This document shows positions 1-64,000 of a stretch of DNA of 64,000 bases, in pieces; position 1 is the first letter of the stretch, and every line of letters begins with the position of its first letter. The position numbers and the translations under genes are program-made. The stretch is from Lachnospiraceae bacterium (GTDB lineage: Bacteria > Bacillota > Clostridia > Lachnospirales > Lachnospiraceae): NCBI GenBank assembly GCA_900199595.1, contig FZRB01000011.1, forward strand, positions 1 through 64,000, in the 5' to 3' direction. The notes under the pieces were generated by a model, which saw only the letters and a program-made list of their open reading frames with translations, did not search any database and had not been told where the DNA came from.

Positions 1-206
1 TTTTCTTTTCTTTCAAGACTATCCTTAATTATCGAATCAAACTCTTCAAGGGTTTCTTTTATTATTTCCTGCCCTAGTTTAGTTAGTTGATCTGTGACCT
101 TCTTTACATATGAGGCTATATCATTTGGATTTTCTGCAAACTCTGCTGATAATTCTAAAAAATTTTTGATGCAAACCTCATTAAAATACTTTACACTATT
201 GACCAT
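1..206 (-). CDS. ISLre2-family transposase, N-terminal fragment (runs off window)
   Basis: Reading the minus strand from an ATG at 206 gives 68 open codons that continue past base 1. The product begins MVNSVKYFNEV and contains LGQEIIKETLEEFDSIIKDS, a helical segment closely resembling the N-terminus of ISLre2/UPF0236-type transposases (recognised by eye). A strong AGGAGG lies just upstream of the start on the minus strand. Only the N-terminus is visible, so the catalytic part and the integrity of the element cannot be judged. It is the only gene seen on the minus strand in the window. Confidence 0.75.
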   Translation of the reverse strand, partial: MVNSVKYFNEVCIKNFLELSAEFAENPNDIASYVKKVTDQLTKLGQEIIKETLEEFDSIIKDSLERKE

Positions 207-325
207 AGGGAACGTTCCTCCTTGTTTGTGTTGGTTTGGTCGCTAAACACTTTATCACAAGGTGGGTGTTCCCTTCTATATTTCTTTTATTTAATTTTCC
301 GAATAAAACTTTACGCTAGCGTTAC
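1..325 (-). mobile_element. One end of an ISLre2-type insertion sequence (boundary approximate)
   Basis: The transposase start is followed by about 120 bp of non-coding DNA before the next gene's leader begins. The exact terminal inverted repeat cannot be found because the other end is outside the window. A 10-bp palindrome ACGCTAGCGT at 313-322 is a possible landmark near the junction but was not proven to be the terminus. The boundary at 325 is a guess. Confidence 0.4.
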
Positions 326-413
326 ATGGGTATTGTAAATAGTTCTTTGAATTATAGAGAATTGTGATAAAATGTATCAGAAAACAGATTTCTAAAAGGA
401 TAAAGGGATTTTT

Positions 414-1277
414 ATGAAAGGACAGCTGAAAGGAATAATCTGTATATTGATCGCAGCGGTGGGATTTTCGTTTATGACTTTTTTTGTGAGGATAGCGGGA
501 GATCTTCCTACGATGCAGAAAGCATTTTTCAGAAATGCCGTTGCCCTGGTGATAGCAATTATCACTCTGATTGCCAAGAAAGAAAAATTTGAGATACCTA
601 AGGATTGCAGGCTGGATATTTTCCTGAGATGTTTCTTTGGAACAACTGGACTGATAGCTAATTTTTATGCCATTGATAAACTGGATCTGGCTGATTCGAA
701 TATGTTGAATAAGCTTTCACCATTTTTTGCGATACTTATTTCTATTCCTATACTTAAGGAGAAGCCCTCAAGGTTTGATATTCTTGCAACAATAATTGCG
801 TTTATAGGAGCACTTTTTATTATTCGGCCGACGGGAACTAATATGCAGCTTATACCTTCACTTATAGGATTATACGGTGGATTTGGTGCAGGAACAGCAT
901 ATGTATTTGTAAGAAGCGCAGGTGGAAAGGGCGCAAGGACACCAGTGATCGTTATTTGCTTTTCTCTGTTTTCGTGTCTGCTTACACTTCCATTTCTTAT
1001 ATTTAGTTACGTCAGTATGACACCAAAGCAGCTGCTTATATTAATAATGGCCGGAGCTTCTGCAGCAGTGGGGCAGTTTGCAATTACAACAGCATACAAA
1101 TTTGCTCCGGCAAAGAAGCTGTCAGTATTTGATTATACGCAGGTAATATTTGCAACGCTCTGGGGAGTATTATTCTTAGGAGAAGTTCCGGAGCTTCTTA
1201 GCGTAGTTGGTTATGTTATTATAATGGGAGTGGCATTTATCCGTTGGGAGAAAGCCCGCCTTTCAGAAGAAGATTAA
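414..1277 (+). CDS. EamA/DMT-family transporter
   Basis: A 287-aa very hydrophobic protein with about ten predicted membrane segments arranged as two five-helix EamA halves (roughly residues 5-135 and 150-278). It has the family's usual length. Family features include the N-terminal run GIICILIAAVGFSFMTFFVR, the FRN motif near residue 40, and the second-half segment ending FLGEVPELLSVVGYVII. Members export metabolites or drugs across the cytoplasmic membrane; the substrate is unknown here. The start has a weak AAAGGGA ribosome site. It stands alone between the IS end and the yicC promoter, probably as its own transcription unit. Confidence 0.85.
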   Translation: MKGQLKGIICILIAAVGFSFMTFFVRIAGDLPTMQKAFFRNAVALVIAIITLIAKKEKFEIPKDCRLDIFLRCFFGTTGLIANFYAIDKLDLADSNMLNKLSPFFAILISIPILKEKPSRFDILATIIAFIGALFIIRPTGTNMQLIPSLIGLYGGFGAGTAYVFVRSAGGKGARTPVIVICFSLFSCLLTLPFLIFSYVSMTPKQLLILIMAGASAAVGQFAITTAYKFAPAKKLSVFDYTQVIFATLWGVLFLGEVPELLSVVGYVIIMGVAFIRWEKARLSEED

Positions 1278-1291
1278 AATAACTTATACTT

Positions 1292-1320
1292 TGATACTTT
1301 GAGTGATGCTTTGAGTATCA
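1292..1320 (+). terminator. Weak hairpin after the EamA gene
   Basis: TGATACT at 1292-1298 is the reverse complement of AGTATCA at 1314-1320. The 15-nt loop is long and no T tract follows, so termination is only a guess. It lies between the transporter stop codon and the yicC promoter. Confidence 0.3.
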
Positions 1321-1329
1321 TCGCAGCAC

Positions 1330-1358
1330 TTGAAATATGTATAGTTTTAATATATAAT
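1330..1358 (+). promoter_or_regulatory. Sigma-A-type promoter for the yicC-gmk operon
   Basis: TTGAAA at 1330-1335, a 17-bp spacer, and a perfect TATAAT at 1353-1358. This is the best vegetative promoter match upstream of the housekeeping operon. It gives a leader of roughly 65 nt before the yicC start. Confidence 0.75.
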
Positions 1359-1377
1359 ATTATGGATTATGTCATAC

Positions 1378-1402
1378 GGTGTCAAAGGGTACTTTTGGCA
1401 CC
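1378..1402 (+). other. Leader hairpin upstream of yicC
   Basis: GGTGTCAAA (1378-1386) can pair with TTTGGCACC (1394-1402) to form nine pairs including one U-G wobble, with a 7-nt loop. It sits near the 5' end of the transcript predicted from the 1330-1358 promoter. It could stabilise the mRNA or regulate yicC; no T tract follows. Confidence 0.4.
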
Positions 1403-1431
1403 CGTTTATATAGAAGATGAGGTGATTTGAT

Positions 1432-2361
1432 ATGGTTTACAGCATGACGGGTTTTGGAAGGAGTGAATATTCCGACGAAAACAGACGCATCATTATAGAG
1501 ATTAAATCAGTAAATCACAGATACTGTGATGTCAGTATAAAGCTCCCGAGAATTATCAGCAGGTTTGAGCCTGAACTTAGAAAAAGGATCAAGCTCTACG
1601 CTGAAAGAGGTAAGATCGATATATTCGTAACTTATAACAATCTTAAGTCCTCAGGTTATATGGTTAAATATGACAAAGAGGTACTTCAGCAGTATATGGA
1701 TCATTTCAAGACCATCGAAAAGGATTTTGGCCTTGAAGAGGAATATAAGCCTACGGTGGTTGCAAGATTCCCTGATGTACTGACTGTTGAAGAAGACTAT
1801 TACGTAGAAGATGAAGAATACGAAATAATCGAAAAAGTATTCGATGAAGCAGGAAAGCAGTTTATGGAGTCCCGTAAGAATGAGGGGACCAGACTTTCTG
1901 CAGATATCATAGATAAGATGGCTGAACTGGAGAAGCTGACCTGTCAGGTTGATGAGCTGGCTCCGAAGATGATAGAGGAGTTCAGAACCAAGCTTACCGA
2001 GAAGGTTGAGAAGCTTCTTGAGGCAACCGATATAGATGATTCACGAATCGTTCAGGAGGTTACCATTTATTCTGATAAGGTGGCAGTGGATGAAGAGCTT
2101 GTAAGACTTCACAGCCATATAGCTGCAGTCCGTGAGATGCTCAGTGAAAATGATGAGGCTGCTGACAGTGATGGAGAGGGCGGAAAGGCACAGGAGAAGA
2201 ACAGCTCCATAGGTCGAAGACTTGACTTCATAGTTCAGGAGATGAACAGAGAAGCCAACACAACCCTGTCAAAGTCAGATACCCTGGCAGTAACAGATAT
2301 TGGAATAGATATGAAGACCTGCATAGAAAAGGTAAGAGAGCAAGTTCAAAACATAGAATAA
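1432..2361 (+). CDS. yicC: YicC/YloC-family endoribonuclease
   Basis: A 309-aa protein with the family signature at both ends: N-terminal MVYSMTGFGRSE and SVNHRYCDVSIKLPR, and C-terminal RLDFIVQEMNREANT with DMKTCIEKVREQVQNIE. YicC-type proteins are RNA endonucleases acting in RNA turnover. The protein is slightly longer than the roughly 290-aa norm owing to an acidic, glycine-rich insertion around residues 242-260 just before the conserved C-terminal domain. It is the first gene after the promoter at 1330-1358, and gmk follows, as in many Firmicutes. GAGGTGA precedes the ATG. The remA gene that often sits between yicC and gmk is not found here. Confidence 0.9.
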   Translation: MVYSMTGFGRSEYSDENRRIIIEIKSVNHRYCDVSIKLPRIISRFEPELRKRIKLYAERGKIDIFVTYNNLKSSGYMVKYDKEVLQQYMDHFKTIEKDFGLEEEYKPTVVARFPDVLTVEEDYYVEDEEYEIIEKVFDEAGKQFMESRKNEGTRLSADIIDKMAELEKLTCQVDELAPKMIEEFRTKLTEKVEKLLEATDIDDSRIVQEVTIYSDKVAVDEELVRLHSHIAAVREMLSENDEAADSDGEGGKAQEKNSSIGRRLDFIVQEMNREANTTLSKSDTLAVTDIGIDMKTCIEKVREQVQNIE

Positions 2362-2375
2362 TAAGTGACTATTCA

Positions 2376-2446
2376 CAGTACATGAGAAAAAACAGAAAAA
2401 AAGACTGCTTGCAGGATTTTTTTGCTGGTTTATCTCATGTGAACTG
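2376..2446 (+). other. Long imperfect stem-loop between yicC and gmk
   Basis: Outer CAGT (2376-2379) and ACTG (2443-2446) flank an exact 8-bp pair, ACATGAGA (2380-2387) with TCTCATGT (2433-2440). Inside, an A-rich CAG-containing strand can pair with the T-rich strand ending in GCTGG. The whole forms a roughly 70-nt hairpin in the operon spacer. It may be a processing or stability element or a leaky terminator. Confidence 0.45.
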
Positions 2447-2486
2447 CGAAGCAGGAACAAAAAAAGTATGAAAAAGGAGTCTAAGC

Positions 2487-3110
2487 ATGGCAAAAGGACG
2501 TCTCATAGTCATTTCCGGTTTTTCCGGTGCCGGAAAAGGAACAGTTGTCAAAAAGCTTCTGGAGAAGTATAATTACAGTCTGTCCATTTCCGCAACTACC
2601 AGAGCTCCAAGAGAGGGAGAGGTAGATGGAAGAGAGTATTATTTCAAAACCGTAGATGAATTCAAATCTCTGATAGATTATAATGGACTGATCGAATGGG
2701 CACAGTATGTAGATAATTACTATGGCACACCAAGAAAATTCGTTGAGGATGAAATCGCCGAAGGAAAGAACGTTATACTTGAGATAGAGGTTCAGGGTGC
2801 CATGAATATCAAGTCCCAGTATCCTAATGCAATTCTTATATTTATCTCAACAAAGGATATAGATACACTTCATGAAAGACTTGCAGGAAGAGGCTCTGAG
2901 ACAGAGGAAGTGATCCAGAAGAGGATTAAGAGAGCATCTGAGGAAGCAGAGTCCATGGAAGCATATGAATACATAGTTATCAATGATGATCTGGATACCT
3001 GTGTAGATGCGGTACATTCCATAGTAGTAAGCGAGACCTGCAGAAAAGAAAACAATACCCAGTTCCTGATCGATATCAAGAAGGAACTTGAGGCTTACGC
3101 AAATAAGTAA
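2487..3110 (+). CDS. gmk: Guanylate kinase
   Basis: A 207-aa enzyme that phosphorylates GMP to GDP with ATP in the cytoplasm. The P-loop SGFSGAGKGTVVKKL lies at residues 10-24. The GMP-binding part follows, with TRAPREGEVDGREYYF (about 38-53) and the EIEVQGAMNIK region (about 99-109). The lid region has RIKRASEEAESMEAYEYIVIND. Length is standard. AAGGAG precedes the start. The yicC-gmk-rpoZ order is conserved in Firmicutes. Confidence 0.95.
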   Translation: MAKGRLIVISGFSGAGKGTVVKKLLEKYNYSLSISATTRAPREGEVDGREYYFKTVDEFKSLIDYNGLIEWAQYVDNYYGTPRKFVEDEIAEGKNVILEIEVQGAMNIKSQYPNAILIFISTKDIDTLHERLAGRGSETEEVIQKRIKRASEEAESMEAYEYIVINDDLDTCVDAVHSIVVSETCRKENNTQFLIDIKKELEAYANK

Positions 3111-3159
3111 AAGAAAATGTCATCCCGATATCAGGGATTCACTATAAGGAGGAAAAGAC

Positions 3160-3396
3160 ATGATACATCCATCATACAGCGACTTAATGGAGATAGCTAA
3201 CGAAGGTGTAGAACCGGGAGAACATCCGGTTGTTAAGAGCCGTTACTCCATAGTCCTTGCAACAGCTAAGAGAGCAAGACAGATAATAGCAGGTAGTGAG
3301 CCACTTGTAGATCTGCCAGAAGGAACAAAGCCGCTTTCAATAGCAGTTGAAGAATTATACGAAGAGAAAATCAGAATACTCGGAGACGACGAGTAA
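3160..3396 (+). CDS. rpoZ: DNA-directed RNA polymerase omega subunit
   Basis: A 78-aa small protein directly after gmk, the normal location of rpoZ. It has the omega-type core SRYSIVLATAKRARQII at about residues 27-43, followed by a short region ending in an acidic helix AVEELYEEKIRILGDDE. Omega helps fold and stabilise the beta-prime subunit of RNA polymerase. A strong AAGGAGGAAA ribosome site precedes the ATG. It is followed by two hairpins before murE. Confidence 0.9.
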   Translation: MIHPSYSDLMEIANEGVEPGEHPVVKSRYSIVLATAKRARQIIAGSEPLVDLPEGTKPLSIAVEELYEEKIRILGDDE

Positions 3397-3410
3397 ATCG
3401 TTCCAGAGAG

Positions 3411-3476
3411 GAGTGTTAGATTAACACTCTTTATCAAGTCAGGTATAGCGAACAGGAATCTGTTCGCTTTCTTGAT
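3411..3476 (+). terminator. Two tandem hairpins between rpoZ and murE
   Basis: Hairpin 1 is perfect: GAGTGTTA (3411-3418), loop GAT, TAACACTC (3422-3429). Hairpin 2 is also perfect: GCGAACAG (3448-3455), loop GAAT, CTGTTCGC (3460-3467), followed by TTTCTT. An outer pair ATCAAG (3433-3438) with CTTGAT (3471-3476) encloses hairpin 2. This resembles a terminator or attenuator, perhaps partly read through since no good promoter is visible before murE. Confidence 0.55.
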
Positions 3477-3496
3477 ATTAGTGAGGGGGCAAATCA

Positions 3497-5053
3497 ATGA
3501 AATTATCTGAATTAATTTATGATTTAGACTATGAAATAATCTGCGGAAGCACCGACATAGAGGTGACCGACATAACAAACGATTCTCGTAAGGTTACGGA
3601 AGGTATGCTGTACTTCGCTATACCAGGAGCAACAGTTGACGGAGCAAGATTTATTCCCGATGTAATAAGACAGAATGCTTCTGTAATAGTAACAGAGAAG
3701 GCTGAGAAGAAGCTCAGTGATATACTGCAGGATGACATTACAGTCAACGGACTGTTTGAAGAGCTGGAAAGTGAGAGAGTAACTATAGTAAATGTGCCCT
3801 CTGCCAGATATGCAATGGGAATGATCAGCAGCCGCTTCTATGGAGAACCTTCGAAGGAGCTTACGGTTATAGGAATAACCGGAACTAAGGGTAAGACTAC
3901 CACATCATATATGATAAAGGATATGCTGGAACTGGCAGGTGTCAGAGTAGGTCTTATAGGAACCATAGAGATACAGGATGGTAAAGCAAGCTATCCTGCA
4001 GCAAATACAACTCCTGAATCACTGCTGATACATAAGACCATGCATGATATGGTTGAAAACGGTCTTGAAGCTGTGGTTATGGAGGTTTCTTCCCAGGGAC
4101 TCATGCTGGACAGAGTTGCCGGTGTTGATTTTGATTACGGTATATTTACAAATCTTTCTCCTGACCATATAGGACCAAATGAACATGACAGCTTTGAAAA
4201 TTACAGAGACTGCAAGAAGAAGCTTTTCTCTCTGTGCCAGAAGGGTATCTATAATATAGATGATCCGGAAGCTGAATACATGATGGAAGGCAGTACAGCC
4301 TATCCCATTACATTTGGCAAGGATGAGGATGCTGACTACAGAGCAGTGGGTCACAGACTTTATATAGAAGACGGTATCATGGGTATCGAGTATGAACTGG
4401 AAGGAACTCTTGAAGGTACTGTTAGAGTTGACCTGCCGGGTGAATTCAGCATACATAATTCCCTCGCTGCCCTGGTGGTTGCTGACTGCCTGGGAGTTGG
4501 TTTTGATGAGATAAAGAGAATCCTTTCAGAGATAAGAGTAAGAGGAAGAGTGGAAATGATCCCGATTTCCGACAAGTTCACTCTGATGATCGACTATGCG
4601 CATAACGGAATGTCACTTGAATCGCTGCTAAATGCGATCAAGGAATATAATCCGAAGAGAATAGTTACCCTTTTCGGCTGCGGCGGAAACAGAGCTAAGT
4701 CTCGTCGTTATGAGATGGGTGAAGTGTCCGGAAGACTGTCGGATCTTTCAATCATAACCAGCGATAATCCTCGTAAAGAGGAACCGCAGGCTATTATTGA
4801 TGACATAAAAGTCGGAATAGATAAAACTGACGGCAAATATGTGGATATAATAGATCGTAAGGAAGCAATCAGATACGCAATAATGAACGCCGAAGAGGGC
4901 GATGTTATTATCCTTGCCGGAAAAGGCCATGAGGATTATCAGGAGATTAATGGTGTGAAGCATCATATGGATGAACGTGATCTCATAAAAGAGATTTTGG
5001 AGGAAGAGGATGTCGATAAAATATGCGGATATAATAATAGATATTTCGCATGA
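3497..5053 (+). CDS. murE: UDP-N-acetylmuramyl-tripeptide synthetase (probably meso-DAP adding)
   Basis: A 518-aa Mur ligase that adds the third residue to the peptidoglycan stem peptide. The ATP P-loop GITGTKGKTTTSYMI is at about residues 125-139. TNLSPDHIGPNEHDSFENYR marks the central domain. The DNPR motif (SDNPRKEEP, about 421-429) is the family determinant for meso-diaminopimelate rather than lysine. The C-terminal GKGHEDYQ motif is present. GAGGGGG precedes the ATG. The 3' end overlaps priA by 44 bp, implying translational coupling. It is slightly longer than typical because of a C-terminal extension after KEILEEE. Confidence 0.93.
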   Translation: MKLSELIYDLDYEIICGSTDIEVTDITNDSRKVTEGMLYFAIPGATVDGARFIPDVIRQNASVIVTEKAEKKLSDILQDDITVNGLFEELESERVTIVNVPSARYAMGMISSRFYGEPSKELTVIGITGTKGKTTTSYMIKDMLELAGVRVGLIGTIEIQDGKASYPAANTTPESLLIHKTMHDMVENGLEAVVMEVSSQGLMLDRVAGVDFDYGIFTNLSPDHIGPNEHDSFENYRDCKKKLFSLCQKGIYNIDDPEAEYMMEGSTAYPITFGKDEDADYRAVGHRLYIEDGIMGIEYELEGTLEGTVRVDLPGEFSIHNSLAALVVADCLGVGFDEIKRILSEIRVRGRVEMIPISDKFTLMIDYAHNGMSLESLLNAIKEYNPKRIVTLFGCGGNRAKSRRYEMGEVSGRLSDLSIITSDNPRKEEPQAIIDDIKVGIDKTDGKYVDIIDRKEAIRYAIMNAEEGDVIILAGKGHEDYQEINGVKHHMDERDLIKEILEEEDVDKICGYNNRYFA

Positions 5054-7145
5054 GGGTGTAGATAGACCCTTCAGATATAAGATCCCGGAGGGACTTATTG
5101 GCCAGGTACAGGTGGGGACTGCTGTAAAGGTTCCCTTTGGAAACGGAAACAGAGTGAGAAACGGTTATGTGGTTGCTCTGGCGGATGAGGCAAACTGGGA
5201 TATCGACAAGATAAAGGAAATACAAGAAGTTTCGGAGAATTCCCTCAGCGTAGAGGGAAAACTCATAAAGCTGGCAGAATGGATGAAGCAGACCTATGGC
5301 GGCACCATGATAAATTCACTGAAGACCGTCATGCCCGTCAAGGAAAAGGTAAGAGAGAGAAAGGGTATCGTTGATACAAGAGACCTTATTCCTGAGTTCA
5401 CACCCATCGAAACACTGGAAGAAGCCCAGCAGAGAGTGGTGGATGGATTTATTTCTGATTTGGACGTTCCTATGGCAGGTGAAGCGTCAGATTCACCTGA
5501 ATCATCCGGTGAGGCAGGGCATCAGTCAGATCATGTGTACCTGCTACACGGTGTAACCGGAAGTGGTAAGACGGAAGTTTATATCCGTATGGCCGAGGAA
5601 GTAATAAAGCGTGGTAAGGATGTGATCGTTCTGGTTCCCGAGATAGCATTGACCTACCAGACGGTGGCGCGCTTCAGCAGCTACTTTCAGGATTCCATCG
5701 CAATCCTTAATTCACAGCTCAGCAAGGGTGAGAAATACCGGGAATTCGTAAAAGCAAGAGAGGGAAAGACTCATATAATGATCGGCCCCCGCTCAGCGCT
5801 GTTCGCTCCATTTCCGAATCTCGGACTGATAATAATAGATGAAGAACATGATATATCATATAAAAGTGAGACAACTCCCAAGTATCATGCGAGGGAGGTT
5901 GCAATAGAAAGAGCCCGCCTGGAAGGGGCAAAGGTAATACTTGGTTCAGCTACTCCTTCAGTGGAGAGCTATTATAAGGCCGAGCAGAGCGAATACAAAC
6001 TGATGTCACTCACGGACAGAGTAAAGGGAGCGGCACTTCCTGACATCAAGATAGTTGACCTGAGAGAGGAACTTAAGCAGGGCAACAGAAGCATCATATC
6101 AAAAGCTCTTTATGAAGATCTGGAGAACGCATTTGGCAGGGGAGAGCAGGCAATGCTCTTCATTAACAGAAGAGGCTATAATTCATTTGTTTCCTGCCGG
6201 AGCTGCGGTGAGGTTATCAAATGTCCTAACTGCGACGTATCACTTTCACTGCATGGCGGCGCAAAGCTGATGTGCCACTACTGTGGTCATACAGAAAGCA
6301 TGCCTGACAGATGCCCTAAATGTAAATCCAATATGATAGGCGGCTACGGTGTTGGAACGGAGAAGCTGGAACAGGAAGTAAAAAAACTCTTTCCCAATAT
6401 CAGGACACTTCGTATGGACAGAGACACCACTCAGAAGAAGGGCGCCCATGGAGAAATAATAAGAAGCTTCAGAGAGCACGAGGCTGACTGTCTGATCGGA
6501 ACACAGATGATCGTTAAAGGACATGACTTTCCGAAGGTCACGGTCGTTGGAAATATACTGGCAGACCTGAGTCTTTTCGATTCAGACTTTGAATCATCAG
6601 AGAGAACCTTTGATCTTTTGGTTCAGGCGGCAGGAAGAGCAGGCCGTGCAGACCTTCCGGGAAACGTTGTGATACAGACCTACCAGCCGGAACATTATGC
6701 GATACTTTCGGCAAAAAGCCAGGATTACAAGGCGTTTTATGATTATGAGATATCCTATCGCAGACTGCTTCATTATCCGCCGATAGTTCAGCTGCTCGCA
6801 ATCATAATCAGTTCCGATGAGGAAAGCAGCCTGAATGAAGTATCAAAGGTCATTGCAGATTATGTAAAGAATGATTTGATGGAACCGGTTCTTCCGGATA
6901 TATCTGGATCAAACGAAATGCCGCATAAGGCTGGAACTCTTGATATTGTGGGACCAACGGAGGCTTCCATATACCGGATCAATAACATTTACCGTAAGGT
7001 CATATACATAAAGAGTGAGGATAATGACCGGCTAGTGTACATTTCCCAGAAATGCGATGAACGTTTTGCAAAAGCTGCAGCGAGTATCAGCGATAAAACA
7101 GTGATAGAAATACAGTACGATTTTAACCCAATGAGGATTATATAA
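5010..7145 (+). CDS. priA: Primosomal replication helicase N'
   Basis: A 711-aa superfamily 2 DNA helicase that reloads the replisome at stalled forks. The N-terminal DNA-binding domain is followed by Walker A LLHGVTGSGKTEVYI (about 173-187) and the DEEH box LIIIDEEHDISYK (about 274-286). Eight zinc-binding cysteines are arranged in CxxC pairs around residues 396-440, beginning CRSCGEVIKCPNCD. Helicase motifs continue with GTQMIVKGHDFP and QAAGRAGRADLPG. The ATG lies inside murE and has GGAGGAAGAGG immediately before it. An acidic, serine-rich stretch around 151-168 is a variable linker. Confidence 0.95.
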   Translation: MSIKYADIIIDISHEGVDRPFRYKIPEGLIGQVQVGTAVKVPFGNGNRVRNGYVVALADEANWDIDKIKEIQEVSENSLSVEGKLIKLAEWMKQTYGGTMINSLKTVMPVKEKVRERKGIVDTRDLIPEFTPIETLEEAQQRVVDGFISDLDVPMAGEASDSPESSGEAGHQSDHVYLLHGVTGSGKTEVYIRMAEEVIKRGKDVIVLVPEIALTYQTVARFSSYFQDSIAILNSQLSKGEKYREFVKAREGKTHIMIGPRSALFAPFPNLGLIIIDEEHDISYKSETTPKYHAREVAIERARLEGAKVILGSATPSVESYYKAEQSEYKLMSLTDRVKGAALPDIKIVDLREELKQGNRSIISKALYEDLENAFGRGEQAMLFINRRGYNSFVSCRSCGEVIKCPNCDVSLSLHGGAKLMCHYCGHTESMPDRCPKCKSNMIGGYGVGTEKLEQEVKKLFPNIRTLRMDRDTTQKKGAHGEIIRSFREHEADCLIGTQMIVKGHDFPKVTVVGNILADLSLFDSDFESSERTFDLLVQAAGRAGRADLPGNVVIQTYQPEHYAILSAKSQDYKAFYDYEISYRRLLHYPPIVQLLAIIISSDEESSLNEVSKVIADYVKNDLMEPVLPDISGSNEMPHKAGTLDIVGPTEASIYRINNIYRKVIYIKSEDNDRLVYISQKCDERFAKAAASISDKTVIEIQYDFNPMRII

Positions 7146-7175
7146 CACCCACATCATTTATAAGGAGATTAAAAA

Positions 7176-7691
7176 ATGGCAATCAGAAATATCAGAGTAG
7201 ATGGAGACGATGTATTAAGAAAGGTATGTAAGCCTGTTGAGGTGATGACCGAGAGACTCAGCACACTTATCGACGATATGTTTGATACTATGTATGAGGC
7301 AAACGGTGTGGGACTTGCTGCACCACAGGTTGGAGTGCTGAGAAGAATTGTTGTTATAGATATACAGGATGGAAATCCACTGACCCTGATAAATCCTGAA
7401 ATTATAGAAGAGGATGGAGAGCAGACAGGACCGGAGGGCTGCCTCAGTCTTCCCGGACTTCAGGGTGAGGTTTCCAGACCGAACCATGTAGTTTGTAAAG
7501 CTCTTGATCGAAATATGAATGAAATAACAGTTGAAGGTGAAGAGCTTCTTGCCAGAGCTATCTGCCACGAGCTGGATCATCTGGATGGTATTCTTTACAA
7601 GGATCTTGCCATCGACGGTCTGTACAAGGTTGAACCTGTAGAGCCGGAGGAAGAGTACGATGATGCAGAGTACGATGATGAAGAGGAATGA
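7176..7691 (+). CDS. def: Peptide deformylase
   Basis: A 171-aa metalloenzyme that removes the formyl group from the N-terminal methionine of nascent proteins. All three family motifs are present: [10 protein letters not shown] (about 46-55), EGCLSLPG (about 87-94) with the metal-binding Cys, and HELDHLDG (about 129-136) with the two metal-binding His and catalytic Glu. The last roughly 20 residues form a strongly acidic tail rich in E, D and Y, absent from the minimal enzyme. AAGGAGA precedes the start. It is followed by the 10-bp repeat tract and then fmt, its usual partner. Confidence 0.95.
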
Positions 7692-7758
7692 TAAGACAAG
7701 ATAAAACAAGATAAAACAAGATAAAACAAGATTAAGCAAGATAAAGTAAGATGTCTTA
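7691..7758 (+). repeat. Phased 10-bp tandem repeats flanked by a 7-bp inverted repeat
   Basis: Six 10-bp units, consensus ATAAAACAAG, fill 7691-7750 directly after the def stop codon; three are identical and the rest differ by one to three bases. TAAGACA (7692-7698) at the left edge is the reverse complement of TGTCTTA (7752-7758) at the right edge. The period close to one helical turn places short A tracts in phase, which would bend DNA. No coding role is apparent. Confidence 0.85.
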
Positions 7759-7806
7759 GTTCAAAGAAAATGATAAGTTAATAAATGATTTTCGAGGAGT
7801 GGTCAG

Positions 7807-8751
7807 ATGAGAATAGTTTATATGGGGACTCCGGACTTCGCAGTTCCACCACTTAAAAGCATATATGAAGCAGGTCATGAGGTTGTGGGTGTGTTTACAC
7901 AGCCTGACAGAGCCAAGGGAAGAAGCAACAAACTTGTACCTTCGGATGTCAAGGTGGCTGCAACAGAGCTTGGAATAGAAGTGTTCCAGCCTGAGAAGCT
8001 TAGAGAAGCTGAATCAGTTGAGACCTTGAAGAATCTTGCACCTGACTTAATTGTAGTTGCTGCATATGGACAGATACTTTCTGAGGAAGTTCTGAATCTT
8101 CCGAAGTACGGCTGCATAAATATCCATGCATCCCTTCTTCCAAAATATAGAGGTGCTTCACCTATAGAGGCAAGTATCTTAAGCGGAGATGAAGAAACCG
8201 GTGTTACTATAATGTATATGGCAAAAGGCCTTGATACAGGAGATATTATTGCCCAATCAACTACATTGATTGGGAGGAATAACACAGAGACTCTGACTAA
8301 GGAATTATCAGCCTTAGGTGCAGAGCTGGTGGTAAAGACAATAAGTGATTTAGAGTCAGGAAAAGCAACAAGAACTCCTCAGGATGATTCACTTAGTTCA
8401 TATTCGGGCAAGCTTGATAAATCAATGGGTAAGCTGGATTTTTCAAAAACAGCTGAGGAACTTGAAAGGACTGTAAGAGCCATGTATCCATGGCCCTGTG
8501 CATATACCTCACTGGATGGAAAGACACTGAAGATAATAGATTCAGAAGTAGTTGACTTAGCTGACGATATACTTTCAGATGACACAGTCAAAGAAGGAAG
8601 CGTAGCTGAGGTCACAAAGAAATACTTCGTAATAAGATGTAAAGACAAAGGCCTCAAGATAAAGAAGCTTCAGCCAGAGGGCAAGAAACCAATGGACACA
8701 GTTGCCTTCCTCAACGGCTACAAAATAAACATCGGCCAGCAGATCGGCTGA
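7807..8751 (+). CDS. fmt: Methionyl-tRNA formyltransferase
   Basis: A 314-aa enzyme that formylates initiator Met-tRNA with 10-formyl-THF. Family features: N-terminal MRIVYMGTPDFAVPPL, the formyl-binding NIHASLLPKYRGASPIEASI (about 107-126), and GVTIMYMAKGLDTGDII (about 134-150). The C-terminal domain has AMYPWPCAYTSLDGK. Length is standard. GAGGAGTGG precedes the ATG. The def-fmt-rsmB order is common in bacteria and links initiation with rRNA modification. Confidence 0.96.
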   Translation: MRIVYMGTPDFAVPPLKSIYEAGHEVVGVFTQPDRAKGRSNKLVPSDVKVAATELGIEVFQPEKLREAESVETLKNLAPDLIVVAAYGQILSEEVLNLPKYGCINIHASLLPKYRGASPIEASILSGDEETGVTIMYMAKGLDTGDIIAQSTTLIGRNNTETLTKELSALGAELVVKTISDLESGKATRTPQDDSLSSYSGKLDKSMGKLDFSKTAEELERTVRAMYPWPCAYTSLDGKTLKIIDSEVVDLADDILSDDTVKEGSVAEVTKKYFVIRCKDKGLKIKKLQPEGKKPMDTVAFLNGYKINIGQQIG

Positions 8752-8770
8752 CATTGGTTTACATAAATAA

Positions 8771-8805
8771 TATGACAGAAGTGAACCTGGTTCACAGTTG
8801 TCATA
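8771..8805 (+). terminator. Two-tier hairpin between fmt and rsmB
   Basis: TATGACA (8771-8777) pairs with TGTCATA (8799-8805), and GTGAAC (8781-8786) pairs with GTTCAC (8790-8795), separated by a 3 x 3 internal loop. TTTTATGAGG follows. Because rsmB starts 20 bp later with a TTG codon, this may be a partial terminator or may affect rsmB expression. Confidence 0.5.
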
Positions 8806-8824
8806 TTTTATGAGGATATAGGGT

Positions 8825-10183
8825 TTGGATATTAGAGAAACTGCATATGACATACTTAAGAAAATTGAATATGAAGATCTATATGTAAATGACATCCTCC
8901 ATAACGCTTTACGGAGGATGCAATTTTCTGATAAGAGGGACAGGGCGTTTCTCACAAGGCTTGTTGAAGGTGTGACTGAAAGAAGGATATCGTTGGATCA
9001 TCTCATCGATAAGCTTTCCACCGGAAAGAAAAAGCTTAAGCCCGATATCAGGATTCTTCTTCGTATGGGCATTTATCAGATAAGATATATGGAGGCTGTT
9101 CCGGACAGAGCGGCCATATCGGAAACTGTAGAGCTTGTTAAAAGGAGTGGCTACGCCGGCCTTTCGGGCTTCGTAAATGCGCTCCTCAGGAAGGTATCTG
9201 AACTGTCTGCAGAGGGCAAGCTGGACAGCTTTCTTGTCAGCAGAATGGATACCAGATATTCGACTCCAAAGTGGCTCTGTGATTTACTGGTTGAAACCTA
9301 TGGTAAGGAAAATGCAAAGCTTATCCTAACGGATCAGTATAAGGAGCATGATACAGTCATAAGGTCTAATCTTCAGAAGACTTCAATAGAAGAGCTTAAG
9401 GAAAGACTTATATCTAAGGGGCTGGAGGTTTCCGGCAGCAATCTTAAGCTTGAACCTGAGCAGAAGAATGAGCTGGATAAGAGAGTACTCAGAATCGCAA
9501 ATTATGATTCGGTTCCGAGACTTCCGGGATTCCGAGACGGTCACTTTATCATTCAGGATGAAACCTCTGTACATACCATTCTGAGAGCCGGAATAAAGCC
9601 CGGAGATTTGGTGCTGGATATGTGTGCAGCTCCCGGAGGAAAAAGCCTTCTTGCTTATGAACTGACCGCCAATGATGAAAAATGCGGTCTCATAATTTCC
9701 AGAGATATATCGGAAGACAAGATAGATAAAATAAGAGAAAATGCCGAAAGACTGGGAGTTCCTGTTAGTGATGGGGATATTCCGGCAGGCATAAAGCTTG
9801 AGATAAAAGATGCTACAGAGCTTGATGGGGAATTTGCAAAAAGACCTTCAGATAAAAAAGCTGATGTGGTGCTCGTAGATGTACCCTGTTCAGGCCTTGG
9901 CATCATCGGAAGAAAGAATGATATCAAGTATCATACATCTCCCGAAGCTATGAAAGAACTGGCAGAGCAGGGACTTAGAATACTGAAAAATGCGTCTCAC
10001 TACGTAAAGCAGGGCGGAAGGATATGCTTCTCAACCTGTACCATTAATCCGGGAGAAAACCAGGATGTAGTACGCGCATTCCTCGAATCTGATGAAGGGA
10101 ACAGATTTGAGATAAGAGAAGAAAGAACGTTTCTACAGGGTATAGATGGAAGTGACGGATTCTATTATTGTATATTTTTTTAG
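8825..10183 (+). CDS. rsmB: 16S rRNA (cytosine-967-C5)-methyltransferase
   Basis: A 452-aa SAM-dependent RNA methyltransferase. An N-terminal NusB-like domain (about 1-135) contains FVNALLRKV. The methyltransferase domain has the SAM motif VLDMCAAPGGKSLLAYE (about 262-278), the PCSGLG motif in VLVDVPCSGLGIIGRKND (about 349-366), and the catalytic-cysteine motif FSTCTINPGENQDVV. The start is TTG, preceded by GAGGATATAGGG. The gene ends at the edge of the palindromic element. Confidence 0.92.
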   Translation: MDIRETAYDILKKIEYEDLYVNDILHNALRRMQFSDKRDRAFLTRLVEGVTERRISLDHLIDKLSTGKKKLKPDIRILLRMGIYQIRYMEAVPDRAAISETVELVKRSGYAGLSGFVNALLRKVSELSAEGKLDSFLVSRMDTRYSTPKWLCDLLVETYGKENAKLILTDQYKEHDTVIRSNLQKTSIEELKERLISKGLEVSGSNLKLEPEQKNELDKRVLRIANYDSVPRLPGFRDGHFIIQDETSVHTILRAGIKPGDLVLDMCAAPGGKSLLAYELTANDEKCGLIISRDISEDKIDKIRENAERLGVPVSDGDIPAGIKLEIKDATELDGEFAKRPSDKKADVVLVDVPCSGLGIIGRKNDIKYHTSPEAMKELAEQGLRILKNASHYVKQGGRICFSTCTINPGENQDVVRAFLESDEGNRFEIREERTFLQGIDGSDGFYYCIFF

Positions 10184-10189
10184 ATTATT

Positions 10190-10390
10190 TCCGCGTCGAG
10201 CTGTAACTTCGCTGTCACGAGATGATATGCCTGAGAGGACTCTACTCTCGTACGGTTCGGGTACCCCTAGCGGTCGCTTCGCTCGCTAAGCTCTCGCTTC
10301 GTCTTTGACTCGCGAATCGCTAAGCGCCGAGACCCGAAACGGTCCCTCAGGCATACACTCGTGCCCAGCTACGTCAGCTCGTTCGCGATT
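10190..10390. repeat. Palindromic unit 1
   Basis: Nested exact inverted pairs share a centre near 10290: CGAGCTG (10197-10203) with CAGCTCG (10375-10381), TATGCCTGAG (10226-10235) with CTCAGGCATA (10346-10355), and TTCGGGT (10256-10262) with ACCCGAA (10332-10338). Between them lie the repeated GCTAAGC words. As RNA it would fold into one long interrupted hairpin. Confidence 0.8.
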
Positions 10391-10400
10391 ATACGTTAAG

Positions 10401-10607
10401 TCGCGAGCAAGTAAATGAAAAAGCGATGTGCAGAGTATGTATGCGAGACCATAAGGGTCGCGGTGCTTAGCGATTCACGAGCCAACGGCGATGTGAGAGC
10501 TTAGCAAACGAAGCGTAAGCGTAGTGGTCCGTTCGGGAAACCCGCCATGAGCGAGAGCGATGTCGAGCATACATACTGCTGCACAAGCTTATTTTACTTG
10601 CCGCGGA
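10401..10607. repeat. Palindromic unit 2
   Basis: Nested exact inverted pairs share a centre near 10505: GCAAGTAAA (10407-10415) with TTTACTTGC (10593-10601), TGTGCAG (10427-10433) with CTGCACA (10579-10585), and AGTATGTATGC (10434-10444) with GCATACATACT (10567-10577). The spacing of the arms is nearly constant, which shows a single long hairpin rather than chance pairs. Confidence 0.8.
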
Positions 10608-10653
10608 TAAAGTTTATAAAAGTATACTTCTTTAGAATATTTAGGTGAATATC

Positions 10654-11685
10654 ATGACAAATCACGAGTTATCCTCCATGTACATGGATGAGCTAACTGA
10701 ATATGTGAAGGAAAAGGGCTGGCCGGCCTTCAGGGCGAAGCAGATCTTCGAATGGCTTCATAAGAAGCATGTGACATCTGCGGCAGACATGACCAACCTT
10801 TCCAAAGAGATGAGAGAAGACCTGGAAAAGGATATGTGCAAGATATCCTATGTGATGCATCAGACAAGTGCCACTGACGGCACCTCAAAGTTCCTCCTTG
10901 AGATGGAGGACGGTCAGAGAATCGAGACAGTCTTCATGAAGTATCATCATGGTAATTCCATCTGCATATCTTCCCAGGCGGGCTGTGCCATGGGCTGCAG
11001 ATTCTGTGCCTCCACCATAGGCGGCTGTATAAGAAATCTCACGACCGGTGAGATGCTTGGCCAGATATATACAGTTCTTAACATTTTAGGTGAAGAGGTA
11101 TCCAACATCGTGGTTATGGGTACAGGTGAGCCTCTTCAGAATTACGATAATCTCATCAGGTTCATAAAGCTTATTACCGATGAGAAGGGCTATAATCTCA
11201 GCAAGAGAAGCATTACGGTCTCTTCCTGCGGTATAGTTCCGATGATTAAAAAACTGGCAGACGATGACCTGGGGATTACATTTGCGCTCTCACTTCATGC
11301 TCCTACTGATGAAAAGAGAAAGACTCTTATGCCAATAGCAGAGAAGTACTCCATAAAGGAAACTCTGGAAGCAACGGATTATTATTTTGAGAAAACAGGC
11401 AGAAGAATATCCATAGAATACAGCATGATGGGAGGAATAAATGATTCCGACAAGGATGCTGAGCTGCTTGGAAAGCTGCTGAAGGGCCGCGGATACCATG
11501 TAAATATGATTCCGGTGAACCCTGTAGATGAAAGAGAGTTTGTCAGAAGCAGCAGGGAGCAAATAGAGGAATTTAAGAAAATACTTGAAAAATTTGGGAT
11601 AAATGTTACTATTAGGAGAGGTATGGGCAGAGATATTGATGCTGCCTGTGGTCAGTTAAGAAGAAAGTATGGTGTGAATAATTGA
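10654..11685 (+). CDS. rlmN: 23S rRNA (adenine-2503-C2)/tRNA methyltransferase RlmN
   Basis: A 343-aa radical-SAM methyltransferase that methylates A2503 of 23S rRNA and A37 of some tRNAs. The 4Fe-4S motif is CAMGCRFC (about 108-115), preceded by SICISSQAG. GTGEPLQNYDN and SLHAPTDEKRKTLMPI are typical of the family. The C-terminal methyl-carrying cysteine lies in AACGQLRRKYG. I chose the ATG at 10654 because TAGGTGA sits five bases upstream; a GTG at 10645 would add three residues. It lies directly downstream of the palindromic element, and the next gene overlaps its stop codon. Confidence 0.94.
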   Translation: MTNHELSSMYMDELTEYVKEKGWPAFRAKQIFEWLHKKHVTSAADMTNLSKEMREDLEKDMCKISYVMHQTSATDGTSKFLLEMEDGQRIETVFMKYHHGNSICISSQAGCAMGCRFCASTIGGCIRNLTTGEMLGQIYTVLNILGEEVSNIVVMGTGEPLQNYDNLIRFIKLITDEKGYNLSKRSITVSSCGIVPMIKKLADDDLGITFALSLHAPTDEKRKTLMPIAEKYSIKETLEATDYYFEKTGRRISIEYSMMGGINDSDKDAELLGKLLKGRGYHVNMIPVNPVDEREFVRSSREQIEEFKKILEKFGINVTIRRGMGRDIDAACGQLRRKYGVNN

Positions 11686-12401
11686 TTTCTACCGGCAAGA
11701 CAGATAAAGGAAGAAAGAGAAGTAATAATCAGGATAGCATATTTATAAGCGATACTCCTGTGGGTCCGCTTCCGAATCTCTACATTGTAGCAGATGGTAT
11801 GGGCGGCCATGCAGCAGGTGACTTTGCTTCAAGATATGCTATTAGTGTTGTTATTGACTTTATCAGAAAGTCTTCGGTCCGTAATCCTATATCCCTGCTT
11901 AAGAGGGCATTTGTTTTTGCAAGCAATGAGCTCTACAAGGAAGCAGAAAAGGATAAGGATAAGATGGGAATGGGAACGACTATGGTCGCTGCTGTTTTCG
12001 TGGATAAGGAGCTATATGTTGCCAACATAGGTGACAGCAGACTGTATCTGATAAATGATGCTATTACACAGATTACTATGGATCATTCTCTTGTTGAGGA
12101 GCTGATCCGGAGCGGCCAGCTGGAGCGTAATAAGGGCAGAAATCATCCTGAGAAGAACATCATAACGAGAGCTATGGGTTCAAGAGATGAAGCCATGCCG
12201 GATTTCTTCCAGATCTCTCTGACAGAGGGAGATAAGATTTTACTGTGTTCAGATGGATTGTCCAATATGGTTGAGGACGACGAGATAAAGGATATCGTCG
12301 TTGATAGTGAGAATTGTGACAGAACAGTAGAATCATTAATTGAAAGAGCCAACTATTATGGTGGAAATGATAACATATCCGTGATAGTTGTTTCCATATA
12401 G
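11682..12401 (+). CDS. prpC: PP2C-family serine/threonine phosphatase (PrpC/Stp/IreP type)
   Basis: A 239-aa metal-dependent protein phosphatase. Motifs in order: TDKGRKRSNNQDSIF (about 7-21), the metal-binding VADGMGGHAAGDFAS (about 37-51), GMGTTMVAAVF, ANIGDSRLYLI, ITRAMGS, LLCSDGLSNMVEDDE and GGNDNISVIVV. Length is usual for the bacterial family. The apparent start is TTG, overlapping the rlmN stop as TTGA. It is immediately followed by the PASTA kinase, its expected antagonist; it likely dephosphorylates the kinase and shared targets such as IreB. Confidence 0.93.
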   Translation: MISTGKTDKGRKRSNNQDSIFISDTPVGPLPNLYIVADGMGGHAAGDFASRYAISVVIDFIRKSSVRNPISLLKRAFVFASNELYKEAEKDKDKMGMGTTMVAAVFVDKELYVANIGDSRLYLINDAITQITMDHSLVEELIRSGQLERNKGRNHPEKNIITRAMGSRDEAMPDFFQISLTEGDKILLCSDGLSNMVEDDEIKDIVVDSENCDRTVESLIERANYYGGNDNISVIVVSI

Positions 12402-12414
12402 TGAGGAGTGAAAT

Positions 12415-14637
12415 ATGTTAAAACCCGGAACAATCCTGGATGACAGATATGAAATAATAGACGTAGTCGGAACCGGCGGTATGTCTACTGTATACCGCGC
12501 CAAGGATGAGAGACTTCGCAGATTTGTCGCCATAAAGGTTCTCAAGTCTGATTACAGCTCAGATCAGAATTTTGTTTCAAAGTTCAGAGCTGAAGCTCAG
12601 TCATCGGCAGGACTTACACATCCGAACATTGTCAGTGTATATGATGTTTGTGAAGATGATGGAAGATATTTTATTGTAATGGAGCTTGTTGAGGGTATAA
12701 CTCTCAAGGAGTACATCAACCTGAACGGCAGACTCAACATGGTTCAGGCTATTGATTTTTCCATGCAGATAGCAGCCGGTCTTGAGGCAGCACACGAGCA
12801 CCATGTCATTCATAGAGATATTAAACCGCAGAATATAATCGTATCCAAAAGTGGAAACATTAAGGTAACAGACTTTGGTATTGCAAAGGCCGCTACTTCA
12901 ACAACCATGTCTACTACAGGAATCGGATCTGTACATTACATTTCCCCTGAGCAGGCAAGAGGCGGATACAGTGACGAAAGAAGTGATATCTATTCTCTTG
13001 GTATAACCATGTATGAAATGGTTACCGGCAGGGTTCCATTTGAGGGTGACACAAATGTTGCCATAGCTCTTATGCATATCCAGAATGATATGATCCCACC
13101 GAGAGAGCTTTATCCGGATATATATCCGAGCTTTGAGAAGATCATTATGAAGGCTACCCAGAAGAAGCCTGAGAGAAGATACCTCACAGCTGCGGCTCTT
13201 ATAGCAGATCTAAACAGGGTTAAGGATAACCCTAGTATTGATATAATAGTTGCTCCATCCAGTGTTACAGGAGCTCCGACACAGCAGTTTACCAACGAAG
13301 ATATGCAGAGAATCAAAGAGGAAAGCTCTGTAAAGGTTGCGGGTAATCAGACCTATAGAGAGGAACCTGCCACAAGCGCAACGTCTGAAGTATCTCCGGA
13401 CAGAAGCAGGATAGAAGCGATTCTGAGGCAGGCTGAAGAGGATGAGTACGGCTATGAGGAAGAACCTCGTAGAAGACCTGAGCCCAGAAAAGGCAATCTT
13501 AAGAAAGTCAGCGATGATGAGGATGAGCCTTATAATAACAGGTATGAGGATGAGTCTGAAGAAGATGTAGATCCAAAGCTTGAAAAGGCTGTTATGATAG
13601 GCGGTATAGCTGCGGCAATCATAGTTGCAGTTCTGCTGTTCGTATTTATCGGAAATATGGCAGGATGGTTTAATTTCGGTAAGAAACAGGAAACCACAGC
13701 CACCACAACTGAAACCACCGAGGCTACTACCGAGAAGGTAAAGATGGTTGAGATGCCTGACCTTGTAGGACTCAGCCAGAAGGCTGCAGAGAAGGATCTG
13801 AAAGAGGTGGGCCTGAGTAATTATCAGTTCGTGGAAGAGAATTCCGTAGACGTTAAGGAAGGCTATGTAATCAGTCAGAATGTTGATGAGGGTGCCCAGA
13901 TTCCCAAGGATACCCAGATCATAGTTACAGTCAGTGCAGGTGCTGAGGAGCTTAAGGTCAGCGATGTTACTGACATGGATGAGGATGAGGCATTTAAGAT
14001 ACTCGAAAAACAGGGCTTCAAGCCTACACGCTCATACAAGTTTGATGATGAGATAGATAAGGGAAATGTTATCTCCACTGACCCAAAGGCAGGAGAAAAG
14101 CTTAAAGCCGGCGAGACTATAATTATATATGTCAGCCAGGGTGAAGAGGAGAAGTTTGTCAAGGTACCGAATCTTTCAGGACAGACAGAGACTACTGCGG
14201 CAGGCGCTCTTGAGAATGCAGGCCTTAAGGTTGGAAATATAACCTATGAATATAACTCAGAAGTTCCTGAGGGTGAGGTAGTAAGTCAGAGCATAGCTGC
14301 GGATACCGAAGTTAAGGAAGGTACTACAGTTGATTATGTTATCAGTAAGGGTACCGAGAAGAAATCCTACAGAGGAAGAGTAAGCGGAAGTATCTCTACT
14401 GAGGAAGAGGATCTCTGGGAGGAAAATGTAAAGGTTACTGTATTTATCGCTGATAATTCAGGTACATATCAGGTTTATCAGACAACTGCTCCCGGCGATG
14501 AGATAGAAATAGACGGTTCATATGATGGACTTCAGAATAATAACGGAACGGTTACATTTATTGTTGAAACAGAAGATGGTGACGATGTTACGGATTCGTA
14601 TTCTCAGTCACTGACAATCAGCTACGAAGAGATGTAA
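12415..14637 (+). CDS. prkC: PASTA-domain serine/threonine protein kinase (PrkC/IreK type)
   Basis: A 740-aa membrane kinase that senses cell-wall fragments or lipid II. The cytoplasmic kinase domain (about 11-270) has the Gly-rich GTGGMSTVYRAKD, AIKVLK lysine, catalytic HRDIKPQN, DFG in TDFGIAKA, and the TTMSTTGIGSVHYISPEQA activation loop. An acidic charged linker leads to one transmembrane helix (about 392-415), then a Thr/Glu-rich stretch. Three PASTA repeats follow (about 441-505, 506-572, 573-640). A further roughly 100-residue beta-rich C-terminal domain is present. It forms a unit with the phosphatase and rsgA; the next gene starts two bases after its stop. Confidence 0.94.
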   Translation: MLKPGTILDDRYEIIDVVGTGGMSTVYRAKDERLRRFVAIKVLKSDYSSDQNFVSKFRAEAQSSAGLTHPNIVSVYDVCEDDGRYFIVMELVEGITLKEYINLNGRLNMVQAIDFSMQIAAGLEAAHEHHVIHRDIKPQNIIVSKSGNIKVTDFGIAKAATSTTMSTTGIGSVHYISPEQARGGYSDERSDIYSLGITMYEMVTGRVPFEGDTNVAIALMHIQNDMIPPRELYPDIYPSFEKIIMKATQKKPERRYLTAAALIADLNRVKDNPSIDIIVAPSSVTGAPTQQFTNEDMQRIKEESSVKVAGNQTYREEPATSATSEVSPDRSRIEAILRQAEEDEYGYEEEPRRRPEPRKGNLKKVSDDEDEPYNNRYEDESEEDVDPKLEKAVMIGGIAAAIIVAVLLFVFIGNMAGWFNFGKKQETTATTTETTEATTEKVKMVEMPDLVGLSQKAAEKDLKEVGLSNYQFVEENSVDVKEGYVISQNVDEGAQIPKDTQIIVTVSAGAEELKVSDVTDMDEDEAFKILEKQGFKPTRSYKFDDEIDKGNVISTDPKAGEKLKAGETIIIYVSQGEEEKFVKVPNLSGQTETTAAGALENAGLKVGNITYEYNSEVPEGEVVSQSIAADTEVKEGTTVDYVISKGTEKKSYRGRVSGSISTEEEDLWEENVKVTVFIADNSGTYQVYQTTAPGDEIEIDGSYDGLQNNNGTVTFIVETEDGDDVTDSYSQSLTISYEEM

Positions 14638-14638
14638 T

Positions 14639-15514
14639 ATGATAAAGGGAAGAATTATAAAGGGTATAGGCGGCTTCTACTACGTAGTGGCCGCCCATGC
14701 TTTATATGAATGCAGAGCCCGGGGGCTTTTCAGAAAGGAAGGCCGTACTCCCCTGGTGGGCGATATGGTAGATATCGAGCCGACAGGAGAGGAAGGGAAG
14801 GCTTATCTTCAGGATATATATGAGAGGAGCACAGAGCTGGTAAGACCTGCTGTCGCAAATGCGGACCAGGCGCTTCTGGTCTTTTCTGCTGCTTCCCCTG
14901 CTGTAAGCTATGGGCTTGTTGACCGCTTCCTTGCGAATATGGAGGAGCAGGAGCTTGATACCTGTTTATGTATTACAAAGATTGATCTGGTGTCTGAAGA
15001 AGACATAGATGTAATCAGGGAACCATATGAAAAAGCGGGCTATAAGGTTTATATAGTATCAAATAAAACTAAGGAAGGTATAGATGAGATAAAGGCCTTT
15101 CTTAAGGACAGAAACACAGTTTTGTCAGGGCCTTCGGGAGTTGGTAAATCCTCGCTCATAAAGTCTATCATTCCGGACAGCTCCGTAGAAATAGGTGAGA
15201 TAAGTCAGAAGATCGGCCGGGGCAAAAATACCACAAGGCATACAGAGATACTGCCTATCGATGAGACAAGTTTTGTATATGATACTCCGGGTTACAGCTC
15301 CATCGAGCTTCTTATTAAGGATGAGGCAGAGCTTGGATTTCTGATGAGAGAATTCAGACCACATCTGGGGGGATGCAGATTTGCCGGCTGTTCACACTTG
15401 AATGAGCCGGACTGTATAATAAAGCAAAAGGTTGAAGAGGGTGTGATATCACCCAGACGATATGAAGGTTACAGGGAAATGTATCTGGATGTTAAGGGCA
15501 GGAGGAAATGGTGA
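14639..15514 (+). CDS. rsgA: Ribosome small-subunit-dependent GTPase A
   Basis: A 291-aa circularly permuted GTPase that assists late 30S maturation. The N-terminal OB-like part contains the YYVVAAHALYECRARGLFRK segment. G4 is TKIDLVSEED (about 117-126), followed by the P-loop GPSGVGKSSLI (about 163-173) and G3 DTPGYSSIEL. The C-terminal zinc-binding cysteines lie in GCRFAGCSHLNEPDC. The start is two bases after the kinase stop, and the stop overlaps rpe as TGATG, showing tight coupling. The prkC-rsgA-rpe-thiN order is typical of Firmicutes. Confidence 0.95.
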   Translation: MIKGRIIKGIGGFYYVVAAHALYECRARGLFRKEGRTPLVGDMVDIEPTGEEGKAYLQDIYERSTELVRPAVANADQALLVFSAASPAVSYGLVDRFLANMEEQELDTCLCITKIDLVSEEDIDVIREPYEKAGYKVYIVSNKTKEGIDEIKAFLKDRNTVLSGPSGVGKSSLIKSIIPDSSVEIGEISQKIGRGKNTTRHTEILPIDETSFVYDTPGYSSIELLIKDEAELGFLMREFRPHLGGCRFAGCSHLNEPDCIIKQKVEEGVISPRRYEGYREMYLDVKGRRKW

Positions 15515-16158
15515 TGAATATACTTGCACCTTCCATGCTTTCAATTGATTTTGGAAATATGGAGAGAGATTTAAATGAAGTATACAGCGCGGGAGCTAAT
15601 ACTATACATGTTGATATAATGGACGGATATTTTGTTCCGAATATATCCTTCGGCCCCCCGGTATTAAAGCATGTGAGAAGGATACTTCCCGATGCAGTGC
15701 TGGATGTGCATATGATGGTCATAGAACCGGTAAGGTATCTGGAGATGGTCAGGGATGCCGGTGCAGATAACTTTACGATACATTTTGAAGCATCGAAGGA
15801 TCCTGAGGGAGATGTAAAGAAGATTCGTGAAGCCGGTCTTAAGGTTGGAATATCTATTAAGCCCAATACACCTGTAAGCGTGCTTGAGCCGCTTATTGAT
15901 AAGGTTGACCAGGTTCTTATAATGAGCGTGGAGCCGGGCTTCGGCGGACAGACTTTTATGCCTCAGGCTTTAGAAAGAATAAGCGCTGTAAGGAAGATAC
16001 GCGGGGATGTGGATATAGAGGTAGATGGTGGCATCTATCTGGATAATGTGAAGGAAGTTATAGGCGCAGGAGCTAATATGATAGTAGCAGGCTCGGCTGT
16101 TTTCAATGGAAATATAACCGAGAATGTCAAAAATTTCTGTGAGATATTAGGAATATAA
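15514..16158 (+). CDS. rpe: Ribulose-phosphate 3-epimerase
   Basis: A 214-aa TIM-barrel enzyme that interconverts ribulose-5-phosphate and xylulose-5-phosphate in the pentose phosphate pathway. Motifs: LAPSMLSIDFGNME at the N-terminus, HVDIMDGYFVPNISFGPPV (metal ligands His and Asp), VHMMVIEP, MSVEPGFGGQTFMP and DGGIYLDN. I chose ATG 15514, which overlaps the rsgA stop and lies seven bases after GGAGGA; an ATG at 15508 would be too close to that site. Confidence 0.95.
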   Translation: MNILAPSMLSIDFGNMERDLNEVYSAGANTIHVDIMDGYFVPNISFGPPVLKHVRRILPDAVLDVHMMVIEPVRYLEMVRDAGADNFTIHFEASKDPEGDVKKIREAGLKVGISIKPNTPVSVLEPLIDKVDQVLIMSVEPGFGGQTFMPQALERISAVRKIRGDVDIEVDGGIYLDNVKEVIGAGANMIVAGSAVFNGNITENVKNFCEILGI

Positions 16159-16161
16159 GAT

Positions 16162-16818
16162 ATGCAGTGTCTTATCATAGCCGGCGGCAGAGTCGACTCG
16201 GAACAACTTAAAAATGTATACCGGACTCTGGAGAATGTATATGTCATTACCTGTGACAGGGGAACCATTTATGCGCTTGAAGCAGGAATTTCCATAGACA
16301 GAGCCATAGGTGATTTTGATTCGGTCAGCGATGAAGAGTTTGCTGAAATAAAGAAGCTGCTGGAGGAGGATAAAGCCGGTGTTATAGAGAAGCTTATTCC
16401 GGAGAAGGATGATACCGACACGGAGCATGCTCTTCAGTATGCTTTATCACTCAGTCCTGACTGTATTGTTATGATGGGATGTACGGGCACAAGGCTTGAT
16501 CAGACATTTAATTCGATTAACCTTCTGGTGCTCTCTGCTGAGAGAAATGTGCCTGCATTTATTCTGGATAGGAATAATCGTGTCAGAGTAATAAAGGGAA
16601 GGGTTACATTTGACAAGAAAAAAAGTTTTGGGAAATATGTGTCTGTCATACCTCTGGGAGAGAGTGCACACATAAAAGAAATATCGGGCTTCAAATACGA
16701 CGTGAAGGATATCACACTTCATACTTCAGTTGGACGGGGAATCAGCAATGAGCTTGTCTTGGCTGAAGGAGTGATCTATACAGAAGATTACCTGATCGTA
16801 TTTGAGACGCAGGATTAA
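16162..16818 (+). CDS. thiN: Thiamine diphosphokinase
   Basis: A 218-aa enzyme that makes thiamine diphosphate from thiamine and ATP. Typical motifs are CDRGTIYALEAGISIDRAIGD(F)DS around residues 30-52, the PEKDDTDTEHAL segment (about 74-85) with metal-binding acidic residues, and GCTGTRLDQTF (about 103-113). It starts three bases after rpe ends. The ribosome site is weak, as expected for a coupled gene. Confidence 0.92.
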   Translation: MQCLIIAGGRVDSEQLKNVYRTLENVYVITCDRGTIYALEAGISIDRAIGDFDSVSDEEFAEIKKLLEEDKAGVIEKLIPEKDDTDTEHALQYALSLSPDCIVMMGCTGTRLDQTFNSINLLVLSAERNVPAFILDRNNRVRVIKGRVTFDKKKSFGKYVSVIPLGESAHIKEISGFKYDVKDITLHTSVGRGISNELVLAEGVIYTEDYLIVFETQD

Positions 16819-16854
16819 TTAGAGACTTCCCTTGAGGGGGATAGGAGATAACCG

Positions 16855-18309
16855 GTGAACAGAAGAGAATATGCTCTTGGGAAAAATATAAAAGGCTTCG
16901 AACTCGGACTGGTTGGTACAGTCTTTGTAGTAGCATTTTCAGGCGGAATGGTTCTGCCTTTTTATGTTTATCTCTTTGGAGCGGGAGTTTTCTGGGAATA
17001 TATTGGTATAATGATTTGCATGATCGCAGTATGGAATTTTGCATCATACAAGCTGATGAGATATTCCAGAAAATATATGAATATCTATTCACTTCCAAGC
17101 TATCTGAAGTATAGATTCAAGGATGAAAGGGAATATCTTAGAATTATCGCCTCCAGCGAGATAGTAATACTGTCCATAGTCATCATGTCACTGCTTACCA
17201 AGGAGCTGGGGATTATTCTTAATGAGATATTCGGATTAGACAGCACCCTTGCCGCATTTTTTCTGTGTATTATAATAGCGACCTATTTATCAATATTCGG
17301 GTTTAATATAATAGCAAAGACTGCACCATATAAAGCGGTATTTATTCTGGCGGTTGTTATGACCATATGTATGCTTACCTTTAACAAGATGGGGATTCAT
17401 ACAATGATTCAGAATATGATGGCCATGAATGTAACAGGCAGTGTAAGCAACTATATGAATGTTCTTATTCATAACGGAAGACTGCTTGTTCCGGAGGACT
17501 ATGTATCACTAATATCCATGGGACTTCTGGCTTCAGGCATGCCATTTCTTCTTTCTACATTTTTCTCGGCAGAGAATTCGGACAGGATAAATGTTGGCAA
17601 GGTAGTCATGATAGTTTTCCTGCCATTCTTCTTTGCATCTGCTGCTATAATGGGCGGAATATCCAGAGGTTATCTGTATCCACAGAAGCTTACTAATTCA
17701 TTGTCCAAATATATCGCGATTTTTTATAATAAGCTGTTCACGGATTTTGGCATGAACGGACTGATCGGATATCTGTTTCTGGCGGTAATAATTCTTGCGG
17801 TCGTAATAACCTATGAAGGTTCACTTCATATAATCGTTACGATTATTTATGATGATATAATACGTGGTGGAAGACTTCTAAGAGTGAAGAGAAAAAGAGA
17901 GGGACTATATATCGCGGTGATTACATTTATGGTCACTCTGATATGCTTTATCGTAAGTGAATTTCTGGATGGCTTTTCGGTAAATGTGGTGGTTGTTTTT
18001 ATAGGAGCCCTCGGATGCTCGATAGCACCAACAGTATTTGTGTCCCTTGCATGGAGAAGAATGAACAAATATGGTGCCGTAGTGGGACTGATAAGTGGAC
18101 TTCTTGCAGTGCCGTTCTTTAAATATGCGACATTTATTGGAGTCAGGGGAGATAAAAGATCTTTGTGTGATGTAATGGGAGTGAATTCGGTTGTTCCATC
18201 TATGCTGGTTGCATTTTTAATGATCATCCTGGTAAGTCTTGTTACAAAGAAACCGTCGGAAAAGGCTGTAGAAGAATATGATGATATCAAGCACAGAATT
18301 ATGAATTAA
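16855..18309 (+). CDS. Sodium:solute symporter-family membrane protein (divergent)
   Basis: A 484-aa protein with about 12-13 hydrophobic segments. The N-terminal third has NIYSLPSYLKYRFKDEREYL, resembling the TLPDYLxxRF motif of SSF/PutP-like symporters. The C-terminal part has CSIAPTVFVSLAWRRMNKYGAVVGLISG, which matches the family's late helices. The substrate is unknown. It starts with GTG after AGGAGA. It follows thiN with a 36-bp gap containing a small GC hairpin, and ends before a clear hairpin at 18318-18342. A link to thiamine transport is only a thought from location. Confidence 0.7.
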   Translation: MNRREYALGKNIKGFELGLVGTVFVVAFSGGMVLPFYVYLFGAGVFWEYIGIMICMIAVWNFASYKLMRYSRKYMNIYSLPSYLKYRFKDEREYLRIIASSEIVILSIVIMSLLTKELGIILNEIFGLDSTLAAFFLCIIIATYLSIFGFNIIAKTAPYKAVFILAVVMTICMLTFNKMGIHTMIQNMMAMNVTGSVSNYMNVLIHNGRLLVPEDYVSLISMGLLASGMPFLLSTFFSAENSDRINVGKVVMIVFLPFFFASAAIMGGISRGYLYPQKLTNSLSKYIAIFYNKLFTDFGMNGLIGYLFLAVIILAVVITYEGSLHIIVTIIYDDIIRGGRLLRVKRKREGLYIAVITFMVTLICFIVSEFLDGFSVNVVVVFIGALGCSIAPTVFVSLAWRRMNKYGAVVGLISGLLAVPFFKYATFIGVRGDKRSLCDVMGVNSVVPSMLVAFLMIILVSLVTKKPSEKAVEEYDDIKHRIMN

Positions 18310-18317
18310 AAAGAACA

Positions 18318-18342
18318 AAGGCATCTCCGGATGAGATGCCTT
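18318..18342 (+). terminator. Hairpin terminator after the symporter gene
   Basis: AAGGCATCTC (18318-18327) pairs perfectly with GAGATGCCTT (18333-18342) across a 5-nt loop. An A-rich run precedes it, and the downstream sequence is AT-rich but lacks a pure T tract. It probably ends the rlmN-to-symporter transcript. Confidence 0.65.
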
Positions 18343-18481
18343 AAATATACACTATTCATAGGGTGAGAGAGTTATGAAAAATCTATGATTAAAATATAAT
18401 CCTCAAATATGAATAAACTATTAACAAACATAAAAAAAATTGTAAAAGGTTTACAGAAAGTTGTGAATATTCGGAGAAAAT

Positions 18482-18510
18482 TTGTAAATAATTCAAAGTT
18501 TCTTTAATAA
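18482..18510 (+). promoter_or_regulatory. Candidate promoter for the bactofilin-pyrH unit
   Basis: TTGTAA (18482-18487), 17-bp spacer, TAATAA (18505-18510). The 18343-18481 stretch before it is AT-rich and holds no gene. The match is moderate; an alternative -10 TAGAAT at 18526 lacks a good -35. Confidence 0.4.
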
Positions 18511-18578
18511 AATACGATTTTATGATAGAATACTTTCTGGACGCAGTGAAGAATTCAGGGGTAAAAAGGGGAAGGACT

Positions 18579-19625
18579 ATGTCAAAGTATAATAAAAACA
18601 GCAGAAGCTTTGCACAGGCAGTAACCAGCATCCTCTCTGAGGTTGATGCGGATGCCGAAATAGAGAAGGTTAAGCAGGAACAGGAAAGACTGGAAAAGGA
18701 AGAAGAGAATAAGACTGCGCTTCAGACTGAAGAATCTTCGGAGGAGATTAATGCTGAAGAAAAAAAAGAAAATATCGAAAGTATTAAAAAGGATAATGAT
18801 GAACTTTCAGAACAGGCTGTGAAAGATAAGGAACAGACTGAAGAAGTCGGAAAAAGTACCGAATACAAAACTTCTGAAAATAAGTCGGAGATAAAAGAAA
18901 ACCAGCAGAAAAGAGATAAGAGACTTGACAGTGGCATAGAAGAGATAAAGAACATAGCTGAGGATTCTGCTGAAGAATCTCCCCGAAAAAAATCCAAAGG
19001 AAAAACAAATAAAGAATCAGAAAAGAATTATCAGGACTCAAAAGAAAAGGCTGATAAAGAAAATAAATCAAAGAAAACAGAAAATAAAGATAACGGCATA
19101 AGGGAGAATTATATGTCTGAAATGGAAAAAGAGCTTAAGTCAGGTGAGGAAATAGTTAGTCTTGGCGAAGATACCACATTTATTACGAAGGGTACTGTGA
19201 TAAGTGGAAACATTGAATCAGACGGTGATGTCGAGATCAGAGGAAGAGTTGACGGAAATATCATATGCTCCGGCAAGCTCATTATCGGAGGACGTGTGAC
19301 CGGAGATATAGATGCAGGAGATCTTTATGTTGAAGAGGCAAATATCAATGGCGAAATGCGCGTAAGTGGCACAGTCAAGATAGGTGTTGGCTCGGTAACA
19401 GTTGGCAACATATCCGCAGAAAAGGCAGTGATAGCCGGTGCTGTTAAGGGTGATATGGATATCAGGGATGAAGCAGTACTGGAATCTACTGCAGTAGTTG
19501 TTGGAAATATCAAATCAAAGACCGTTGATATCAGCAGCGGAGCCATAGTGGACGGCTTCTGCAAGCAGTCCTACGCAAGCGTGGATGTTGATAAATTCTT
19601 CAACAGTCAGCTGGAATCAATTTGA
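18579..19625 (+). CDS. Bactofilin (polymer-forming cytoskeletal protein) with long charged N-terminal region
   Basis: A 348-aa protein. Residues about 30-185 are low-complexity, dominated by Lys, Glu and Ser. Residues about 200-335 carry the bactofilin repeats: TFITKGTVISGNIESDGDVE, IRGRVDGNIICSGKLIIGGR, VTGDIDAGDLYVEEANINGE and further turns of a right-handed beta helix. Bactofilins polymerise into membrane-associated filaments that affect cell shape or surface structures. I chose ATG 18579 because GGGGAAGG is just upstream; an in-frame ATG at 18522 lacks a ribosome site. It is followed by pyrH, whereas rpsB/tsf often occupy this place. Confidence 0.85.
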   Translation: MSKYNKNSRSFAQAVTSILSEVDADAEIEKVKQEQERLEKEEENKTALQTEESSEEINAEEKKENIESIKKDNDELSEQAVKDKEQTEEVGKSTEYKTSENKSEIKENQQKRDKRLDSGIEEIKNIAEDSAEESPRKKSKGKTNKESEKNYQDSKEKADKENKSKKTENKDNGIRENYMSEMEKELKSGEEIVSLGEDTTFITKGTVISGNIESDGDVEIRGRVDGNIICSGKLIIGGRVTGDIDAGDLYVEEANINGEMRVSGTVKIGVGSVTVGNISAEKAVIAGAVKGDMDIRDEAVLESTAVVVGNIKSKTVDISSGAIVDGFCKQSYASVDVDKFFNSQLESI

Positions 19626-19685
19626 AATCGGTAGAATTATATCGAATGACAGGATGAATCCCTAAAATAAAAAAGGAGCGACAAC

Positions 19686-20387
19686 ATGAAGTACAAACGA
19701 ATATTACTGAAATTAAGTGGTGAAGCACTCGCAGGCGAAAAGGGCACCGGCTTCTCAGAGGAAGAGGTATCCCGTGTGGCCGGTGAGGTAAAGAAGGTTG
19801 TAGATGAAGGCATCCAGGTCGGTATAGTAATCGGCGGAGGAAACTTCTGGAGAGGAAGAAGCTCTGAAGATATGGACCGTGTCAAGGCAGACCAGATAGG
19901 AATGCTTGCCACAGTAATGAACTGTATATATGCAGCGGACGCATTTAGAAGAGCAGGCATGAAATGCCGTCTCATGTCACCCTATGCTATAGGTGATGTT
20001 ACAGAGATATATGTGAGAGACAAGGCTGTAGAGGCTATGGAAAACGGAGAGGTCGTATTCTTCGCCGGAGGCTCAGGTCATCCATACTTCTCAACAGATA
20101 TGCCGACAGTACTTCGAGCTATCGAAACAGAGTGCGATGTTATTCTTTCCGCAAAATCAATTGATGGCGTATATGACAGTGATCCGGAGAAGAATCCTGA
20201 CGCCAAGAAGTTTGATGAGATGGAAATGTCAGAGATAGTAGATAAGAAGCTTGGCGTTATCGATCTTGCTTCAGCAGTACTCGCCATGGAAAATCATATG
20301 CCGATGATACTCTTCGGACTGTCTGAGAAAGATTCAATCATCAAAGCCGTAAGTGGTGAGAAGATCGGAACCACTGTAAAAGCATAG
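19686..20387 (+). CDS. pyrH: UMP kinase
   Basis: A 233-aa amino-acid-kinase-fold enzyme converting UMP to UDP. The N-terminus YKRILLKLSGEALAGEKGTG and the GIVIGGGNFWRGR motif (about 54-66) are typical, as are DRVKADQIGMLATVMN, FFAGGSGHPYFSTD and KSIDGVYDSDPEKNPDAKKF. AAAGGAG precedes the ATG. It begins the conserved pyrH-frr-uppS-cdsA-dxr-rseP run. Confidence 0.96.
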   Translation: MKYKRILLKLSGEALAGEKGTGFSEEEVSRVAGEVKKVVDEGIQVGIVIGGGNFWRGRSSEDMDRVKADQIGMLATVMNCIYAADAFRRAGMKCRLMSPYAIGDVTEIYVRDKAVEAMENGEVVFFAGGSGHPYFSTDMPTVLRAIETECDVILSAKSIDGVYDSDPEKNPDAKKFDEMEMSEIVDKKLGVIDLASAVLAMENHMPMILFGLSEKDSIIKAVSGEKIGTTVKA

Positions 20388-20518
20388 TGATAAAAGTGTA
20401 AATTAAAGCGAATTATAAAAGCATCTTCCTATAAGGAAGCATTAATAAAGCAGATTAAAAAAATACATAATAAACATTCTCCACAAGGGGGCAATAATAA
20501 TAAACGGAGGTTACAAAA

Positions 20519-21061
20519 ATGACACCATATGAAGAGAAAATGCAGAAGGCCATAGATTCCTTAGCAAAGGATTATTCAGCTATCAGAGCAGGACGTGCAA
20601 ATCCGCATATCCTTGACAGACTCTCAATAGAGTACTACGGAACACCTACAAATATTCAGGGAGTTGCAAATGTATCCGTTCCTGAAGCAAGAACACTTAT
20701 GATCACACCATGGGAGCCATCCATGGTTAAAGAGATTGAGAAAGCTATCCTTGCATCAGATCTCGGAATAACTCCTAATAACGATGGAAAGAACATCATC
20801 CTTAACTTTCCTGAGCTTACAGAGGAAAGACGTAAAGAACTCGCTAAGGATATAAAGAAAAAGGGCGAGGAAGCAAAGGTTGTTGTACGTAACGTAAGAC
20901 GTGAAGCAAACGATGCTGTTAAGAAACAGAACAAAGCCGGTGAGATCTCAGAAGATGATCAGGCAGATGAAGAGAAGAAGATCCAGAAGGCTACAGATAA
21001 GTTTGTAGGCGAGATCGACAAGATGGTAGAATCCAAAACAAAGGAAATAATGACTGTATAA
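20519..21061 (+). CDS. frr: Ribosome recycling factor
   Basis: A 180-aa protein that splits post-termination ribosomes together with EF-G. The conserved segments are AIRAGRANPHILDRLSIEYYG (about 21-41, split by the family hinge) and GANVSVPEARTLMI-like NVSVPEARTLMITPWE, then LPELTEERRKEL-like NFPELTEERRKELAKDIKK and NVRREANDAVKK. Length is standard. ACGGAGG precedes the ATG. The 131-bp gap to pyrH has a small 6-bp hairpin (CTTCCT/AGGAAG) and is otherwise featureless. Confidence 0.97.
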   Translation: MTPYEEKMQKAIDSLAKDYSAIRAGRANPHILDRLSIEYYGTPTNIQGVANVSVPEARTLMITPWEPSMVKEIEKAILASDLGITPNNDGKNIILNFPELTEERRKELAKDIKKKGEEAKVVVRNVRREANDAVKKQNKAGEISEDDQADEEKKIQKATDKFVGEIDKMVESKTKEIMTV

Positions 21062-21077
21062 AATTAAGAGGTTAAAA

Positions 21078-21788
21078 ATGAGCGACGATTATAAAATCCC
21101 CCAGCACGTTGCCGTCATCCTGGACGGCAACGGCCGCTGGGCTAAAAAACGTCATATGCCGAGGAACTTCGGTCACAAAGCAGGTGCCGATAATCTGGAG
21201 CAGGTAATTGAGGATGCATGGGATCTGGGAATCAAATATTTCACAGTCTATGCATTTTCCACGGAAAACTGGAAAAGATCCGTTGAAGAGGTCACAGGAC
21301 TTATGACCATTCTTCGTGATTTCCTGAGACGTTCCATTGATAAGGCAAACAAAAATAACATGCGTGTCCGTATCATAGGCGAGAGATCAAGACTTGATGC
21401 CGATATTATTGATGCAATAGATAAGTTGGAGGAAGCGACTAAGGATAATACCGGACTTCAGTTTAATGTAGCTCTTAATTATGGCGGAAGAGATGAGATC
21501 ACCCGTGCCATGAAGAAAATAGCAAAGGAAGTAAAGGACGGGGAGATAAGCCCAGAGGATATTACGGAGGATTATATATCCGAACATCTTGATACGGCTG
21601 ATATACCTGATCCCGATCTTCTCATAAGGACAAGCGGAGAAATCAGAATATCGAATTTCCTGCCATGGCAGATAGCTTATTCAGAGTTTTATTTCTGCGA
21701 TACATTATGGCCGGATTTTAATAAGGATTCATTAAAAGAAGCTATTGATTATTATAATGGACGTGACAGAAGGTTTGGTGGAGTATAA
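21078..21788 (+). CDS. uppS: Isoprenyl transferase (undecaprenyl diphosphate synthase)
   Basis: A 236-aa cis-prenyltransferase that makes the C55 lipid carrier for peptidoglycan and surface polysaccharides. Motifs: HVAVILDGNGRWAKKR (about 8-23) with the catalytic Asp, GHKAGADNLEQV, TVYAFSTENWKR (about 58-69), FNVALNYGGRDEI, and the C-terminal DPDLLIRTSGEIRISNFLPW and QIAYSEFYF. It starts 16 bases after frr; AAGAGG precedes the ATG. cdsA begins two bases after its stop. Confidence 0.96.
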   Translation: MSDDYKIPQHVAVILDGNGRWAKKRHMPRNFGHKAGADNLEQVIEDAWDLGIKYFTVYAFSTENWKRSVEEVTGLMTILRDFLRRSIDKANKNNMRVRIIGERSRLDADIIDAIDKLEEATKDNTGLQFNVALNYGGRDEITRAMKKIAKEVKDGEISPEDITEDYISEHLDTADIPDPDLLIRTSGEIRISNFLPWQIAYSEFYFCDTLWPDFNKDSLKEAIDYYNGRDRRFGGV

Positions 21789-21790
21789 AT

Positions 21791-22615
21791 ATGTTTTGGA
21801 CCAGATTAATCAGCGGAATAGTTTTAATCATACTGGCATTTGCGGTGCTGTTCTTTGGAGGACCGGTTACAGGAATCGCCATCATGCTTCTTTCGATAGT
21901 CGGAGTATTTGAGCTCTGCCGGGTTTATGAAATAGAAAAGCATTCCCCGGCAGTTCTTGCGTATATCTGGACGGTGCTTTATTATGTGGCACTGATGTTT
22001 AGTAAGGAAAGCGTTCTGGGCGTCAGCATCAGTCGTTTTGCCATGCCGATCCTGATAACATATCTCCTTATTATCTTAGGTGTATATGTTTTCAAGTATC
22101 CAAAGTATCATGACAGAGAAATAATGGCCGCATTTATGTCATTCTTCTATGTCAGTGTGATGCTTTCTTACATTTACAAAATAAGAGTAATGGATAACGG
22201 GGGATATTTTGTAGTCCTCTGTTTCATCTGTTCATGGGGAAATGATACCCTTGCATACTGTGTCGGAGTTCTGTTTGGAAAGCACAAGATGTCTCCGAAA
22301 CTGAGCCCGAAGAAGAGCGTAGAAGGACTGATCGGCGGCATACTCGGCGCCGGACTTCTTGGACTTTTATACAGCTTCTTCCTTAAGGCACATGTACCGG
22401 CAACAGACTATCTGCCACTGAAACTGTTCATTATATCAGCGCTTGGGGCAATCCCTGCTGTAATTGGTGACCTTGCGGCATCAGCCATCAAGCGTAACAA
22501 CGATATCAAGGATTATGGAAAACTGATACCGGGCCACGGCGGCGTGCTGGATCGTTTTGACAGCATGATATTCACCGCCCCTATCATATATTTCTTACTG
22601 GAGTTTATTTTGTAA
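21791..22615 (+). CDS. cdsA: Phosphatidate cytidylyltransferase
   Basis: A 274-aa membrane enzyme that makes CDP-diacylglycerol, the branch point of phospholipid synthesis. It has about eight transmembrane helices. The C-terminal CDP-OH signature is clear: the S..KRNNDIKDYGKLIPGHGG segment followed by LDRFDS (about 231-258). The preceding KMSPKLSPKKSVEGLIGG is also typical. The GGAG of its ribosome site overlaps the uppS stop. Confidence 0.95.
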   Translation: MFWTRLISGIVLIILAFAVLFFGGPVTGIAIMLLSIVGVFELCRVYEIEKHSPAVLAYIWTVLYYVALMFSKESVLGVSISRFAMPILITYLLIILGVYVFKYPKYHDREIMAAFMSFFYVSVMLSYIYKIRVMDNGGYFVVLCFICSWGNDTLAYCVGVLFGKHKMSPKLSPKKSVEGLIGGILGAGLLGLLYSFFLKAHVPATDYLPLKLFIISALGAIPAVIGDLAASAIKRNNDIKDYGKLIPGHGGVLDRFDSMIFTAPIIYFLLEFIL

Positions 22616-22708
22616 ATATATATAGGTTCTTCGGGCTGAGGCTCTCAGAATAACATAAGTCAGTCAATAGTACGTATCATTATGACTCACTTCTTAGAGG
22701 ATAGGTAT

Positions 22709-23887
22709 ATGAAAAATATCTCAATCATAGGCTCTACCGGTTCCATCGGAACCCAGGCACTTGACATAGTACGGGCAAATGGCGACTTAAATGTAGTCGC
22801 TCTTTCCTGTGGAAGAAATGTAGAGCTTATAGAAAAACAGGCAAGAGAATTTAAACCGAATATCATATCGGTATCGAGAGAAGAGGATGCTGATGATCTT
22901 AAACTTAAGCTCTCGGATACAGATGTAAAAATAGTCTGGGGAATGGAAGGTCTCTTACAGGTTGCAACAGAGCCAAGCGCTGAAATGGTGCTTACTGCTA
23001 TAGTTGGTATGATTGGTGTTGAACCGACACTTGCTGCCATCGAAGCTGGTAAGGATATAGCACTTGCTAACAAGGAGACACTTGTTACTGCAGGTCACCT
23101 TGTTATGAAGGCTGCCAGAGAAAAGGGAGTTAAGATACTTCCTGTAGACAGTGAGCATAGTGCCATATTCCAGAGCCTGCAGGGAAATCGTGAATTCTTC
23201 AAAGAGAAAGCAGGAGTTGACAACAGGATTTCAAGAATCCTGCTCACCGCATCCGGCGGTCCATTCAGAGGAAGAACCAGAGATGAACTTAGGGACGTGA
23301 CTGTTGAACAGGCACTTAAGCATCCGAACTGGTCCATGGGACCGAAGATTACCATCGATAGCGCAAGCATGGTTAATAAAGGTCTTGAGGTTATAGAAGC
23401 ACACTGGCTCTTTGATACAGAGCTGGAGGATATAGAGGTACTGATTCAGCCACAGAGTATCATTCACTCCGCAGTGGAGTATGAGGATGGTGCAATCATA
23501 GCACAGCTGGGTACACCGGATATGAAACTTCCGATACAGTACGCATTTTACTATCCAGAAAGAAGATATCTGGCTGGAGAACGACTTGATTTTACGAAGA
23601 TATCCGGGATAGAGATAGCAAAGCCGGACTTTGATACATTTCTGGGCATCCCACTTGCCAAGAAAGCTTGTCAGATCGGTGGAACTATGCCGACAGTAAT
23701 GAACGAGGCAAATGAAGTCGCAGTTGCTGCATTTCTTGCAGGAAAGATCAAGTTCCTCGAGATATATGAAATGATTGAGTATGCCATGTCAGAGCATAAG
23801 GTTGTTGATGACGCAAAACTCAGTGAGATACTGGAAGCACGCGACTGGACGGTTGAATTATTAAAAAACAGATATAACATTTCTTAG
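22709..23887 (+). CDS. dxr: 1-deoxy-D-xylulose 5-phosphate reductoisomerase
   Basis: A 392-aa NADPH-dependent enzyme making MEP, the second step of the MEP isoprenoid pathway; ispG of the same pathway lies 6 kb downstream. Motifs: NISIIGSTGSIGTQALDIV at the N-terminus, DIALANKETLVTAG (about 111-124), LPVDSEHSAIFQSL (about 139-152), TASGGPFRG, HPNWSMGPKITIDSA and MVNKGLEVIEAHWLF. I chose ATG 22709, seven bases after AGAGGA; the longer ATG at 22682 lacks a ribosome site. Confidence 0.95.
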   Translation: MKNISIIGSTGSIGTQALDIVRANGDLNVVALSCGRNVELIEKQAREFKPNIISVSREEDADDLKLKLSDTDVKIVWGMEGLLQVATEPSAEMVLTAIVGMIGVEPTLAAIEAGKDIALANKETLVTAGHLVMKAAREKGVKILPVDSEHSAIFQSLQGNREFFKEKAGVDNRISRILLTASGGPFRGRTRDELRDVTVEQALKHPNWSMGPKITIDSASMVNKGLEVIEAHWLFDTELEDIEVLIQPQSIIHSAVEYEDGAIIAQLGTPDMKLPIQYAFYYPERRYLAGERLDFTKISGIEIAKPDFDTFLGIPLAKKACQIGGTMPTVMNEANEVAVAAFLAGKIKFLEIYEMIEYAMSEHKVVDDAKLSEILEARDWTVELLKNRYNIS

Positions 23888-23925
23888 AACAGTCTTTTTT
23901 GACTCAGAATGAAATAGGAAAAATT

Positions 23926-24987
23926 ATGAACATTATAGCGATTATACTTGTTTTTGGCGTGATAGTTTTCGTCCACGAGTTTGGACATTTCATTTTCGCC
24001 AAAATGAACAAAATAAAGGTTAACGAATTCTCCATAGGAATGGGACCTTCAATAGCCAGCTGGACTAAGGCTGACACCATGTATTCCATAAGGGCTCTTC
24101 CTATAGGCGGATATTGTCTGATGGAAGGACTTGGTGAAGAGTCAGACAGCGTAAATGGTTACAATAATAAGTCGGTTCTTGCAAGACTTATGGTTTCATT
24201 TGCCGGTCCGCTCTTTAACTTTATTCTGGCATTTCTTTTTTCAATCCTTATCTGCCATTTCTTCACCATAGATCCTCCGCTTATTACGGATGTAATGGAG
24301 AACAGTGCGGCAGAAGAAGCCGGTATTCAGGCCGGAGATGTGATAGTAAGTCTTGATGGACAGAAGATATATAATTATAGGGAAATCACACTTTATTCGA
24401 TGATGAATGATCCTGAAAAGCCGGTGGATATTGTTTTTCTTCATGACGGAGAAGAACATGAAGTAACACTTACAAAGAAAAAGGATCCTGAATCAGGAAA
24501 CTTTTATTTTGGATTTATCAGTACCGGAAGGGCATCTGAAGGTATCGTAGATGAACTTAAATATGCTGTACTGGAAGTAAGATTCCAGATCAAAGCAGCG
24601 GTTTCTTCTGTAAAAATGATTTTTACCGGACATGCATCAAAGGATGATCTGATGGGCCCGGTTGGAATCGGAAATACCATGAATACTATCATGGAGGAAG
24701 CAAAGGAAGAGGTCAAGGATGAAAGCGCCTGGAACCAGTTTCTAAATGTCTTTCTGAATGTGATTAATTTTGCAGTTCTCCTTAGTGCAAATCTGGGAGT
24801 AATGAATCTGCTTCCGGTTCCGGCACTTGACGGTGGAAGAATACTCTTTGTATTAGTGGAAGCGATATCAGGCAAGAAGGTACCGCCTGAAAGAGAAGCC
24901 ATAGTAAATGGTATCGGAGTGGCACTACTGATGCTGCTTATGATATTTGTATTCTTCAATGATCTGGGGAATGTTATACATAAATAA
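23926..24987 (+). CDS. rseP: RIP metalloprotease RseP/RasP
   Basis: A 353-aa site-2-type membrane protease. The active-site HEFGH lies in VFVHEFGHFIFAK near residue 17. A PDZ domain is centred near residues 115-180 (SAAEEAGIQAGDVIVSLDGQ). The second catalytic motif is NLLPVPALDGG near residue 300. Around four transmembrane helices are visible. I chose ATG 23926 with AATAGGAAA upstream; the ATG at 23899 has no ribosome site. The usual next gene ispG is displaced by the YfhO-like gene. Confidence 0.94.
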   Translation: MNIIAIILVFGVIVFVHEFGHFIFAKMNKIKVNEFSIGMGPSIASWTKADTMYSIRALPIGGYCLMEGLGEESDSVNGYNNKSVLARLMVSFAGPLFNFILAFLFSILICHFFTIDPPLITDVMENSAAEEAGIQAGDVIVSLDGQKIYNYREITLYSMMNDPEKPVDIVFLHDGEEHEVTLTKKKDPESGNFYFGFISTGRASEGIVDELKYAVLEVRFQIKAAVSSVKMIFTGHASKDDLMGPVGIGNTMNTIMEEAKEEVKDESAWNQFLNVFLNVINFAVLLSANLGVMNLLPVPALDGGRILFVLVEAISGKKVPPEREAIVNGIGVALLMLLMIFVFFNDLGNVIHK

Positions 24988-25025
24988 ACTGAATATTCAA
25001 TCGGCTTTATGTGGAGGATTTAAAA

Positions 25026-28000
25026 TTGTCAGATAATAAAAAAAATGCCATGAAAATGGACATTTCTAAATTAATATCATACTTATTAGTTATTCTAATT
25101 CCATTAATTATAGTATTGATATCCCTAAAAGCCGGAGGCTTTGAACCATTTGGTGAGAAAGATGTCATAACTGCCAGTAAAACCCCTGAAGAAATTAAAT
25201 ACTATTATGAGTTCTATGACAAAGTACATGACCACACGGACATGTCTTTTTCTAATTCCATAGATATGGTAGATGATTACGTTTCACACTATCTTTATCA
25301 TTTGTCAAATCCGCTTAATCTTTTAATATTACTTGTTCCAAGAGATAATATAACTACTGTAATAGATATTATTTATTTACTAAATATATGTTTATGCAGT
25401 ATTTCGTTATATGTTTTTTTATCATATAGAAAGAAATCTATTGAGCCTGCTTTAGCTAACGACGAATTATCCGATTTTAATAATCCTTCTGATGATAAAT
25501 CAACAACAAAAACTGAAAAGAAAAACTTTATCATTGGCGGAAGTAAGATGCCTAAATCCCCAATCGGAATTATTTTTTATAATACTGATTATGTGGCTAT
25601 AGCTTTATCTATCGCATTTTCACTTTCTTCATATTTTGTTAGTGAAGGTCTGAATATTTCATTTCTTCCATCTATAGCACTTCTTCCCCTTATTATGCTC
25701 GGAATTGATAAGTTAATAAATCATGGAAGTAAAACTCTTTATATAGTTACTTTATCACTATCTATATTTTTAAATATATATATATCTATAATCAGCTTAT
25801 TATTTATCATACTATATTACTGCATTGAGGCTTCTTCAAAAAATAGAATAGTATCATCTTTAGGTAAGTTTGTTTATTCAACAATTATCTCTATACTTCT
25901 TTGCTCCGTTACTACAATACCTATAATAACCGGAAATGATTTCAAGAATTACTTTATTCTTAATTTTGTGAGACCTAAACAGCTTACTAATCCCTGGAAC
26001 GCATTTAGTCAGCTGATGTTCAAAAACGATATATCTTATTTAACGAGTTTTGACTGTGGAATAAACCTGTATGTTGGAATTCTAGGTTTTTTTCTTTGTT
26101 TTTGTTATATCTTTAATTCTAGGATTAATCTGTCAACAAGGATAAAATATGTATTATTAGTTTTGTTCTTAACCTCAGGTATACTCTTTAGTACACCCAA
26201 TTACTTACTTAACGGTCTACGAGGATTTACAACTAACACATATATCTATGGATATCTCCTGTTAATTGTTATCTTAGTTATGGCATATGATAATCTGATA
26301 CAAATAAAGGGGATTAATAAAATTGGTGTTACACTTTCTGCTGTTGTTTTAATGGCATTAATGCTTATAACTATGAAAAAAGCAGAAGGATTAAATAGTA
26401 TTCATCCGCTGTTTTATTCTATGGAACTCCTTTTTGTATATTTTCTAATAATACTTATTTATCGTGAAAACAGCATGAACAGATTTGTTTTCTCGATTCT
26501 TCTCTCGATAATATGCATAGGAGAAATGTGTATAACCTATAAGGCTAATCTTTCTAATCTTGGAAAAGTTGCATACACAAGACCTACTGTAGATTCTATC
26601 AGTTATAAAGAATATCAGACCATACGTCATATTCATGAAGAATATGATTCAAAAGCAACTGTACTTTCACTGCTTTCTGAAGAAAAAGATACAGAACCAT
26701 TCATAACAGCTTTATCAGGATATGATTATATAATATGTTCAGACTCTTCATCCGACATAGACTTATTTGATTTTATAGAAGAATATAAAGAAGATGGAAT
26801 GGTAAGAGGAGTCGCTGTTTACAAGAATAAAAAACCTGTAAAATCTTCGCTATATGATAATGAAATTCTCTCATATATATATGAACCTTCTTATCCGTTT
26901 AAATCAGCTAATATATTTTCAAGTGTTTATGCTGATTCTGGTGAGGTGTATAAGATTATTGAAGGAGAAGCAGAGGCGGCTCCCACGCTATATTCGAGTT
27001 ATGTATCATTTAGCATAAAAGCTTCTGAACTTGGAAATGCTTATGCAAAAACATATAAAATTGTTCATTTGGGTGACGGAAGCAAAGTTAAACCTGTTTC
27101 TTCTACCCAGATAATACCTATCGATAGATTTGAGAAATATGATTACCAGTATGCGTTGTTTGATACCGATGTATTAAATAAAACACTTGATAAAATTACT
27201 TCAAAAAGTAAAAACTCTGATGTATTACCAAACCAAGAGGCATTATTTGAAGCTGATGCAGATGGTTATCTTGCTGTTCCCGTAAAATACTCAGATAATC
27301 TAATTGCGAAGGTAAACAAACAAAATGTTAAAATAAATAAATTTATTAATAATACAATTATAATTCCAGTAAAAAAAGGGACAAATACTATATATTTACA
27401 ATACTCAAATAAATACATGATAATCGGTATAGTAATTAGTATTCTGGCACTTATTATTATCCTGACAATAGCTTTTTTAAATCTAAAGAAGAATAGCGAA
27501 AAAGTTGATAAAGAAACAAGTAAAAGTAAATATAATTTAAAAAAATATATAAACATCAAAAATTTACAAGTATACATTATAACTGCAATGATTATGACTA
27601 TACTTTTTATTTTCATGCAAATGTATACAGGATGTTATCCTTTTGGTTCTAAATCGACCGTGCGTGATGATGGCATGGATCACGGATATACTATATATAT
27701 CGAAAAGGCAAAAAGAATAAAATCTAATACCGAATGGGAATTTATTAACTATGATATGGGTATAGCCAGAGATGTTACAGAATCTTTAATATACAATATA
27801 GTTCACCCTCTTGATCTTATCAAATTCAAGCTATTACCTGAGAGTATGTATCTTTTTGACTTTACTTTGTTATATTTTTTATCATATATATTGAATGCTC
27901 TGTCATTTATTTTTTATCTTACCAGGAGACATGATTATCCTTATAAAAAAGATGATAAAAGGCTTATAGCTTTGGGACTGCTATATGGTCTATCATCTTA

Positions 28001-30092
28001 TAGTATTGTTATGTTCAATTATAATTGTTTCAGACTCATGCTTTATACTCCATTAATTATCTGGGGAATGGAGAAACTTATTTATGAAAACAAAAAGTTT
28101 GCTTATATACTTTTCTTATGTTTCATGATGTTGTATGATTTGTATCCGGCTTTTATACTTTGTGTTTTCTTATGTCTGATATTTATTACATATAGATTTG
28201 ATAGTATGAGACACTTTCTTAAATCTGCAGGCAGTTTTGCTATTTCAAGTATTGCTGCTGCTGGAATAGCTGCTATTAAGATTTTACCGTATTACTCTAT
28301 GACTACATTATCTGGGTATTCAGAAAAAGACTCATCAGCTTCTCCTAAGATTACAGATTTATATACATCCTATGTTTCTTTATTTAATGATTATAAGCCA
28401 TTTAAATATATGAGAGCGATTTCATATAATAATTCACAAGCAGCAATATATATAGGATTAATCCCTTTATTATTACTTATACTATATGTAATAAACAAAA
28501 ATATAAGCCTGAAAGATAGAATAAAAAAAATAGCACTATTATTTATTATTTATGTATCATTTAATCATTCATTCTTAAATTATATATTTCATGGTTTCCA
28601 CTATCAGTCTCTTGTGCCTAATAGATATGCTTCTGTATTTATATTTATTATACTAACCGTGGTTGCTGATACGCTGCTATTTTTACATGAATATAAATCA
28701 AAAGAATTGCTAATAGTTACACTTTCAATAATAACAGCATTTACGGTTTTACATATATTTAATAATGATGTTGGAGATAAAGGCGTAATATGCGGAATTA
28801 TTATTCTGGTTATATCCTTCATATTCATTCTAAAAGACTACCTTTTTGCCAGATTTAAAAAGAAATCAAAGTATAAATATGAAAAGATTATTCATTATAT
28901 TCTGGCAATAGATATCATGCTAAACGCGGCATTTCTGTTATCGTACAATATAGGTGATTTGAGTGATTTTATTAAAGATGCTTGTTATATTGATAATGCT
29001 ACACAAAGTTTTCAGGGATTAACAGATAAGTTTACAGGAACTGTATATCTTAATACTGAAAATGATAATATCTCTTGTGCAACTGATATAGAATCACCTG
29101 ACTTCTTTTACTCCGGAGCATCAATTAATACGCTGAATATGTATACCAGAAATAATATTTTTCATTCATTAAATAATTCGTATTATGGTTCTGGTAATCC
29201 TTTAGCTGACATGATGATGCATACAAGGTACAATATTAAAAATATATATCGACAAGATAGCACGACTTGGTATAATAAAGTTAAATCAGTAAATAATATG
29301 GATATTTATGAGAATCCTTATTTTATTCCGCTTGGATTTAGTATTGATAATAAATACATAGATCAGATAAGTGAGTGGGGTGGTGGTAATAAACAATATT
29401 CAAACTTATTTGATTACCAAAACGAATTTTTTAGAGTATTCACTGACAAAGATGTATACAAAATTATAAAGATAAAAGAATTTGATCCCAAAGTTGAACT
29501 TGATTATTCATGTTATAAATTGGGTGAATATAAAAGTGGAGAAGAAGAAATATACATAAATATCCATTTGGATAAAAATGATATAGAAGATGGAAGCTAT
29601 TTCGTCTGCGCAAACAATTACATGATGTACTTCGATGATATCAAAAAAGGCGACAGTTTGAATTTTGAGGTAAATATTCCAATTAATAATCCGTCAGAGC
29701 TATCATCAATTAACGATAGTATTGCTATAGCAATTCTTGATAAGAATGCATTAAAAGAAGTACATAATATCTTAAATAGTAATACTCTTGATGATATTAA
29801 TTCAGATGGACGTACTATAACAGGAAATATTAGTATCACAAATGAGGGTAGAATGTATATATCTCTTCCATACACCGACAAATGGACTGTTAAAGTAGAT
29901 GGTAAAAAGGTTGAATCATATAACTTCCTATGTGGTATAGGATTTGATATTGCCAATGGAAATCATGATATCAGGCTTGATTATACTCCAACAGGATTAA
30001 AGGAAGGTGCTATAATAACCATATCTACATTGATTATCCTGCTTCTTCTATATTTTTATACAAAATATAAGAAACGTATTAACACAAATTAG
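25026..30092 (+). CDS. Giant double YfhO-like membrane protein
   Basis: About 1688 aa with many hydrophobic segments. It appears to hold two YfhO-type modules in tandem. Module 1 (about 1-820) begins with a helix and GGFEPFGEKDV and ends with DGYLAVPVKYSDN, a short beta region and a closing helix near 798-818. Module 2 (about 850-1688) begins QMYTGCYPFGSKSTV and ends TDKWTVKVDGKKV and HDIRLDYTPTGLK plus a final helix and a Lys/Arg tail. YfhO-like proteins resemble membrane glycosyltransferases used to decorate surface polymers. GGAGG at 25013-25017 sits eight bases before TTG 25026, which I favour over GTG 25011. It is clearly more AT-rich than rseP and ispG. Confidence 0.75.
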   Translation: MSDNKKNAMKMDISKLISYLLVILIPLIIVLISLKAGGFEPFGEKDVITASKTPEEIKYYYEFYDKVHDHTDMSFSNSIDMVDDYVSHYLYHLSNPLNLLILLVPRDNITTVIDIIYLLNICLCSISLYVFLSYRKKSIEPALANDELSDFNNPSDDKSTTKTEKKNFIIGGSKMPKSPIGIIFYNTDYVAIALSIAFSLSSYFVSEGLNISFLPSIALLPLIMLGIDKLINHGSKTLYIVTLSLSIFLNIYISIISLLFIILYYCIEASSKNRIVSSLGKFVYSTIISILLCSVTTIPIITGNDFKNYFILNFVRPKQLTNPWNAFSQLMFKNDISYLTSFDCGINLYVGILGFFLCFCYIFNSRINLSTRIKYVLLVLFLTSGILFSTPNYLLNGLRGFTTNTYIYGYLLLIVILVMAYDNLIQIKGINKIGVTLSAVVLMALMLITMKKAEGLNSIHPLFYSMELLFVYFLIILIYRENSMNRFVFSILLSIICIGEMCITYKANLSNLGKVAYTRPTVDSISYKEYQTIRHIHEEYDSKATVLSLLSEEKDTEPFITALSGYDYIICSDSSSDIDLFDFIEEYKEDGMVRGVAVYKNKKPVKSSLYDNEILSYIYEPSYPFKSANIFSSVYADSGEVYKIIEGEAEAAPTLYSSYVSFSIKASELGNAYAKTYKIVHLGDGSKVKPVSSTQIIPIDRFEKYDYQYALFDTDVLNKTLDKITSKSKNSDVLPNQEALFEADADGYLAVPVKYSDNLIAKVNKQNVKINKFINNTIIIPVKKGTNTIYLQYSNKYMIIGIVISILALIIILTIAFLNLKKNSEKVDKETSKSKYNLKKYINIKNLQVYIITAMIMTILFIFMQMYTGCYPFGSKSTVRDDGMDHGYTIYIEKAKRIKSNTEWEFINYDMGIARDVTESLIYNIVHPLDLIKFKLLPESMYLFDFTLLYFLSYILNALSFIFYLTRRHDYPYKKDDKRLIALGLLYGLSSYSIVMFNYNCFRLMLYTPLIIWGMEKLIYENKKFAYILFLCFMMLYDLYPAFILCVFLCLIFITYRFDSMRHFLKSAGSFAISSIAAAGIAAIKILPYYSMTTLSGYSEKDSSASPKITDLYTSYVSLFNDYKPFKYMRAISYNNSQAAIYIGLIPLLLLILYVINKNISLKDRIKKIALLFIIYVSFNHSFLNYIFHGFHYQSLVPNRYASVFIFIILTVVADTLLFLHEYKSKELLIVTLSIITAFTVLHIFNNDVGDKGVICGIIILVISFIFILKDYLFARFKKKSKYKYEKIIHYILAIDIMLNAAFLLSYNIGDLSDFIKDACYIDNATQSFQGLTDKFTGTVYLNTENDNISCATDIESPDFFYSGASINTLNMYTRNNIFHSLNNSYYGSGNPLADMMMHTRYNIKNIYRQDSTTWYNKVKSVNNMDIYENPYFIPLGFSIDNKYIDQISEWGGGNKQYSNLFDYQNEFFRVFTDKDVYKIIKIKEFDPKVELDYSCYKLGEYKSGEEEIYINIHLDKNDIEDGSYFVCANNYMMYFDDIKKGDSLNFEVNIPINNPSELSSINDSIAIAILDKNALKEVHNILNSNTLDDINSDGRTITGNISITNEGRMYISLPYTDKWTVKVDGKKVESYNFLCGIGFDIANGNHDIRLDYTPTGLKEGAIITISTLIILLLLYFYTKYKKRINTN

Positions 30093-30115
30093 TAAAAACG
30101 AATTGGATGAGGATT

Positions 30116-31177
30116 ATGAATTACAGAGATAATACAAAAAAAATAAATATCGGTTCTGTCACTATCGGTGGTGGCAGTCCCATTGCCATTCAGTCTATGA
30201 CTAATACCGAGACTTCAGATATAGAAGCAACTGTAGCGCAGATACTGGCGCTGGAAAAGGCAGGCTGTGATATAGTTCGCTGTACTGCAAATACTCTGGA
30301 GGCAGCACAGGCTTTTGATAAACTGAAGGAGAGGACTCATGTTCCTCTTGTTGCTGATATACATTTTCAGTATAAGCTGGCCATCGAGGCTATAGAGCAT
30401 GGAGCTGATAAGATAAGAATCAATCCGGGTAATATAGGTTCTGAAGAGAATCTGAAGGCTGTTGTTGATGTGGCTAAAAGCCATAATGTTCCAATAAGAG
30501 TCGGTGTAAACAGCGGTTCACTGGAACAGCAGTTCATTGATAAGTTCGGTGGTGTAACAGCTGAGGGAATAGTTGAAAGTGCGCTTGATAAAGTTCGTAT
30601 GATAGAGGAACAGGATTACGACAATATCGTAATAAGCATTAAGTCTTCAGATGTTCTTATGTCAGTGAAGACTCACCAGCTTATATCAGAGAGAACAGAT
30701 TATCCTCTTCATGTTGGAATAACAGAGTCAGGAACTCTCTGGAGCGGAAATATCAAGTCATCAGTGGGACTTGGAATAATTCTTAATCAGGGTATAGGTG
30801 ATACCATCAGAGTATCTCTTACAGGTGATCCTGTTGAGGAAGTAAAAACCGCAAAGCTTGTTTTAAAAACATTAGGACTTAATAATGATGGTATATCACT
30901 GGTTTCATGTCCGACCTGTGGAAGAACACATATAGATCTTATAGGGCTGGCAAATGAAACAGAAAAACTGATAGCTGATTATCCGGATCTGAACATAAAG
31001 GTTGCAGTAATGGGCTGTGCTGTTAACGGACCGGGAGAAGCCAGGGAAGCAGATCTCGGAATAGCCGGAGGAGACGGCGTAGGTCTTATCTTCAAGAAGG
31101 GTGAGATCATCAGAAAAGTTCCACAGGAGGCACTCCTTGGGGAACTTAAGAAGGAACTTGATAATTGGGGTAAATAA
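30116..31177 (+). CDS. ispG: 4-hydroxy-3-methylbut-2-enyl diphosphate synthase
   Basis: A 353-aa 4Fe-4S enzyme of the MEP pathway (GcpE). Typical motifs: PIAIQSMTNTETSDIEATV near the start, PLVADIHFQYKLA, KIRINPGNIG, PIRVGVNSGSLE, the FeS ligands in SCPTCGRTHIDL (about 261-272), and VAVMGCAVNGPGEA (about 295-308). I chose ATG 30116, with GGATGAGG upstream; an in-frame ATG at 30107 would overlap that site. It is separated from the giant YfhO gene by 23 bp. Confidence 0.95.
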   Translation: MNYRDNTKKINIGSVTIGGGSPIAIQSMTNTETSDIEATVAQILALEKAGCDIVRCTANTLEAAQAFDKLKERTHVPLVADIHFQYKLAIEAIEHGADKIRINPGNIGSEENLKAVVDVAKSHNVPIRVGVNSGSLEQQFIDKFGGVTAEGIVESALDKVRMIEEQDYDNIVISIKSSDVLMSVKTHQLISERTDYPLHVGITESGTLWSGNIKSSVGLGIILNQGIGDTIRVSLTGDPVEEVKTAKLVLKTLGLNNDGISLVSCPTCGRTHIDLIGLANETEKLIADYPDLNIKVAVMGCAVNGPGEAREADLGIAGGDGVGLIFKKGEIIRKVPQEALLGELKKELDNWGK

Positions 31178-31194
31178 TTATAGGAAAATAATAA

Positions 31195-34100
31195 ATGAGT
31201 GAAAAACTATTTAAGGAGGTCTTTCGGGGCATCGAACTCCCTCCCAAGGTTGACACATATTTTGACGATGTGAACGTCGTGGGTGTGACTTCGGTTATAA
31301 GTCCCGACAGACTATATATAGATATTGAATCTTCTCATCTGATTTCCAGAGAGAATATCAAGCAGGCGGAATCAGCAGTCCGCCTTTTTGTGTTTGGAAA
31401 ATACAGCAAGACTAAGGTTGTGATTAGGGAGAGATACCTTCTGTCCGGTCAGTATAATCTTAAAAATATGCTGGGAATATACAGAGACAGCTTCCTGGAT
31501 GAGCTTAAGGAGCAGAGCCCTGTGGAGTATTCTTTTGTTAAGGATGCTAAGATAGATTCTGATGGAAATACGCTTACCCTTAGTATTGAAGAGGGTACTA
31601 TGGCTAAGCTTCGTAAGCCGTATATAGAAAAGTATTTTAACAATCTTTTTGCTGAGCGCTTCGGCATGAATATACAGACAGTTGTGAGACTGATAAGACC
31701 AAGTATTCTGGATGCAGAAGAAAAGGTGAATACAAGAAAAGAAGCCGCAGCTGCAGACCTTGATGAATCCTTTGAGGGTGTAACGTCAACTGATAATGAA
31801 TTTATGCAGAAGAAGCGTGAACTGGAAACCAAACTGGAAGAAGCATATGATTCGGAGAATAACGAGGTTGCTCTTACTCCTGATATGAATATTAATGTCA
31901 ATACAAAAACAGAGGCCGAAAAGAAGAAGGATTATAAGGCGAATCTCGAGCGCTTCAGAAAGAATAACTATAATGATATGGACTGCTTCTATGGCAGGAA
32001 TGTCGAGGGTGACCTGGTGGAGATAGCTTCAATCGTTGATGAGTCACCTATGGAGATTGTTGTCCGCGGCCAGGTGTTTGGCATAGAAACTACCGAGATC
32101 AAGAAAAAAGGCACGGATAAAACTCTTTTTATTATAAGTGCCTACATAACTGACTTTACAGATACCATCGGCTTCAAGATATTTGTGTCTCCTGACGACG
32201 TGGGAGCAATCCTTGAGGACATGCCGGATGGGTGTTTCGTTCAGATGAAGGGTATTGCCCGTTATGATTCCTATGCAAAGGACATAGTCCTCAGTTCCAT
32301 AAATGGAATAAAGAGGATTCAGGATATCAGAAACAGCCGTAAGGATGAGGCTGAAGAAAAGAGAGTCGAGCTCCATCTTCATACACAGATGAGCGAGATG
32401 GATGCAGTGCTTAATGTTGATAAGGCCATACAGCGTGCCATTGACTGGGGACACCATGCCATTGCTATAACGGATCATGGCGTGGTTCAGAACTTCCCGT
32501 CTGCCAACAAATACCTTAAGGGTGCCAAGGGGGCTCCTGAGGATTTCAAGATACTTTACGGTGTTGAGGGATATTTTGTTAATGATATCAAAACACTTGT
32601 TATAAACAGCCACGGTCAGAGTCTGGACTCTGAGTATACGGTATTTGATATCGAGACCACAGGTCTTTCATATAAATTCTGTAAGATCATCGAAATCGGT
32701 GCTGTAAGGCTTGATAAGGCCGGAAATGTAATTGCCCGTTTCTCTGAGTTTGTAAACCCCGAGGTTCCCATTCCGTACAGTATAACAAAGCTTACATCCA
32801 TTACAGACGCAATGGTAAAGAATGCTCCGACTATTGAGGAGATTCTTCCTAAGTTTCTGGAGTTTGCAAAGGATTCGATGCTTGTAGCTCATAACGCTAC
32901 ATTTGATACAACATTTATAAAGATAAATGCCAGAAGACTGGGACTTGAATATAACTTTACTGCCCTTGATACCATGACTCTCGGCTATGTATTTCTGCCG
33001 GAGCTTGGCAAGTACAATCTGGATAAACTGACGAAGCATTTCGGACTTACAAATGCCCATCATCACAGAGCCTGCGACGATGCCGAGGTTACAGCGGAGA
33101 TATTCATAGAGTTCATGAAGCTGATCAATAAGTCCGGCGCAAAGACGGTTGATGATCTGAATAAACAGGGCAAGGCTTCACCGGATATGATCAGAAAGAC
33201 AAGACCTTATCATGGAGTTATATTCTGTAAGAATGAGACAGGAAGAACCAATCTGTACAGGCTTGTTTCAGAGGCTCATATCAATTACTACGGTGGTGTC
33301 GGCGTGACGAAACGTCCGAAGATGCCGATGTCACTTATTGAGAAATACAGGGAAGGTCTGATAGTCGGTTCGGCCTGTTCTTCGGGTGAGCTGTTCCAGG
33401 CAATTCTTGATGGTGCTGAAGAGGACGAGCTGGAAAGAATAGTAAGATTCTTTGATTATCTCGAGATACAGCCGATTGGAAATAACAGATATCTGATAGA
33501 TGATGAAAAAACAGAAGGTATCCGTAATGAAGAGGACCTTCGTGACATAAACAGAAAGATAGTTGAACTTGGCGAGAAGTACGATAAGCCTGTATGTGCA
33601 ACTGGTGATGTACATTTCCTGGAGCCCGAGGATGCTATCTATAGAACCATAATCCTTGAGGGAGCAAGAAAGGGATCACCTTCGAAGAAAACAGACGCAG
33701 AGCTGATGGAAGAGAAGCTTTCCATTGGCAAGGAGGCTCCAAAGAAGGTGGACAGCGTTAAGGAGGAAATGGAGAAACAGCCGCCTCTTTATTTCAGAAC
33801 CACGGAGGAAATGCTGGAAGAATTCGCATATCTTGGCGAGGACAAAGCAAAAGAGGTTGTTGTAACAAATACCAATCTCGTTGCTTCCTGGATCGACAAG
33901 ATGTCACCGGTGCGCCCTGATAAGGCACCTCCGGTTATCGAGAATTCTGACCAGATCCTTCGTGACATATGTGAAAGCAAGATGCATGAGATCTATGGTC
34001 CGAATCCGCCTCAGCTTGTTATAGACAGATTGAAGAAGGAGCTGGATTCCATAATCGGAAACGGTTATTCGGTTATGTATATAATTGCACAGAAGCTGGT

Positions 34101-35838
34101 TTGGAAGTCAAATGAAGACGGCTATCTGGTAGGTTCACGAGGCTCTGTCGGATCCTCATTTGCGGCCACTATGGCAGGAATCACAGAGGTAAATCCCCTT
34201 CCACCGCATTATATATGTCCGAAGTGTTTTTATACGGAGTTCGACAGCGAACGAATAAAAAAATACGAGGGAATGTCGGGTTGCGATATGCCTGATGCTG
34301 AGTGCCCTCACTGTGGTACGAAAATGAAGAAGGAAGGACATGATATACCATTCGAGACCTTCCTTGGATTTAAGGGCGACAAAGAGCCTGATATAGACCT
34401 TAATTTCTCAGGAGAGTATCAGCCGAGAGCCCATGCTTATATCGGTGAGATCTTCGGAGAGGATTACTCCTTTAGAGCCGGAACAGTCGGTTCCGTTGCT
34501 GAAAAGACAGCCTATGGTTATGTGCTTAAATACTGTGAGAACAGAGGTATAACCAAGCGGCGTGCAGAGGTTGAGAGACTTGCTAAGGGCTGCGTGGATG
34601 TTAAGAGAACCACGGGACAGCATCCCGGTGGTATAATTGTTATGCCCGAGACAGAAGAAATCTACAGCTTCACTCCGGTACAGAAACCGGCAAATGATAT
34701 GACTGTAGATACCATTACAACGCATTTTGATTACCATTCCATCGAGCATAACCTGCTTAAGTTTGATATTCTGGGACATGATGATCCAACCATGATAAAG
34801 CGCCTCGAGGACCTTACAGGAATCAAGGCAACGGATATTCCACTTGATGATAAGAAGGTAATGTCCCTCTTCAAGAGCACGGATGTGCTTGGAATCAAGC
34901 CTGAGGACATGAACGGAGTGCCGCTGGGTTCCCTTGGAATACCTGAATTTGGTACAGAATTCGCTATGCAGATGCTTATAGATGCAGACCCGCAGAGCTT
35001 CTCGGATCTTGTCCGTATCGCAGGTCTCGCACATGGAACAGACGTTTGGCTGGGAAATGCGCAGAAGCTGATTCAGGAAGGTAAATGTAAGCTTTCATCG
35101 GCTATCTGCTGTCGTGATGATATCATGGTTTATCTGCTGTATCAGGGACTAGAGCCAGGCGACGCATTTACCATCATGGAAAGAGTCCGTAAGGGACTGG
35201 TTGCCAAGGGCAAGTGTAAGGAATGGCCGGACTTCCGTAAAAAGATGGAAGAGCACGAAGTGCCTGACTGGTACATCTGGAGCTGCGAGCAGATTAAATA
35301 CATGTTCCCGAAGGCGCACGCCGTAGCATACGTAATGATGTCCTGGCGTGTGGCTTACTTTAAGATATATTATCCACTGGCTTACTACACGGCTTATTAC
35401 AGCATCAGAGCAGATGCCTTCTCCTATGAGGTAATGTGTCTCGGTGAAGAACATCTGGATAGCGTAATGGCAGAATACATGGCTAAAGACAAAAACCAGA
35501 TGTCCGCTAAGGAACAGCTCCTTTACCGAGACATGAAACTGGTAAAAGAAATGTACGCCAGAGGCTTCGAATTTCTGCCGATAGACATATACAAGGCTAA
35601 GGCAAACCGTTTCCAGATAATAGATGGCAAAATCATGCCAAGTTTCCTGTCCATCGAAGGAATGGGCGAAACAGCAGCCCAGCAGCTGGAAGATGCAGCT
35701 GCTCAGGGTACCTTCCTTTCACAGCAGGAGCTCAGAAACAGATCCAAAGTCTCCGGCTCCGTAATTGACAAAATGGCCGAGCTCGGAATCCTTGGCGACA
35801 TGCCGAAGAACAGCCAGCTGGAGTTCGATTTCTTATAA
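31195..35838 (+). CDS. polC: DNA polymerase III alpha subunit, Gram-positive PolC type
   Basis: A 1547-aa replicative polymerase. The N-terminal region and OB fold are followed by a PHP domain (ELHLHTQMSEMDAV, AIAITDHGVVQNFPSA, about 395-435), interrupted by the DEDD proofreading exonuclease (TVFDIETTGLSYKFCKIIEI, about 482-640), the normal PolC arrangement. The polymerase part has GSRGSVGSSFAATMAGITEV, zinc cysteines (CPKC, CPHC, about 1007-1045) and the catalytic PDIDLNFSGEYQ. The protein is about 100 residues longer than the B. subtilis enzyme, partly from a charged insertion around 820-862. It ends the isoprenoid/lipid block. Confidence 0.96.
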   Translation: MSEKLFKEVFRGIELPPKVDTYFDDVNVVGVTSVISPDRLYIDIESSHLISRENIKQAESAVRLFVFGKYSKTKVVIRERYLLSGQYNLKNMLGIYRDSFLDELKEQSPVEYSFVKDAKIDSDGNTLTLSIEEGTMAKLRKPYIEKYFNNLFAERFGMNIQTVVRLIRPSILDAEEKVNTRKEAAAADLDESFEGVTSTDNEFMQKKRELETKLEEAYDSENNEVALTPDMNINVNTKTEAEKKKDYKANLERFRKNNYNDMDCFYGRNVEGDLVEIASIVDESPMEIVVRGQVFGIETTEIKKKGTDKTLFIISAYITDFTDTIGFKIFVSPDDVGAILEDMPDGCFVQMKGIARYDSYAKDIVLSSINGIKRIQDIRNSRKDEAEEKRVELHLHTQMSEMDAVLNVDKAIQRAIDWGHHAIAITDHGVVQNFPSANKYLKGAKGAPEDFKILYGVEGYFVNDIKTLVINSHGQSLDSEYTVFDIETTGLSYKFCKIIEIGAVRLDKAGNVIARFSEFVNPEVPIPYSITKLTSITDAMVKNAPTIEEILPKFLEFAKDSMLVAHNATFDTTFIKINARRLGLEYNFTALDTMTLGYVFLPELGKYNLDKLTKHFGLTNAHHHRACDDAEVTAEIFIEFMKLINKSGAKTVDDLNKQGKASPDMIRKTRPYHGVIFCKNETGRTNLYRLVSEAHINYYGGVGVTKRPKMPMSLIEKYREGLIVGSACSSGELFQAILDGAEEDELERIVRFFDYLEIQPIGNNRYLIDDEKTEGIRNEEDLRDINRKIVELGEKYDKPVCATGDVHFLEPEDAIYRTIILEGARKGSPSKKTDAELMEEKLSIGKEAPKKVDSVKEEMEKQPPLYFRTTEEMLEEFAYLGEDKAKEVVVTNTNLVASWIDKMSPVRPDKAPPVIENSDQILRDICESKMHEIYGPNPPQLVIDRLKKELDSIIGNGYSVMYIIAQKLVWKSNEDGYLVGSRGSVGSSFAATMAGITEVNPLPPHYICPKCFYTEFDSERIKKYEGMSGCDMPDAECPHCGTKMKKEGHDIPFETFLGFKGDKEPDIDLNFSGEYQPRAHAYIGEIFGEDYSFRAGTVGSVAEKTAYGYVLKYCENRGITKRRAEVERLAKGCVDVKRTTGQHPGGIIVMPETEEIYSFTPVQKPANDMTVDTITTHFDYHSIEHNLLKFDILGHDDPTMIKRLEDLTGIKATDIPLDDKKVMSLFKSTDVLGIKPEDMNGVPLGSLGIPEFGTEFAMQMLIDADPQSFSDLVRIAGLAHGTDVWLGNAQKLIQEGKCKLSSAICCRDDIMVYLLYQGLEPGDAFTIMERVRKGLVAKGKCKEWPDFRKKMEEHEVPDWYIWSCEQIKYMFPKAHAVAYVMMSWRVAYFKIYYPLAYYTAYYSIRADAFSYEVMCLGEEHLDSVMAEYMAKDKNQMSAKEQLLYRDMKLVKEMYARGFEFLPIDIYKAKANRFQIIDGKIMPSFLSIEGMGETAAQQLEDAAAQGTFLSQQELRNRSKVSGSVIDKMAELGILGDMPKNSQLEFDFL

Positions 35839-35842
35839 ATTT

Positions 35843-35880
35843 CTTCCCCTTATTAAGGGGAAGGTGTCAGTGACACTGAC
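35843..35880 (+). repeat. Two adjacent hairpins, probable remnant of an interspersed repeat
   Basis: CTTCCCCTT (35843-35851) pairs with AAGGGGAAG (35855-35863) across a 3-nt loop, then GTCAGTG-A-CACTGAC (35866-35880) is a near-perfect palindrome. TATGAGG follows directly and supplies the GAGG ribosome site of the next gene. The arrangement resembles short palindromic interspersed repeats of gut Clostridia that end in GATGAGG; the match is from memory. It may also terminate the polC transcript. Confidence 0.55.
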
Positions 35881-35897
35881 GTATGAGGTTTAAAAGT

Positions 35898-37178
35898 ATG
35901 AAGCACTTCCTCACACATTCTAATAATCCTGAACGTTCCGCGGTAGTCTGGAACATGGTAGCAAGTATTGCCATGGCATTTCAGTCAGTGATACTTCTTG
36001 TTGTGATATCCAATACTCCGGGACTTGGAATAGTCCCGGCAGGAATATTCACCATGGGGCATTCCCTTAACAACCTGTTTATATGTATTGGTAAATATGG
36101 CACTAGGGTATTTCAGGTATCTGACGTAAAACGAGAATATACTTTTAAAACATACAGACTTGCCAGAATCATTAGTGTTCTGTTGATGGCTTTGATATCA
36201 TTGTTGTATGTGCTGATAAATCGAAGTCTTAATGCATACTCATTTGAAAAAACTATAATTCTGATATGGATGTGTTTTTACAAACTTCCCGATGCTTACG
36301 AAGATGTATATTATGGAGAATATCAGAGGAATAACAGATTGGATGTAGCATCAAAAGCGACTTCTATAAGATTAGTTATTAATATTTTTTTATGGTCGGT
36401 TTTATTAATGACTACAAAGAATATGGTTATATCTGTCATTGTAACTACAATTGTAACTTGTGTTATTATGTGCTGGTTTATTACAATTACAAAAGAGTTT
36501 GCAACAGATGAAACAAAAAAAGATGATTCAACGGATAAAAAAAGTGTATTGTCTCTGCTTTGGGTTACATTACCAATAGCTTTGTCATCATTCCTGGCTA
36601 TATACATAGGTACTGCTCCACGAATGGCTATAGATAAATTGATGGATGATACCAGCCAAGCTATATATGGTTATATAGTAATGCCAATCTTTGTTGTGGA
36701 ACTTCTTCTTATGTTTGTGTTAAATCCTGCCATGTACAAATTTTCTCGTTTTTGGGATGAAAGTAATATTTCTGGGTATATAAAGGAAACTATAAAACAT
36801 GTTTTTGTGATTGCTGGACTTACTATTGTGTGTATGCTGGGAGCGTGGCTTTTTGGTGTTCCGATCTTATCAGTTTTATACAATAAAGATATGGAGCATT
36901 ATAAGATGGATATTGTAATTATGATGCTTTCCGGTGGTTTTTTGGCTTTATCGACTCTTTTAATAGTTCTTCTTACGATAATGAGACAACAAAAGTATAT
37001 ATTGATAGGCTTTGTTGTTGCCTCTGTGTTTGAGACTGTTCTAGCATTTATTGCAGTATCAAAAAATGGAGTAAGAGGAGCAATTAACTGTTATCTATTT
37101 ATAGTTATTACTCTTTGTATAATATACTTATTTGGATATATTTTTAATGTAGTGCGTTCAACTAAAATAAAAGATTGA
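35898..37178 (+). CDS. Polysaccharide flippase-like multi-pass membrane protein
   Basis: A 426-aa protein with about 12 hydrophobic segments, matching the size and organisation of MVF-type oligosaccharide flippases (Wzx-like). Recognisable cues are the N-terminal ERSAVVWNMVASIAMAFQSV, the paired helices with charged RLARI and VASKATSIRLVIN, and a middle PIALSSFLAIYIGTAPRMAI segment typical of the family. It would move lipid-linked glycans outward. I chose ATG 35898, nine bases after GAGG; an ATG at 35883 lies inside the repeat without a ribosome site. It begins an AT-rich surface region. Confidence 0.75.
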   Translation: MKHFLTHSNNPERSAVVWNMVASIAMAFQSVILLVVISNTPGLGIVPAGIFTMGHSLNNLFICIGKYGTRVFQVSDVKREYTFKTYRLARIISVLLMALISLLYVLINRSLNAYSFEKTIILIWMCFYKLPDAYEDVYYGEYQRNNRLDVASKATSIRLVINIFLWSVLLMTTKNMVISVIVTTIVTCVIMCWFITITKEFATDETKKDDSTDKKSVLSLLWVTLPIALSSFLAIYIGTAPRMAIDKLMDDTSQAIYGYIVMPIFVVELLLMFVLNPAMYKFSRFWDESNISGYIKETIKHVFVIAGLTIVCMLGAWLFGVPILSVLYNKDMEHYKMDIVIMMLSGGFLALSTLLIVLLTIMRQQKYILIGFVVASVFETVLAFIAVSKNGVRGAINCYLFIVITLCIIYLFGYIFNVVRSTKIKD

Positions 37179-37190
37179 AAGGTCAATGAC

Positions 37191-37982
37191 ATGGATGAAC
37201 TGAATATAGATAAATTGTTAGAGGAAACATCAGATATTAAAGAAATGACAGAGCCGATTATTAAGGAAGTTGAACAAATTCCGGTAGAACCTCCTTCAGA
37301 GGATATTGAAAGAAGGAGAAGGAGAAAAAAAGACGAAGAAGAAGTACAACCTGAATGGCAGGGAGGAGAAATACAGAATAAATTCTGGGATTATTCATAT
37401 GAAAAAGACGGCGCAGCTGCCCATATTAAGACTAATAAATTGCTAGTAAAAATAATTGGAGTGATTGGTTTTATTGTTATTCCAATAATAGTTTTAGGCG
37501 TATTGTTGTTTAAAAAATTCGATCCAGAGAAAAAAACAGATGTTACTGAAATTGTAAGATATGATGAAGACAGGATAAGTCAAGAATTAGGTCTTTCGTT
37601 TATAAAGAGTGATTATTATACACCACGAGTTCGTGTATTGCCGGAGGAAATTGTATTTGCTAGAGCTGATAAGGGCTTTGCAGTGGTTTATATTAATAAC
37701 AAGCGGGCAGGTATATTCTTTGATGGTACAAAGTATACTTTGTATGGTTTGAGCGTCGGTGACTATTGCGGTGATGATTTTCAAGGACTTGAATTTAAAT
37801 ATGATCAATTCTATATGGACGAAGTAAAATATCATGCTGGAAGAAAAGAGTATTATTATTTATATAATACTAATACTTCAGAATGTATGATTGTTACGCT
37901 GGATTCAAAAGAAAAAACAGTAATAGAACTGGGGTATTTTTATGATTACCATCAGATATTGAGAACAGTATTAAATGAATGA
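37191..37982 (+). CDS. Single-pass membrane protein of unknown function
   Basis: A 263-aa protein that I do not recognise. Residues 1-80 are charged with an Arg/Lys cluster (ERRRRRKKDEEE, about 40-51). One strong transmembrane helix lies at about 87-108 (KIIGVIGFIVIPIIVLGVLLF). The rest, about 110-263, has a beta-rich look with many Tyr and Asp. The likely topology is N-terminus in, C-terminus out. The gene starts 12 bases after the flippase stop, behind AAAGG, so the two are probably co-transcribed and functionally related. Confidence 0.6.
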   Translation: MDELNIDKLLEETSDIKEMTEPIIKEVEQIPVEPPSEDIERRRRRKKDEEEVQPEWQGGEIQNKFWDYSYEKDGAAAHIKTNKLLVKIIGVIGFIVIPIIVLGVLLFKKFDPEKKTDVTEIVRYDEDRISQELGLSFIKSDYYTPRVRVLPEEIVFARADKGFAVVYINNKRAGIFFDGTKYTLYGLSVGDYCGDDFQGLEFKYDQFYMDEVKYHAGRKEYYYLYNTNTSECMIVTLDSKEKTVIELGYFYDYHQILRTVLNE

Positions 37983-38011
37983 TTATAAAATGATCATAAA
38001 AACACATATTT

Positions 38012-38052
38012 TTTACACAAAAAAGATGAAAATATGATACAATTACTATAAT
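38012..38052 (+). promoter_or_regulatory. Probable promoter region for the large surface protein
   Basis: A TTTACA (38012-38017) and several -10-like hexamers (TATGAT 38033, TACAAT 38038, TATAAT 38047-38052) lie in an AT-rich gap. No single pair has an ideal spacing, so the exact promoter is uncertain. Confidence 0.35.
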
Positions 38053-38100
38053 TTTTCATATATGTGCGTTATAAGTACTTTTGAAAGGAGAATACATTTT

Positions 38101-41100
38101 ATGAGAGAGAGGAAAGCTACAAAAAAAACAGTAATTAAACGTGTTTTTGCTGTTACATTAGCTGTGACTATGTTTTTTTCTAATGGATATTCTGCTATTC
38201 CATTGTTGGACAATAACGTAGTTAAAAGTGTTGAGGCAGCATCTCCATCGTTGGTTTTAAAACCAACTACATTATATGATGGATATTATGAAATAAAAAA
38301 AGAAAAAGATGCAGCGGGAAATGAGAGGAAAATACTAAAACAGAGTGAAGGGTTCGCTCCTGTTTCAGGATCAGATTTGTCCTCAGAAAATAATTATAAT
38401 TCTAGTGAAATTAAATATTCTGCCGGTGGACAAAGTGTACTATACATTGATGAAGGAACGTGCTTAGAATGTAGTCTTGAAACAGATGATAATTTTAATT
38501 ATTTTGATGCATATATTACGGACAAAGATGGACGACAATTAGATAGTTCTGTTGGAACTAGTAGTGATAACGTAAGTGATGATGATAGTATTACCAGAGC
38601 TACTACCATTAATAGAGATACTATTCCTTCTTCAAGTCAAAATGGAGGCGTGTATTTTGTTACGAATAGAAACAATGGCTTTAAGATTTGTGCAAATAAG
38701 GGGGCTTCTTCTAAATATGGTTATATTACTCTGTATTACCATAGTAAAACAGGGGATGTTTTGACTGGATTTATTCTGAAAGTTGTTGTTTTAAGTAAGA
38801 CAAAAGATTTTGAAGTTACAGGACAAGAGACTGTTGTTGCAACTAGAGAAGCAGAATTTAATGTATCAGGTGATGGTGGAACCGATGGATATCTATGGGA
38901 TGTAGATAATTCGCTTGGTAGTTTTTCAAAAACCAGTAATAGTACTGCATTATTTACAGCAGCTGACGCTGCTAATGGAAAAGAAGGATCTTTTAAGGTT
39001 ACAACTTATAGCGGAATTGATAAATCTGAAGAATCTAATGCGATTATAGCTATTAAATCACGTAATGTTTCTAGGACTTATAAGTTAAATGTTGCTAAGA
39101 GGGAAAAAGCAACTCAGGCGTTTTTTAAACTTAATAGCAGTGACGAAAACTATGTAGTTGAATCATTTGATGAGAGTATTTCAGATGAAGATTGGGAAGC
39201 TTTAAAAGCCAGCAATAATCATTATTTTGAAGATGGTGAAGGAAAAAGATTTGTAAAGTTTGCCAAGTATTATTTGGCAAAAGGTAAATCTTATGGCCTG
39301 AATGATAAATTTGATTGGTACCCTAAAAGCGCCAATGATATTTGGGTGTATTCATCCAGTAATAAGAGTGTTTTAATGGTGGCTCAGGATGGTATGATTA
39401 CTGGTAAAAATAATGGTATTGCTTCTGTGACTGTTAATCCTGAGGATGATAATGCAATCAGTGATAAAGCTTATGTTGAAGTATATACATTGACTACAAG
39501 TTTGACCACTAAAAAAGAAGATGGTACACCAATTACGTCATATAGCATGAGATCAACTAATGATATAGAAATTGATGTTGAAGAAGATGCAGATTCTTCG
39601 GAAAGAATTGAACCATTTGTTGCATTAAAAAGTGAAACAGATAACCAAAATACACCTTTAAAACGTGTTGTTACAGATTCTATTTCAGAAACTCAATTAG
39701 ATGTTGAGGTACAGTGGTTAGATGAACAAGATAATGTTGTATTAACACAAACACTGTTGAATCCTGAAGAATACTTTTCAGCCAATATTAAAAAATATAA
39801 GTTTACAGCAGGTACTATTTTAGATACAAAGAAGCTTGCAATAACTTTTTCTACAAATCGTACTGCTGGATATCTAGAAGATTATTCAGATATTTCAACC
39901 TATGTTTCGTTGGATTTATATGAAAAATATACAGGAGCACTTTCGCTCAAATCAGATAATGATACAGGTGAATTATGGACAGGTAAAAGTGACACAATAA
40001 CAGCTACAGTTGAGAATATAAATGTTGCTGATCAGATAGGATGGTCATTTAGTGATAATAATATTGATTCTGATGGAAATGCATGTTTAGTAATTAAAAA
40101 CGTTGAAAGTTCAAATAACAAAATTACGATAACTGCAAATAAAAAACCTACTTCAGGAAAAGTTGTTTTAACTGCAGTTACAAAGAGTAATGCTGATAAA
40201 TATGCGACATTGGATATTAATGTAAAAAAGAGTATTGATAGCTTGAAAATTAGTTCAGATCAGACTAAACCTACAGTTAATGTTGGAAAGACGTTACAGC
40301 TTGTCGCTGTTAAAAGTCCAGTTGATTCTGATGAAACTATTAGTTGGACTTCGGATAATAAAGATAAAGCCACAGTAGATACTGATACTGGAGTTGTTAC
40401 AGGAATTGAAGCGGGTACAGTAGTTATAACGGCTACAGCACAGCCTAGTGGTAAGAAAGCTACTATATCAATTAATATTGTTGAAGCAGGTAGGATTTCT
40501 ATCAAAAAAACAAATAGTGTTGATGCAGATGACATTGGAAATGTAGAAGGCGTAGTAAATTCAACACTTAATACATATGCAGTTGTTATAGATGTAAATA
40601 ATATTCAACAGCAATCAGCTGTGGTTGATTGGGAAATTGCAAATACAGATATTGTTAGTATAAAGTCTGCTAATGAAAATAAAACTAATGTGACTCTGGA
40701 GTTTAAGAAAGTTGGTACAACTACGGTTACTGTAACTAGTGGTGACGCTACTAAGACCTATAATGTAATAGTTACAGCACCTTTATCTAAGAAAGAATTC
40801 GTAACGTTAGATGATATAGAGGATCAGGTATATTTGCCAAATGGAAAAGTACCTACTATCATTGAAAACGTTACTAGTAGTGTAGATGCAAGAGGAGATA
40901 ACTACAAATTAACAAATGGAAAAGATTATGAGACTTCAAATAGCTACGAGGAAGGTGGTAAGTGTTCAAAGTATAGATTCACTATCACTGAAAAAGGGCT
41001 TTATACTGCTTCCACATATAAAGATTATAATGTTGTTACTAAATTAATAGGTGATGGAACAACATGCGATAAAGAAATAACTGTAGAACAGGTTGGAAGT

Positions 41101-44100
41101 CTTACATTTGATAATACAGCACAAAAACCTACATTGAGTATAAAATATACCAAGGATGGTGAAACTCAAGATCTTGTACTTGGTGATGATTATGATATCA
41201 ATGCGGTTTCAGGAGATGATTTAAAATCTGCTGGAGAACATACTGTTATTGTCTCAGGAAAAGGTAATTTTGCGGCAAGGGGCACAAATAAATCTTCATT
41301 TGAGTTTAAATATGAAATTGCACCATATGAAATAAATGCGGATAATGTGACCATTGATATAGCTAAAATAGTTAAAAACTTAAGAACATATACTGGTTCT
41401 GAAATAGAACCTACACCAGTTGTTAGCGTAGATCTAAAAAAACATGATGGTACTTCGGCGGTAGTTAAACTTATACAGAATACTGATTTTGAGTTTGGCT
41501 ATTATAATAATATAAATGCTGGGGATGCTACAATAAGTGTGACTGGTAAAGGAAATTATATCGGAAAAGCTTCTGATATATTTGAAATATATAGAAAGAG
41601 CGTAGCTGAGTTAGGTATCAAGCTAGACAGTAGTGTAACCTATACATATAATGGAAAAGAGATAGAACCTGTATTCAATCCTATTACATACAATGGTATG
41701 GCTTTAAAAGAAGGCGAGGATTATGAAATAACCTTAAGTAACAATATTGATGCAGGTACAGCAAGTTATGTGATAACTGGTAAAGGTAATTATGGTGTTG
41801 CTTTATCTGGTACTTATATTATAGCAAAAGCTAATGTTGCTAATCTTGTATATAAAGATATAGAAGATCAAACCTATACTGGTTTTCCTATGACTCCTAA
41901 GGTATCAATTTCAACAAGTGAAGGGGTTTCCCTTACAGAAGGACTTGATTATTCACTTGCTTATAATAAGAACACTTCTGAAACTGTTGGTGAAAAGGCT
42001 GAAGTGATTGTCACTGGAAAAGGTAATAATTTCCAGGGTAATACAACTAGATATTTTGATATCGTAATTGATAATAATGTTATAAAACCAGCTACAGGTA
42101 TTGATATTACTCAGACAAATGGCGATGAATTAATAGATGGAAAGATATATGTAAACAGTGGAAAAGAACATGAATTTAAGATTAAGCTTGTTGGTGATGA
42201 AGACTGCGACGATTCATTGAAATTAAATCAGGATGCAGCTAGTGGTTACTATTCAGCTAGTCTTAAAGATATATCATCAGACGGAAAAGCTGCTACACTT
42301 GTTGTTAAAGGTTTAAAACGTGGAGGTTCTTCTATAAGAATAGTTACCAGAAGTGGAGAGGTTAATATACCAATAGAAGTTATAGTTAATGTTCCGGCAA
42401 CGAAGGTTAATATTAAACTTGTTTCATATGATGAAAATGGTACAGCTAAAGAAACTGATGTTACAAATAAAGATCAGAATTTATATATAGATCATAATTA
42501 TATGTTTAAAGTTTCATTGACTCCTACTGATAGTACTGATGAAGTTGAATGGTCGATAGATAATGATAAAGTTGCAACCATAGATTCTGAAACAGGAGTG
42601 TTGCAGACTACTGGTACCGGTTCGCTTAAAGTTACAGCTACGACAAAGGCATCAGAAGTGTCGCCAGGTGGAGTGGTTGCAAGTGTTCCGATAATAGTTT
42701 CATCAAATATTGCTGTACAGAGTATAGAATTGGATTCGACAGAGAAGGAACTAAAAAAGGGAGATTCATTTACACTTAAAGCCACTTATGCACCATCTGA
42801 TTATACAGAAGAATTAAGTTGGGTAAGTACAGATGAAAATGTAGCTAAGGTTGAAACCAATGGAAAAGTTACAGCAGTAGGAAATGGAAAATGCGAAATA
42901 AAACGACAGAATCCAGATGGTACGGTGTTTGGCGTTTGTAATGTAAGTGTTTATACAATTGCTAATTCTATAATATTAGATAAACCAACTCTGTCGATTA
43001 GTGAGGGGGCAACAGGAGAAATAAATCTTTCCTTTGATCCTGAAGATGCATCTGATATTATAGATTGGACGGTTGAAAAACCTGAAATTGCAGAAATAGT
43101 ATCAGGAACGAGTGAATCAATTGTAGAAAAACAGTCTATTAAAGTAACAGGATTAAAAACTGGAACTACAAAATTGACTGCAACTGCAAGAAATTCTAAG
43201 AAAACAGCTGTTTGTACACTAACCGTAACTGAAGGCGAGGCAGAAACAGTTACAATAAGTGGAAAAGATTTTGAAATAGAAAATGATACTATTAATGTAA
43301 ATAGTGGTGATTACATTTATTTGGTTGGAAATGCATCAAATAGTACAGGGATTGTGTCGGAATCACTTAAGTGGATTTCATCAAATAAGAGTGCTGTCAG
43401 AATAATTGGCTCTGATAGTAATTCTGAAGTGAAGTTGCAGGCGGTAAGTGGTGGAGATGCAACCATTACTTATGGAAGTATTAAGGAAAATGGTGTCACT
43501 AAGAAAATTAATATCCATGTAATAGACAAACCTTCTTATATTTTGATAGATAAAAAGTCGTTAAGTATATCAGAAGGACAATCATTAGAACTGACAGCAA
43601 CCTATAATGATAAAGCTGTAGGCAAATTTGTTTGGGAAAGTTCTGATTCAAGTGTAGTAACTATTTCAGGTGTGTCTGAAGAGGAATCAAATACACAGAA
43701 GGTAACTATAAATGGATTAAAGGCAGGTAAAACTGCTACAATAACAGTAAAATCGGATAAGGATGGAGTTCAGTCAGCTACATGTACTATTACCATAGCT
43801 GATAACTTGGCTGAAACAGTAACTATTGATAAATCATCTGTTGAATTGATAAAAGGCAAGACAGTTACTCTTAAGGGAACTGCTTCCAGAAGTACGGGAA
43901 CAATAACTGAAGAGCTTGAATGGAAGTCTTCGAATCCTAATGTAATATCAATTACATCTGGACAGGGAACTGGTACAGCAGTATTTACAGCTGTTGCAGC
44001 AGGAACAGCAACTATTACTTATGGAAGTAAATTATCAAATGGTAAAACAGCCAGCTGCGTTGTAACTGTAAAGAATGCAGAATCATCTGCACCAGTTAGT

Positions 44101-44589
44101 CCTACAACAACTCCGACGACACCTACTGATAATCCGACAAATCCTACTAACCCAACAGAGACTATTGAAGTTGGATCAACTCAGATAGTAAGTGGAAATA
44201 CATATCTTGTAAAGAATGCTTCTGAAGTTACATTTAAGGCTTCTAAGAAATCTGGTACAAAGATTACTGTTCCTGCAACTGTTAAGATTGGAGGAAAGAG
44301 TTATAAGGTAACTGAGATATCTGCGAAAGCTTTTGCTAATAATAAGAAGATTAAGACAGTTATAATAGGTAAAAATGTAAAGAAAATTGGAAAAGAAGCG
44401 TTTGCAGGATGCTCAAATCTTAAGACAGTTACATTTAAGACTAAGAAGCTTACAAAAATCGGAAGCAAAGCATTTAAGACTATTAAGAAGGGGGCCAAGT
44501 TTAAGTGTCCGAAGGCTAAAAAGACGAAGTATAAGAAGATGCTTAAAAAGTCAGGCGTTCCGAAGAAAGCAAAATACGTAAAATACTAA
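38101..44589 (+). CDS. Large secreted Big_2/repeat surface protein with C-terminal leucine-rich module
   Basis: A 2162-aa protein. A signal peptide (basic KRKATKK-like start, then VFAVTLAVTMFFSNGYSA) is followed by Ig-like Big_2 domains, clearest near residues 713-795 (VNVGKTLQLVAV, SWTSDNKDKATVDTDTG) and 1430-1990. Residues about 1000-1325 hold repeats of the form YTG..(I/M).P.....EG.DY......GTA...TGKGNY. A Pro/Thr linker (about 1998-2020) leads to one BspA-like leucine-rich region (TEISAKAFANNKKI, KEAFAGCSNLKTVTF) and a Lys-rich end KKSGVPKKAKYVKY. No LPXTG motif is present. I chose ATG 38101, after GAAAGGAG. Its role may be adhesion or matrix structure. Confidence 0.85.
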   Translation: MRERKATKKTVIKRVFAVTLAVTMFFSNGYSAIPLLDNNVVKSVEAASPSLVLKPTTLYDGYYEIKKEKDAAGNERKILKQSEGFAPVSGSDLSSENNYNSSEIKYSAGGQSVLYIDEGTCLECSLETDDNFNYFDAYITDKDGRQLDSSVGTSSDNVSDDDSITRATTINRDTIPSSSQNGGVYFVTNRNNGFKICANKGASSKYGYITLYYHSKTGDVLTGFILKVVVLSKTKDFEVTGQETVVATREAEFNVSGDGGTDGYLWDVDNSLGSFSKTSNSTALFTAADAANGKEGSFKVTTYSGIDKSEESNAIIAIKSRNVSRTYKLNVAKREKATQAFFKLNSSDENYVVESFDESISDEDWEALKASNNHYFEDGEGKRFVKFAKYYLAKGKSYGLNDKFDWYPKSANDIWVYSSSNKSVLMVAQDGMITGKNNGIASVTVNPEDDNAISDKAYVEVYTLTTSLTTKKEDGTPITSYSMRSTNDIEIDVEEDADSSERIEPFVALKSETDNQNTPLKRVVTDSISETQLDVEVQWLDEQDNVVLTQTLLNPEEYFSANIKKYKFTAGTILDTKKLAITFSTNRTAGYLEDYSDISTYVSLDLYEKYTGALSLKSDNDTGELWTGKSDTITATVENINVADQIGWSFSDNNIDSDGNACLVIKNVESSNNKITITANKKPTSGKVVLTAVTKSNADKYATLDINVKKSIDSLKISSDQTKPTVNVGKTLQLVAVKSPVDSDETISWTSDNKDKATVDTDTGVVTGIEAGTVVITATAQPSGKKATISINIVEAGRISIKKTNSVDADDIGNVEGVVNSTLNTYAVVIDVNNIQQQSAVVDWEIANTDIVSIKSANENKTNVTLEFKKVGTTTVTVTSGDATKTYNVIVTAPLSKKEFVTLDDIEDQVYLPNGKVPTIIENVTSSVDARGDNYKLTNGKDYETSNSYEEGGKCSKYRFTITEKGLYTASTYKDYNVVTKLIGDGTTCDKEITVEQVGSLTFDNTAQKPTLSIKYTKDGETQDLVLGDDYDINAVSGDDLKSAGEHTVIVSGKGNFAARGTNKSSFEFKYEIAPYEINADNVTIDIAKIVKNLRTYTGSEIEPTPVVSVDLKKHDGTSAVVKLIQNTDFEFGYYNNINAGDATISVTGKGNYIGKASDIFEIYRKSVAELGIKLDSSVTYTYNGKEIEPVFNPITYNGMALKEGEDYEITLSNNIDAGTASYVITGKGNYGVALSGTYIIAKANVANLVYKDIEDQTYTGFPMTPKVSISTSEGVSLTEGLDYSLAYNKNTSETVGEKAEVIVTGKGNNFQGNTTRYFDIVIDNNVIKPATGIDITQTNGDELIDGKIYVNSGKEHEFKIKLVGDEDCDDSLKLNQDAASGYYSASLKDISSDGKAATLVVKGLKRGGSSIRIVTRSGEVNIPIEVIVNVPATKVNIKLVSYDENGTAKETDVTNKDQNLYIDHNYMFKVSLTPTDSTDEVEWSIDNDKVATIDSETGVLQTTGTGSLKVTATTKASEVSPGGVVASVPIIVSSNIAVQSIELDSTEKELKKGDSFTLKATYAPSDYTEELSWVSTDENVAKVETNGKVTAVGNGKCEIKRQNPDGTVFGVCNVSVYTIANSIILDKPTLSISEGATGEINLSFDPEDASDIIDWTVEKPEIAEIVSGTSESIVEKQSIKVTGLKTGTTKLTATARNSKKTAVCTLTVTEGEAETVTISGKDFEIENDTINVNSGDYIYLVGNASNSTGIVSESLKWISSNKSAVRIIGSDSNSEVKLQAVSGGDATITYGSIKENGVTKKINIHVIDKPSYILIDKKSLSISEGQSLELTATYNDKAVGKFVWESSDSSVVTISGVSEEESNTQKVTINGLKAGKTATITVKSDKDGVQSATCTITIADNLAETVTIDKSSVELIKGKTVTLKGTASRSTGTITEELEWKSSNPNVISITSGQGTGTAVFTAVAAGTATITYGSKLSNGKTASCVVTVKNAESSAPVSPTTTPTTPTDNPTNPTNPTETIEVGSTQIVSGNTYLVKNASEVTFKASKKSGTKITVPATVKIGGKSYKVTEISAKAFANNKKIKTVIIGKNVKKIGKEAFAGCSNLKTVTFKTKKLTKIGSKAFKTIKKGAKFKCPKAKKTKYKKMLKKSGVPKKAKYVKY

Positions 44590-44593
44590 AAAG

Positions 44594-44622
44594 TTTACAT
44601 TTTGAGTAGATTATTATATAAT
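44594..44622 (+). promoter_or_regulatory. Promoter of the leucine-rich repeat protein gene
   Basis: TTTACA (44594-44599), 17-bp spacer, TATAAT (44617-44622), starting five bases after the preceding stop codon. This is the second-best promoter match in the window. Transcription would begin near 44629. Confidence 0.75.
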
Positions 44623-44638
44623 TACAAAAGTGTCTAAT

Positions 44639-44678
44639 TACAACATGCTATTTCCGCAAGCGGGAATAGCGTGTTGTA
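44639..44678 (+). other. Strong leader hairpin near the transcript start
   Basis: The segment starting TACAACATGCTATTTCCG (44639) pairs with CGGGAATAGCGTGTTGTA (ending 44678) to give an 18-bp stem with two U-G wobbles and the 4-nt loop CAAG. It begins about ten bases after the expected start of transcription and is not followed by a T tract, so it looks like a 5' stabilising or regulatory hairpin rather than a terminator. Confidence 0.65.
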
Positions 44679-44734
44679 GTATAAAAAAGTAATATTGTTC
44701 TTACGTAAAATAAGAAAGGGGCGGTTTTAAAGAA

Positions 44735-47700
44735 ATGAGAAAGAAACTATTAATTGGACTCATGTCTGTGGCTATGGCATCTGCTATGCTAGCGGTTGGT
44801 ATTCCTGTTAGTGATAAAGGGATTTCTTCTGTAAGCAGCGTTTATGCAGCCGAAGATTATTTGGAGGACTGGTCTTCGTCAGGTGGCAGTATAGGATTTG
44901 CTTTTACTGTTGAAGGTTCAGAGGCTTCTATTATTCACCTTGCAAGAAAAGGAACAAATCCTGATCAGTTATCTCAGGTTGGAGAAGAAATTATAATTCC
45001 TTCTACCGTTACAGATGATGCCACAGGAAAAACTTATACTGTTACAACCATAGGTACATCTGCTTTTGCTCTTGATATAATGACCTCGTGGGCAAAGGAT
45101 ACAACAGTAACTAAATCAACTGAAATGTTCAAGAAAAATGAATTGAAGATTTCTATTCCTGATTCTGTAAAAATTATTGGGGATAAAGCTTTCTATGGTG
45201 GCTCAAAATATACTTTTGTTGATTCTTCAGGTGAAGCATGTGGATCTGAGAATAGAAATGTTATATCTTCAAATGTTATTTCTATAGGTGAGTCAGCGTT
45301 TCAGAATTGTTCCGGATTAAAAGGTGATCTTGTAATTCCATCCTCAGTTGAAAGTATTGGTAAATCAGCTTTCCAGGGAACGGGACTAGATAATGAACTT
45401 ACATTTGATGCTGGTACAAAAGCGCTTGTTATTGGTGAATCAGCTTTTTCGGGTTTAAAGTGTAAATTATTCAGCTTTGATAGAAGTGGTATTCAGGAAA
45501 TTGGTAAGAGTGCATTTTCGGGAATGGGAAGCCTTACCTGCGAAGGTGGTAATCTTTTTCCAGTTACTACTTCACTTACTAAGATTGGTGATTCAGCTTT
45601 TTCTGGTGATTCAAAGCTTGATGCAATATTAAATCTACCTCAGGGAGAGAATCTTACATATATAGGTACAAGCGCATTTTATAATTGTTCTGCCCTAACT
45701 CTTCCTACAGAGGGGCTTATAATTCCTCAGGGTATAACAACTGTAAACGATAGTACATTTTATGCGTGCGAAGGTCTTGCGGGAACACTTAATCTTAATA
45801 ATGTTACTTCAGTTGGCAAGTCAGCCTTTGGTCAGTGTGTATCCTTTAGAGGCGATTTGAATCTTTCGAAGGTTACTAGTCTTGGAGATGGGGCATTTTC
45901 GAGTACAACTGTTTATGGAATAGTTGATGATGAAGATAAAAGCAAGATGAAGCTTGATGAACTTGCTGAGGATGTTAGAAAAGGTACTGCACACATTATC
46001 GTATTATATGGTGGATTTGATGGGAAATTGATTCTTTCAAACCAGCTTACAACTATTCCATCCAATTGTTTTAACGGACTTGTAAATCTTAATGGAACAC
46101 TTACTATTCCGTCAAGCGTTACAACAATTGGAGCTGCTGCTTTTAGTGATTGTTATAGTTTTACCGGTAATTTAGTTATTCCTGAGAGCGTTACAACTAT
46201 CGGAAATGCGGCATTCAAGGATATGATAGGTATAAATGGTAGTTTATCCATACCAAGTGGAATTACTGTGATCGGTAATGATACATTTAAGAACTGCTTT
46301 AATATGACAGGAGGACTTAAGATTCCTTCAAATGTTACCGGAATTGGAAACAATGCATTTTATGGATGTAGAAGTCTTACAGGAAGCTTAGTATTCCCGA
46401 CTACACTTAAGTCTTTGGGTTCAATGGCATTTTATTATTGCTCAGGATTTACCGGTGATCTTATTATTCCGGACAGTGTTACAAGCGTTGGTATTTCTTG
46501 TTTTGAAGAAGATGCCGGATTTAATGGAACATTAAAACTTTCAGAAAATATGACTGCTATTAATAACAGAACATTCTATAACCTGGAACATATAAAAGCA
46601 GAAGAAGTTATAATTCCTAATAAGGTTACAAGCATTGGTGTTTATTCTTTCTACAACTGTGTTGGTATTCAAATGGTCAGAATGGAGAGGAATGTAACTA
46701 AGATAGATAATACTTCTTTCCATGCTCTGACAGATAATAAGATGAAATATCACATTTACAAGTATAACTCTAAACCTTATGAACATGTTCAGAGTCAGCA
46801 TCCGGATGATTATGATGAAAGAGTTGTTGAGATTCCAGATGTAAATGACATTAAGGTTTATAGAACTGATACAAATGGTAATAAGACGGGTAATCCTATT
46901 ACAGCAACAGAAAAAATAGCCATTCCTTATGGGAAATCTGTTAAACTTTATGCAGAATCATTTGTTAATGGTAAAGCTTCAGGTTATCCTGTGAAATATG
47001 AATCTTTGAATACAGAAATGCTGGCTGTTAATGCATCAACAGGTGTTGTTAGTATTAAAAGCAAGACGGCAAGTGGTGAAGCAAAGATAGCAGTTAAAGA
47101 TGGCAATGGTGGTGCAGCTGAGTTTGATGTTATTTTTACCATAATCGAAGCAGATCAGGTTATTACCGGTATGTCAGTAAAAGATAAAGATGGCAAGAAC
47201 GCTGTTGCTAATTATGATATACTTGTAGGCGATAGTCTTTCATTGACAGTTACAGATATTATTCCGACTACTGTAAAGGCTGAAAATCAGAATATTTCGT
47301 GGTCTGCTAGTGATCCTTCAGCTGTTTCTATTACTAAAAATGACGCTTATGGTCATTCAGTTAGTCTTGGTGGTGTTAAGTATGCTTCCAGGGTTACAGT
47401 TATAGCTGATGCTGACTATGGTTCGGGTAATGCCACAAAGAGAATCTTCACTATTAATGTTTATCCTAAAGCCGGTATCACTTCAGTAGTAAATGTATCG
47501 GATGGTATCCAGATTAGCTGGCCGTTTACAGAAGGAGCTTCTGGATATGAGATATTCAGAAAGATTAATAGCATTGATAAAGAAGCAAAGAGGATTGGTT
47601 CGACAAAGAAGGATATTAATAGTTTTGTCGATACTACGATTGCAAGTAATCCTGAAAATATAGGAAAAACTATAGTTTACTACGTAGTTGCTTCGGGAGC

Positions 47701-48301
47701 CGGAAAGGATAACAAATCAAAAGAATTATCTATCAAATATGCTAACAATAACTTCACTGTTGGAAATACAAAGTATATTATGAACAGTGATGGCACAGTA
47801 ACTTATGCCGGTTCAACTGCTAAGACTGCAATAGTATCTATCCCTCAGACAGTTAGGATAGGTACAAAGGATGCAAAGGTTAAGGCTGTAGCAGCTAATG
47901 CATTCTCTGATGATACTACACTTACAACAGTGGTTATTCCTGATACTGTTAAAACTATAGGTGCAAATGCATTTAAGAACTGTAAGTCTCTTAAGACAGT
48001 TACTATGGGTACCGGAGTTACAAGCATCGGAGCAAATGCCTTTACAAATTGTAAAGCACTTACAAGTATTGTTATTCCTAAGAAGGTTAAGACAATCGGT
48101 AAGGCTGCATTCTCAGGCTGCTCTAAGCTTAAGACAGTTACTTTCAAGACTACTAAGCTTACTAAGGTTGGATCAAAAGCATTCAAGACTATAAAGAAGG
48201 GTGCTACATTCAAGATTAAGAAGAGTAAGTTCAGTAAGTATAAGAAGCTGATCAAGAAGTCTGGTGTACCTAAGAAAGCTAAGTACAAGAAGACAAAATA
48301 A
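44735..48301 (+). CDS. Secreted BspA-like leucine-rich repeat protein
   Basis: An 1188-aa protein with a signal peptide (MRKKLLIGLMSVAMASAML, likely cut after SVYA, about residue 39). Around fifteen LRR_5 repeats of about 23 residues cover about 90-660, with the pattern L.IPSSVTTIG.AAF.DC. Residues about 700-905 contain two Ig-like Big domains (IPYGKSVKLYAES, LVGDSLSLTVTD). A fibronectin-III-like domain follows at about 912-1005 (ISWPFTEGASGYEIFRKI). The end (about 1020-1188) repeats LRR_5 units and a Lys-rich tail KKSGVPKKAKYKK like the previous protein. No LPXTG. BspA-like proteins mediate adhesion. Confidence 0.88.
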   Translation: MRKKLLIGLMSVAMASAMLAVGIPVSDKGISSVSSVYAAEDYLEDWSSSGGSIGFAFTVEGSEASIIHLARKGTNPDQLSQVGEEIIIPSTVTDDATGKTYTVTTIGTSAFALDIMTSWAKDTTVTKSTEMFKKNELKISIPDSVKIIGDKAFYGGSKYTFVDSSGEACGSENRNVISSNVISIGESAFQNCSGLKGDLVIPSSVESIGKSAFQGTGLDNELTFDAGTKALVIGESAFSGLKCKLFSFDRSGIQEIGKSAFSGMGSLTCEGGNLFPVTTSLTKIGDSAFSGDSKLDAILNLPQGENLTYIGTSAFYNCSALTLPTEGLIIPQGITTVNDSTFYACEGLAGTLNLNNVTSVGKSAFGQCVSFRGDLNLSKVTSLGDGAFSSTTVYGIVDDEDKSKMKLDELAEDVRKGTAHIIVLYGGFDGKLILSNQLTTIPSNCFNGLVNLNGTLTIPSSVTTIGAAAFSDCYSFTGNLVIPESVTTIGNAAFKDMIGINGSLSIPSGITVIGNDTFKNCFNMTGGLKIPSNVTGIGNNAFYGCRSLTGSLVFPTTLKSLGSMAFYYCSGFTGDLIIPDSVTSVGISCFEEDAGFNGTLKLSENMTAINNRTFYNLEHIKAEEVIIPNKVTSIGVYSFYNCVGIQMVRMERNVTKIDNTSFHALTDNKMKYHIYKYNSKPYEHVQSQHPDDYDERVVEIPDVNDIKVYRTDTNGNKTGNPITATEKIAIPYGKSVKLYAESFVNGKASGYPVKYESLNTEMLAVNASTGVVSIKSKTASGEAKIAVKDGNGGAAEFDVIFTIIEADQVITGMSVKDKDGKNAVANYDILVGDSLSLTVTDIIPTTVKAENQNISWSASDPSAVSITKNDAYGHSVSLGGVKYASRVTVIADADYGSGNATKRIFTINVYPKAGITSVVNVSDGIQISWPFTEGASGYEIFRKINSIDKEAKRIGSTKKDINSFVDTTIASNPENIGKTIVYYVVASGAGKDNKSKELSIKYANNNFTVGNTKYIMNSDGTVTYAGSTAKTAIVSIPQTVRIGTKDAKVKAVAANAFSDDTTLTTVVIPDTVKTIGANAFKNCKSLKTVTMGTGVTSIGANAFTNCKALTSIVIPKKVKTIGKAAFSGCSKLKTVTFKTTKLTKVGSKAFKTIKKGATFKIKKSKFSKYKKLIKKSGVPKKAKYKKTK

Positions 48302-48323
48302 GTAGTTATGTAGAATAAGAATG

Positions 48324-48349
48324 TGGGCGTCGGATATATTCGGCGCCCA
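48324..48349 (+). terminator. Terminator after the leucine-rich repeat gene
   Basis: TGGGCGTCGGA (48324-48334) pairs with TTCGGCGCCCA (48339-48349) across a TATA loop, 11 pairs including two wobbles; TTGATTTTG follows. A GC-rich stem and partial T run make this a good intrinsic terminator separating the surface region from ireB. Confidence 0.8.
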
Positions 48350-48462
48350 TTGATTTTGCAATTATATTTGTCTCAACTATTGTTTGTGATGCTTATTTGT
48401 GTTAAACTCATTAGATGGGGATAGTTCCCGTATATTATATTTTTTTGAAGGTGGGGTAAGAT

Positions 48463-48726
48463 ATGGATAGATATGAACAGCATACTCAGGATATAGATCT
48501 TGGAAGAGAGTACACCATTGAAGTATCAGATATAATAGCTGAAGTTTACGAAGCATTATCTGAAAAAGGATATAATCCTGTGAATCAGATAGTTGGATAT
48601 ATAATGAGTGGGGATCCGACATATATTACAAGCTACAAGGGCGCGCGCAGCCTTATTATGAAAGCAGAACGTGATGAAATACTTGAACTTCTTATGGAGA
48701 ACTATATAGATACCCGACTTAGATAG
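48463..48726 (+). CDS. ireB: IreB-family regulatory phosphoprotein
   Basis: An 87-aa protein of the DUF965/YrzL family, recognisable from the near-invariant core LxEKGYNPVNQIVGYIMSGDPTYITSY (visible as SEKGYNPVNQIVGYIMSGDP, about residues 38-57) and the C-terminal LLMENYIDTRL. In Enterococcus, IreB is phosphorylated by the PASTA kinase IreK, reversed by IreP, and affects cell-wall homeostasis. Both partners exist at 11682-14637. GAAGGTGGGG precedes the ATG. It is followed by ruvX, as in Bacillus. Confidence 0.93.
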   Translation: MDRYEQHTQDIDLGREYTIEVSDIIAEVYEALSEKGYNPVNQIVGYIMSGDPTYITSYKGARSLIMKAERDEILELLMENYIDTRLR

Positions 48727-48747
48727 TAAAAAAATAGAGGATAACAC

Positions 48748-49164
48748 ATGAGAATAATGGCTCTGGACTATGGAGACAAAACAGTTGGTGTAGCCATAAC
48801 AGATGAACTGGGGCTGACTGCTCAGCCTATAACAACTATAACAAGAGAAAAAATCAATAAGCTTAGAAAAACATATCAGGCTATAGAAGGGCTTATTGAC
48901 GAATATTCGGTTGAAAAAATAGTTGTAGGTATGCCATTTAACATGGACTATACAGAGGGCGAAAGAACCGAAAAAACCAGAGGCTTTATAGAAGAACTGA
49001 AAAGAAGAACAGGACTGGAGATAATAGAAGTTGATGAACGTCTCACAACAGTAGCGGCTGACGAAATATTAGAAGAAATGGAAGTCCCTGTATCAGAAAG
49101 AAAACAATATATAGATAAAATAGCCGCTTCCATAATATTGGAATCTTATTTGAATAATTTATAG
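48748..49164 (+). CDS. ruvX: Putative pre-16S rRNA nuclease / Holliday junction resolvase YqgF
   Basis: A 138-aa RNase H-fold nuclease. Motifs: MRIMALDYGDKTVGVAITD at the N-terminus (catalytic Asp), KIVVGMPFNMD (about 52-62) and VDERLTTVAADEIL with a conserved Asp/Glu, ending DKIAASIILESYL. Length is standard. AGAGGA precedes the ATG. Family members process the 5' end of 16S rRNA; a recombination role has also been proposed. It follows ireB closely. Confidence 0.93.
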   Translation: MRIMALDYGDKTVGVAITDELGLTAQPITTITREKINKLRKTYQAIEGLIDEYSVEKIVVGMPFNMDYTEGERTEKTRGFIEELKRRTGLEIIEVDERLTTVAADEILEEMEVPVSERKQYIDKIAASIILESYLNNL

Positions 49165-49194
49165 AACAGTTATAATTCGGAGGAACAGTTTAAG

Positions 49195-50856
49195 TTGGAA
49201 CATAGTAAAGAATCAATCAAGATTATCCCGCTTGGGGGTCTTGAACAGATAGGAATGAACATAACCGCAATACAGTACGAGGATGATATCATTGTCATCG
49301 ATGGCGGACTGGCATTTCCGGATGATGACATGCCCGGAATAGATCTTGTTATTCCTGATATAACATATCTGAAAGAAAATAAAGAAAAGATTCGTGGTAT
49401 GGTTGTTACTCATGGACATGAGGATCATATAGGTGCCATACCATACATAGAGAAAGAGATAAATATTCCCATATACACTACAAAGCTGACTATGGGTCTT
49501 ATAGAGTATAAGCTTACAGAACATGGATTGGTTGATAACATCCGGAGAAAGGTTGTGTCCTATGGACAGACTATTAATCTTGGATGTTTTCGTATTGAGT
49601 TTATCAGGACGAATCATTCCATAGCTGACTCGGCTGCGCTTGCTATATTTACACCTGCCGGAATCATAGTTCATACAGGTGATTTTAAGGTTGATTATAC
49701 TCCTGTATTTGGTGGTGTTATAGACCTTCAGAGATTTGGTGAGCTGGGTAAAAAGGGTGTTTTGGCTCTTATGGCTGACTCAACAAATGTAGAGCGTCCC
49801 GGTTATACTCCTTCTGAAAAGACAGTAGGAAAAACCTTTGATCATATATTTGATGATAACAGGAATCATCGACTGATAATTGCGACCTTTGCGTCAAATG
49901 TGGACAGAGTTCAGCAGATAATAAATTCTGCTTATAAGTATGGCCGCAAATGTGTTGTTGAGGGCAGAAGTATGGTAAATGTTATACGAATTGCTTCTGA
50001 ACTTGGTTATATTAATATTCCTGATAATACTCTGATCGATATAGATGAGGCAAAGAATTATCCCGGCGAAAAGCTTGTATTTATAACCACAGGAAGCCAG
50101 GGAGAGAATATGGCTGCACTTTCAAGGATTGCCTCATCTCTTCATAACAAGATATCCATAGTTCCCGGCGATGTAGTTATATTCTCATCAAGTCCTATAC
50201 CGGGTAATGAGAAGTCAGTATACAGAGTTATGAATGAGCTTGAACAAAAGGGCGCAAGAGTTATATATCATGATACCCATGTGTCAGGACATGCCTGTCA
50301 GGAAGAACTTAAGCTTATTTATTCACTTACAAAGCCTAAGTATGCTATTCCTGTTCATGGAGAATACAGACACCTTAAGAGACATTCAGAACTTGCACAG
50401 GAAATGGGCATATCTGAGAAGAATGTCAAGATACTTAATTGCGGAGATGTTCTAGAGATAGGTGAAGATACCTTCAATGTAGTTGGCAGAGTTCCTGCCA
50501 GAGGAGTATTCGTTGACGGACTTGGTGTTGGTGATGTTGGTAATATCGTACTTAGAGATCGTCAGCATCTTTCGGAGAATGGACTTCTCATAGTTGTAGT
50601 AACACTTGAAAGTGGAACGGGACAGATACTTTCAGGTCCGGATATAGTATCCCGTGGATTTGTATATGTAAGAGAAGCGGAGCTTCTGATAGAGCAGTGT
50701 AAAGATGTTGCGTCAGAAACACTTTACAATTGCCTTGAATATGAATCGGTTGATTGGTCGAGAATCAAAAACCGTCTTCGTGAAGACTTAGGCTCCTTCC
50801 TCTGGGAAAGAACCAAGAGAAGTCCGATGATACTTCCTATTATTTCTGAGGTATAG
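49195..50856 (+). CDS. rnj: Ribonuclease J
   Basis: A 553-aa metallo-beta-lactamase/beta-CASP nuclease that performs 5'-3' exonuclease and endonuclease steps in mRNA decay and rRNA maturation. Family features: GLEQIGMNITAIQYEDDIIV, the zinc motif THGHEDHIGAIPYI (about 75-88), HTGDFKVDYTP, MADSTNVERPGYTPSE, and PVHGEYRHLKRHSELA (about 380-395). The C-terminal domain is present. The start is TTG with GGAGGA upstream. It is not in this position in B. subtilis, but is common here among Clostridia near ruvX. It could be rnjA or rnjB. Confidence 0.94.
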   Translation: MEHSKESIKIIPLGGLEQIGMNITAIQYEDDIIVIDGGLAFPDDDMPGIDLVIPDITYLKENKEKIRGMVVTHGHEDHIGAIPYIEKEINIPIYTTKLTMGLIEYKLTEHGLVDNIRRKVVSYGQTINLGCFRIEFIRTNHSIADSAALAIFTPAGIIVHTGDFKVDYTPVFGGVIDLQRFGELGKKGVLALMADSTNVERPGYTPSEKTVGKTFDHIFDDNRNHRLIIATFASNVDRVQQIINSAYKYGRKCVVEGRSMVNVIRIASELGYINIPDNTLIDIDEAKNYPGEKLVFITTGSQGENMAALSRIASSLHNKISIVPGDVVIFSSSPIPGNEKSVYRVMNELEQKGARVIYHDTHVSGHACQEELKLIYSLTKPKYAIPVHGEYRHLKRHSELAQEMGISEKNVKILNCGDVLEIGEDTFNVVGRVPARGVFVDGLGVGDVGNIVLRDRQHLSENGLLIVVVTLESGTGQILSGPDIVSRGFVYVREAELLIEQCKDVASETLYNCLEYESVDWSRIKNRLREDLGSFLWERTKRSPMILPIISEV

Positions 50857-50861
50857 ATTAT

Positions 50862-51188
50862 ATGAATATTATTTCAGACAAAAGCCTGGAACTTAACAGC
50901 TTAATAAAACAGTCAATTGAATATAGAAATTACGTCAATGCAAGAAATGCCATCAGGTCTAATGAACAGCTTTTCAATTCTCTGATGGAATTCAAACAGC
51001 GTTATACAGATATAATGCAGTACACAGAAGGTAATCCTTATGATGAGCTGTATAGAATATATCATGAAAATGATGACCTGATACATAATTCAACAGTTAA
51101 TGAATATTTGCGCGCAGAGAGCGCATTTTCCAAACTGATAAGGCAGGTCATAGCAGACGTTTCAAAAGATATAAGTATTGATACATAA
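50862..51188 (+). CDS. YlbF/YmcA-family regulator
   Basis: A 108-aa helical protein of the YlbF/RicF/YmcA family, shown by its length and the arrangement of helices with the segment FNSLMEFKQRYTDIM (about 38-52) and the C-terminal YLRAESAFSKLIRQVIADVSKDI. Relatives associate with RNase Y or stabilise protein complexes in Bacillus. It follows RNase J by five bases, suggesting coupling to RNA decay; exact function is inferred from family only. Confidence 0.75.
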   Translation: MNIISDKSLELNSLIKQSIEYRNYVNARNAIRSNEQLFNSLMEFKQRYTDIMQYTEGNPYDELYRIYHENDDLIHNSTVNEYLRAESAFSKLIRQVIADVSKDISIDT

Positions 51189-51204
51189 TGAGGTGTAACC
51201 TGAA

Positions 51205-51873
51205 ATGAACAACACAAACCCCAATAAAGTAAAAACGAAAAAAACAAGAAAAGTTAATTCAAGAAACGCCAGACGCTTAAAAGCTTTGAGAACTGAAAGC
51301 AGACTGCGGGTAGCTCTCTATTATGCTTTTCAGCTTCTGGTAGATGCCTTTATAATACTTGTATTTATTAAGGGCTTCTCTATGTCCTATAACTTTTCTC
51401 ATGATGTGTTCTTTGATTCAGCTAAGAATCTTAAGAATACAGAATACGTAAGTGTGACTATAGATCCGGATTCATCTACCAAAACAATTGCAACAAAGAT
51501 ATTTGAAGCCGGAGTAGTAAAGAACAAATATGTTCTTATGGCTAAGATAAAAGTAAATGAATTAGGCGGCAAGATAAAGGCCGGAACCTATCCGCTTTCC
51601 CAGTCTATGACCTACAATGAGATTCTCGCTATCATCAGCGAGGGAGCGTCATTGGGTGATGTTCAGTACAAAACCGAGGAAGAGGATAAAACAAAGTTTA
51701 AAACTCCAACAGATGCCACAGAGATTCATGACAACTCCTTGTCAGGAGCCGGAAGTGGAACCGAAGGAGCAGAAGGCGGAGCATCAGAGGGAGATGACGA
51801 CTATGTTCCTGAAGGTGGAGATGACACTTCTGATGATGGTTCTGGCGAAGGCGAAGGAACACCTGAAGAGTAA
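51205..51873 (+). CDS. MltG-like membrane protein without the lytic transglycosylase domain
   Basis: A 222-aa protein. A basic N-terminus (about 1-30, Lys/Arg/Thr-rich) precedes a transmembrane helix at about 35-57. Residues about 77-148 resemble the LysM-like N-terminal region of MltG/YceG: VSVTIDPDSSTKTIATKIFE, AGVVKNKYVLM, KAGTYPLSQSMTYNEILAII. The roughly 200-residue catalytic YceG domain with its essential Glu is absent. Residues 150-222 form a Gly/Ser/Asp/Glu-rich tail. It stands where mltG is found in Firmicutes, between ruvX and trmR. It may bind peptidoglycan or regulate wall synthesis. Confidence 0.7.
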   Translation: MNNTNPNKVKTKKTRKVNSRNARRLKALRTESRLRVALYYAFQLLVDAFIILVFIKGFSMSYNFSHDVFFDSAKNLKNTEYVSVTIDPDSSTKTIATKIFEAGVVKNKYVLMAKIKVNELGGKIKAGTYPLSQSMTYNEILAIISEGASLGDVQYKTEEEDKTKFKTPTDATEIHDNSLSGAGSGTEGAEGGASEGDDDYVPEGGDDTSDDGSGEGEGTPEE

Positions 51874-51918
51874 GGAGTTAATTAATATAATTGTCAAGAA
51901 AATGTAAGTGAGGGATAT

Positions 51919-52743
51919 ATGAAAGTAGTAGTATTAGCCGGTGGCTACGGTACGCGTATCAGCGAAGAAAGCCATTTAAGACCAAAGCCGATGATAGAGA
52001 TCGGGGGCAAGCCTATTCTTTGGCATATAATGAAAGAGTATTCTTACTATGGATTCAATGATTTTATTATATGTGCCGGATATAAGCAGCATGTGATCAA
52101 AGAGTATTTTGCAAATTATTATCTGCATAATTCTGATATTACCTTTGATTTTTCGGACAATAATAAAATGACTGTTCATAATAATGTAGCAGAACCCTGG
52201 AAGGTGACTATAGTCGATACAGGTCTTGATACCATGACAGGCGGTCGTATAAAGAGGGTTCAGAAATATATAGGTGACGAAGCTTTTATGCTTACCTATG
52301 GTGATGGGGTTTGTGATATTAATCTTAAGAAGCTTGTGGAGTTTCATAAGACACATGGAAAAACAGCAACGATTACAGCTGTCGAGCTGGGACAGCGTTT
52401 TGGAATCCTTGATATAGAAGAGGATAAAACCATAAGCAGTTTCCGTGAAAAAGAAGATTCGGACGGTGCGAGGATAAACGGTGGATATATGGTTCTTGAA
52501 CCGGCTATCTTTGATTATTTAGAAAATGATACTACAGTCTTTGAACAGACACCTATGAAGAGACTTGCGTCGGAAGGTCAGCTGGTGGCATATGAGTTTG
52601 ATGGCTTCTGGCAATGCATGGATACCAAGAGGGAAATGGATAAGCTGAATGAAATGATAGAAGCAGGTGGCGCTCCTTGGATGGTATGGGACAAGAAGCA
52701 GAATAAACATATTGAAGAGGAAGGTGCCTTCTTCTATAAATAG
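51919..52743 (+). CDS. rfbF: Glucose-1-phosphate cytidylyltransferase
   Basis: A 274-aa nucleotidyltransferase making CDP-glucose from CTP and glucose-1-phosphate, first step toward CDP-3,6-dideoxyhexoses. Motifs: VVVLAGGYGTRISEESHLRP(KPM) with the nucleotide-binding Gly-rich loop at residues 4-11, HIMKEYSYYGFNDFIICAGY (about 37-56), LTYGDGVCDI (about 128-137), and EPAIFDYLENDTTVFEQTPM. The length matches the family with a slightly extended C-terminus (HIEEEGAFFYK). GAGGGA precedes the ATG. It heads the rfbFGH group. Confidence 0.93.
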   Translation: MKVVVLAGGYGTRISEESHLRPKPMIEIGGKPILWHIMKEYSYYGFNDFIICAGYKQHVIKEYFANYYLHNSDITFDFSDNNKMTVHNNVAEPWKVTIVDTGLDTMTGGRIKRVQKYIGDEAFMLTYGDGVCDINLKKLVEFHKTHGKTATITAVELGQRFGILDIEEDKTISSFREKEDSDGARINGGYMVLEPAIFDYLENDTTVFEQTPMKRLASEGQLVAYEFDGFWQCMDTKREMDKLNEMIEAGGAPWMVWDKKQNKHIEEEGAFFYK

Positions 52744-52757
52744 TATTGAGGGGTAAC

Positions 52758-53816
52758 ATGACTGATTCGTTTTACAATAATAAAAAAGTCCTGATAACCG
52801 GTCATACCGGATTCAAAGGAAGCTGGCTGACGACCATGCTTTTGATGCAAGGGGCAGACATTACAGGTTATTCTCTCCAGCCTCCAACGAATCCGAGTCT
52901 TTTTGAATTGTCAGGAATACAAAAGGATATAAATCATATAGAAGGTGATATACGTGATAGGGAGAAGCTGTTTAAGGTTTTTGAAGAGGTTAAGCCTGAG
53001 ATAGTATTTCATCTTGCTGCCCAGCCGATAGTAAGAGAGTCTTACAAAAAGCCTGTCTATACCTATGAAACTAACGTGATGGGTACTGTCAATATATGTG
53101 AAGCAGTGAGACAATCCTCTTCGGTAGGTTCTTTCCTTAATGTAACCACAGATAAGGTTTATGATAACTGTGACATTCCAAACAAGGATGGTTTCAGAGA
53201 GGATGAGCCTTTGGATGGCTATGATCCCTATTCTAATTCAAAGTCTTGTTCTGAGCTTGTCACACACAGCTATAAAAGATCTTTCTTTGATGAGCTTGGG
53301 ATAGCAGTATCAACTGCAAGAGCGGGAAATGTCATCGGTGGTGGTGATTATGCTGTTGACCGAATCATTCCCGATTCTGTCAGAGCTGCTGAAAAGGGAG
53401 AAAAGATAATAGTCAGAAGACCTGACTCCATAAGACCATATCAGCATGTTCTTGAACCGTTAAAGGTCTATATGACCATAGCAAAGGAACAGTTTATTGA
53501 TAAAGATAAATCAGGATATTATAACGTTGGGCCTGATGATAAGGATTGCATAAGAACAGGTGAACTTGTAGATATATTTTGTAAGTTTTGGGGAGACGGA
53601 GCAAGCTGGGAGTCCAGGCCTGATGGCGGTCCCCACGAAGCAACATTTTTAAAACTGAATTGCGACCTGATCAAGGAGAGATTCGGCTGGAAACCTGTCT
53701 GGGGTGTTGAGAAGGCTGTAGAAAAAGTAGTACAGTTTGAAAAGATAAGAATAAGTGATATATTCGGTATAAGAACAGAAATAGAAAAAGAAATAAATGA
53801 ATTCTTGAAAGGATAA
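52758..53816 (+). CDS. rfbG: CDP-glucose 4,6-dehydratase
   Basis: A 352-aa short-chain dehydrogenase converting CDP-glucose to CDP-4-keto-6-deoxyglucose with a bound NAD. The Gly-rich VLITGHTGFKGSW (about 12-24), the VTTDKVYDNCD segment and the catalytic YSNSK (about 159-163) are in place, along with STARAGNVIGGGDYAVDRIIPD, which is typical of RfbG. I chose ATG 52758, four bases after GAGGGG; a TTG at 52746 would add four residues. It starts 14 bases after rfbF. Confidence 0.93.
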   Translation: MTDSFYNNKKVLITGHTGFKGSWLTTMLLMQGADITGYSLQPPTNPSLFELSGIQKDINHIEGDIRDREKLFKVFEEVKPEIVFHLAAQPIVRESYKKPVYTYETNVMGTVNICEAVRQSSSVGSFLNVTTDKVYDNCDIPNKDGFREDEPLDGYDPYSNSKSCSELVTHSYKRSFFDELGIAVSTARAGNVIGGGDYAVDRIIPDSVRAAEKGEKIIVRRPDSIRPYQHVLEPLKVYMTIAKEQFIDKDKSGYYNVGPDDKDCIRTGELVDIFCKFWGDGASWESRPDGGPHEATFLKLNCDLIKERFGWKPVWGVEKAVEKVVQFEKIRISDIFGIRTEIEKEINEFLKG

Positions 53817-53821
53817 TATAT

Positions 53822-55168
53822 ATGTCGAAGTGGAATAACGAACAGGAAGCAAGAGAAGAAATAAAGTCTCTTGTGGCACAGTACTATAAAGAATACAAAA
53901 AGCCTGAACAGGACAAGCCTTTTAAGGAAGGGGATAGAATCAATTATGCTTCCAGAGTTTATGATGAAAAGGAAATGCTTGCATTAACTGATGCTGCACT
54001 TGATTTCTGGCTCACAACAGGGAGATTTACCAAACAGTTTGAAGAAGGCTTTGCAAAGTGGATTGGTATAAAATATGTGAGTCTGGTCAATAGTGGTTCC
54101 TCTGCAAATCTTCTTGCATTTATGGCTCTTACTTCTCCTCTTTTAGGAGATAAAAGAGTGAAAAGGGGAGATGAGGTTATAACTGTTGCAGCTGGATTTC
54201 CTACAACAATAGCTCCGATAATTCAGTATGGAGCAGTTCCGGTTTTTGTAGATGTAAAGCTTCCTGGATATAACATTGATACAGATGTTCTTGATAAAGC
54301 TTTAAGTGAAAAAACAAAGGCTGTTATGATTGCTCATACACTTGGAAATCCTTTCAATATAAAGGTAGTAAAAGAATTCTGTGAGAAGAATGACCTCTGG
54401 CTGATTGAGGATAACTGTGATGCACTTGGTTCTGTATACAGCATAGATGGAAAAGAAAAGTATACGGGAACCTGGGGAGATATAGGGACAAGCAGTTTTT
54501 ATCCACCGCATCATATGACAATGGGTGAAGGCGGTGCAGTATATACAGATAATCCTCTTCTGCATAAGGTAGTCAGAAGCCTGAGAGACTGGGGCAGAGA
54601 CTGCTCATGTCAGTCGGGACAGGATAATCTGTGCGGCCACAGATTTGATGGTAAGTTCGGGGGACTTCCGGAAGGCTATGATCACAAATATGTCTACAGT
54701 CATATGGGCTATAATCTTAAGGCTACAGATATGCAGGCTGCTATTGGCGTAGAACAATTAAAAAAATTCCCTGAGTTCATTAAAAGAAGAAAAGAAAACT
54801 GGGAATACTTAAGAAAAGGACTGGATGACCTGCAGGATGTTCTTGTGCTTCCGGAACCGGAAGATAATTCGGATCCGTCCTGGTTTGGTTTCATAGTAAG
54901 CGTTAAACCGGAATCAGGTTTTAAAAGAAATGAAGTGACCGGTTACATCGAAAATAAAAACATCCAGACAAGGCTCCTCTTCAGTGGTAATATGACGCTC
55001 CACCCTGCATTCCTGACAATCGGTCCGGAAGAGTACAGAATAGTCGGGAGCCTGGAAAATACAAATTATATCATGAATAACAGCTTCTGGATCGGAGTAT
55101 ATCCCGGCATGACGAAAGAAAAGCTGGACTATATGATCGAGATCATCCACGAAGCCTGTCGTAAATAA
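53822..55168 (+). CDS. rfbH: CDP-4-dehydro-6-deoxyglucose 3-dehydratase (E1)
   Basis: A 448-aa PMP-dependent, 2Fe-2S enzyme that removes the C3 oxygen. It belongs to the aminotransferase fold but has the E1 signature SSFYPPHHMTMGEGGAVYTD (about 224-243), where the His replaces the usual PLP lysine. The Fe-S cysteines are in RDCSCQSGQDNLCGHRFDGK, followed by YSHMGYNLKATDMQAAIG. With RfbF and RfbG it gives the intermediate that an E3 reductase completes. No E3-like, epimerase or tailoring gene follows here. It starts six bases after rfbG, behind AAAGGA. Confidence 0.93.
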   Translation: MSKWNNEQEAREEIKSLVAQYYKEYKKPEQDKPFKEGDRINYASRVYDEKEMLALTDAALDFWLTTGRFTKQFEEGFAKWIGIKYVSLVNSGSSANLLAFMALTSPLLGDKRVKRGDEVITVAAGFPTTIAPIIQYGAVPVFVDVKLPGYNIDTDVLDKALSEKTKAVMIAHTLGNPFNIKVVKEFCEKNDLWLIEDNCDALGSVYSIDGKEKYTGTWGDIGTSSFYPPHHMTMGEGGAVYTDNPLLHKVVRSLRDWGRDCSCQSGQDNLCGHRFDGKFGGLPEGYDHKYVYSHMGYNLKATDMQAAIGVEQLKKFPEFIKRRKENWEYLRKGLDDLQDVLVLPEPEDNSDPSWFGFIVSVKPESGFKRNEVTGYIENKNIQTRLLFSGNMTLHPAFLTIGPEEYRIVGSLENTNYIMNNSFWIGVYPGMTKEKLDYMIEIIHEACRK

Positions 55169-55177
55169 GGATTTCAT

Positions 55178-55897
55178 ATGGACTTTGAACGTATAAGAAA
55201 CTTCATACTATCTTACACCTCCGACAGCGGAGGTGTTCTTTATAATATAAGAAAAAAAGCCGAAGAAGATGGAGTTCCGATAATCCGTAGAGATACAGAA
55301 GAATTTCTAAAGGTGATACTAAAAATGACAGAACCTTATGAACTTCTGGAAATAGGAACCGCAGTCGGTTATTCTTCGATATTCTTTTGTGATGTATTAT
55401 CCGGGGGTTATCAGATTATTAACCAAACAGATGATGATAATATAGATAAAGGTATGTGTATTAATGACGAAATCACAAAGTGGCATATAGATACCTGCGA
55501 ACTGGATAAAGACCGGATACTTGCAGCAAGAGATAATATATCAAAGGCAGGTTATGACGATATAATAGCTATTCATGAAGGCGACGCAATTGATACATTA
55601 ACTGCTCTGATAGAACAAAAGAAAGTGTATGATTTTATATTCATTGACGCTGCAAAAGCCCAGTATATGAATTATATAGAATTATCATTAAAACTGTCAC
55701 ATAAAGGAACTGTAATAGTAACGGACAATATATTCGGGGATGGAGATATATTAGAATCTCATTATCTTGTAGAAAAAAGAGACCGGACTATCCATGACAG
55801 AATGAGAGAATATATATATCACATCACACATACTGAAAAACTTGACACATCTATTATTCCGGTAGGAGATGGCATTGCACTGAGTATATTCAAATAA
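55178..55897 (+). CDS. trmR: Class I SAM-dependent O-methyltransferase, probable TrmR
   Basis: A 239-aa methyltransferase with SAM motif LLEIGTAVGYSSIFF (about 55-69) and the metal-dependent FIFIDAAKAQYMNYIEL (about 153-169). The N-terminal VPIIRRDTEEFLKVIL resembles YrrM/TrmR, which methylates 5-hydroxyuridine in the tRNA wobble position to 5-methoxyuridine. An extra segment around residues 75-110 is longer than usual. The next gene is a U32 peptidase-family TrhP-like gene, which makes the hydroxyuridine substrate. That pairing supports TrmR over a small-molecule methyltransferase. It begins ten bases after rfbH. Confidence 0.75.
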   Translation: MDFERIRNFILSYTSDSGGVLYNIRKKAEEDGVPIIRRDTEEFLKVILKMTEPYELLEIGTAVGYSSIFFCDVLSGGYQIINQTDDDNIDKGMCINDEITKWHIDTCELDKDRILAARDNISKAGYDDIIAIHEGDAIDTLTALIEQKKVYDFIFIDAAKAQYMNYIELSLKLSHKGTVIVTDNIFGDGDILESHYLVEKRDRTIHDRMREYIYHITHTEKLDTSIIPVGDGIALSIFK

Positions 55898-55956
55898 TGG
55901 TGTCATTGTTTCATTCAGAGTGTCAGCAAAGAAATCTATTATAAAGGATGTATAAA

Positions 55957-57210
55957 ATGAGAACAAATAACAAACCCGAACTTCTGATCCCTGCCGGCGG
56001 TCTCGAAACCTTAAAGGTTGCTGTGGACTATGGGGCAGATGCAGTCTATATAGGTGGCAATCGTTTTGGCCTCAGAGCCAAAGCGGATAACTTCGACCAT
56101 GATGAGATGTCGGAAGCAGTGGCATACGCACATGCCAAAGGAGTCAAACTGTATGTTACCACAAATATATTTGCACATAATGAAGATGTAAAATCTGTTG
56201 AACCATATTTTGAAGAATTACGTGATCTCGGTGTGGATGCAGTTCTTATATCTGATCTGGGAATGTTCAGCATAGCAAGAAGAGTTCTGGAGAACAGCAA
56301 AACTGAGATACATATCAGTACCCAGGCGAATAATACCAATTACATGACCTACAGATTCTGGCATGATATGGGGGCAACCCGTGTGGTTGCAGCGAGAGAG
56401 TTATCATTAAAAGAAATAAAAGAAATAAGAGATAATATTCCTGCAGACCTGGAGATTGAAGCGTTTATGCATGGAGCTATGTGTATATCCTATTCAGGCA
56501 GATGTCTTCTGTCTAATTATTTTACCGGTAGAGATGCAAACAGAGGTGCGTGCACTCATCCCTGCAGATGGAAATATGCCGTTATGGAAGAGAACCGTCC
56601 CGGAGAATACCTTCCTGTTGAAGAGGATGACAGAGGAACCTATATATTTAACTCCAAGGATCTATGTATGGTGGACAGAATACCCGACCTGATAAATGCA
56701 GGAATAGATTCCTTCAAGGTAGAAGGAAGGATGAAAACGAATCTGTATGTGGCTACAACGGCCAGAACCTATAGAGAGGCCATAGATGATTACTATGAGT
56801 CACCTTCTGTTTATGAATCTAAGAAGGAGCACTATATTGAAGAAATATCTAAGTGTACCATGCGTAACTTTACCAGAGGATTCTATTACGGAAAACCTTC
56901 TGAAGAAGATCAGATATATGACAATAATACCTATGTTCAAAATGCTGTTTATATTGGCAGGATAGAAAAGATAAATGATGATGGAAGTATAGAATTCAGT
57001 CAGAAAAATAAATTCAGTGTTGGTGACAAATTAGAAATAATGAATTATGACGGTGGCAATATCAGCGTTACAGTAAAAGATATAAAGGATGAGTATGGAA
57101 AAAGCCAGGAATCGGCGCCACATCCGAAGCAAAAACTCAGGGTTTATATATCGTCATCAGACGATTTGCCATTAAATATGGTTCAAGAGGGTATGATAAT
57201 AAGGATATAA
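55957..57210 (+). CDS. trhP: U32-family protein, probable tRNA uridine hydroxylation factor TrhP
   Basis: A 417-aa peptidase U32-family protein. The N-terminal ELLIPAGGLETLKVAVDYGADAVYIGG motif is split across about residues 8-34. The family signature EAFMHGAMCISYSGRCLLS lies at about 167-185, and further cysteines follow in RGACTHPCRWKY, giving probable Fe-S ligands. The C-terminal domain carries GRIEKINDDGSIEFSQKNKF. In Bacillus and E. coli, U32 members work in prephenate-dependent tRNA hydroxylation to ho5U. It follows trmR by 59 bp. I chose ATG 55957 with AAAGGA upstream. Confidence 0.75.
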   Translation: MRTNNKPELLIPAGGLETLKVAVDYGADAVYIGGNRFGLRAKADNFDHDEMSEAVAYAHAKGVKLYVTTNIFAHNEDVKSVEPYFEELRDLGVDAVLISDLGMFSIARRVLENSKTEIHISTQANNTNYMTYRFWHDMGATRVVAARELSLKEIKEIRDNIPADLEIEAFMHGAMCISYSGRCLLSNYFTGRDANRGACTHPCRWKYAVMEENRPGEYLPVEEDDRGTYIFNSKDLCMVDRIPDLINAGIDSFKVEGRMKTNLYVATTARTYREAIDDYYESPSVYESKKEHYIEEISKCTMRNFTRGFYYGKPSEEDQIYDNNTYVQNAVYIGRIEKINDDGSIEFSQKNKFSVGDKLEIMNYDGGNISVTVKDIKDEYGKSQESAPHPKQKLRVYISSSDDLPLNMVQEGMIIRI

Positions 57211-57357
57211 ATCATATTGGCATCATTGTAGATAAAAAATACCTCTGCCATTTGTGCAATGTGCATAAAAAAGTAGTGTATTTTTAATCGATTCAACACA
57301 AATTCTAGGGGTTATTTGGCTAAAATAACACAAAAATTACAAATTTATTCTTTTTAT

Positions 57358-57385
57358 TTGATTAATCTGATTGTTGTGGTATAAT
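57358..57385 (+). promoter_or_regulatory. Promoter of the type IV pilus operon
   Basis: TTGATT (57358-57363), 16-bp spacer, TATAAT (57380-57385). It lies about 70 bp before pilB in a 247-bp AT-rich gap with no gene. A small GC hairpin GGGCG/CGTCC (57409-57423) lies in the resulting leader. I saw no consensus c-di-GMP riboswitch in this leader. Confidence 0.65.
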
Positions 57386-57457
57386 CATTATGTTAACGAA
57401 CAGCTTTGGGCGTATTGCGTCCTTATAGACAGAAAAGAAATATTTAGGAGATTGTAA

Positions 57458-59173
57458 ATGCGTTTAACAGGTGCTAGAAAAAGAATCCGTGTCGGTGACC
57501 TTCTGGTTGAGGCGGGAGCTATAACAAACGAACAGCTCCAGCAGGCTCTTGAGAAGCAAAAAGAAGAAGGCGGAATGCTTGGTAATATCATCATGGAAAT
57601 GGGGTTCATTTCCAGAGAACTTCTTATCACGGTTCTTACCACTCAGATGGGAATCGACTTTGTTGATGCTAAGCAGATACAGATAGATGAAAACGTAATC
57701 AAAACCATACCAAAGGATCTGGTGCAGAAGTATAAAGCGATGCCAATGGGATTCAATCCTGATAACCCGAATATGCTTCAGGTTGTTATGGCGGATCCTA
57801 TGGATCTTATGGCTGTTGATGATCTTGCTATAGCAAGTGGAATGCAGATCGAGCCATTCCTTGGTTTTGAAGATGAGATAGAAAATGTAATCGGTAAATT
57901 CTACGGCAGTGCTGAAGCTATGGAAGCTGCCGAGGCTTATAAGCTTGAAATGGGTATCGGAGCTGAAGGCGAAGAGGATGCATTTGCTGATGAAGTAGAT
58001 AATTCACCTATAGTACTCCTGGTTAACCAGATTATAGAAGGTGGAGTAAGACAGCGTGCTTCCGATATTCATATAGAAGCGCTCGAGTCAAATGTTCGTG
58101 TAAGGTACCGTATCGATGGTGCTCTGAAGCAGGTTATGACTTATGAGTTAAATATTCTTCCCGCTATCAGTGCTCGTATTAAGATCATCGGTGGTATGGA
58201 TATAGCTGAGAAAAGAAAACCTCAGGACGGTCGTATCACTATTATCGTAGATAGAAAAGAGTTTGATGTCCGTGTTTCTATTCTTCCTACAGTATTCGGA
58301 GAGAAGACGGTTATGAGACTTACCTCCAAGGACGGACTTACAAAGCCTAAGTCAGGACTTGGATTTACACCTGAAGAGATAGAAGTATTCGATGGAATTC
58401 TCAGTAACCCACATGGAATCATTCTTGTTACAGGACCTACAGGTTCCGGTAAATCAACAACTCTTTACACATCTCTTTCAGAACTTAATAAAGAGGAAGT
58501 TAACATAATAACTGTTGAGGACCCTGTCGAGGCAAATATAAATGGTATCAACCAGGTTCAGGTTAATGTAAAAGCGGAGATGACATTTGCTGCGGCACTT
58601 CGTTCTATCCTGCGTCAGGACCCTGATATCATAATGATAGGAGAGATTCGTGATGGTGAGACTGCACAGATAGCTGTTCAGGCTGCTATCACAGGACACT
58701 TGGTTGTTTCTACACTCCATACTAACTCGGCTGCATCAACAGTTACCCGTATCATAGATATGGGAATTGAACCTTATGTTGCCGGTGATGCTCTGGTAGG
58801 AGTTATAGCACAGAGACTTGTTCGTAGGCTTTGCACCTCATGTAGAGTGCCGAGACTTGCGGATGATGATGAAAAAGTTGTTCTTGGTGTAGAGGATCCT
58901 GAGGATGATGTAGTTATCTACGAGCCGGTAGGATGTCCGTTGTGTAATGACACGGGTTATTCAGGACGTATCGGTGTGTATGAGATGATGCCTGTATCAA
59001 AAGCTCTTCAGTCGGTTATTGCGAGAGGGGCAACGGCTGATGTTATAGAGAAGCAGGCTCTTGAAGAAGGAATGTCTACACTTAAGATGTCTGCTGCAAG
59101 GCACGTTCTTAAAGGAACAACTTCGCTGGCCGAGATGAAGAAGATAGTTTACACCACTGGTGATAATTATTAA
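57458..59173 (+). CDS. pilB: Type IV pilus assembly ATPase PilB (GspE family)
   Basis: A 571-aa hexameric ATPase driving pilus extension. An N-terminal MshEN-like domain (about 10-60) has RVGDLLVEAGAITNEQLQQA and LEKQKEEGG, matching the cyclic-di-GMP-binding pattern of this domain. Walker A is GPTGSGKSTTLYTSL (about 327-341), followed by the Asp box DPDIIMIGEIRDGETAQIAV and Walker B region, then LHTNSAASTVTRIID. The tetra-cysteine zinc motif CTSC...CPLC is at about 461-500. AGGAGA precedes the ATG. It is the first gene of the pilus operon. Confidence 0.94.
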   Translation: MRLTGARKRIRVGDLLVEAGAITNEQLQQALEKQKEEGGMLGNIIMEMGFISRELLITVLTTQMGIDFVDAKQIQIDENVIKTIPKDLVQKYKAMPMGFNPDNPNMLQVVMADPMDLMAVDDLAIASGMQIEPFLGFEDEIENVIGKFYGSAEAMEAAEAYKLEMGIGAEGEEDAFADEVDNSPIVLLVNQIIEGGVRQRASDIHIEALESNVRVRYRIDGALKQVMTYELNILPAISARIKIIGGMDIAEKRKPQDGRITIIVDRKEFDVRVSILPTVFGEKTVMRLTSKDGLTKPKSGLGFTPEEIEVFDGILSNPHGIILVTGPTGSGKSTTLYTSLSELNKEEVNIITVEDPVEANINGINQVQVNVKAEMTFAAALRSILRQDPDIIMIGEIRDGETAQIAVQAAITGHLVVSTLHTNSAASTVTRIIDMGIEPYVAGDALVGVIAQRLVRRLCTSCRVPRLADDDEKVVLGVEDPEDDVVIYEPVGCPLCNDTGYSGRIGVYEMMPVSKALQSVIARGATADVIEKQALEEGMSTLKMSAARHVLKGTTSLAEMKKIVYTTGDNY

Positions 59174-59200
59174 GAGAAAAAATGACGGGAGGGTTATTAT

Positions 59201-60256
59201 ATGATAGATATGGACGAACTCCTCAGCCTTGCGGTTGACGAGAATGCATCTGATATCCACCTTGCGGTAGGTATTCCTCCGAAGTTCCGTATTAACGGGG
59301 CTCTTCAGGAAGTAGATGTACCGCCCCTTACATCTCAGGAGGCTGCCGACAGTATCGGTATGACCATGAATGAGAGACAGAAGGCTATCCTAAAGGATAG
59401 AGGTGAATGCGACTTTGCATACTCGGTTGGAGACAAAGGTAGATTCCGTGTAAATGTGTACATGGACAAAGGTAATATGGCGGCTGCCTATCGAAAGATA
59501 GATACGATAATTCCAAGACCGGAACAACTTGGACTTCCACCGGCTGTCGTAGAGCTTTATAAAAAGAAGAGGGGACTTGTTCTTGTTACAGGACCTACAG
59601 GTTCAGGTAAATCGACAACTCTTGCTTCTATTATTAATAAGGCTAATGAAAATACCAGTAACCATATAATAACTCTTGAGGACCCTATAGAGTATATACA
59701 CCATCATAAGAAATCTATAGTTAACCAGAGAGAGTTGGGAATGGATACACTTTCCTTTGATAATGCTCTTAGAGCTGCCCTTCGTGAGGATCCTGATATA
59801 ATCCTCGTAGGAGAGATGCGTGACCCGGAAACAATTCAGATTGCTATCACAGCTGCTGAGACTGGCCACCTGGTTTTCTCCACACTTCATACAATTGGTG
59901 CAGCTGCTACAGTAGACCGTATCATCGACGTATTCCCACCTCATCAGCAGCAGCAGATACGTATTCAGCTTGCCATGGTTATTGAAGGTGTTATATCACA
60001 GCAGCTTTTACCTACATCAGACGGACACGGACGATGCGCTGCATTTGAGGTCATGCTGGCTAACTCAGCCATCAGAGCTCAGATCCGTGAAGGAAAGACA
60101 CATCAGATAGAGTCGACTATTCAGACATCAAGAAATATCGGAATGGTTACCATGGATGACTGCCTTGTGGAAATGTTCAGAAATGGTCAGATTACCAGAG
60201 ATGATGCGCTTCTATATGCTCAGGATCAGCTGACAATGAAGAAGAATCTGTATTAA
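59201..60256 (+). CDS. pilT: Type IV pilus retraction ATPase PilT
   Basis: A 351-aa hexameric retraction ATPase. N-terminal DENASDIHLAVGIPPKFRING (about 11-31) is typical of PilT. Walker A is VTGPTGSGKSTTLASII, followed by LREDPDIILVGEMRDPETIQ and TAAETGHLVFSTLHTIGAAA. The C-terminal AIRAQIREGKTHQIESTIQT and MTMDD segments match PilT rather than PilB. GGGAGGG precedes the ATG. Presence of PilT with PilB and PilC indicates a retractable pilus able to drive twitching motility or DNA uptake. Confidence 0.95.
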   Translation: MIDMDELLSLAVDENASDIHLAVGIPPKFRINGALQEVDVPPLTSQEAADSIGMTMNERQKAILKDRGECDFAYSVGDKGRFRVNVYMDKGNMAAAYRKIDTIIPRPEQLGLPPAVVELYKKKRGLVLVTGPTGSGKSTTLASIINKANENTSNHIITLEDPIEYIHHHKKSIVNQRELGMDTLSFDNALRAALREDPDIILVGEMRDPETIQIAITAAETGHLVFSTLHTIGAAATVDRIIDVFPPHQQQQIRIQLAMVIEGVISQQLLPTSDGHGRCAAFEVMLANSAIRAQIREGKTHQIESTIQTSRNIGMVTMDDCLVEMFRNGQITRDDALLYAQDQLTMKKNLY

Positions 60257-60367
60257 TAGAAAAATGTGTAGAATTAGTGTATAATCTACAATGGAGTTGC
60301 ATTTTTATGTAAAGTATTGTAGAATTTTATAATAATATCATGTCTAAATGTGGGCGGAGGAACAGAT

Positions 60368-61576
60368 ATGGCAAAATATGATTATCGAGGTCTCGATTCA
60401 AGCGGAAAGGTAAAAAAGGGTACCATAGAAGCTAATAATGAAGAGACTGCAAAGACTAGACTTCGTGCTGAAGGTATTAATATTACGGAGTTTGGAGAGA
60501 GAAAAGATATTGATTTAGGCGCTGTCTTTAAGAAGAAAGTAAAGAACAAAGACTTGTCTGTATTTTGTAAGCAGTTCGCTGCAGTGCTGAGAGCCGGTGT
60601 TCCGGTTATAGCAGCGCTTGATATGCTTGCTACCAGTACTGAGAACAAAAGATTGAGAGAAGCTATTGAACAGGCTTCTGCTCATGTTCAGAAGGGTGGT
60701 ACCCTTGCAGATGCTCTCAAGCTTAACGGTGATGTTTTCCCTAATATGCTTTCAAACATGGTTGCTGCCGGTGAGTCTTCAGGAAAGATGGAAATCTGTT
60801 TTGAACGTATGGCTGCTCAGTTTGAGAAGGATGGACACATTGAAGGTAAGATTAAGTCGGCTATGATGTATCCTATAGTTATTCTCATAGTTGTAACAGG
60901 CGTTGTTATCCTTATGCTTACCATGGTTATTCCTACTTTTTCTGAAATGTTCAAGGAAATGGGCGCTGAACTTCCCAAGGCAACACAAATGCTTGTAAAT
61001 GCTTCTGATTTCCTTGTGGCAAAGTGGTATATTGTATTAATTGCTGTGGTTCTTATAATAGTAGGAATCAAAATTTTTTCATCAACAGAGTTTGGACAGG
61101 ATTTTAATGGTAATGCTGCATTAAAACTTCCTATCTTTGGTAACCTTAATGTTAAGACTGCTGCAGCTACATTCTCAAGGACGTTTGCAACACTTCTTGC
61201 ATCAGGTATTTCAATGATCGATGCTATAGAGCAGACTGCAAACGTTATGAAGAATAAGGTTATAAGAGATAAGCTGAAAGAGTGCAAGGTTCAGGTTTCT
61301 CGAGGTGTTCCACTTTCTAAACCTATTAAAGATATGGATATTTTCCCGGTTATGATGCCTCAGATGATGCATATCGGAGAAGAAACAGGTAACATAGAAG
61401 ATATGATGGAGAAGGTTGCAGATTTCTATGAAGATGAAGTTGATCTTGCAACAGATGCTCTTACATCTGCTATGGAACCGCTTATCATAGTTGTAATGGC
61501 AGTTGTTGTTGGTGGTATGGTTGTAGCTATCTATTCACCTATCCTGAATATGTACGATGCCGTTGACAGTTACTAA
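60368..61576 (+). CDS. pilC: Type IV pilus inner-membrane platform protein PilC (GspF family)
   Basis: A 402-aa protein with two GspF domains, each ending in transmembrane helices: about 65-190 (FCKQFAAVLRAGVPVIAALDM, MLSNMVAAGESSGKMEICFE) and about 265-395 (TFSRTFATLLASGISMIDAIEQ, MMPQMMHIGEETGNIEDMME). Three hydrophobic segments are at about 164-192, 218-238 and 372-395. I chose ATG 60368, seven bases after GGAGG; a GTG at 60350 would put the ribosome site inside the gene. A weak -10 TATAAT at 60280 might give internal transcription. Confidence 0.95.
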   Translation: MAKYDYRGLDSSGKVKKGTIEANNEETAKTRLRAEGINITEFGERKDIDLGAVFKKKVKNKDLSVFCKQFAAVLRAGVPVIAALDMLATSTENKRLREAIEQASAHVQKGGTLADALKLNGDVFPNMLSNMVAAGESSGKMEICFERMAAQFEKDGHIEGKIKSAMMYPIVILIVVTGVVILMLTMVIPTFSEMFKEMGAELPKATQMLVNASDFLVAKWYIVLIAVVLIIVGIKIFSSTEFGQDFNGNAALKLPIFGNLNVKTAAATFSRTFATLLASGISMIDAIEQTANVMKNKVIRDKLKECKVQVSRGVPLSKPIKDMDIFPVMMPQMMHIGEETGNIEDMMEKVADFYEDEVDLATDALTSAMEPLIIVVMAVVVGGMVVAIYSPILNMYDAVDSY

Positions 61577-61617
61577 GATATATACAGCGTATGCTGTTTA
61601 TATATAATATGCGTAAT

Positions 61618-61646
61618 TTGGTTTGGGCGAGCAAACTAAATATACA
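61618..61646 (+). promoter_or_regulatory. Candidate promoter of the pilin gene
   Basis: TTGGTT (61618-61623), 17-bp spacer, TATACA (61641-61646). A pilin-specific promoter would fit the need for much more pilin than machinery. The match is moderate. Confidence 0.4.
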
Positions 61647-61684
61647 CTATTTAAAAAACAATTTATATGAAAAGGAGAGAACAT

Positions 61685-62188
61685 ATGAAGAATAAAGGTT
61701 TTTCACTTGTTGAACTTATTATCGTTATAGCTATCATGGCTATTCTTGCTGCAGCTATCGCACCTGCACTTATCCGTTACATCGATAAGTCACGTAGAGG
61801 TGATGATGTTCAGGCTGCTGCTACTATCAACACAGCTGTTCAGTCTACACTTGCTAACGAAGATGCTTATGATGCTGCTGCTGCAGAAATGAAGGACGGT
61901 GGTGCTTGTCTTGCTAAAGCAGATGCTCATTCAAAGGGTGCTACATTCCAGAATGGTGGTGGACTTTCTTCAACTAATAATTATGATACTACATTTATCA
62001 ATGATCTTAACTCAAATCTTGGAAATGAAGCTCCACAGATTAAGTACACAAAGAACTTTGGTACTTCTGCTACTAGTTTTGAGTGGGAGGTTTATGCTAA
62101 TGCAGCAGGTAAGCCAATTATTGTTCTTAAACCAAATGCAGGTAGCAGTTTTGAGCTTCAGCCAGACATCGATGCATCATACAAGTAA
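61685..62188 (+). CDS. pilA: Type IV major pilin, prepilin-cleaved
   Basis: A 167-aa prepilin with a short basic leader MKNKG and the cleavage/methylation site G-FSLVELIIVIAIMAILAAA. The mature protein would begin with Phe, with Glu5 present. The N-terminal helix runs to about residue 52; the rest has Ala/Gly/Asn-rich globular sequence and two Cys are not both visible (only one, in GGACLA), so no disulfide loop is apparent. I chose ATG 61685 with AAGGAGAG upstream. It is followed by a perfect 14-bp hairpin, and the codons are rich in T-ending forms, suggesting high expression. Confidence 0.93.
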   Translation: MKNKGFSLVELIIVIAIMAILAAAIAPALIRYIDKSRRGDDVQAAATINTAVQSTLANEDAYDAAAAEMKDGGACLAKADAHSKGATFQNGGGLSSTNNYDTTFINDLNSNLGNEAPQIKYTKNFGTSATSFEWEVYANAAGKPIIVLKPNAGSSFELQPDIDASYK

Positions 62189-62225
62189 GATGTATTACAT
62201 GTAGTTGATATAGTATAATAATATA

Positions 62226-62260
62226 GGTAAGATTCTAAACTCGCCATTTAGAATCTTACC
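62226..62260 (+). terminator. Strong hairpin after the pilin gene
   Basis: GGTAAGATTCTAAA (62226-62239) pairs perfectly with TTTAGAATCTTACC (62247-62260) across a 7-nt loop. TTATTATAAG follows rather than a pure T tract. It probably protects or ends the abundant pilin mRNA, with partial readthrough to pilM. Confidence 0.75.
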
Positions 62261-62475
62261 TTATTATAAGAATTGCGCTTTGTAGCGCTTATATAATGTA
62301 AAAAATGTAACGAAAAAATGATCAGCGGTTTTTATTTCTTCCTTTACATAATTATTGTGCCTGGAACAACAATAATCTTAGTGCGGGATGCTTGTGTAAA
62401 GGGGGTACAGCTGATCTGTAGAAAGGTTGTGAACCTTTAAATAGAAACTACTGATAAAATGAGGGAGGCTATAGA
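62261..62475 (+). other. Structured leader between the pilin terminator and pilM
   Basis: No ORF. Small hairpins occur at 62275-62289 (GCGCT/AGCGC), 62351-62376 (ATTATTGT/ACAATAAT), 62406-62420 (TACAG/CTGTA) and 62422-62438 (AAAGGTT/AACCTTT). The last one and GAGGGAGG lie close to the pilM start. It could carry a promoter or a regulatory RNA, but I see no consensus riboswitch. Confidence 0.4.
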
Positions 62476-64000
62476 ATGGCAAATAATAAAGTCTTATCAA
62501 TAGACATTACTAATGAAAGTATAACTATTGTAGAGATCACCGCTTCACAGAAGAAGCAGACCTATATCCATAAGGTTCTTATCTTTGAGACGCCTGAGGA
62601 TAGCTTTGAAGATGGTCAGATCAGAGATTTACAGCGTATAGCTACAGAGATCAGATCTCAGCTTAATGCTGCAGGAGTATCAAACAAGAATGCTATTTTT
62701 GTTATGAACTCTACAAAGATTGTAAATAGAGAGGTTGTTATTCCTTTCGTTCCGGAGAAGAAGGTTGCTCCGCTTATTAATTCTAATGCTTCAGAGTACT
62801 TCCCGGTTAATAATATCGAAGATTATGTAATAGCTAATACCGTACTTGAGTCATTTGTTGACGAAAATGGTGCTAAACAGCTTAGAGTTATGGCTGTTGC
62901 TGCTCCTGAAACTATGGTAAGAAACTATTATGATCTTGCTCAGGCAGCTGGTCTTAAGGTTGTTAATATCGATTATATCGGTAATGCAATGCTTCAGCTT
63001 ATTAAGACTCAGACTACAGAGCAGTCTACTACAATGGTTATTCAGCTTGGATCAGAATCTACTGTACTTAATGTAGTTCATGGAGATAAGCTTTTACTTC
63101 AGAGAACTGTACCTTATGGTACAAATCCTGTTGTCAATGTTGTTATGCAGGAAAAGAATGTTGATGCTACAACAGCAATGACTATGCTTCAGAATGAAAG
63201 AATCATAACAGTTGATTTTGATGATAATGAAGCTACAGGGGCTTTCAGATATCTTATAAATAACATCGGACGTGTTATGGACTTCTATGCTTCAAAGAAT
63301 CCTGACAATCCGATAGATGATGTATTCCTTACAGGTGATGGAGCTCTTATAAGAGGAATAGATGGTCTTTTCAAGATACAGTTAAATGTTTCTACAAGAA
63401 TCATGGATAACCTCTACAATGTTAAGTTTGATCCATCTATAGATACAAGAATCTATAACCCTGTATACTTAATAGCTCCAATTGGTGGTGCTCTTAATCC
63501 TATGGGATTCCCTGTTGCTGGTGCTAAGGGTGGTGCAAAAGTATCAAGTGGCGGTGGTCTTGGACCATTTATTGCTATACTTGTTGTTTCTGCTCTTATA
63601 GCAGCTGGTGCTTCCTTCTACTTTATTAATCAATTAAATGTTTTAAACAATAAAAAAGCTTCTCTTGAAAGACAGATTGAGGAAAAACAGTATATCGAGC
63701 AGATAATTAATGAGAGAGATGCTGCAGAGGCCAGAGCTCTTGATGCAAAGGCTATGGATGATTCCACATATCAGCTTAATGAACAGGCTCTTGAATTTAT
63801 TGGAGAACTTGAGAGTAAGATTCCTTCAAACGTAGTTGTTCAGAGCTTTACTGCAAATGAGTCGTCTATAACTATACCATCTGTTGCACCAACTTATGAC
63901 GATATTGCTGATTTTATCATGCAGCTTAAGACTATTAAGTGCATAGATGATGTTTATGTATCAGGTGTTACTCTTAACACTACTGATGATGGAAATCAGT
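62476..64000 (+). CDS. pilM: PilM-PilN fusion, type IV pilus assembly (partial, runs off window)
   Basis: An open frame of 508 codons from ATG 62476 (behind GAGGGAGG) that reaches the window end without a stop. Residues about 1-345 look like PilM, an actin-like protein (NKVLSIDITNESITIVEI, NREVVIPFVPEKKVAPLI, LNVVHGDKLLLQRTVPYG, DVFLTGDGALIRG). Residues about 346-363 are a Gly/Lys linker. Residues about 364-384 are a transmembrane helix (IAILVVSALIAAGASFYF). From there a coiled coil and a beta region (SKIPSNVVVQSFTANESSIT, YDDIADFIMQLKTI) match PilN. Normally PilM and PilN are separate partners beneath the inner membrane. Confidence 0.85.
   Translation, partial: MANNKVLSIDITNESITIVEITASQKKQTYIHKVLIFETPEDSFEDGQIRDLQRIATEIRSQLNAAGVSNKNAIFVMNSTKIVNREVVIPFVPEKKVAPLINSNASEYFPVNNIEDYVIANTVLESFVDENGAKQLRVMAVAAPETMVRNYYDLAQAAGLKVVNIDYIGNAMLQLIKTQTTEQSTTMVIQLGSESTVLNVVHGDKLLLQRTVPYGTNPVVNVVMQEKNVDATTAMTMLQNERIITVDFDDNEATGAFRYLINNIGRVMDFYASKNPDNPIDDVFLTGDGALIRGIDGLFKIQLNVSTRIMDNLYNVKFDPSIDTRIYNPVYLIAPIGGALNPMGFPVAGAKGGAKVSSGGGLGPFIAILVVSALIAAGASFYFINQLNVLNNKKASLERQIEEKQYIEQIINERDAAEARALDAKAMDDSTYQLNEQALEFIGELESKIPSNVVVQSFTANESSITIPSVAPTYDDIADFIMQLKTIKCIDDVYVSGVTLNTTDDGNQ

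What the first reader, a model, noticed from the sequence alone, without database searches (positions are those of the whole stretch)
10184..10612. Two adjacent, mutually inverted ~200-bp palindromes fill the rsmB-rlmN gap
Seen directly: each half is an imperfect palindrome with several exact 7-11 bp nested pairs, and the halves are related (45 of 55 positions between 10281-10335 and the reverse complement of 10455-10509). The outer edges mirror too (CCGCG/CGCGG). The GC-rich composition differs from the flanks and there is no ORF. It may be a decayed non-autonomous mobile palindrome that duplicated head-to-head, or a large structured RNA ahead of rlmN. I do not recognise a described family.
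Basis: seen in the sequence. Interest (0 to 1): 0.8.

Follow-up and report, generated by a model that had tools for sequence, protein, structure and literature searches.

The report
Self-flipping palindromic DNA repeats in Lachnospiraceae
The gap between two housekeeping genes holds one copy of an apparently undescribed family of long hairpin-forming DNA repeats, scattered through the genomes of gut bacteria of the family Lachnospiraceae, whose arms keep matching and whose middles turn round in place in a way that points to DNA copying events rather than to a working RNA.

Summary
Window 10170-10628 holds two long imperfect hairpins, mutually inverted, between imperfect terminal repeats, in the rsmB-rlmN gap. 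It belongs to a dispersed family. The own genome has 21 core hairpins, and four near-full copies of this double form, the window's included. A covariance model finds the core in 45 of 61 same-genus genomes. In samples it finds 8 other genomes of the family and one weak hit outside it.

Base pairing covaries very strongly (362 double-change cells against 112 shuffled), but not in the RNA manner. G.U does not exceed A.C in the core (18:32) or outer arms (137:125); RNase P of the same genus shows 16:5. Gene orientation is unbiased (24:22). At three orthologous loci the interior matches at 96-100% only after inversion.

Best reading: non-autonomous mobile palindromic DNA. Template switching or recombination between the arms keeps them complementary and flips the middle. 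A strand-asymmetric core (T.T mismatch 111 of 111, GNRA loop 109 of 111) is kept by something unidentified. No transposase, target duplication or clean empty site was found.

The parts
10170..10199 (+). left terminal inverted repeat (GTATATTTTTTTAGATTATTTCCGCG...); contains the rsmB stop codon (10181-10183)
   Evidence: pairs imperfectly with the right end; similar ends in other own-genome copies. The GTATA itself also lies in rsmB codons shared with relatives, so the exact border is uncertain
10221..10359 (-). hairpin A: conserved asymmetric core, A-type, structured strand is the minus strand
   Evidence: CM R1 hit E 8.4e-38; folds to -61.6 kcal/mol
10246..10249 (-). GNRA-type loop (GAGA on the minus strand) of the side hairpin; in L008 a chain of small hairpins lies in this loop
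10377..10411 (.). central spacer palindrome GCTCGTTCGCGA...TCGCGAGCAAG between the two hairpins
   Evidence: sequence; largely conserved in the four near-full copies
10431..10581 (+). hairpin B: B-type core (GACCATAAGGGTCGCGG ... CCGTTCGGGA), structured strand is the plus strand
   Evidence: CM R1 hit E 3.2e-30; type by signature
10553..10556 (+). GNRA-type loop (GAGA) of the side hairpin of B
10598..10628 (-). right terminal inverted repeat (AGTATACTTTTATAAACTTTATCCGCGG read on the minus strand)
8825..10183 (+). rsmB (16S rRNA methyltransferase), upstream neighbour
   Evidence: Pfam PF01189, PF01029
10645..11685 (+). rlmN (23S rRNA methyltransferase), downstream neighbour; mechanical start GTG 10645, a likelier ATG at 10654
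   Evidence: Pfam PF21016, PF04055; the choice of start is inference

Best explanation
A member of a new family of non-autonomous, interspersed palindromic DNA elements of Lachnospiraceae. SHOWN: a conserved, strand-asymmetric hairpin core is dispersed in many copies. It occurs alone or as a divergent pair; in four own-genome copies the pair sits between imperfect terminal repeats. The arms outside the core differ from copy to copy yet stay complementary. Orthologous copies gain double Watson-Crick changes and one-sided mismatches without preferring G.U. At several loci the interior is inverted in place between relatives. INFERRED: the arms act as inverted repeats during replication or recombination. 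Template switching between them copies one arm onto the other (restoring and changing pairing) and turns the middle round. The core persists because something recognises it, most likely as a hairpin of single-stranded or cruciform DNA, and new copies spread through an enzyme supplied in trans that I could not identify. No role in rlmN expression is needed to explain it, although an effect on read-through of the operon is possible.
For: Dispersal: 29 match segments in the own genome (both strands, so one copy can give several), four near-full copies 83-100% identical at unrelated sites, the window included; 45 of 61 genus genomes. Covariation: 111 distinct copies, 96.0% of cells paired, 362 double-change cells against 112+-9 shuffled and 5-32 in slid structures. 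Outer arms: own-pair duplex mean -30.0 against -18.5 for swapped arms, 62 copies. DNA-type pairing: G.U 18 / A.C 32 in 25 core pairs; 137 / 125 in outer arms of 104 copies; 13 orthologous comparisons, WC to G.U 13, WC to A.C 21, double WC changes 29. Controls: RNase P variable pairs 16 / 5 (Fisher p 0.003); tRNAs 23 / 0. Orientation: structured strand with the genes 24, against 22. In-place inversion: L195/L218 core identity 0.67 direct, 1.00 flipped, flank segments 94.2 and 96.9%; L216/L245 0.67 / 0.96, flank segments 88.4-94.6%; L033/L142 0.66 / 0.96, flank segments 86.5 and 87.4%. Template switching is reported to give multi-base compensatory changes, stem extension and inverted loops (PMC8794818; outline, abstract and passages).
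Against: No transposase or recombinase partner: PF01797 (Y1/RAYT) is not found in seven genomes with 9-34 copies: G068 (34), G016 (20), G004 (17, 58% complete), G073 (13), G033 (11), G067 (10), G061 (9). No recurrent transposase stood out among ORFs near copies. The 6 terminal-repeat sites of the own genome, and the 3, all lie in known copies. No clear target-site duplication and no clean empty site. The GNRA loop (109 of 111, seven variants, third base always a purine in these) and the invariant core bases would also suit an RNA. No close sister of the own genome was at hand, so inversion is shown in relatives, not at the window locus. Of 25 comparisons 16 show the same orientation, and 6 of the 9 inverted ones match only 0.62-0.76 after flipping, so replacement cannot be excluded there. 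The G.U deficit rests on alignments; the RNase P contrast is significant but modest (16:5 against 16:30).
Confidence: 0.6

Rival explanations
1. A mobile, multi-copy structured RNA (or RNA gene) family: the structured strand is transcribed and folds, with a GNRA-capped side hairpin, and covariation reflects selection on the RNA.
For: Very strong covariation; GNRA loop in 109 of 111 with seven variants and invariant internal-loop bases; low folding energies.
Against: No excess of G.U over A.C in core, arms or orthologous comparisons, unlike RNase P and tRNA; no strand preference relative to genes, 24 against 22; flipping in place; both strands of the window element fold about equally well; no Rfam match at gathering score. 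No transcript data were available.
Confidence: 0.15
2. A folded single-stranded-DNA mobile element like REP/RAYT units or integron attC sites: an enzyme recognises the hairpin of one strand (T.T mismatch, GA/A internal loop, GNRA-type loop) and moves it.
For: Strand-specific conserved mismatches in a hairpin without G.U preference; head-to-head heterodimers as described for REP dimers (PMC3733652, passages); mostly intergenic copies.
Against: The Y1 transposase family is not found in seven copy-rich genomes; no other candidate enzyme stood out; size and sequence differ from REPs.
Confidence: 0.2
3. A phase-variable invertible switch (inverton) turned by a site-specific recombinase.
For: The interior is inverted between relatives at several loci; arms are inverted repeats.
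Against: Sites are dispersed beside many different genes; arms differ between copies, so no common recombinase site is evident. Neighbouring recombinases and promoters were not searched for specifically.
Confidence: 0.05

Closest known systems
REP / BIME / REPIN repeats with RAYT transposases (GTAG and CGTC families)
   Same: Multi-copy palindromes, often head-to-head dimers, including heterodimers (PMC3733652, passages)
   Different: The core alone is 141 model positions, against 20-40 bp; no Y1 transposase found in seven copy-rich genomes; arms vary per copy
Bacterial MITEs
   Same: Short, non-coding, dispersed, with inverted ends (GTATAC...CCGCGG in the double form)
   Different: No autonomous parent found in the own genome, no clear target duplication, the conserved part is in the middle rather than at the ends
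Mitochondrial hairpin elements of sponges and fungi (RHE, double-hairpin elements)
   Same: Dispersed, probably mobile hairpins, including double hairpins (PMC2800124, passages; PMC4478555, search listing only)
   Different: The sponge elements have conserved stems and variable loops; here arms vary and the core is conserved; bacterial chromosome
Template-switch mutation footprints in RNA genes (PMC8794818; outline, abstract and passages)
   Same: Multi-base compensatory change, stem extension, loop inversion
   Different: There loop inversions are rare and typically of 4 nt, some of 7-8; here interiors of about 140-165 nt are inverted between relatives in a dispersed repeat

Membership tests
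REP/REPIN-RAYT | short (20-40 bp) palindromic unit | tested here: not met
   core model of 141 positions
REP/REPIN-RAYT | GTAG or CGTC tag at the stem foot | not tested
   CGTC follows the stem in several of nine G088 copies, which may be chance; no systematic test
REP/REPIN-RAYT | Y1 (HUH) transposase gene in the genome | tested here: not met
   PF01797 in 36 of 61 genus genomes, but not found in G068, G016, G004, G073, G033, G067, G061, which hold 9-34 copies; two of these are under 80% complete
MITE | terminal inverted repeats | tested here: inconclusive
   imperfect ends of about 28 bp in own-genome copies; solo hairpins not tested for them systematically
MITE | target-site duplication | tested here: inconclusive
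   none evident by eye in four near-full copies; no clean empty site found
MITE | autonomous element with the same ends | tested here: not met
   6 own-genome places with up to 3 mismatches, all in known copies; relatives not searched
Structured RNA family | match to a curated family | tested here: not met
   no Rfam match at gathering score; one hit at E 4.8, 14 bits against a cut-off of 88
Structured RNA family | RNA-type covariation with G.U tolerance on the structured strand | tested here: not met
   covariation yes, but G.U does not exceed A.C
Structured RNA family | discrete transcript | not testable with these tools
   no expression data
Inverton | inversion between inverted repeats | tested here: met
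   three loci at 96-100% flipped identity
Inverton | site-specific recombinase and invertible promoter | not tested
   not searched for specifically
Integron attC | RYYYAAC/GTTRRRY ends recognised by IntI | not tested
   motif recalled, from no call; only a loose resemblance of structure

The most novel reading that the evidence does not exclude
The conserved asymmetric core is the folded single-strand DNA substrate of an unidentified recombinase: a mobile element class with large hairpins that insert into the loops of existing hairpins, nest inside them, and flip in place, without the HUH enzyme that serves REPs. The S-hairpin site of G018/G065 and the hairpin chain in the GNRA-type loop of L005/L008 would be traces of loop-targeted insertion.
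Probability: 0.2. Interest if true: 0.75.

Novelty: new variant of a known kind. Interest (0 to 1): 0.55.

Why it matters
Strong covariation is usually taken as proof of a working RNA. Here hundreds of covarying changes come with no G.U signature, no strand preference and visible flipping, so the family is a natural test case for telling RNA selection from DNA template switching. Many copies per genome in related species make arm-to-arm copying and inversion measurable. If the core is an enzyme's substrate, a new recombinase remains to be found.

Tried and rejected
RNA gene or riboregulator: rejected as first choice on the G.U / A.C test, strand bias and flipping. An earlier version of the outer-arm test mixed weakly paired copies into its totals (68 G.U, 55 A.C, p 0.28) and was redone with the same outcome. 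RAYT/IS200 mobilisation: rejected as a general explanation. Recurrent neighbouring transposase: none stood out among ORF clusters (ORFs of 90 aa or more in loci with mostly 1.5-kb flanks); the 14 largest clusters look like ordinary genes or reverse-frame ORFs judged by eye, and no family search was run on them. Larger autonomous element: six variant copies (L007-L011, L013) looked like ends of a longer element, but comparison of 8-12 kb stretches showed shared sequence of only about 500 bp. Plasmid and phage collections: no match; IMG/VR: one stretch with the exact core pattern. Empty site: the apparent junction in G078 turned out to be a deletion derivative that keeps one arm. Terminator or attenuator role: not tested. 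Literature: the listings showed no title describing this family in the held open-access library (most subscription journals missing); only 10 of 2,135 papers were listed. (GNRA in DNA) was seen as a listing only and not used.

Full report
WHAT IS THERE. Between rsmB (8825-10183) and rlmN (from 10645/10654), window 10170-10628 holds two hairpins in opposite orientation. Hairpin A (10221-10359) has its conserved 'structured strand' on the minus strand, hairpin B (10431-10581) on the plus strand. A spacer of about 70 bases lies between them and imperfect terminal inverted repeats (GTATA..TTT..CCGCG) outside. The quoted match of 45 of 55 is exact. Folding is far beyond dinucleotide shuffles on either strand. 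No ORF of 60 aa or more is listed in the gap. Rfam has no match at gathering score and one meaningless hit at E 4.8. Gene names rest on Pfam.

A DISPERSED FAMILY. blastn of the element against its own genome gives 29 match segments on both strands, including four near-full copies (100, 87, 85 and 83% identity; the first is the window) at unrelated places. Plasmids and phages give none. Of 61 genomes in the relatives search, 21 (own included) match at E 1e-3, all of the same genus; none of the 24 from other families does. An exact 18-base core pattern finds 38 stretches in the collection of species genomes, all titled Lachnospiraceae bacterium or Eubacterium sp., among them metagenome genomes from ruminants and the isolates C6A11 and AC2031. 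A covariance model from 42 copies finds the core in 45 of 61 genus genomes, up to 36 per genome and 21 in the own one. In a sample of the order it finds 9 of 295 genomes, the own one and eight of the same family. In a sample of the class it finds 5 of 391, four of the same family (own included) and one weak hit outside it (31 bits, not examined). These searches used stricter filters that lose weak matches.

SITES. One search printed the rsmB-rlmN gap of 30 genus loci; 27 could be read through (L105 ends at the contig edge; of L111 and L114 only 700 bases were printed, without such a hairpin by eye). Three of the 27 show this family: the window, L110 with a single core hairpin in the gap, and L115 with the right terminal repeat and part of an outer arm but no core hit. 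Others are short or hold unrelated small hairpins (L106, L116, by eye). Of 71 copies examined for context, 3 lie inside a mechanically called ORF. Of the 46 between genes of one direction the structured strand runs with the genes in 24 and against them in 22; double units add one to each side. Some sites are shared by descent between species, for example upstream of purH and near panC and glgP (gene names by eye from translated ORFs).

DOUBLE UNITS. In all 14 loci with two hits, and in L279, the two hairpins stand in the same divergent geometry (15 of 15). Nine of these 15 pair a B-type hairpin with an A/other-type one, in three genomes (G000, G004, G068); six have no B-type member by the signature used. 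The double form is therefore not a local duplication.

COVARIATION, BUT OF THE DNA KIND. On 111 distinct copies 96.0% of cells pair, 18 of 27 pairs show changes on both sides, and there are 362 double-change cells against 112+-9 in shuffles and 5-32 in slid structures. That alignment was fitted to the model, which favours pairing; alignment A1, made without a structure, shows double changes in 14 of 27 pairs. Outside the core, arms that cannot be aligned between most copies still pair with their own partner: mean duplex -30.0 against -18.5 (sd 6.2) for swapped arms; in 22 of 62 copies no other arm scores better, in part because some copies are close relatives of each other. Yet wobble pairs are not preferred. 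Core pairs other than the two conserved U.G ones give G.U 18 and A.C 32. Outer arms of 104 copies give 137 and 125, p 0.50. In 13 orthologous comparisons (not all independent) one-sided changes from Watson-Crick pairs go to G.U 13 times, to A.C 21 times and to other mismatches 34 times, beside 29 double Watson-Crick changes; 13 pairs that were G.U in the folded reference are Watson-Crick in the partner, a class with no A.C counterpart because the folding program does not pair A with C. Controls: RNase P from 25 genus loci (24 distinct) gives 16 G.U to 5 A.C in variable pairs, 28 to 8 in all counted pairs (Fisher p 0.003 for the variable pairs against the hairpin's 16 to 30); 9 tRNAs give 23 to 0, though the tRNA finder itself favours pairing.

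IN-PLACE INVERSION. I compared 25 pairs at 15 loci, chosen as pairs matching on both flanks with one hit each; pairs with double units or only partial flanks were left out. Nine pairs at 7 of the 15 loci have the structured strand inverted relative to the flanks: L033/L142, L142/L208, L036/L198, L053/L143, L216/L245, L146/L245, L192/L196, L195/L218, L219/L224. The clearest is L195/L218: flank segments 94.2 and 96.9% identical, core 0.67 direct and 1.00 flipped, outer arms in place. L216/L245 and L033/L142 are 0.96 flipped against 0.67 and 0.66. The other six inverted pairs are 0.62-0.76 flipped and weaker evidence.

THE CORE IS NOT FREE TO DRIFT. Arm-to-arm copying alone should erase mismatches, but a T.T mismatch between the arms is kept in 111 of 111 copies, and the side-hairpin loop is GNRA in 109 of 111 with seven variants (GAGA 40, GGAA 24, GAAA 15, GCAA 12, GCGA 10, GGGA 7, GUGA 1). 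Something recognises this strand. GNRA loops are stated to be exceptionally stable in DNA as well as RNA in PMC8794818 (passage), so this does not by itself decide for RNA.

NESTING. Two observations suggest that hairpins gain or lose material at their tips. First, at one site G065 (L294) has only a terminator-like 'S' hairpin of a multi-copy family, while G018 (L279) has about 205 bases including the core at that hairpin's tip; S copies elsewhere share a similar tip of their own. Insertion in G018 and deletion are both possible; the shared S tip favours insertion. Other hairpins (L310 clearly, L307-L309 less so) look like cores that lost their middle. Second, in L005 and L008 a chain of five small perfect hairpins lies in the GNRA-type loop of hairpin A, by comparison with L013 and L001; the two chains are similar, so this may be one event.

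MECHANISM. Template switching between arms is reported to cause multi-base compensatory changes, stem extension and inverted loops (PMC8794818; outline, abstract and passages). It, or recombination between the arms, accounts for covariation without G.U preference, per-copy arms and flipping. How copies spread is not shown. The Y1 transposase of REP systems is not found in seven genomes with 9-34 copies, no transposase stood out beside copies, and the terminal repeats found in the own genome lead only to known copies.

VERDICT. Observation confirmed; interpretation partly supported. An unusually large and dynamic kind of bacterial interspersed palindrome. Its value lies in showing that covariation can be DNA-made, and in the open question of what recognises the core.

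Noticed in passing
L005 and L008 (own genome, C13 and C30), inside hairpin A: A chain of five perfect stem-loops with three-base loops (e.g. CATATCGC-TTT-GCGATATG) lies in the GNRA-type loop; pieces of similar chains appear in L066, L070, L076, L087 of other species.
   Followed up: partly
L302-L305, L314, L315 (G018, G065, G078): A separate multi-copy terminator-like hairpin family ('S') whose basal stem differs per copy but pairs, with a shared tip.
   Followed up: partly
L058-L063 in the own genome: Six copies carry a different palindrome of about 240 bp (CAATGAATCGATAGC...) in place of hairpin B.
   Followed up: partly
L103 (IMG/VR contig IMGVR_UViG_3300012894_000123): One copy of the core pattern on a 44.7-kb contig labelled viral.
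   Followed up: no
G088 copies L165, L171-L178: Near-identical inner part in most, unrelated but complementary outer arms of roughly 18-20 bp, and recurring ACAG and CGTC just outside in several copies.
   Followed up: partly
L190 (G064) and L199 (G068): The same orthologous gap holds a single hairpin in one species and a divergent pair in the other.
   Followed up: no
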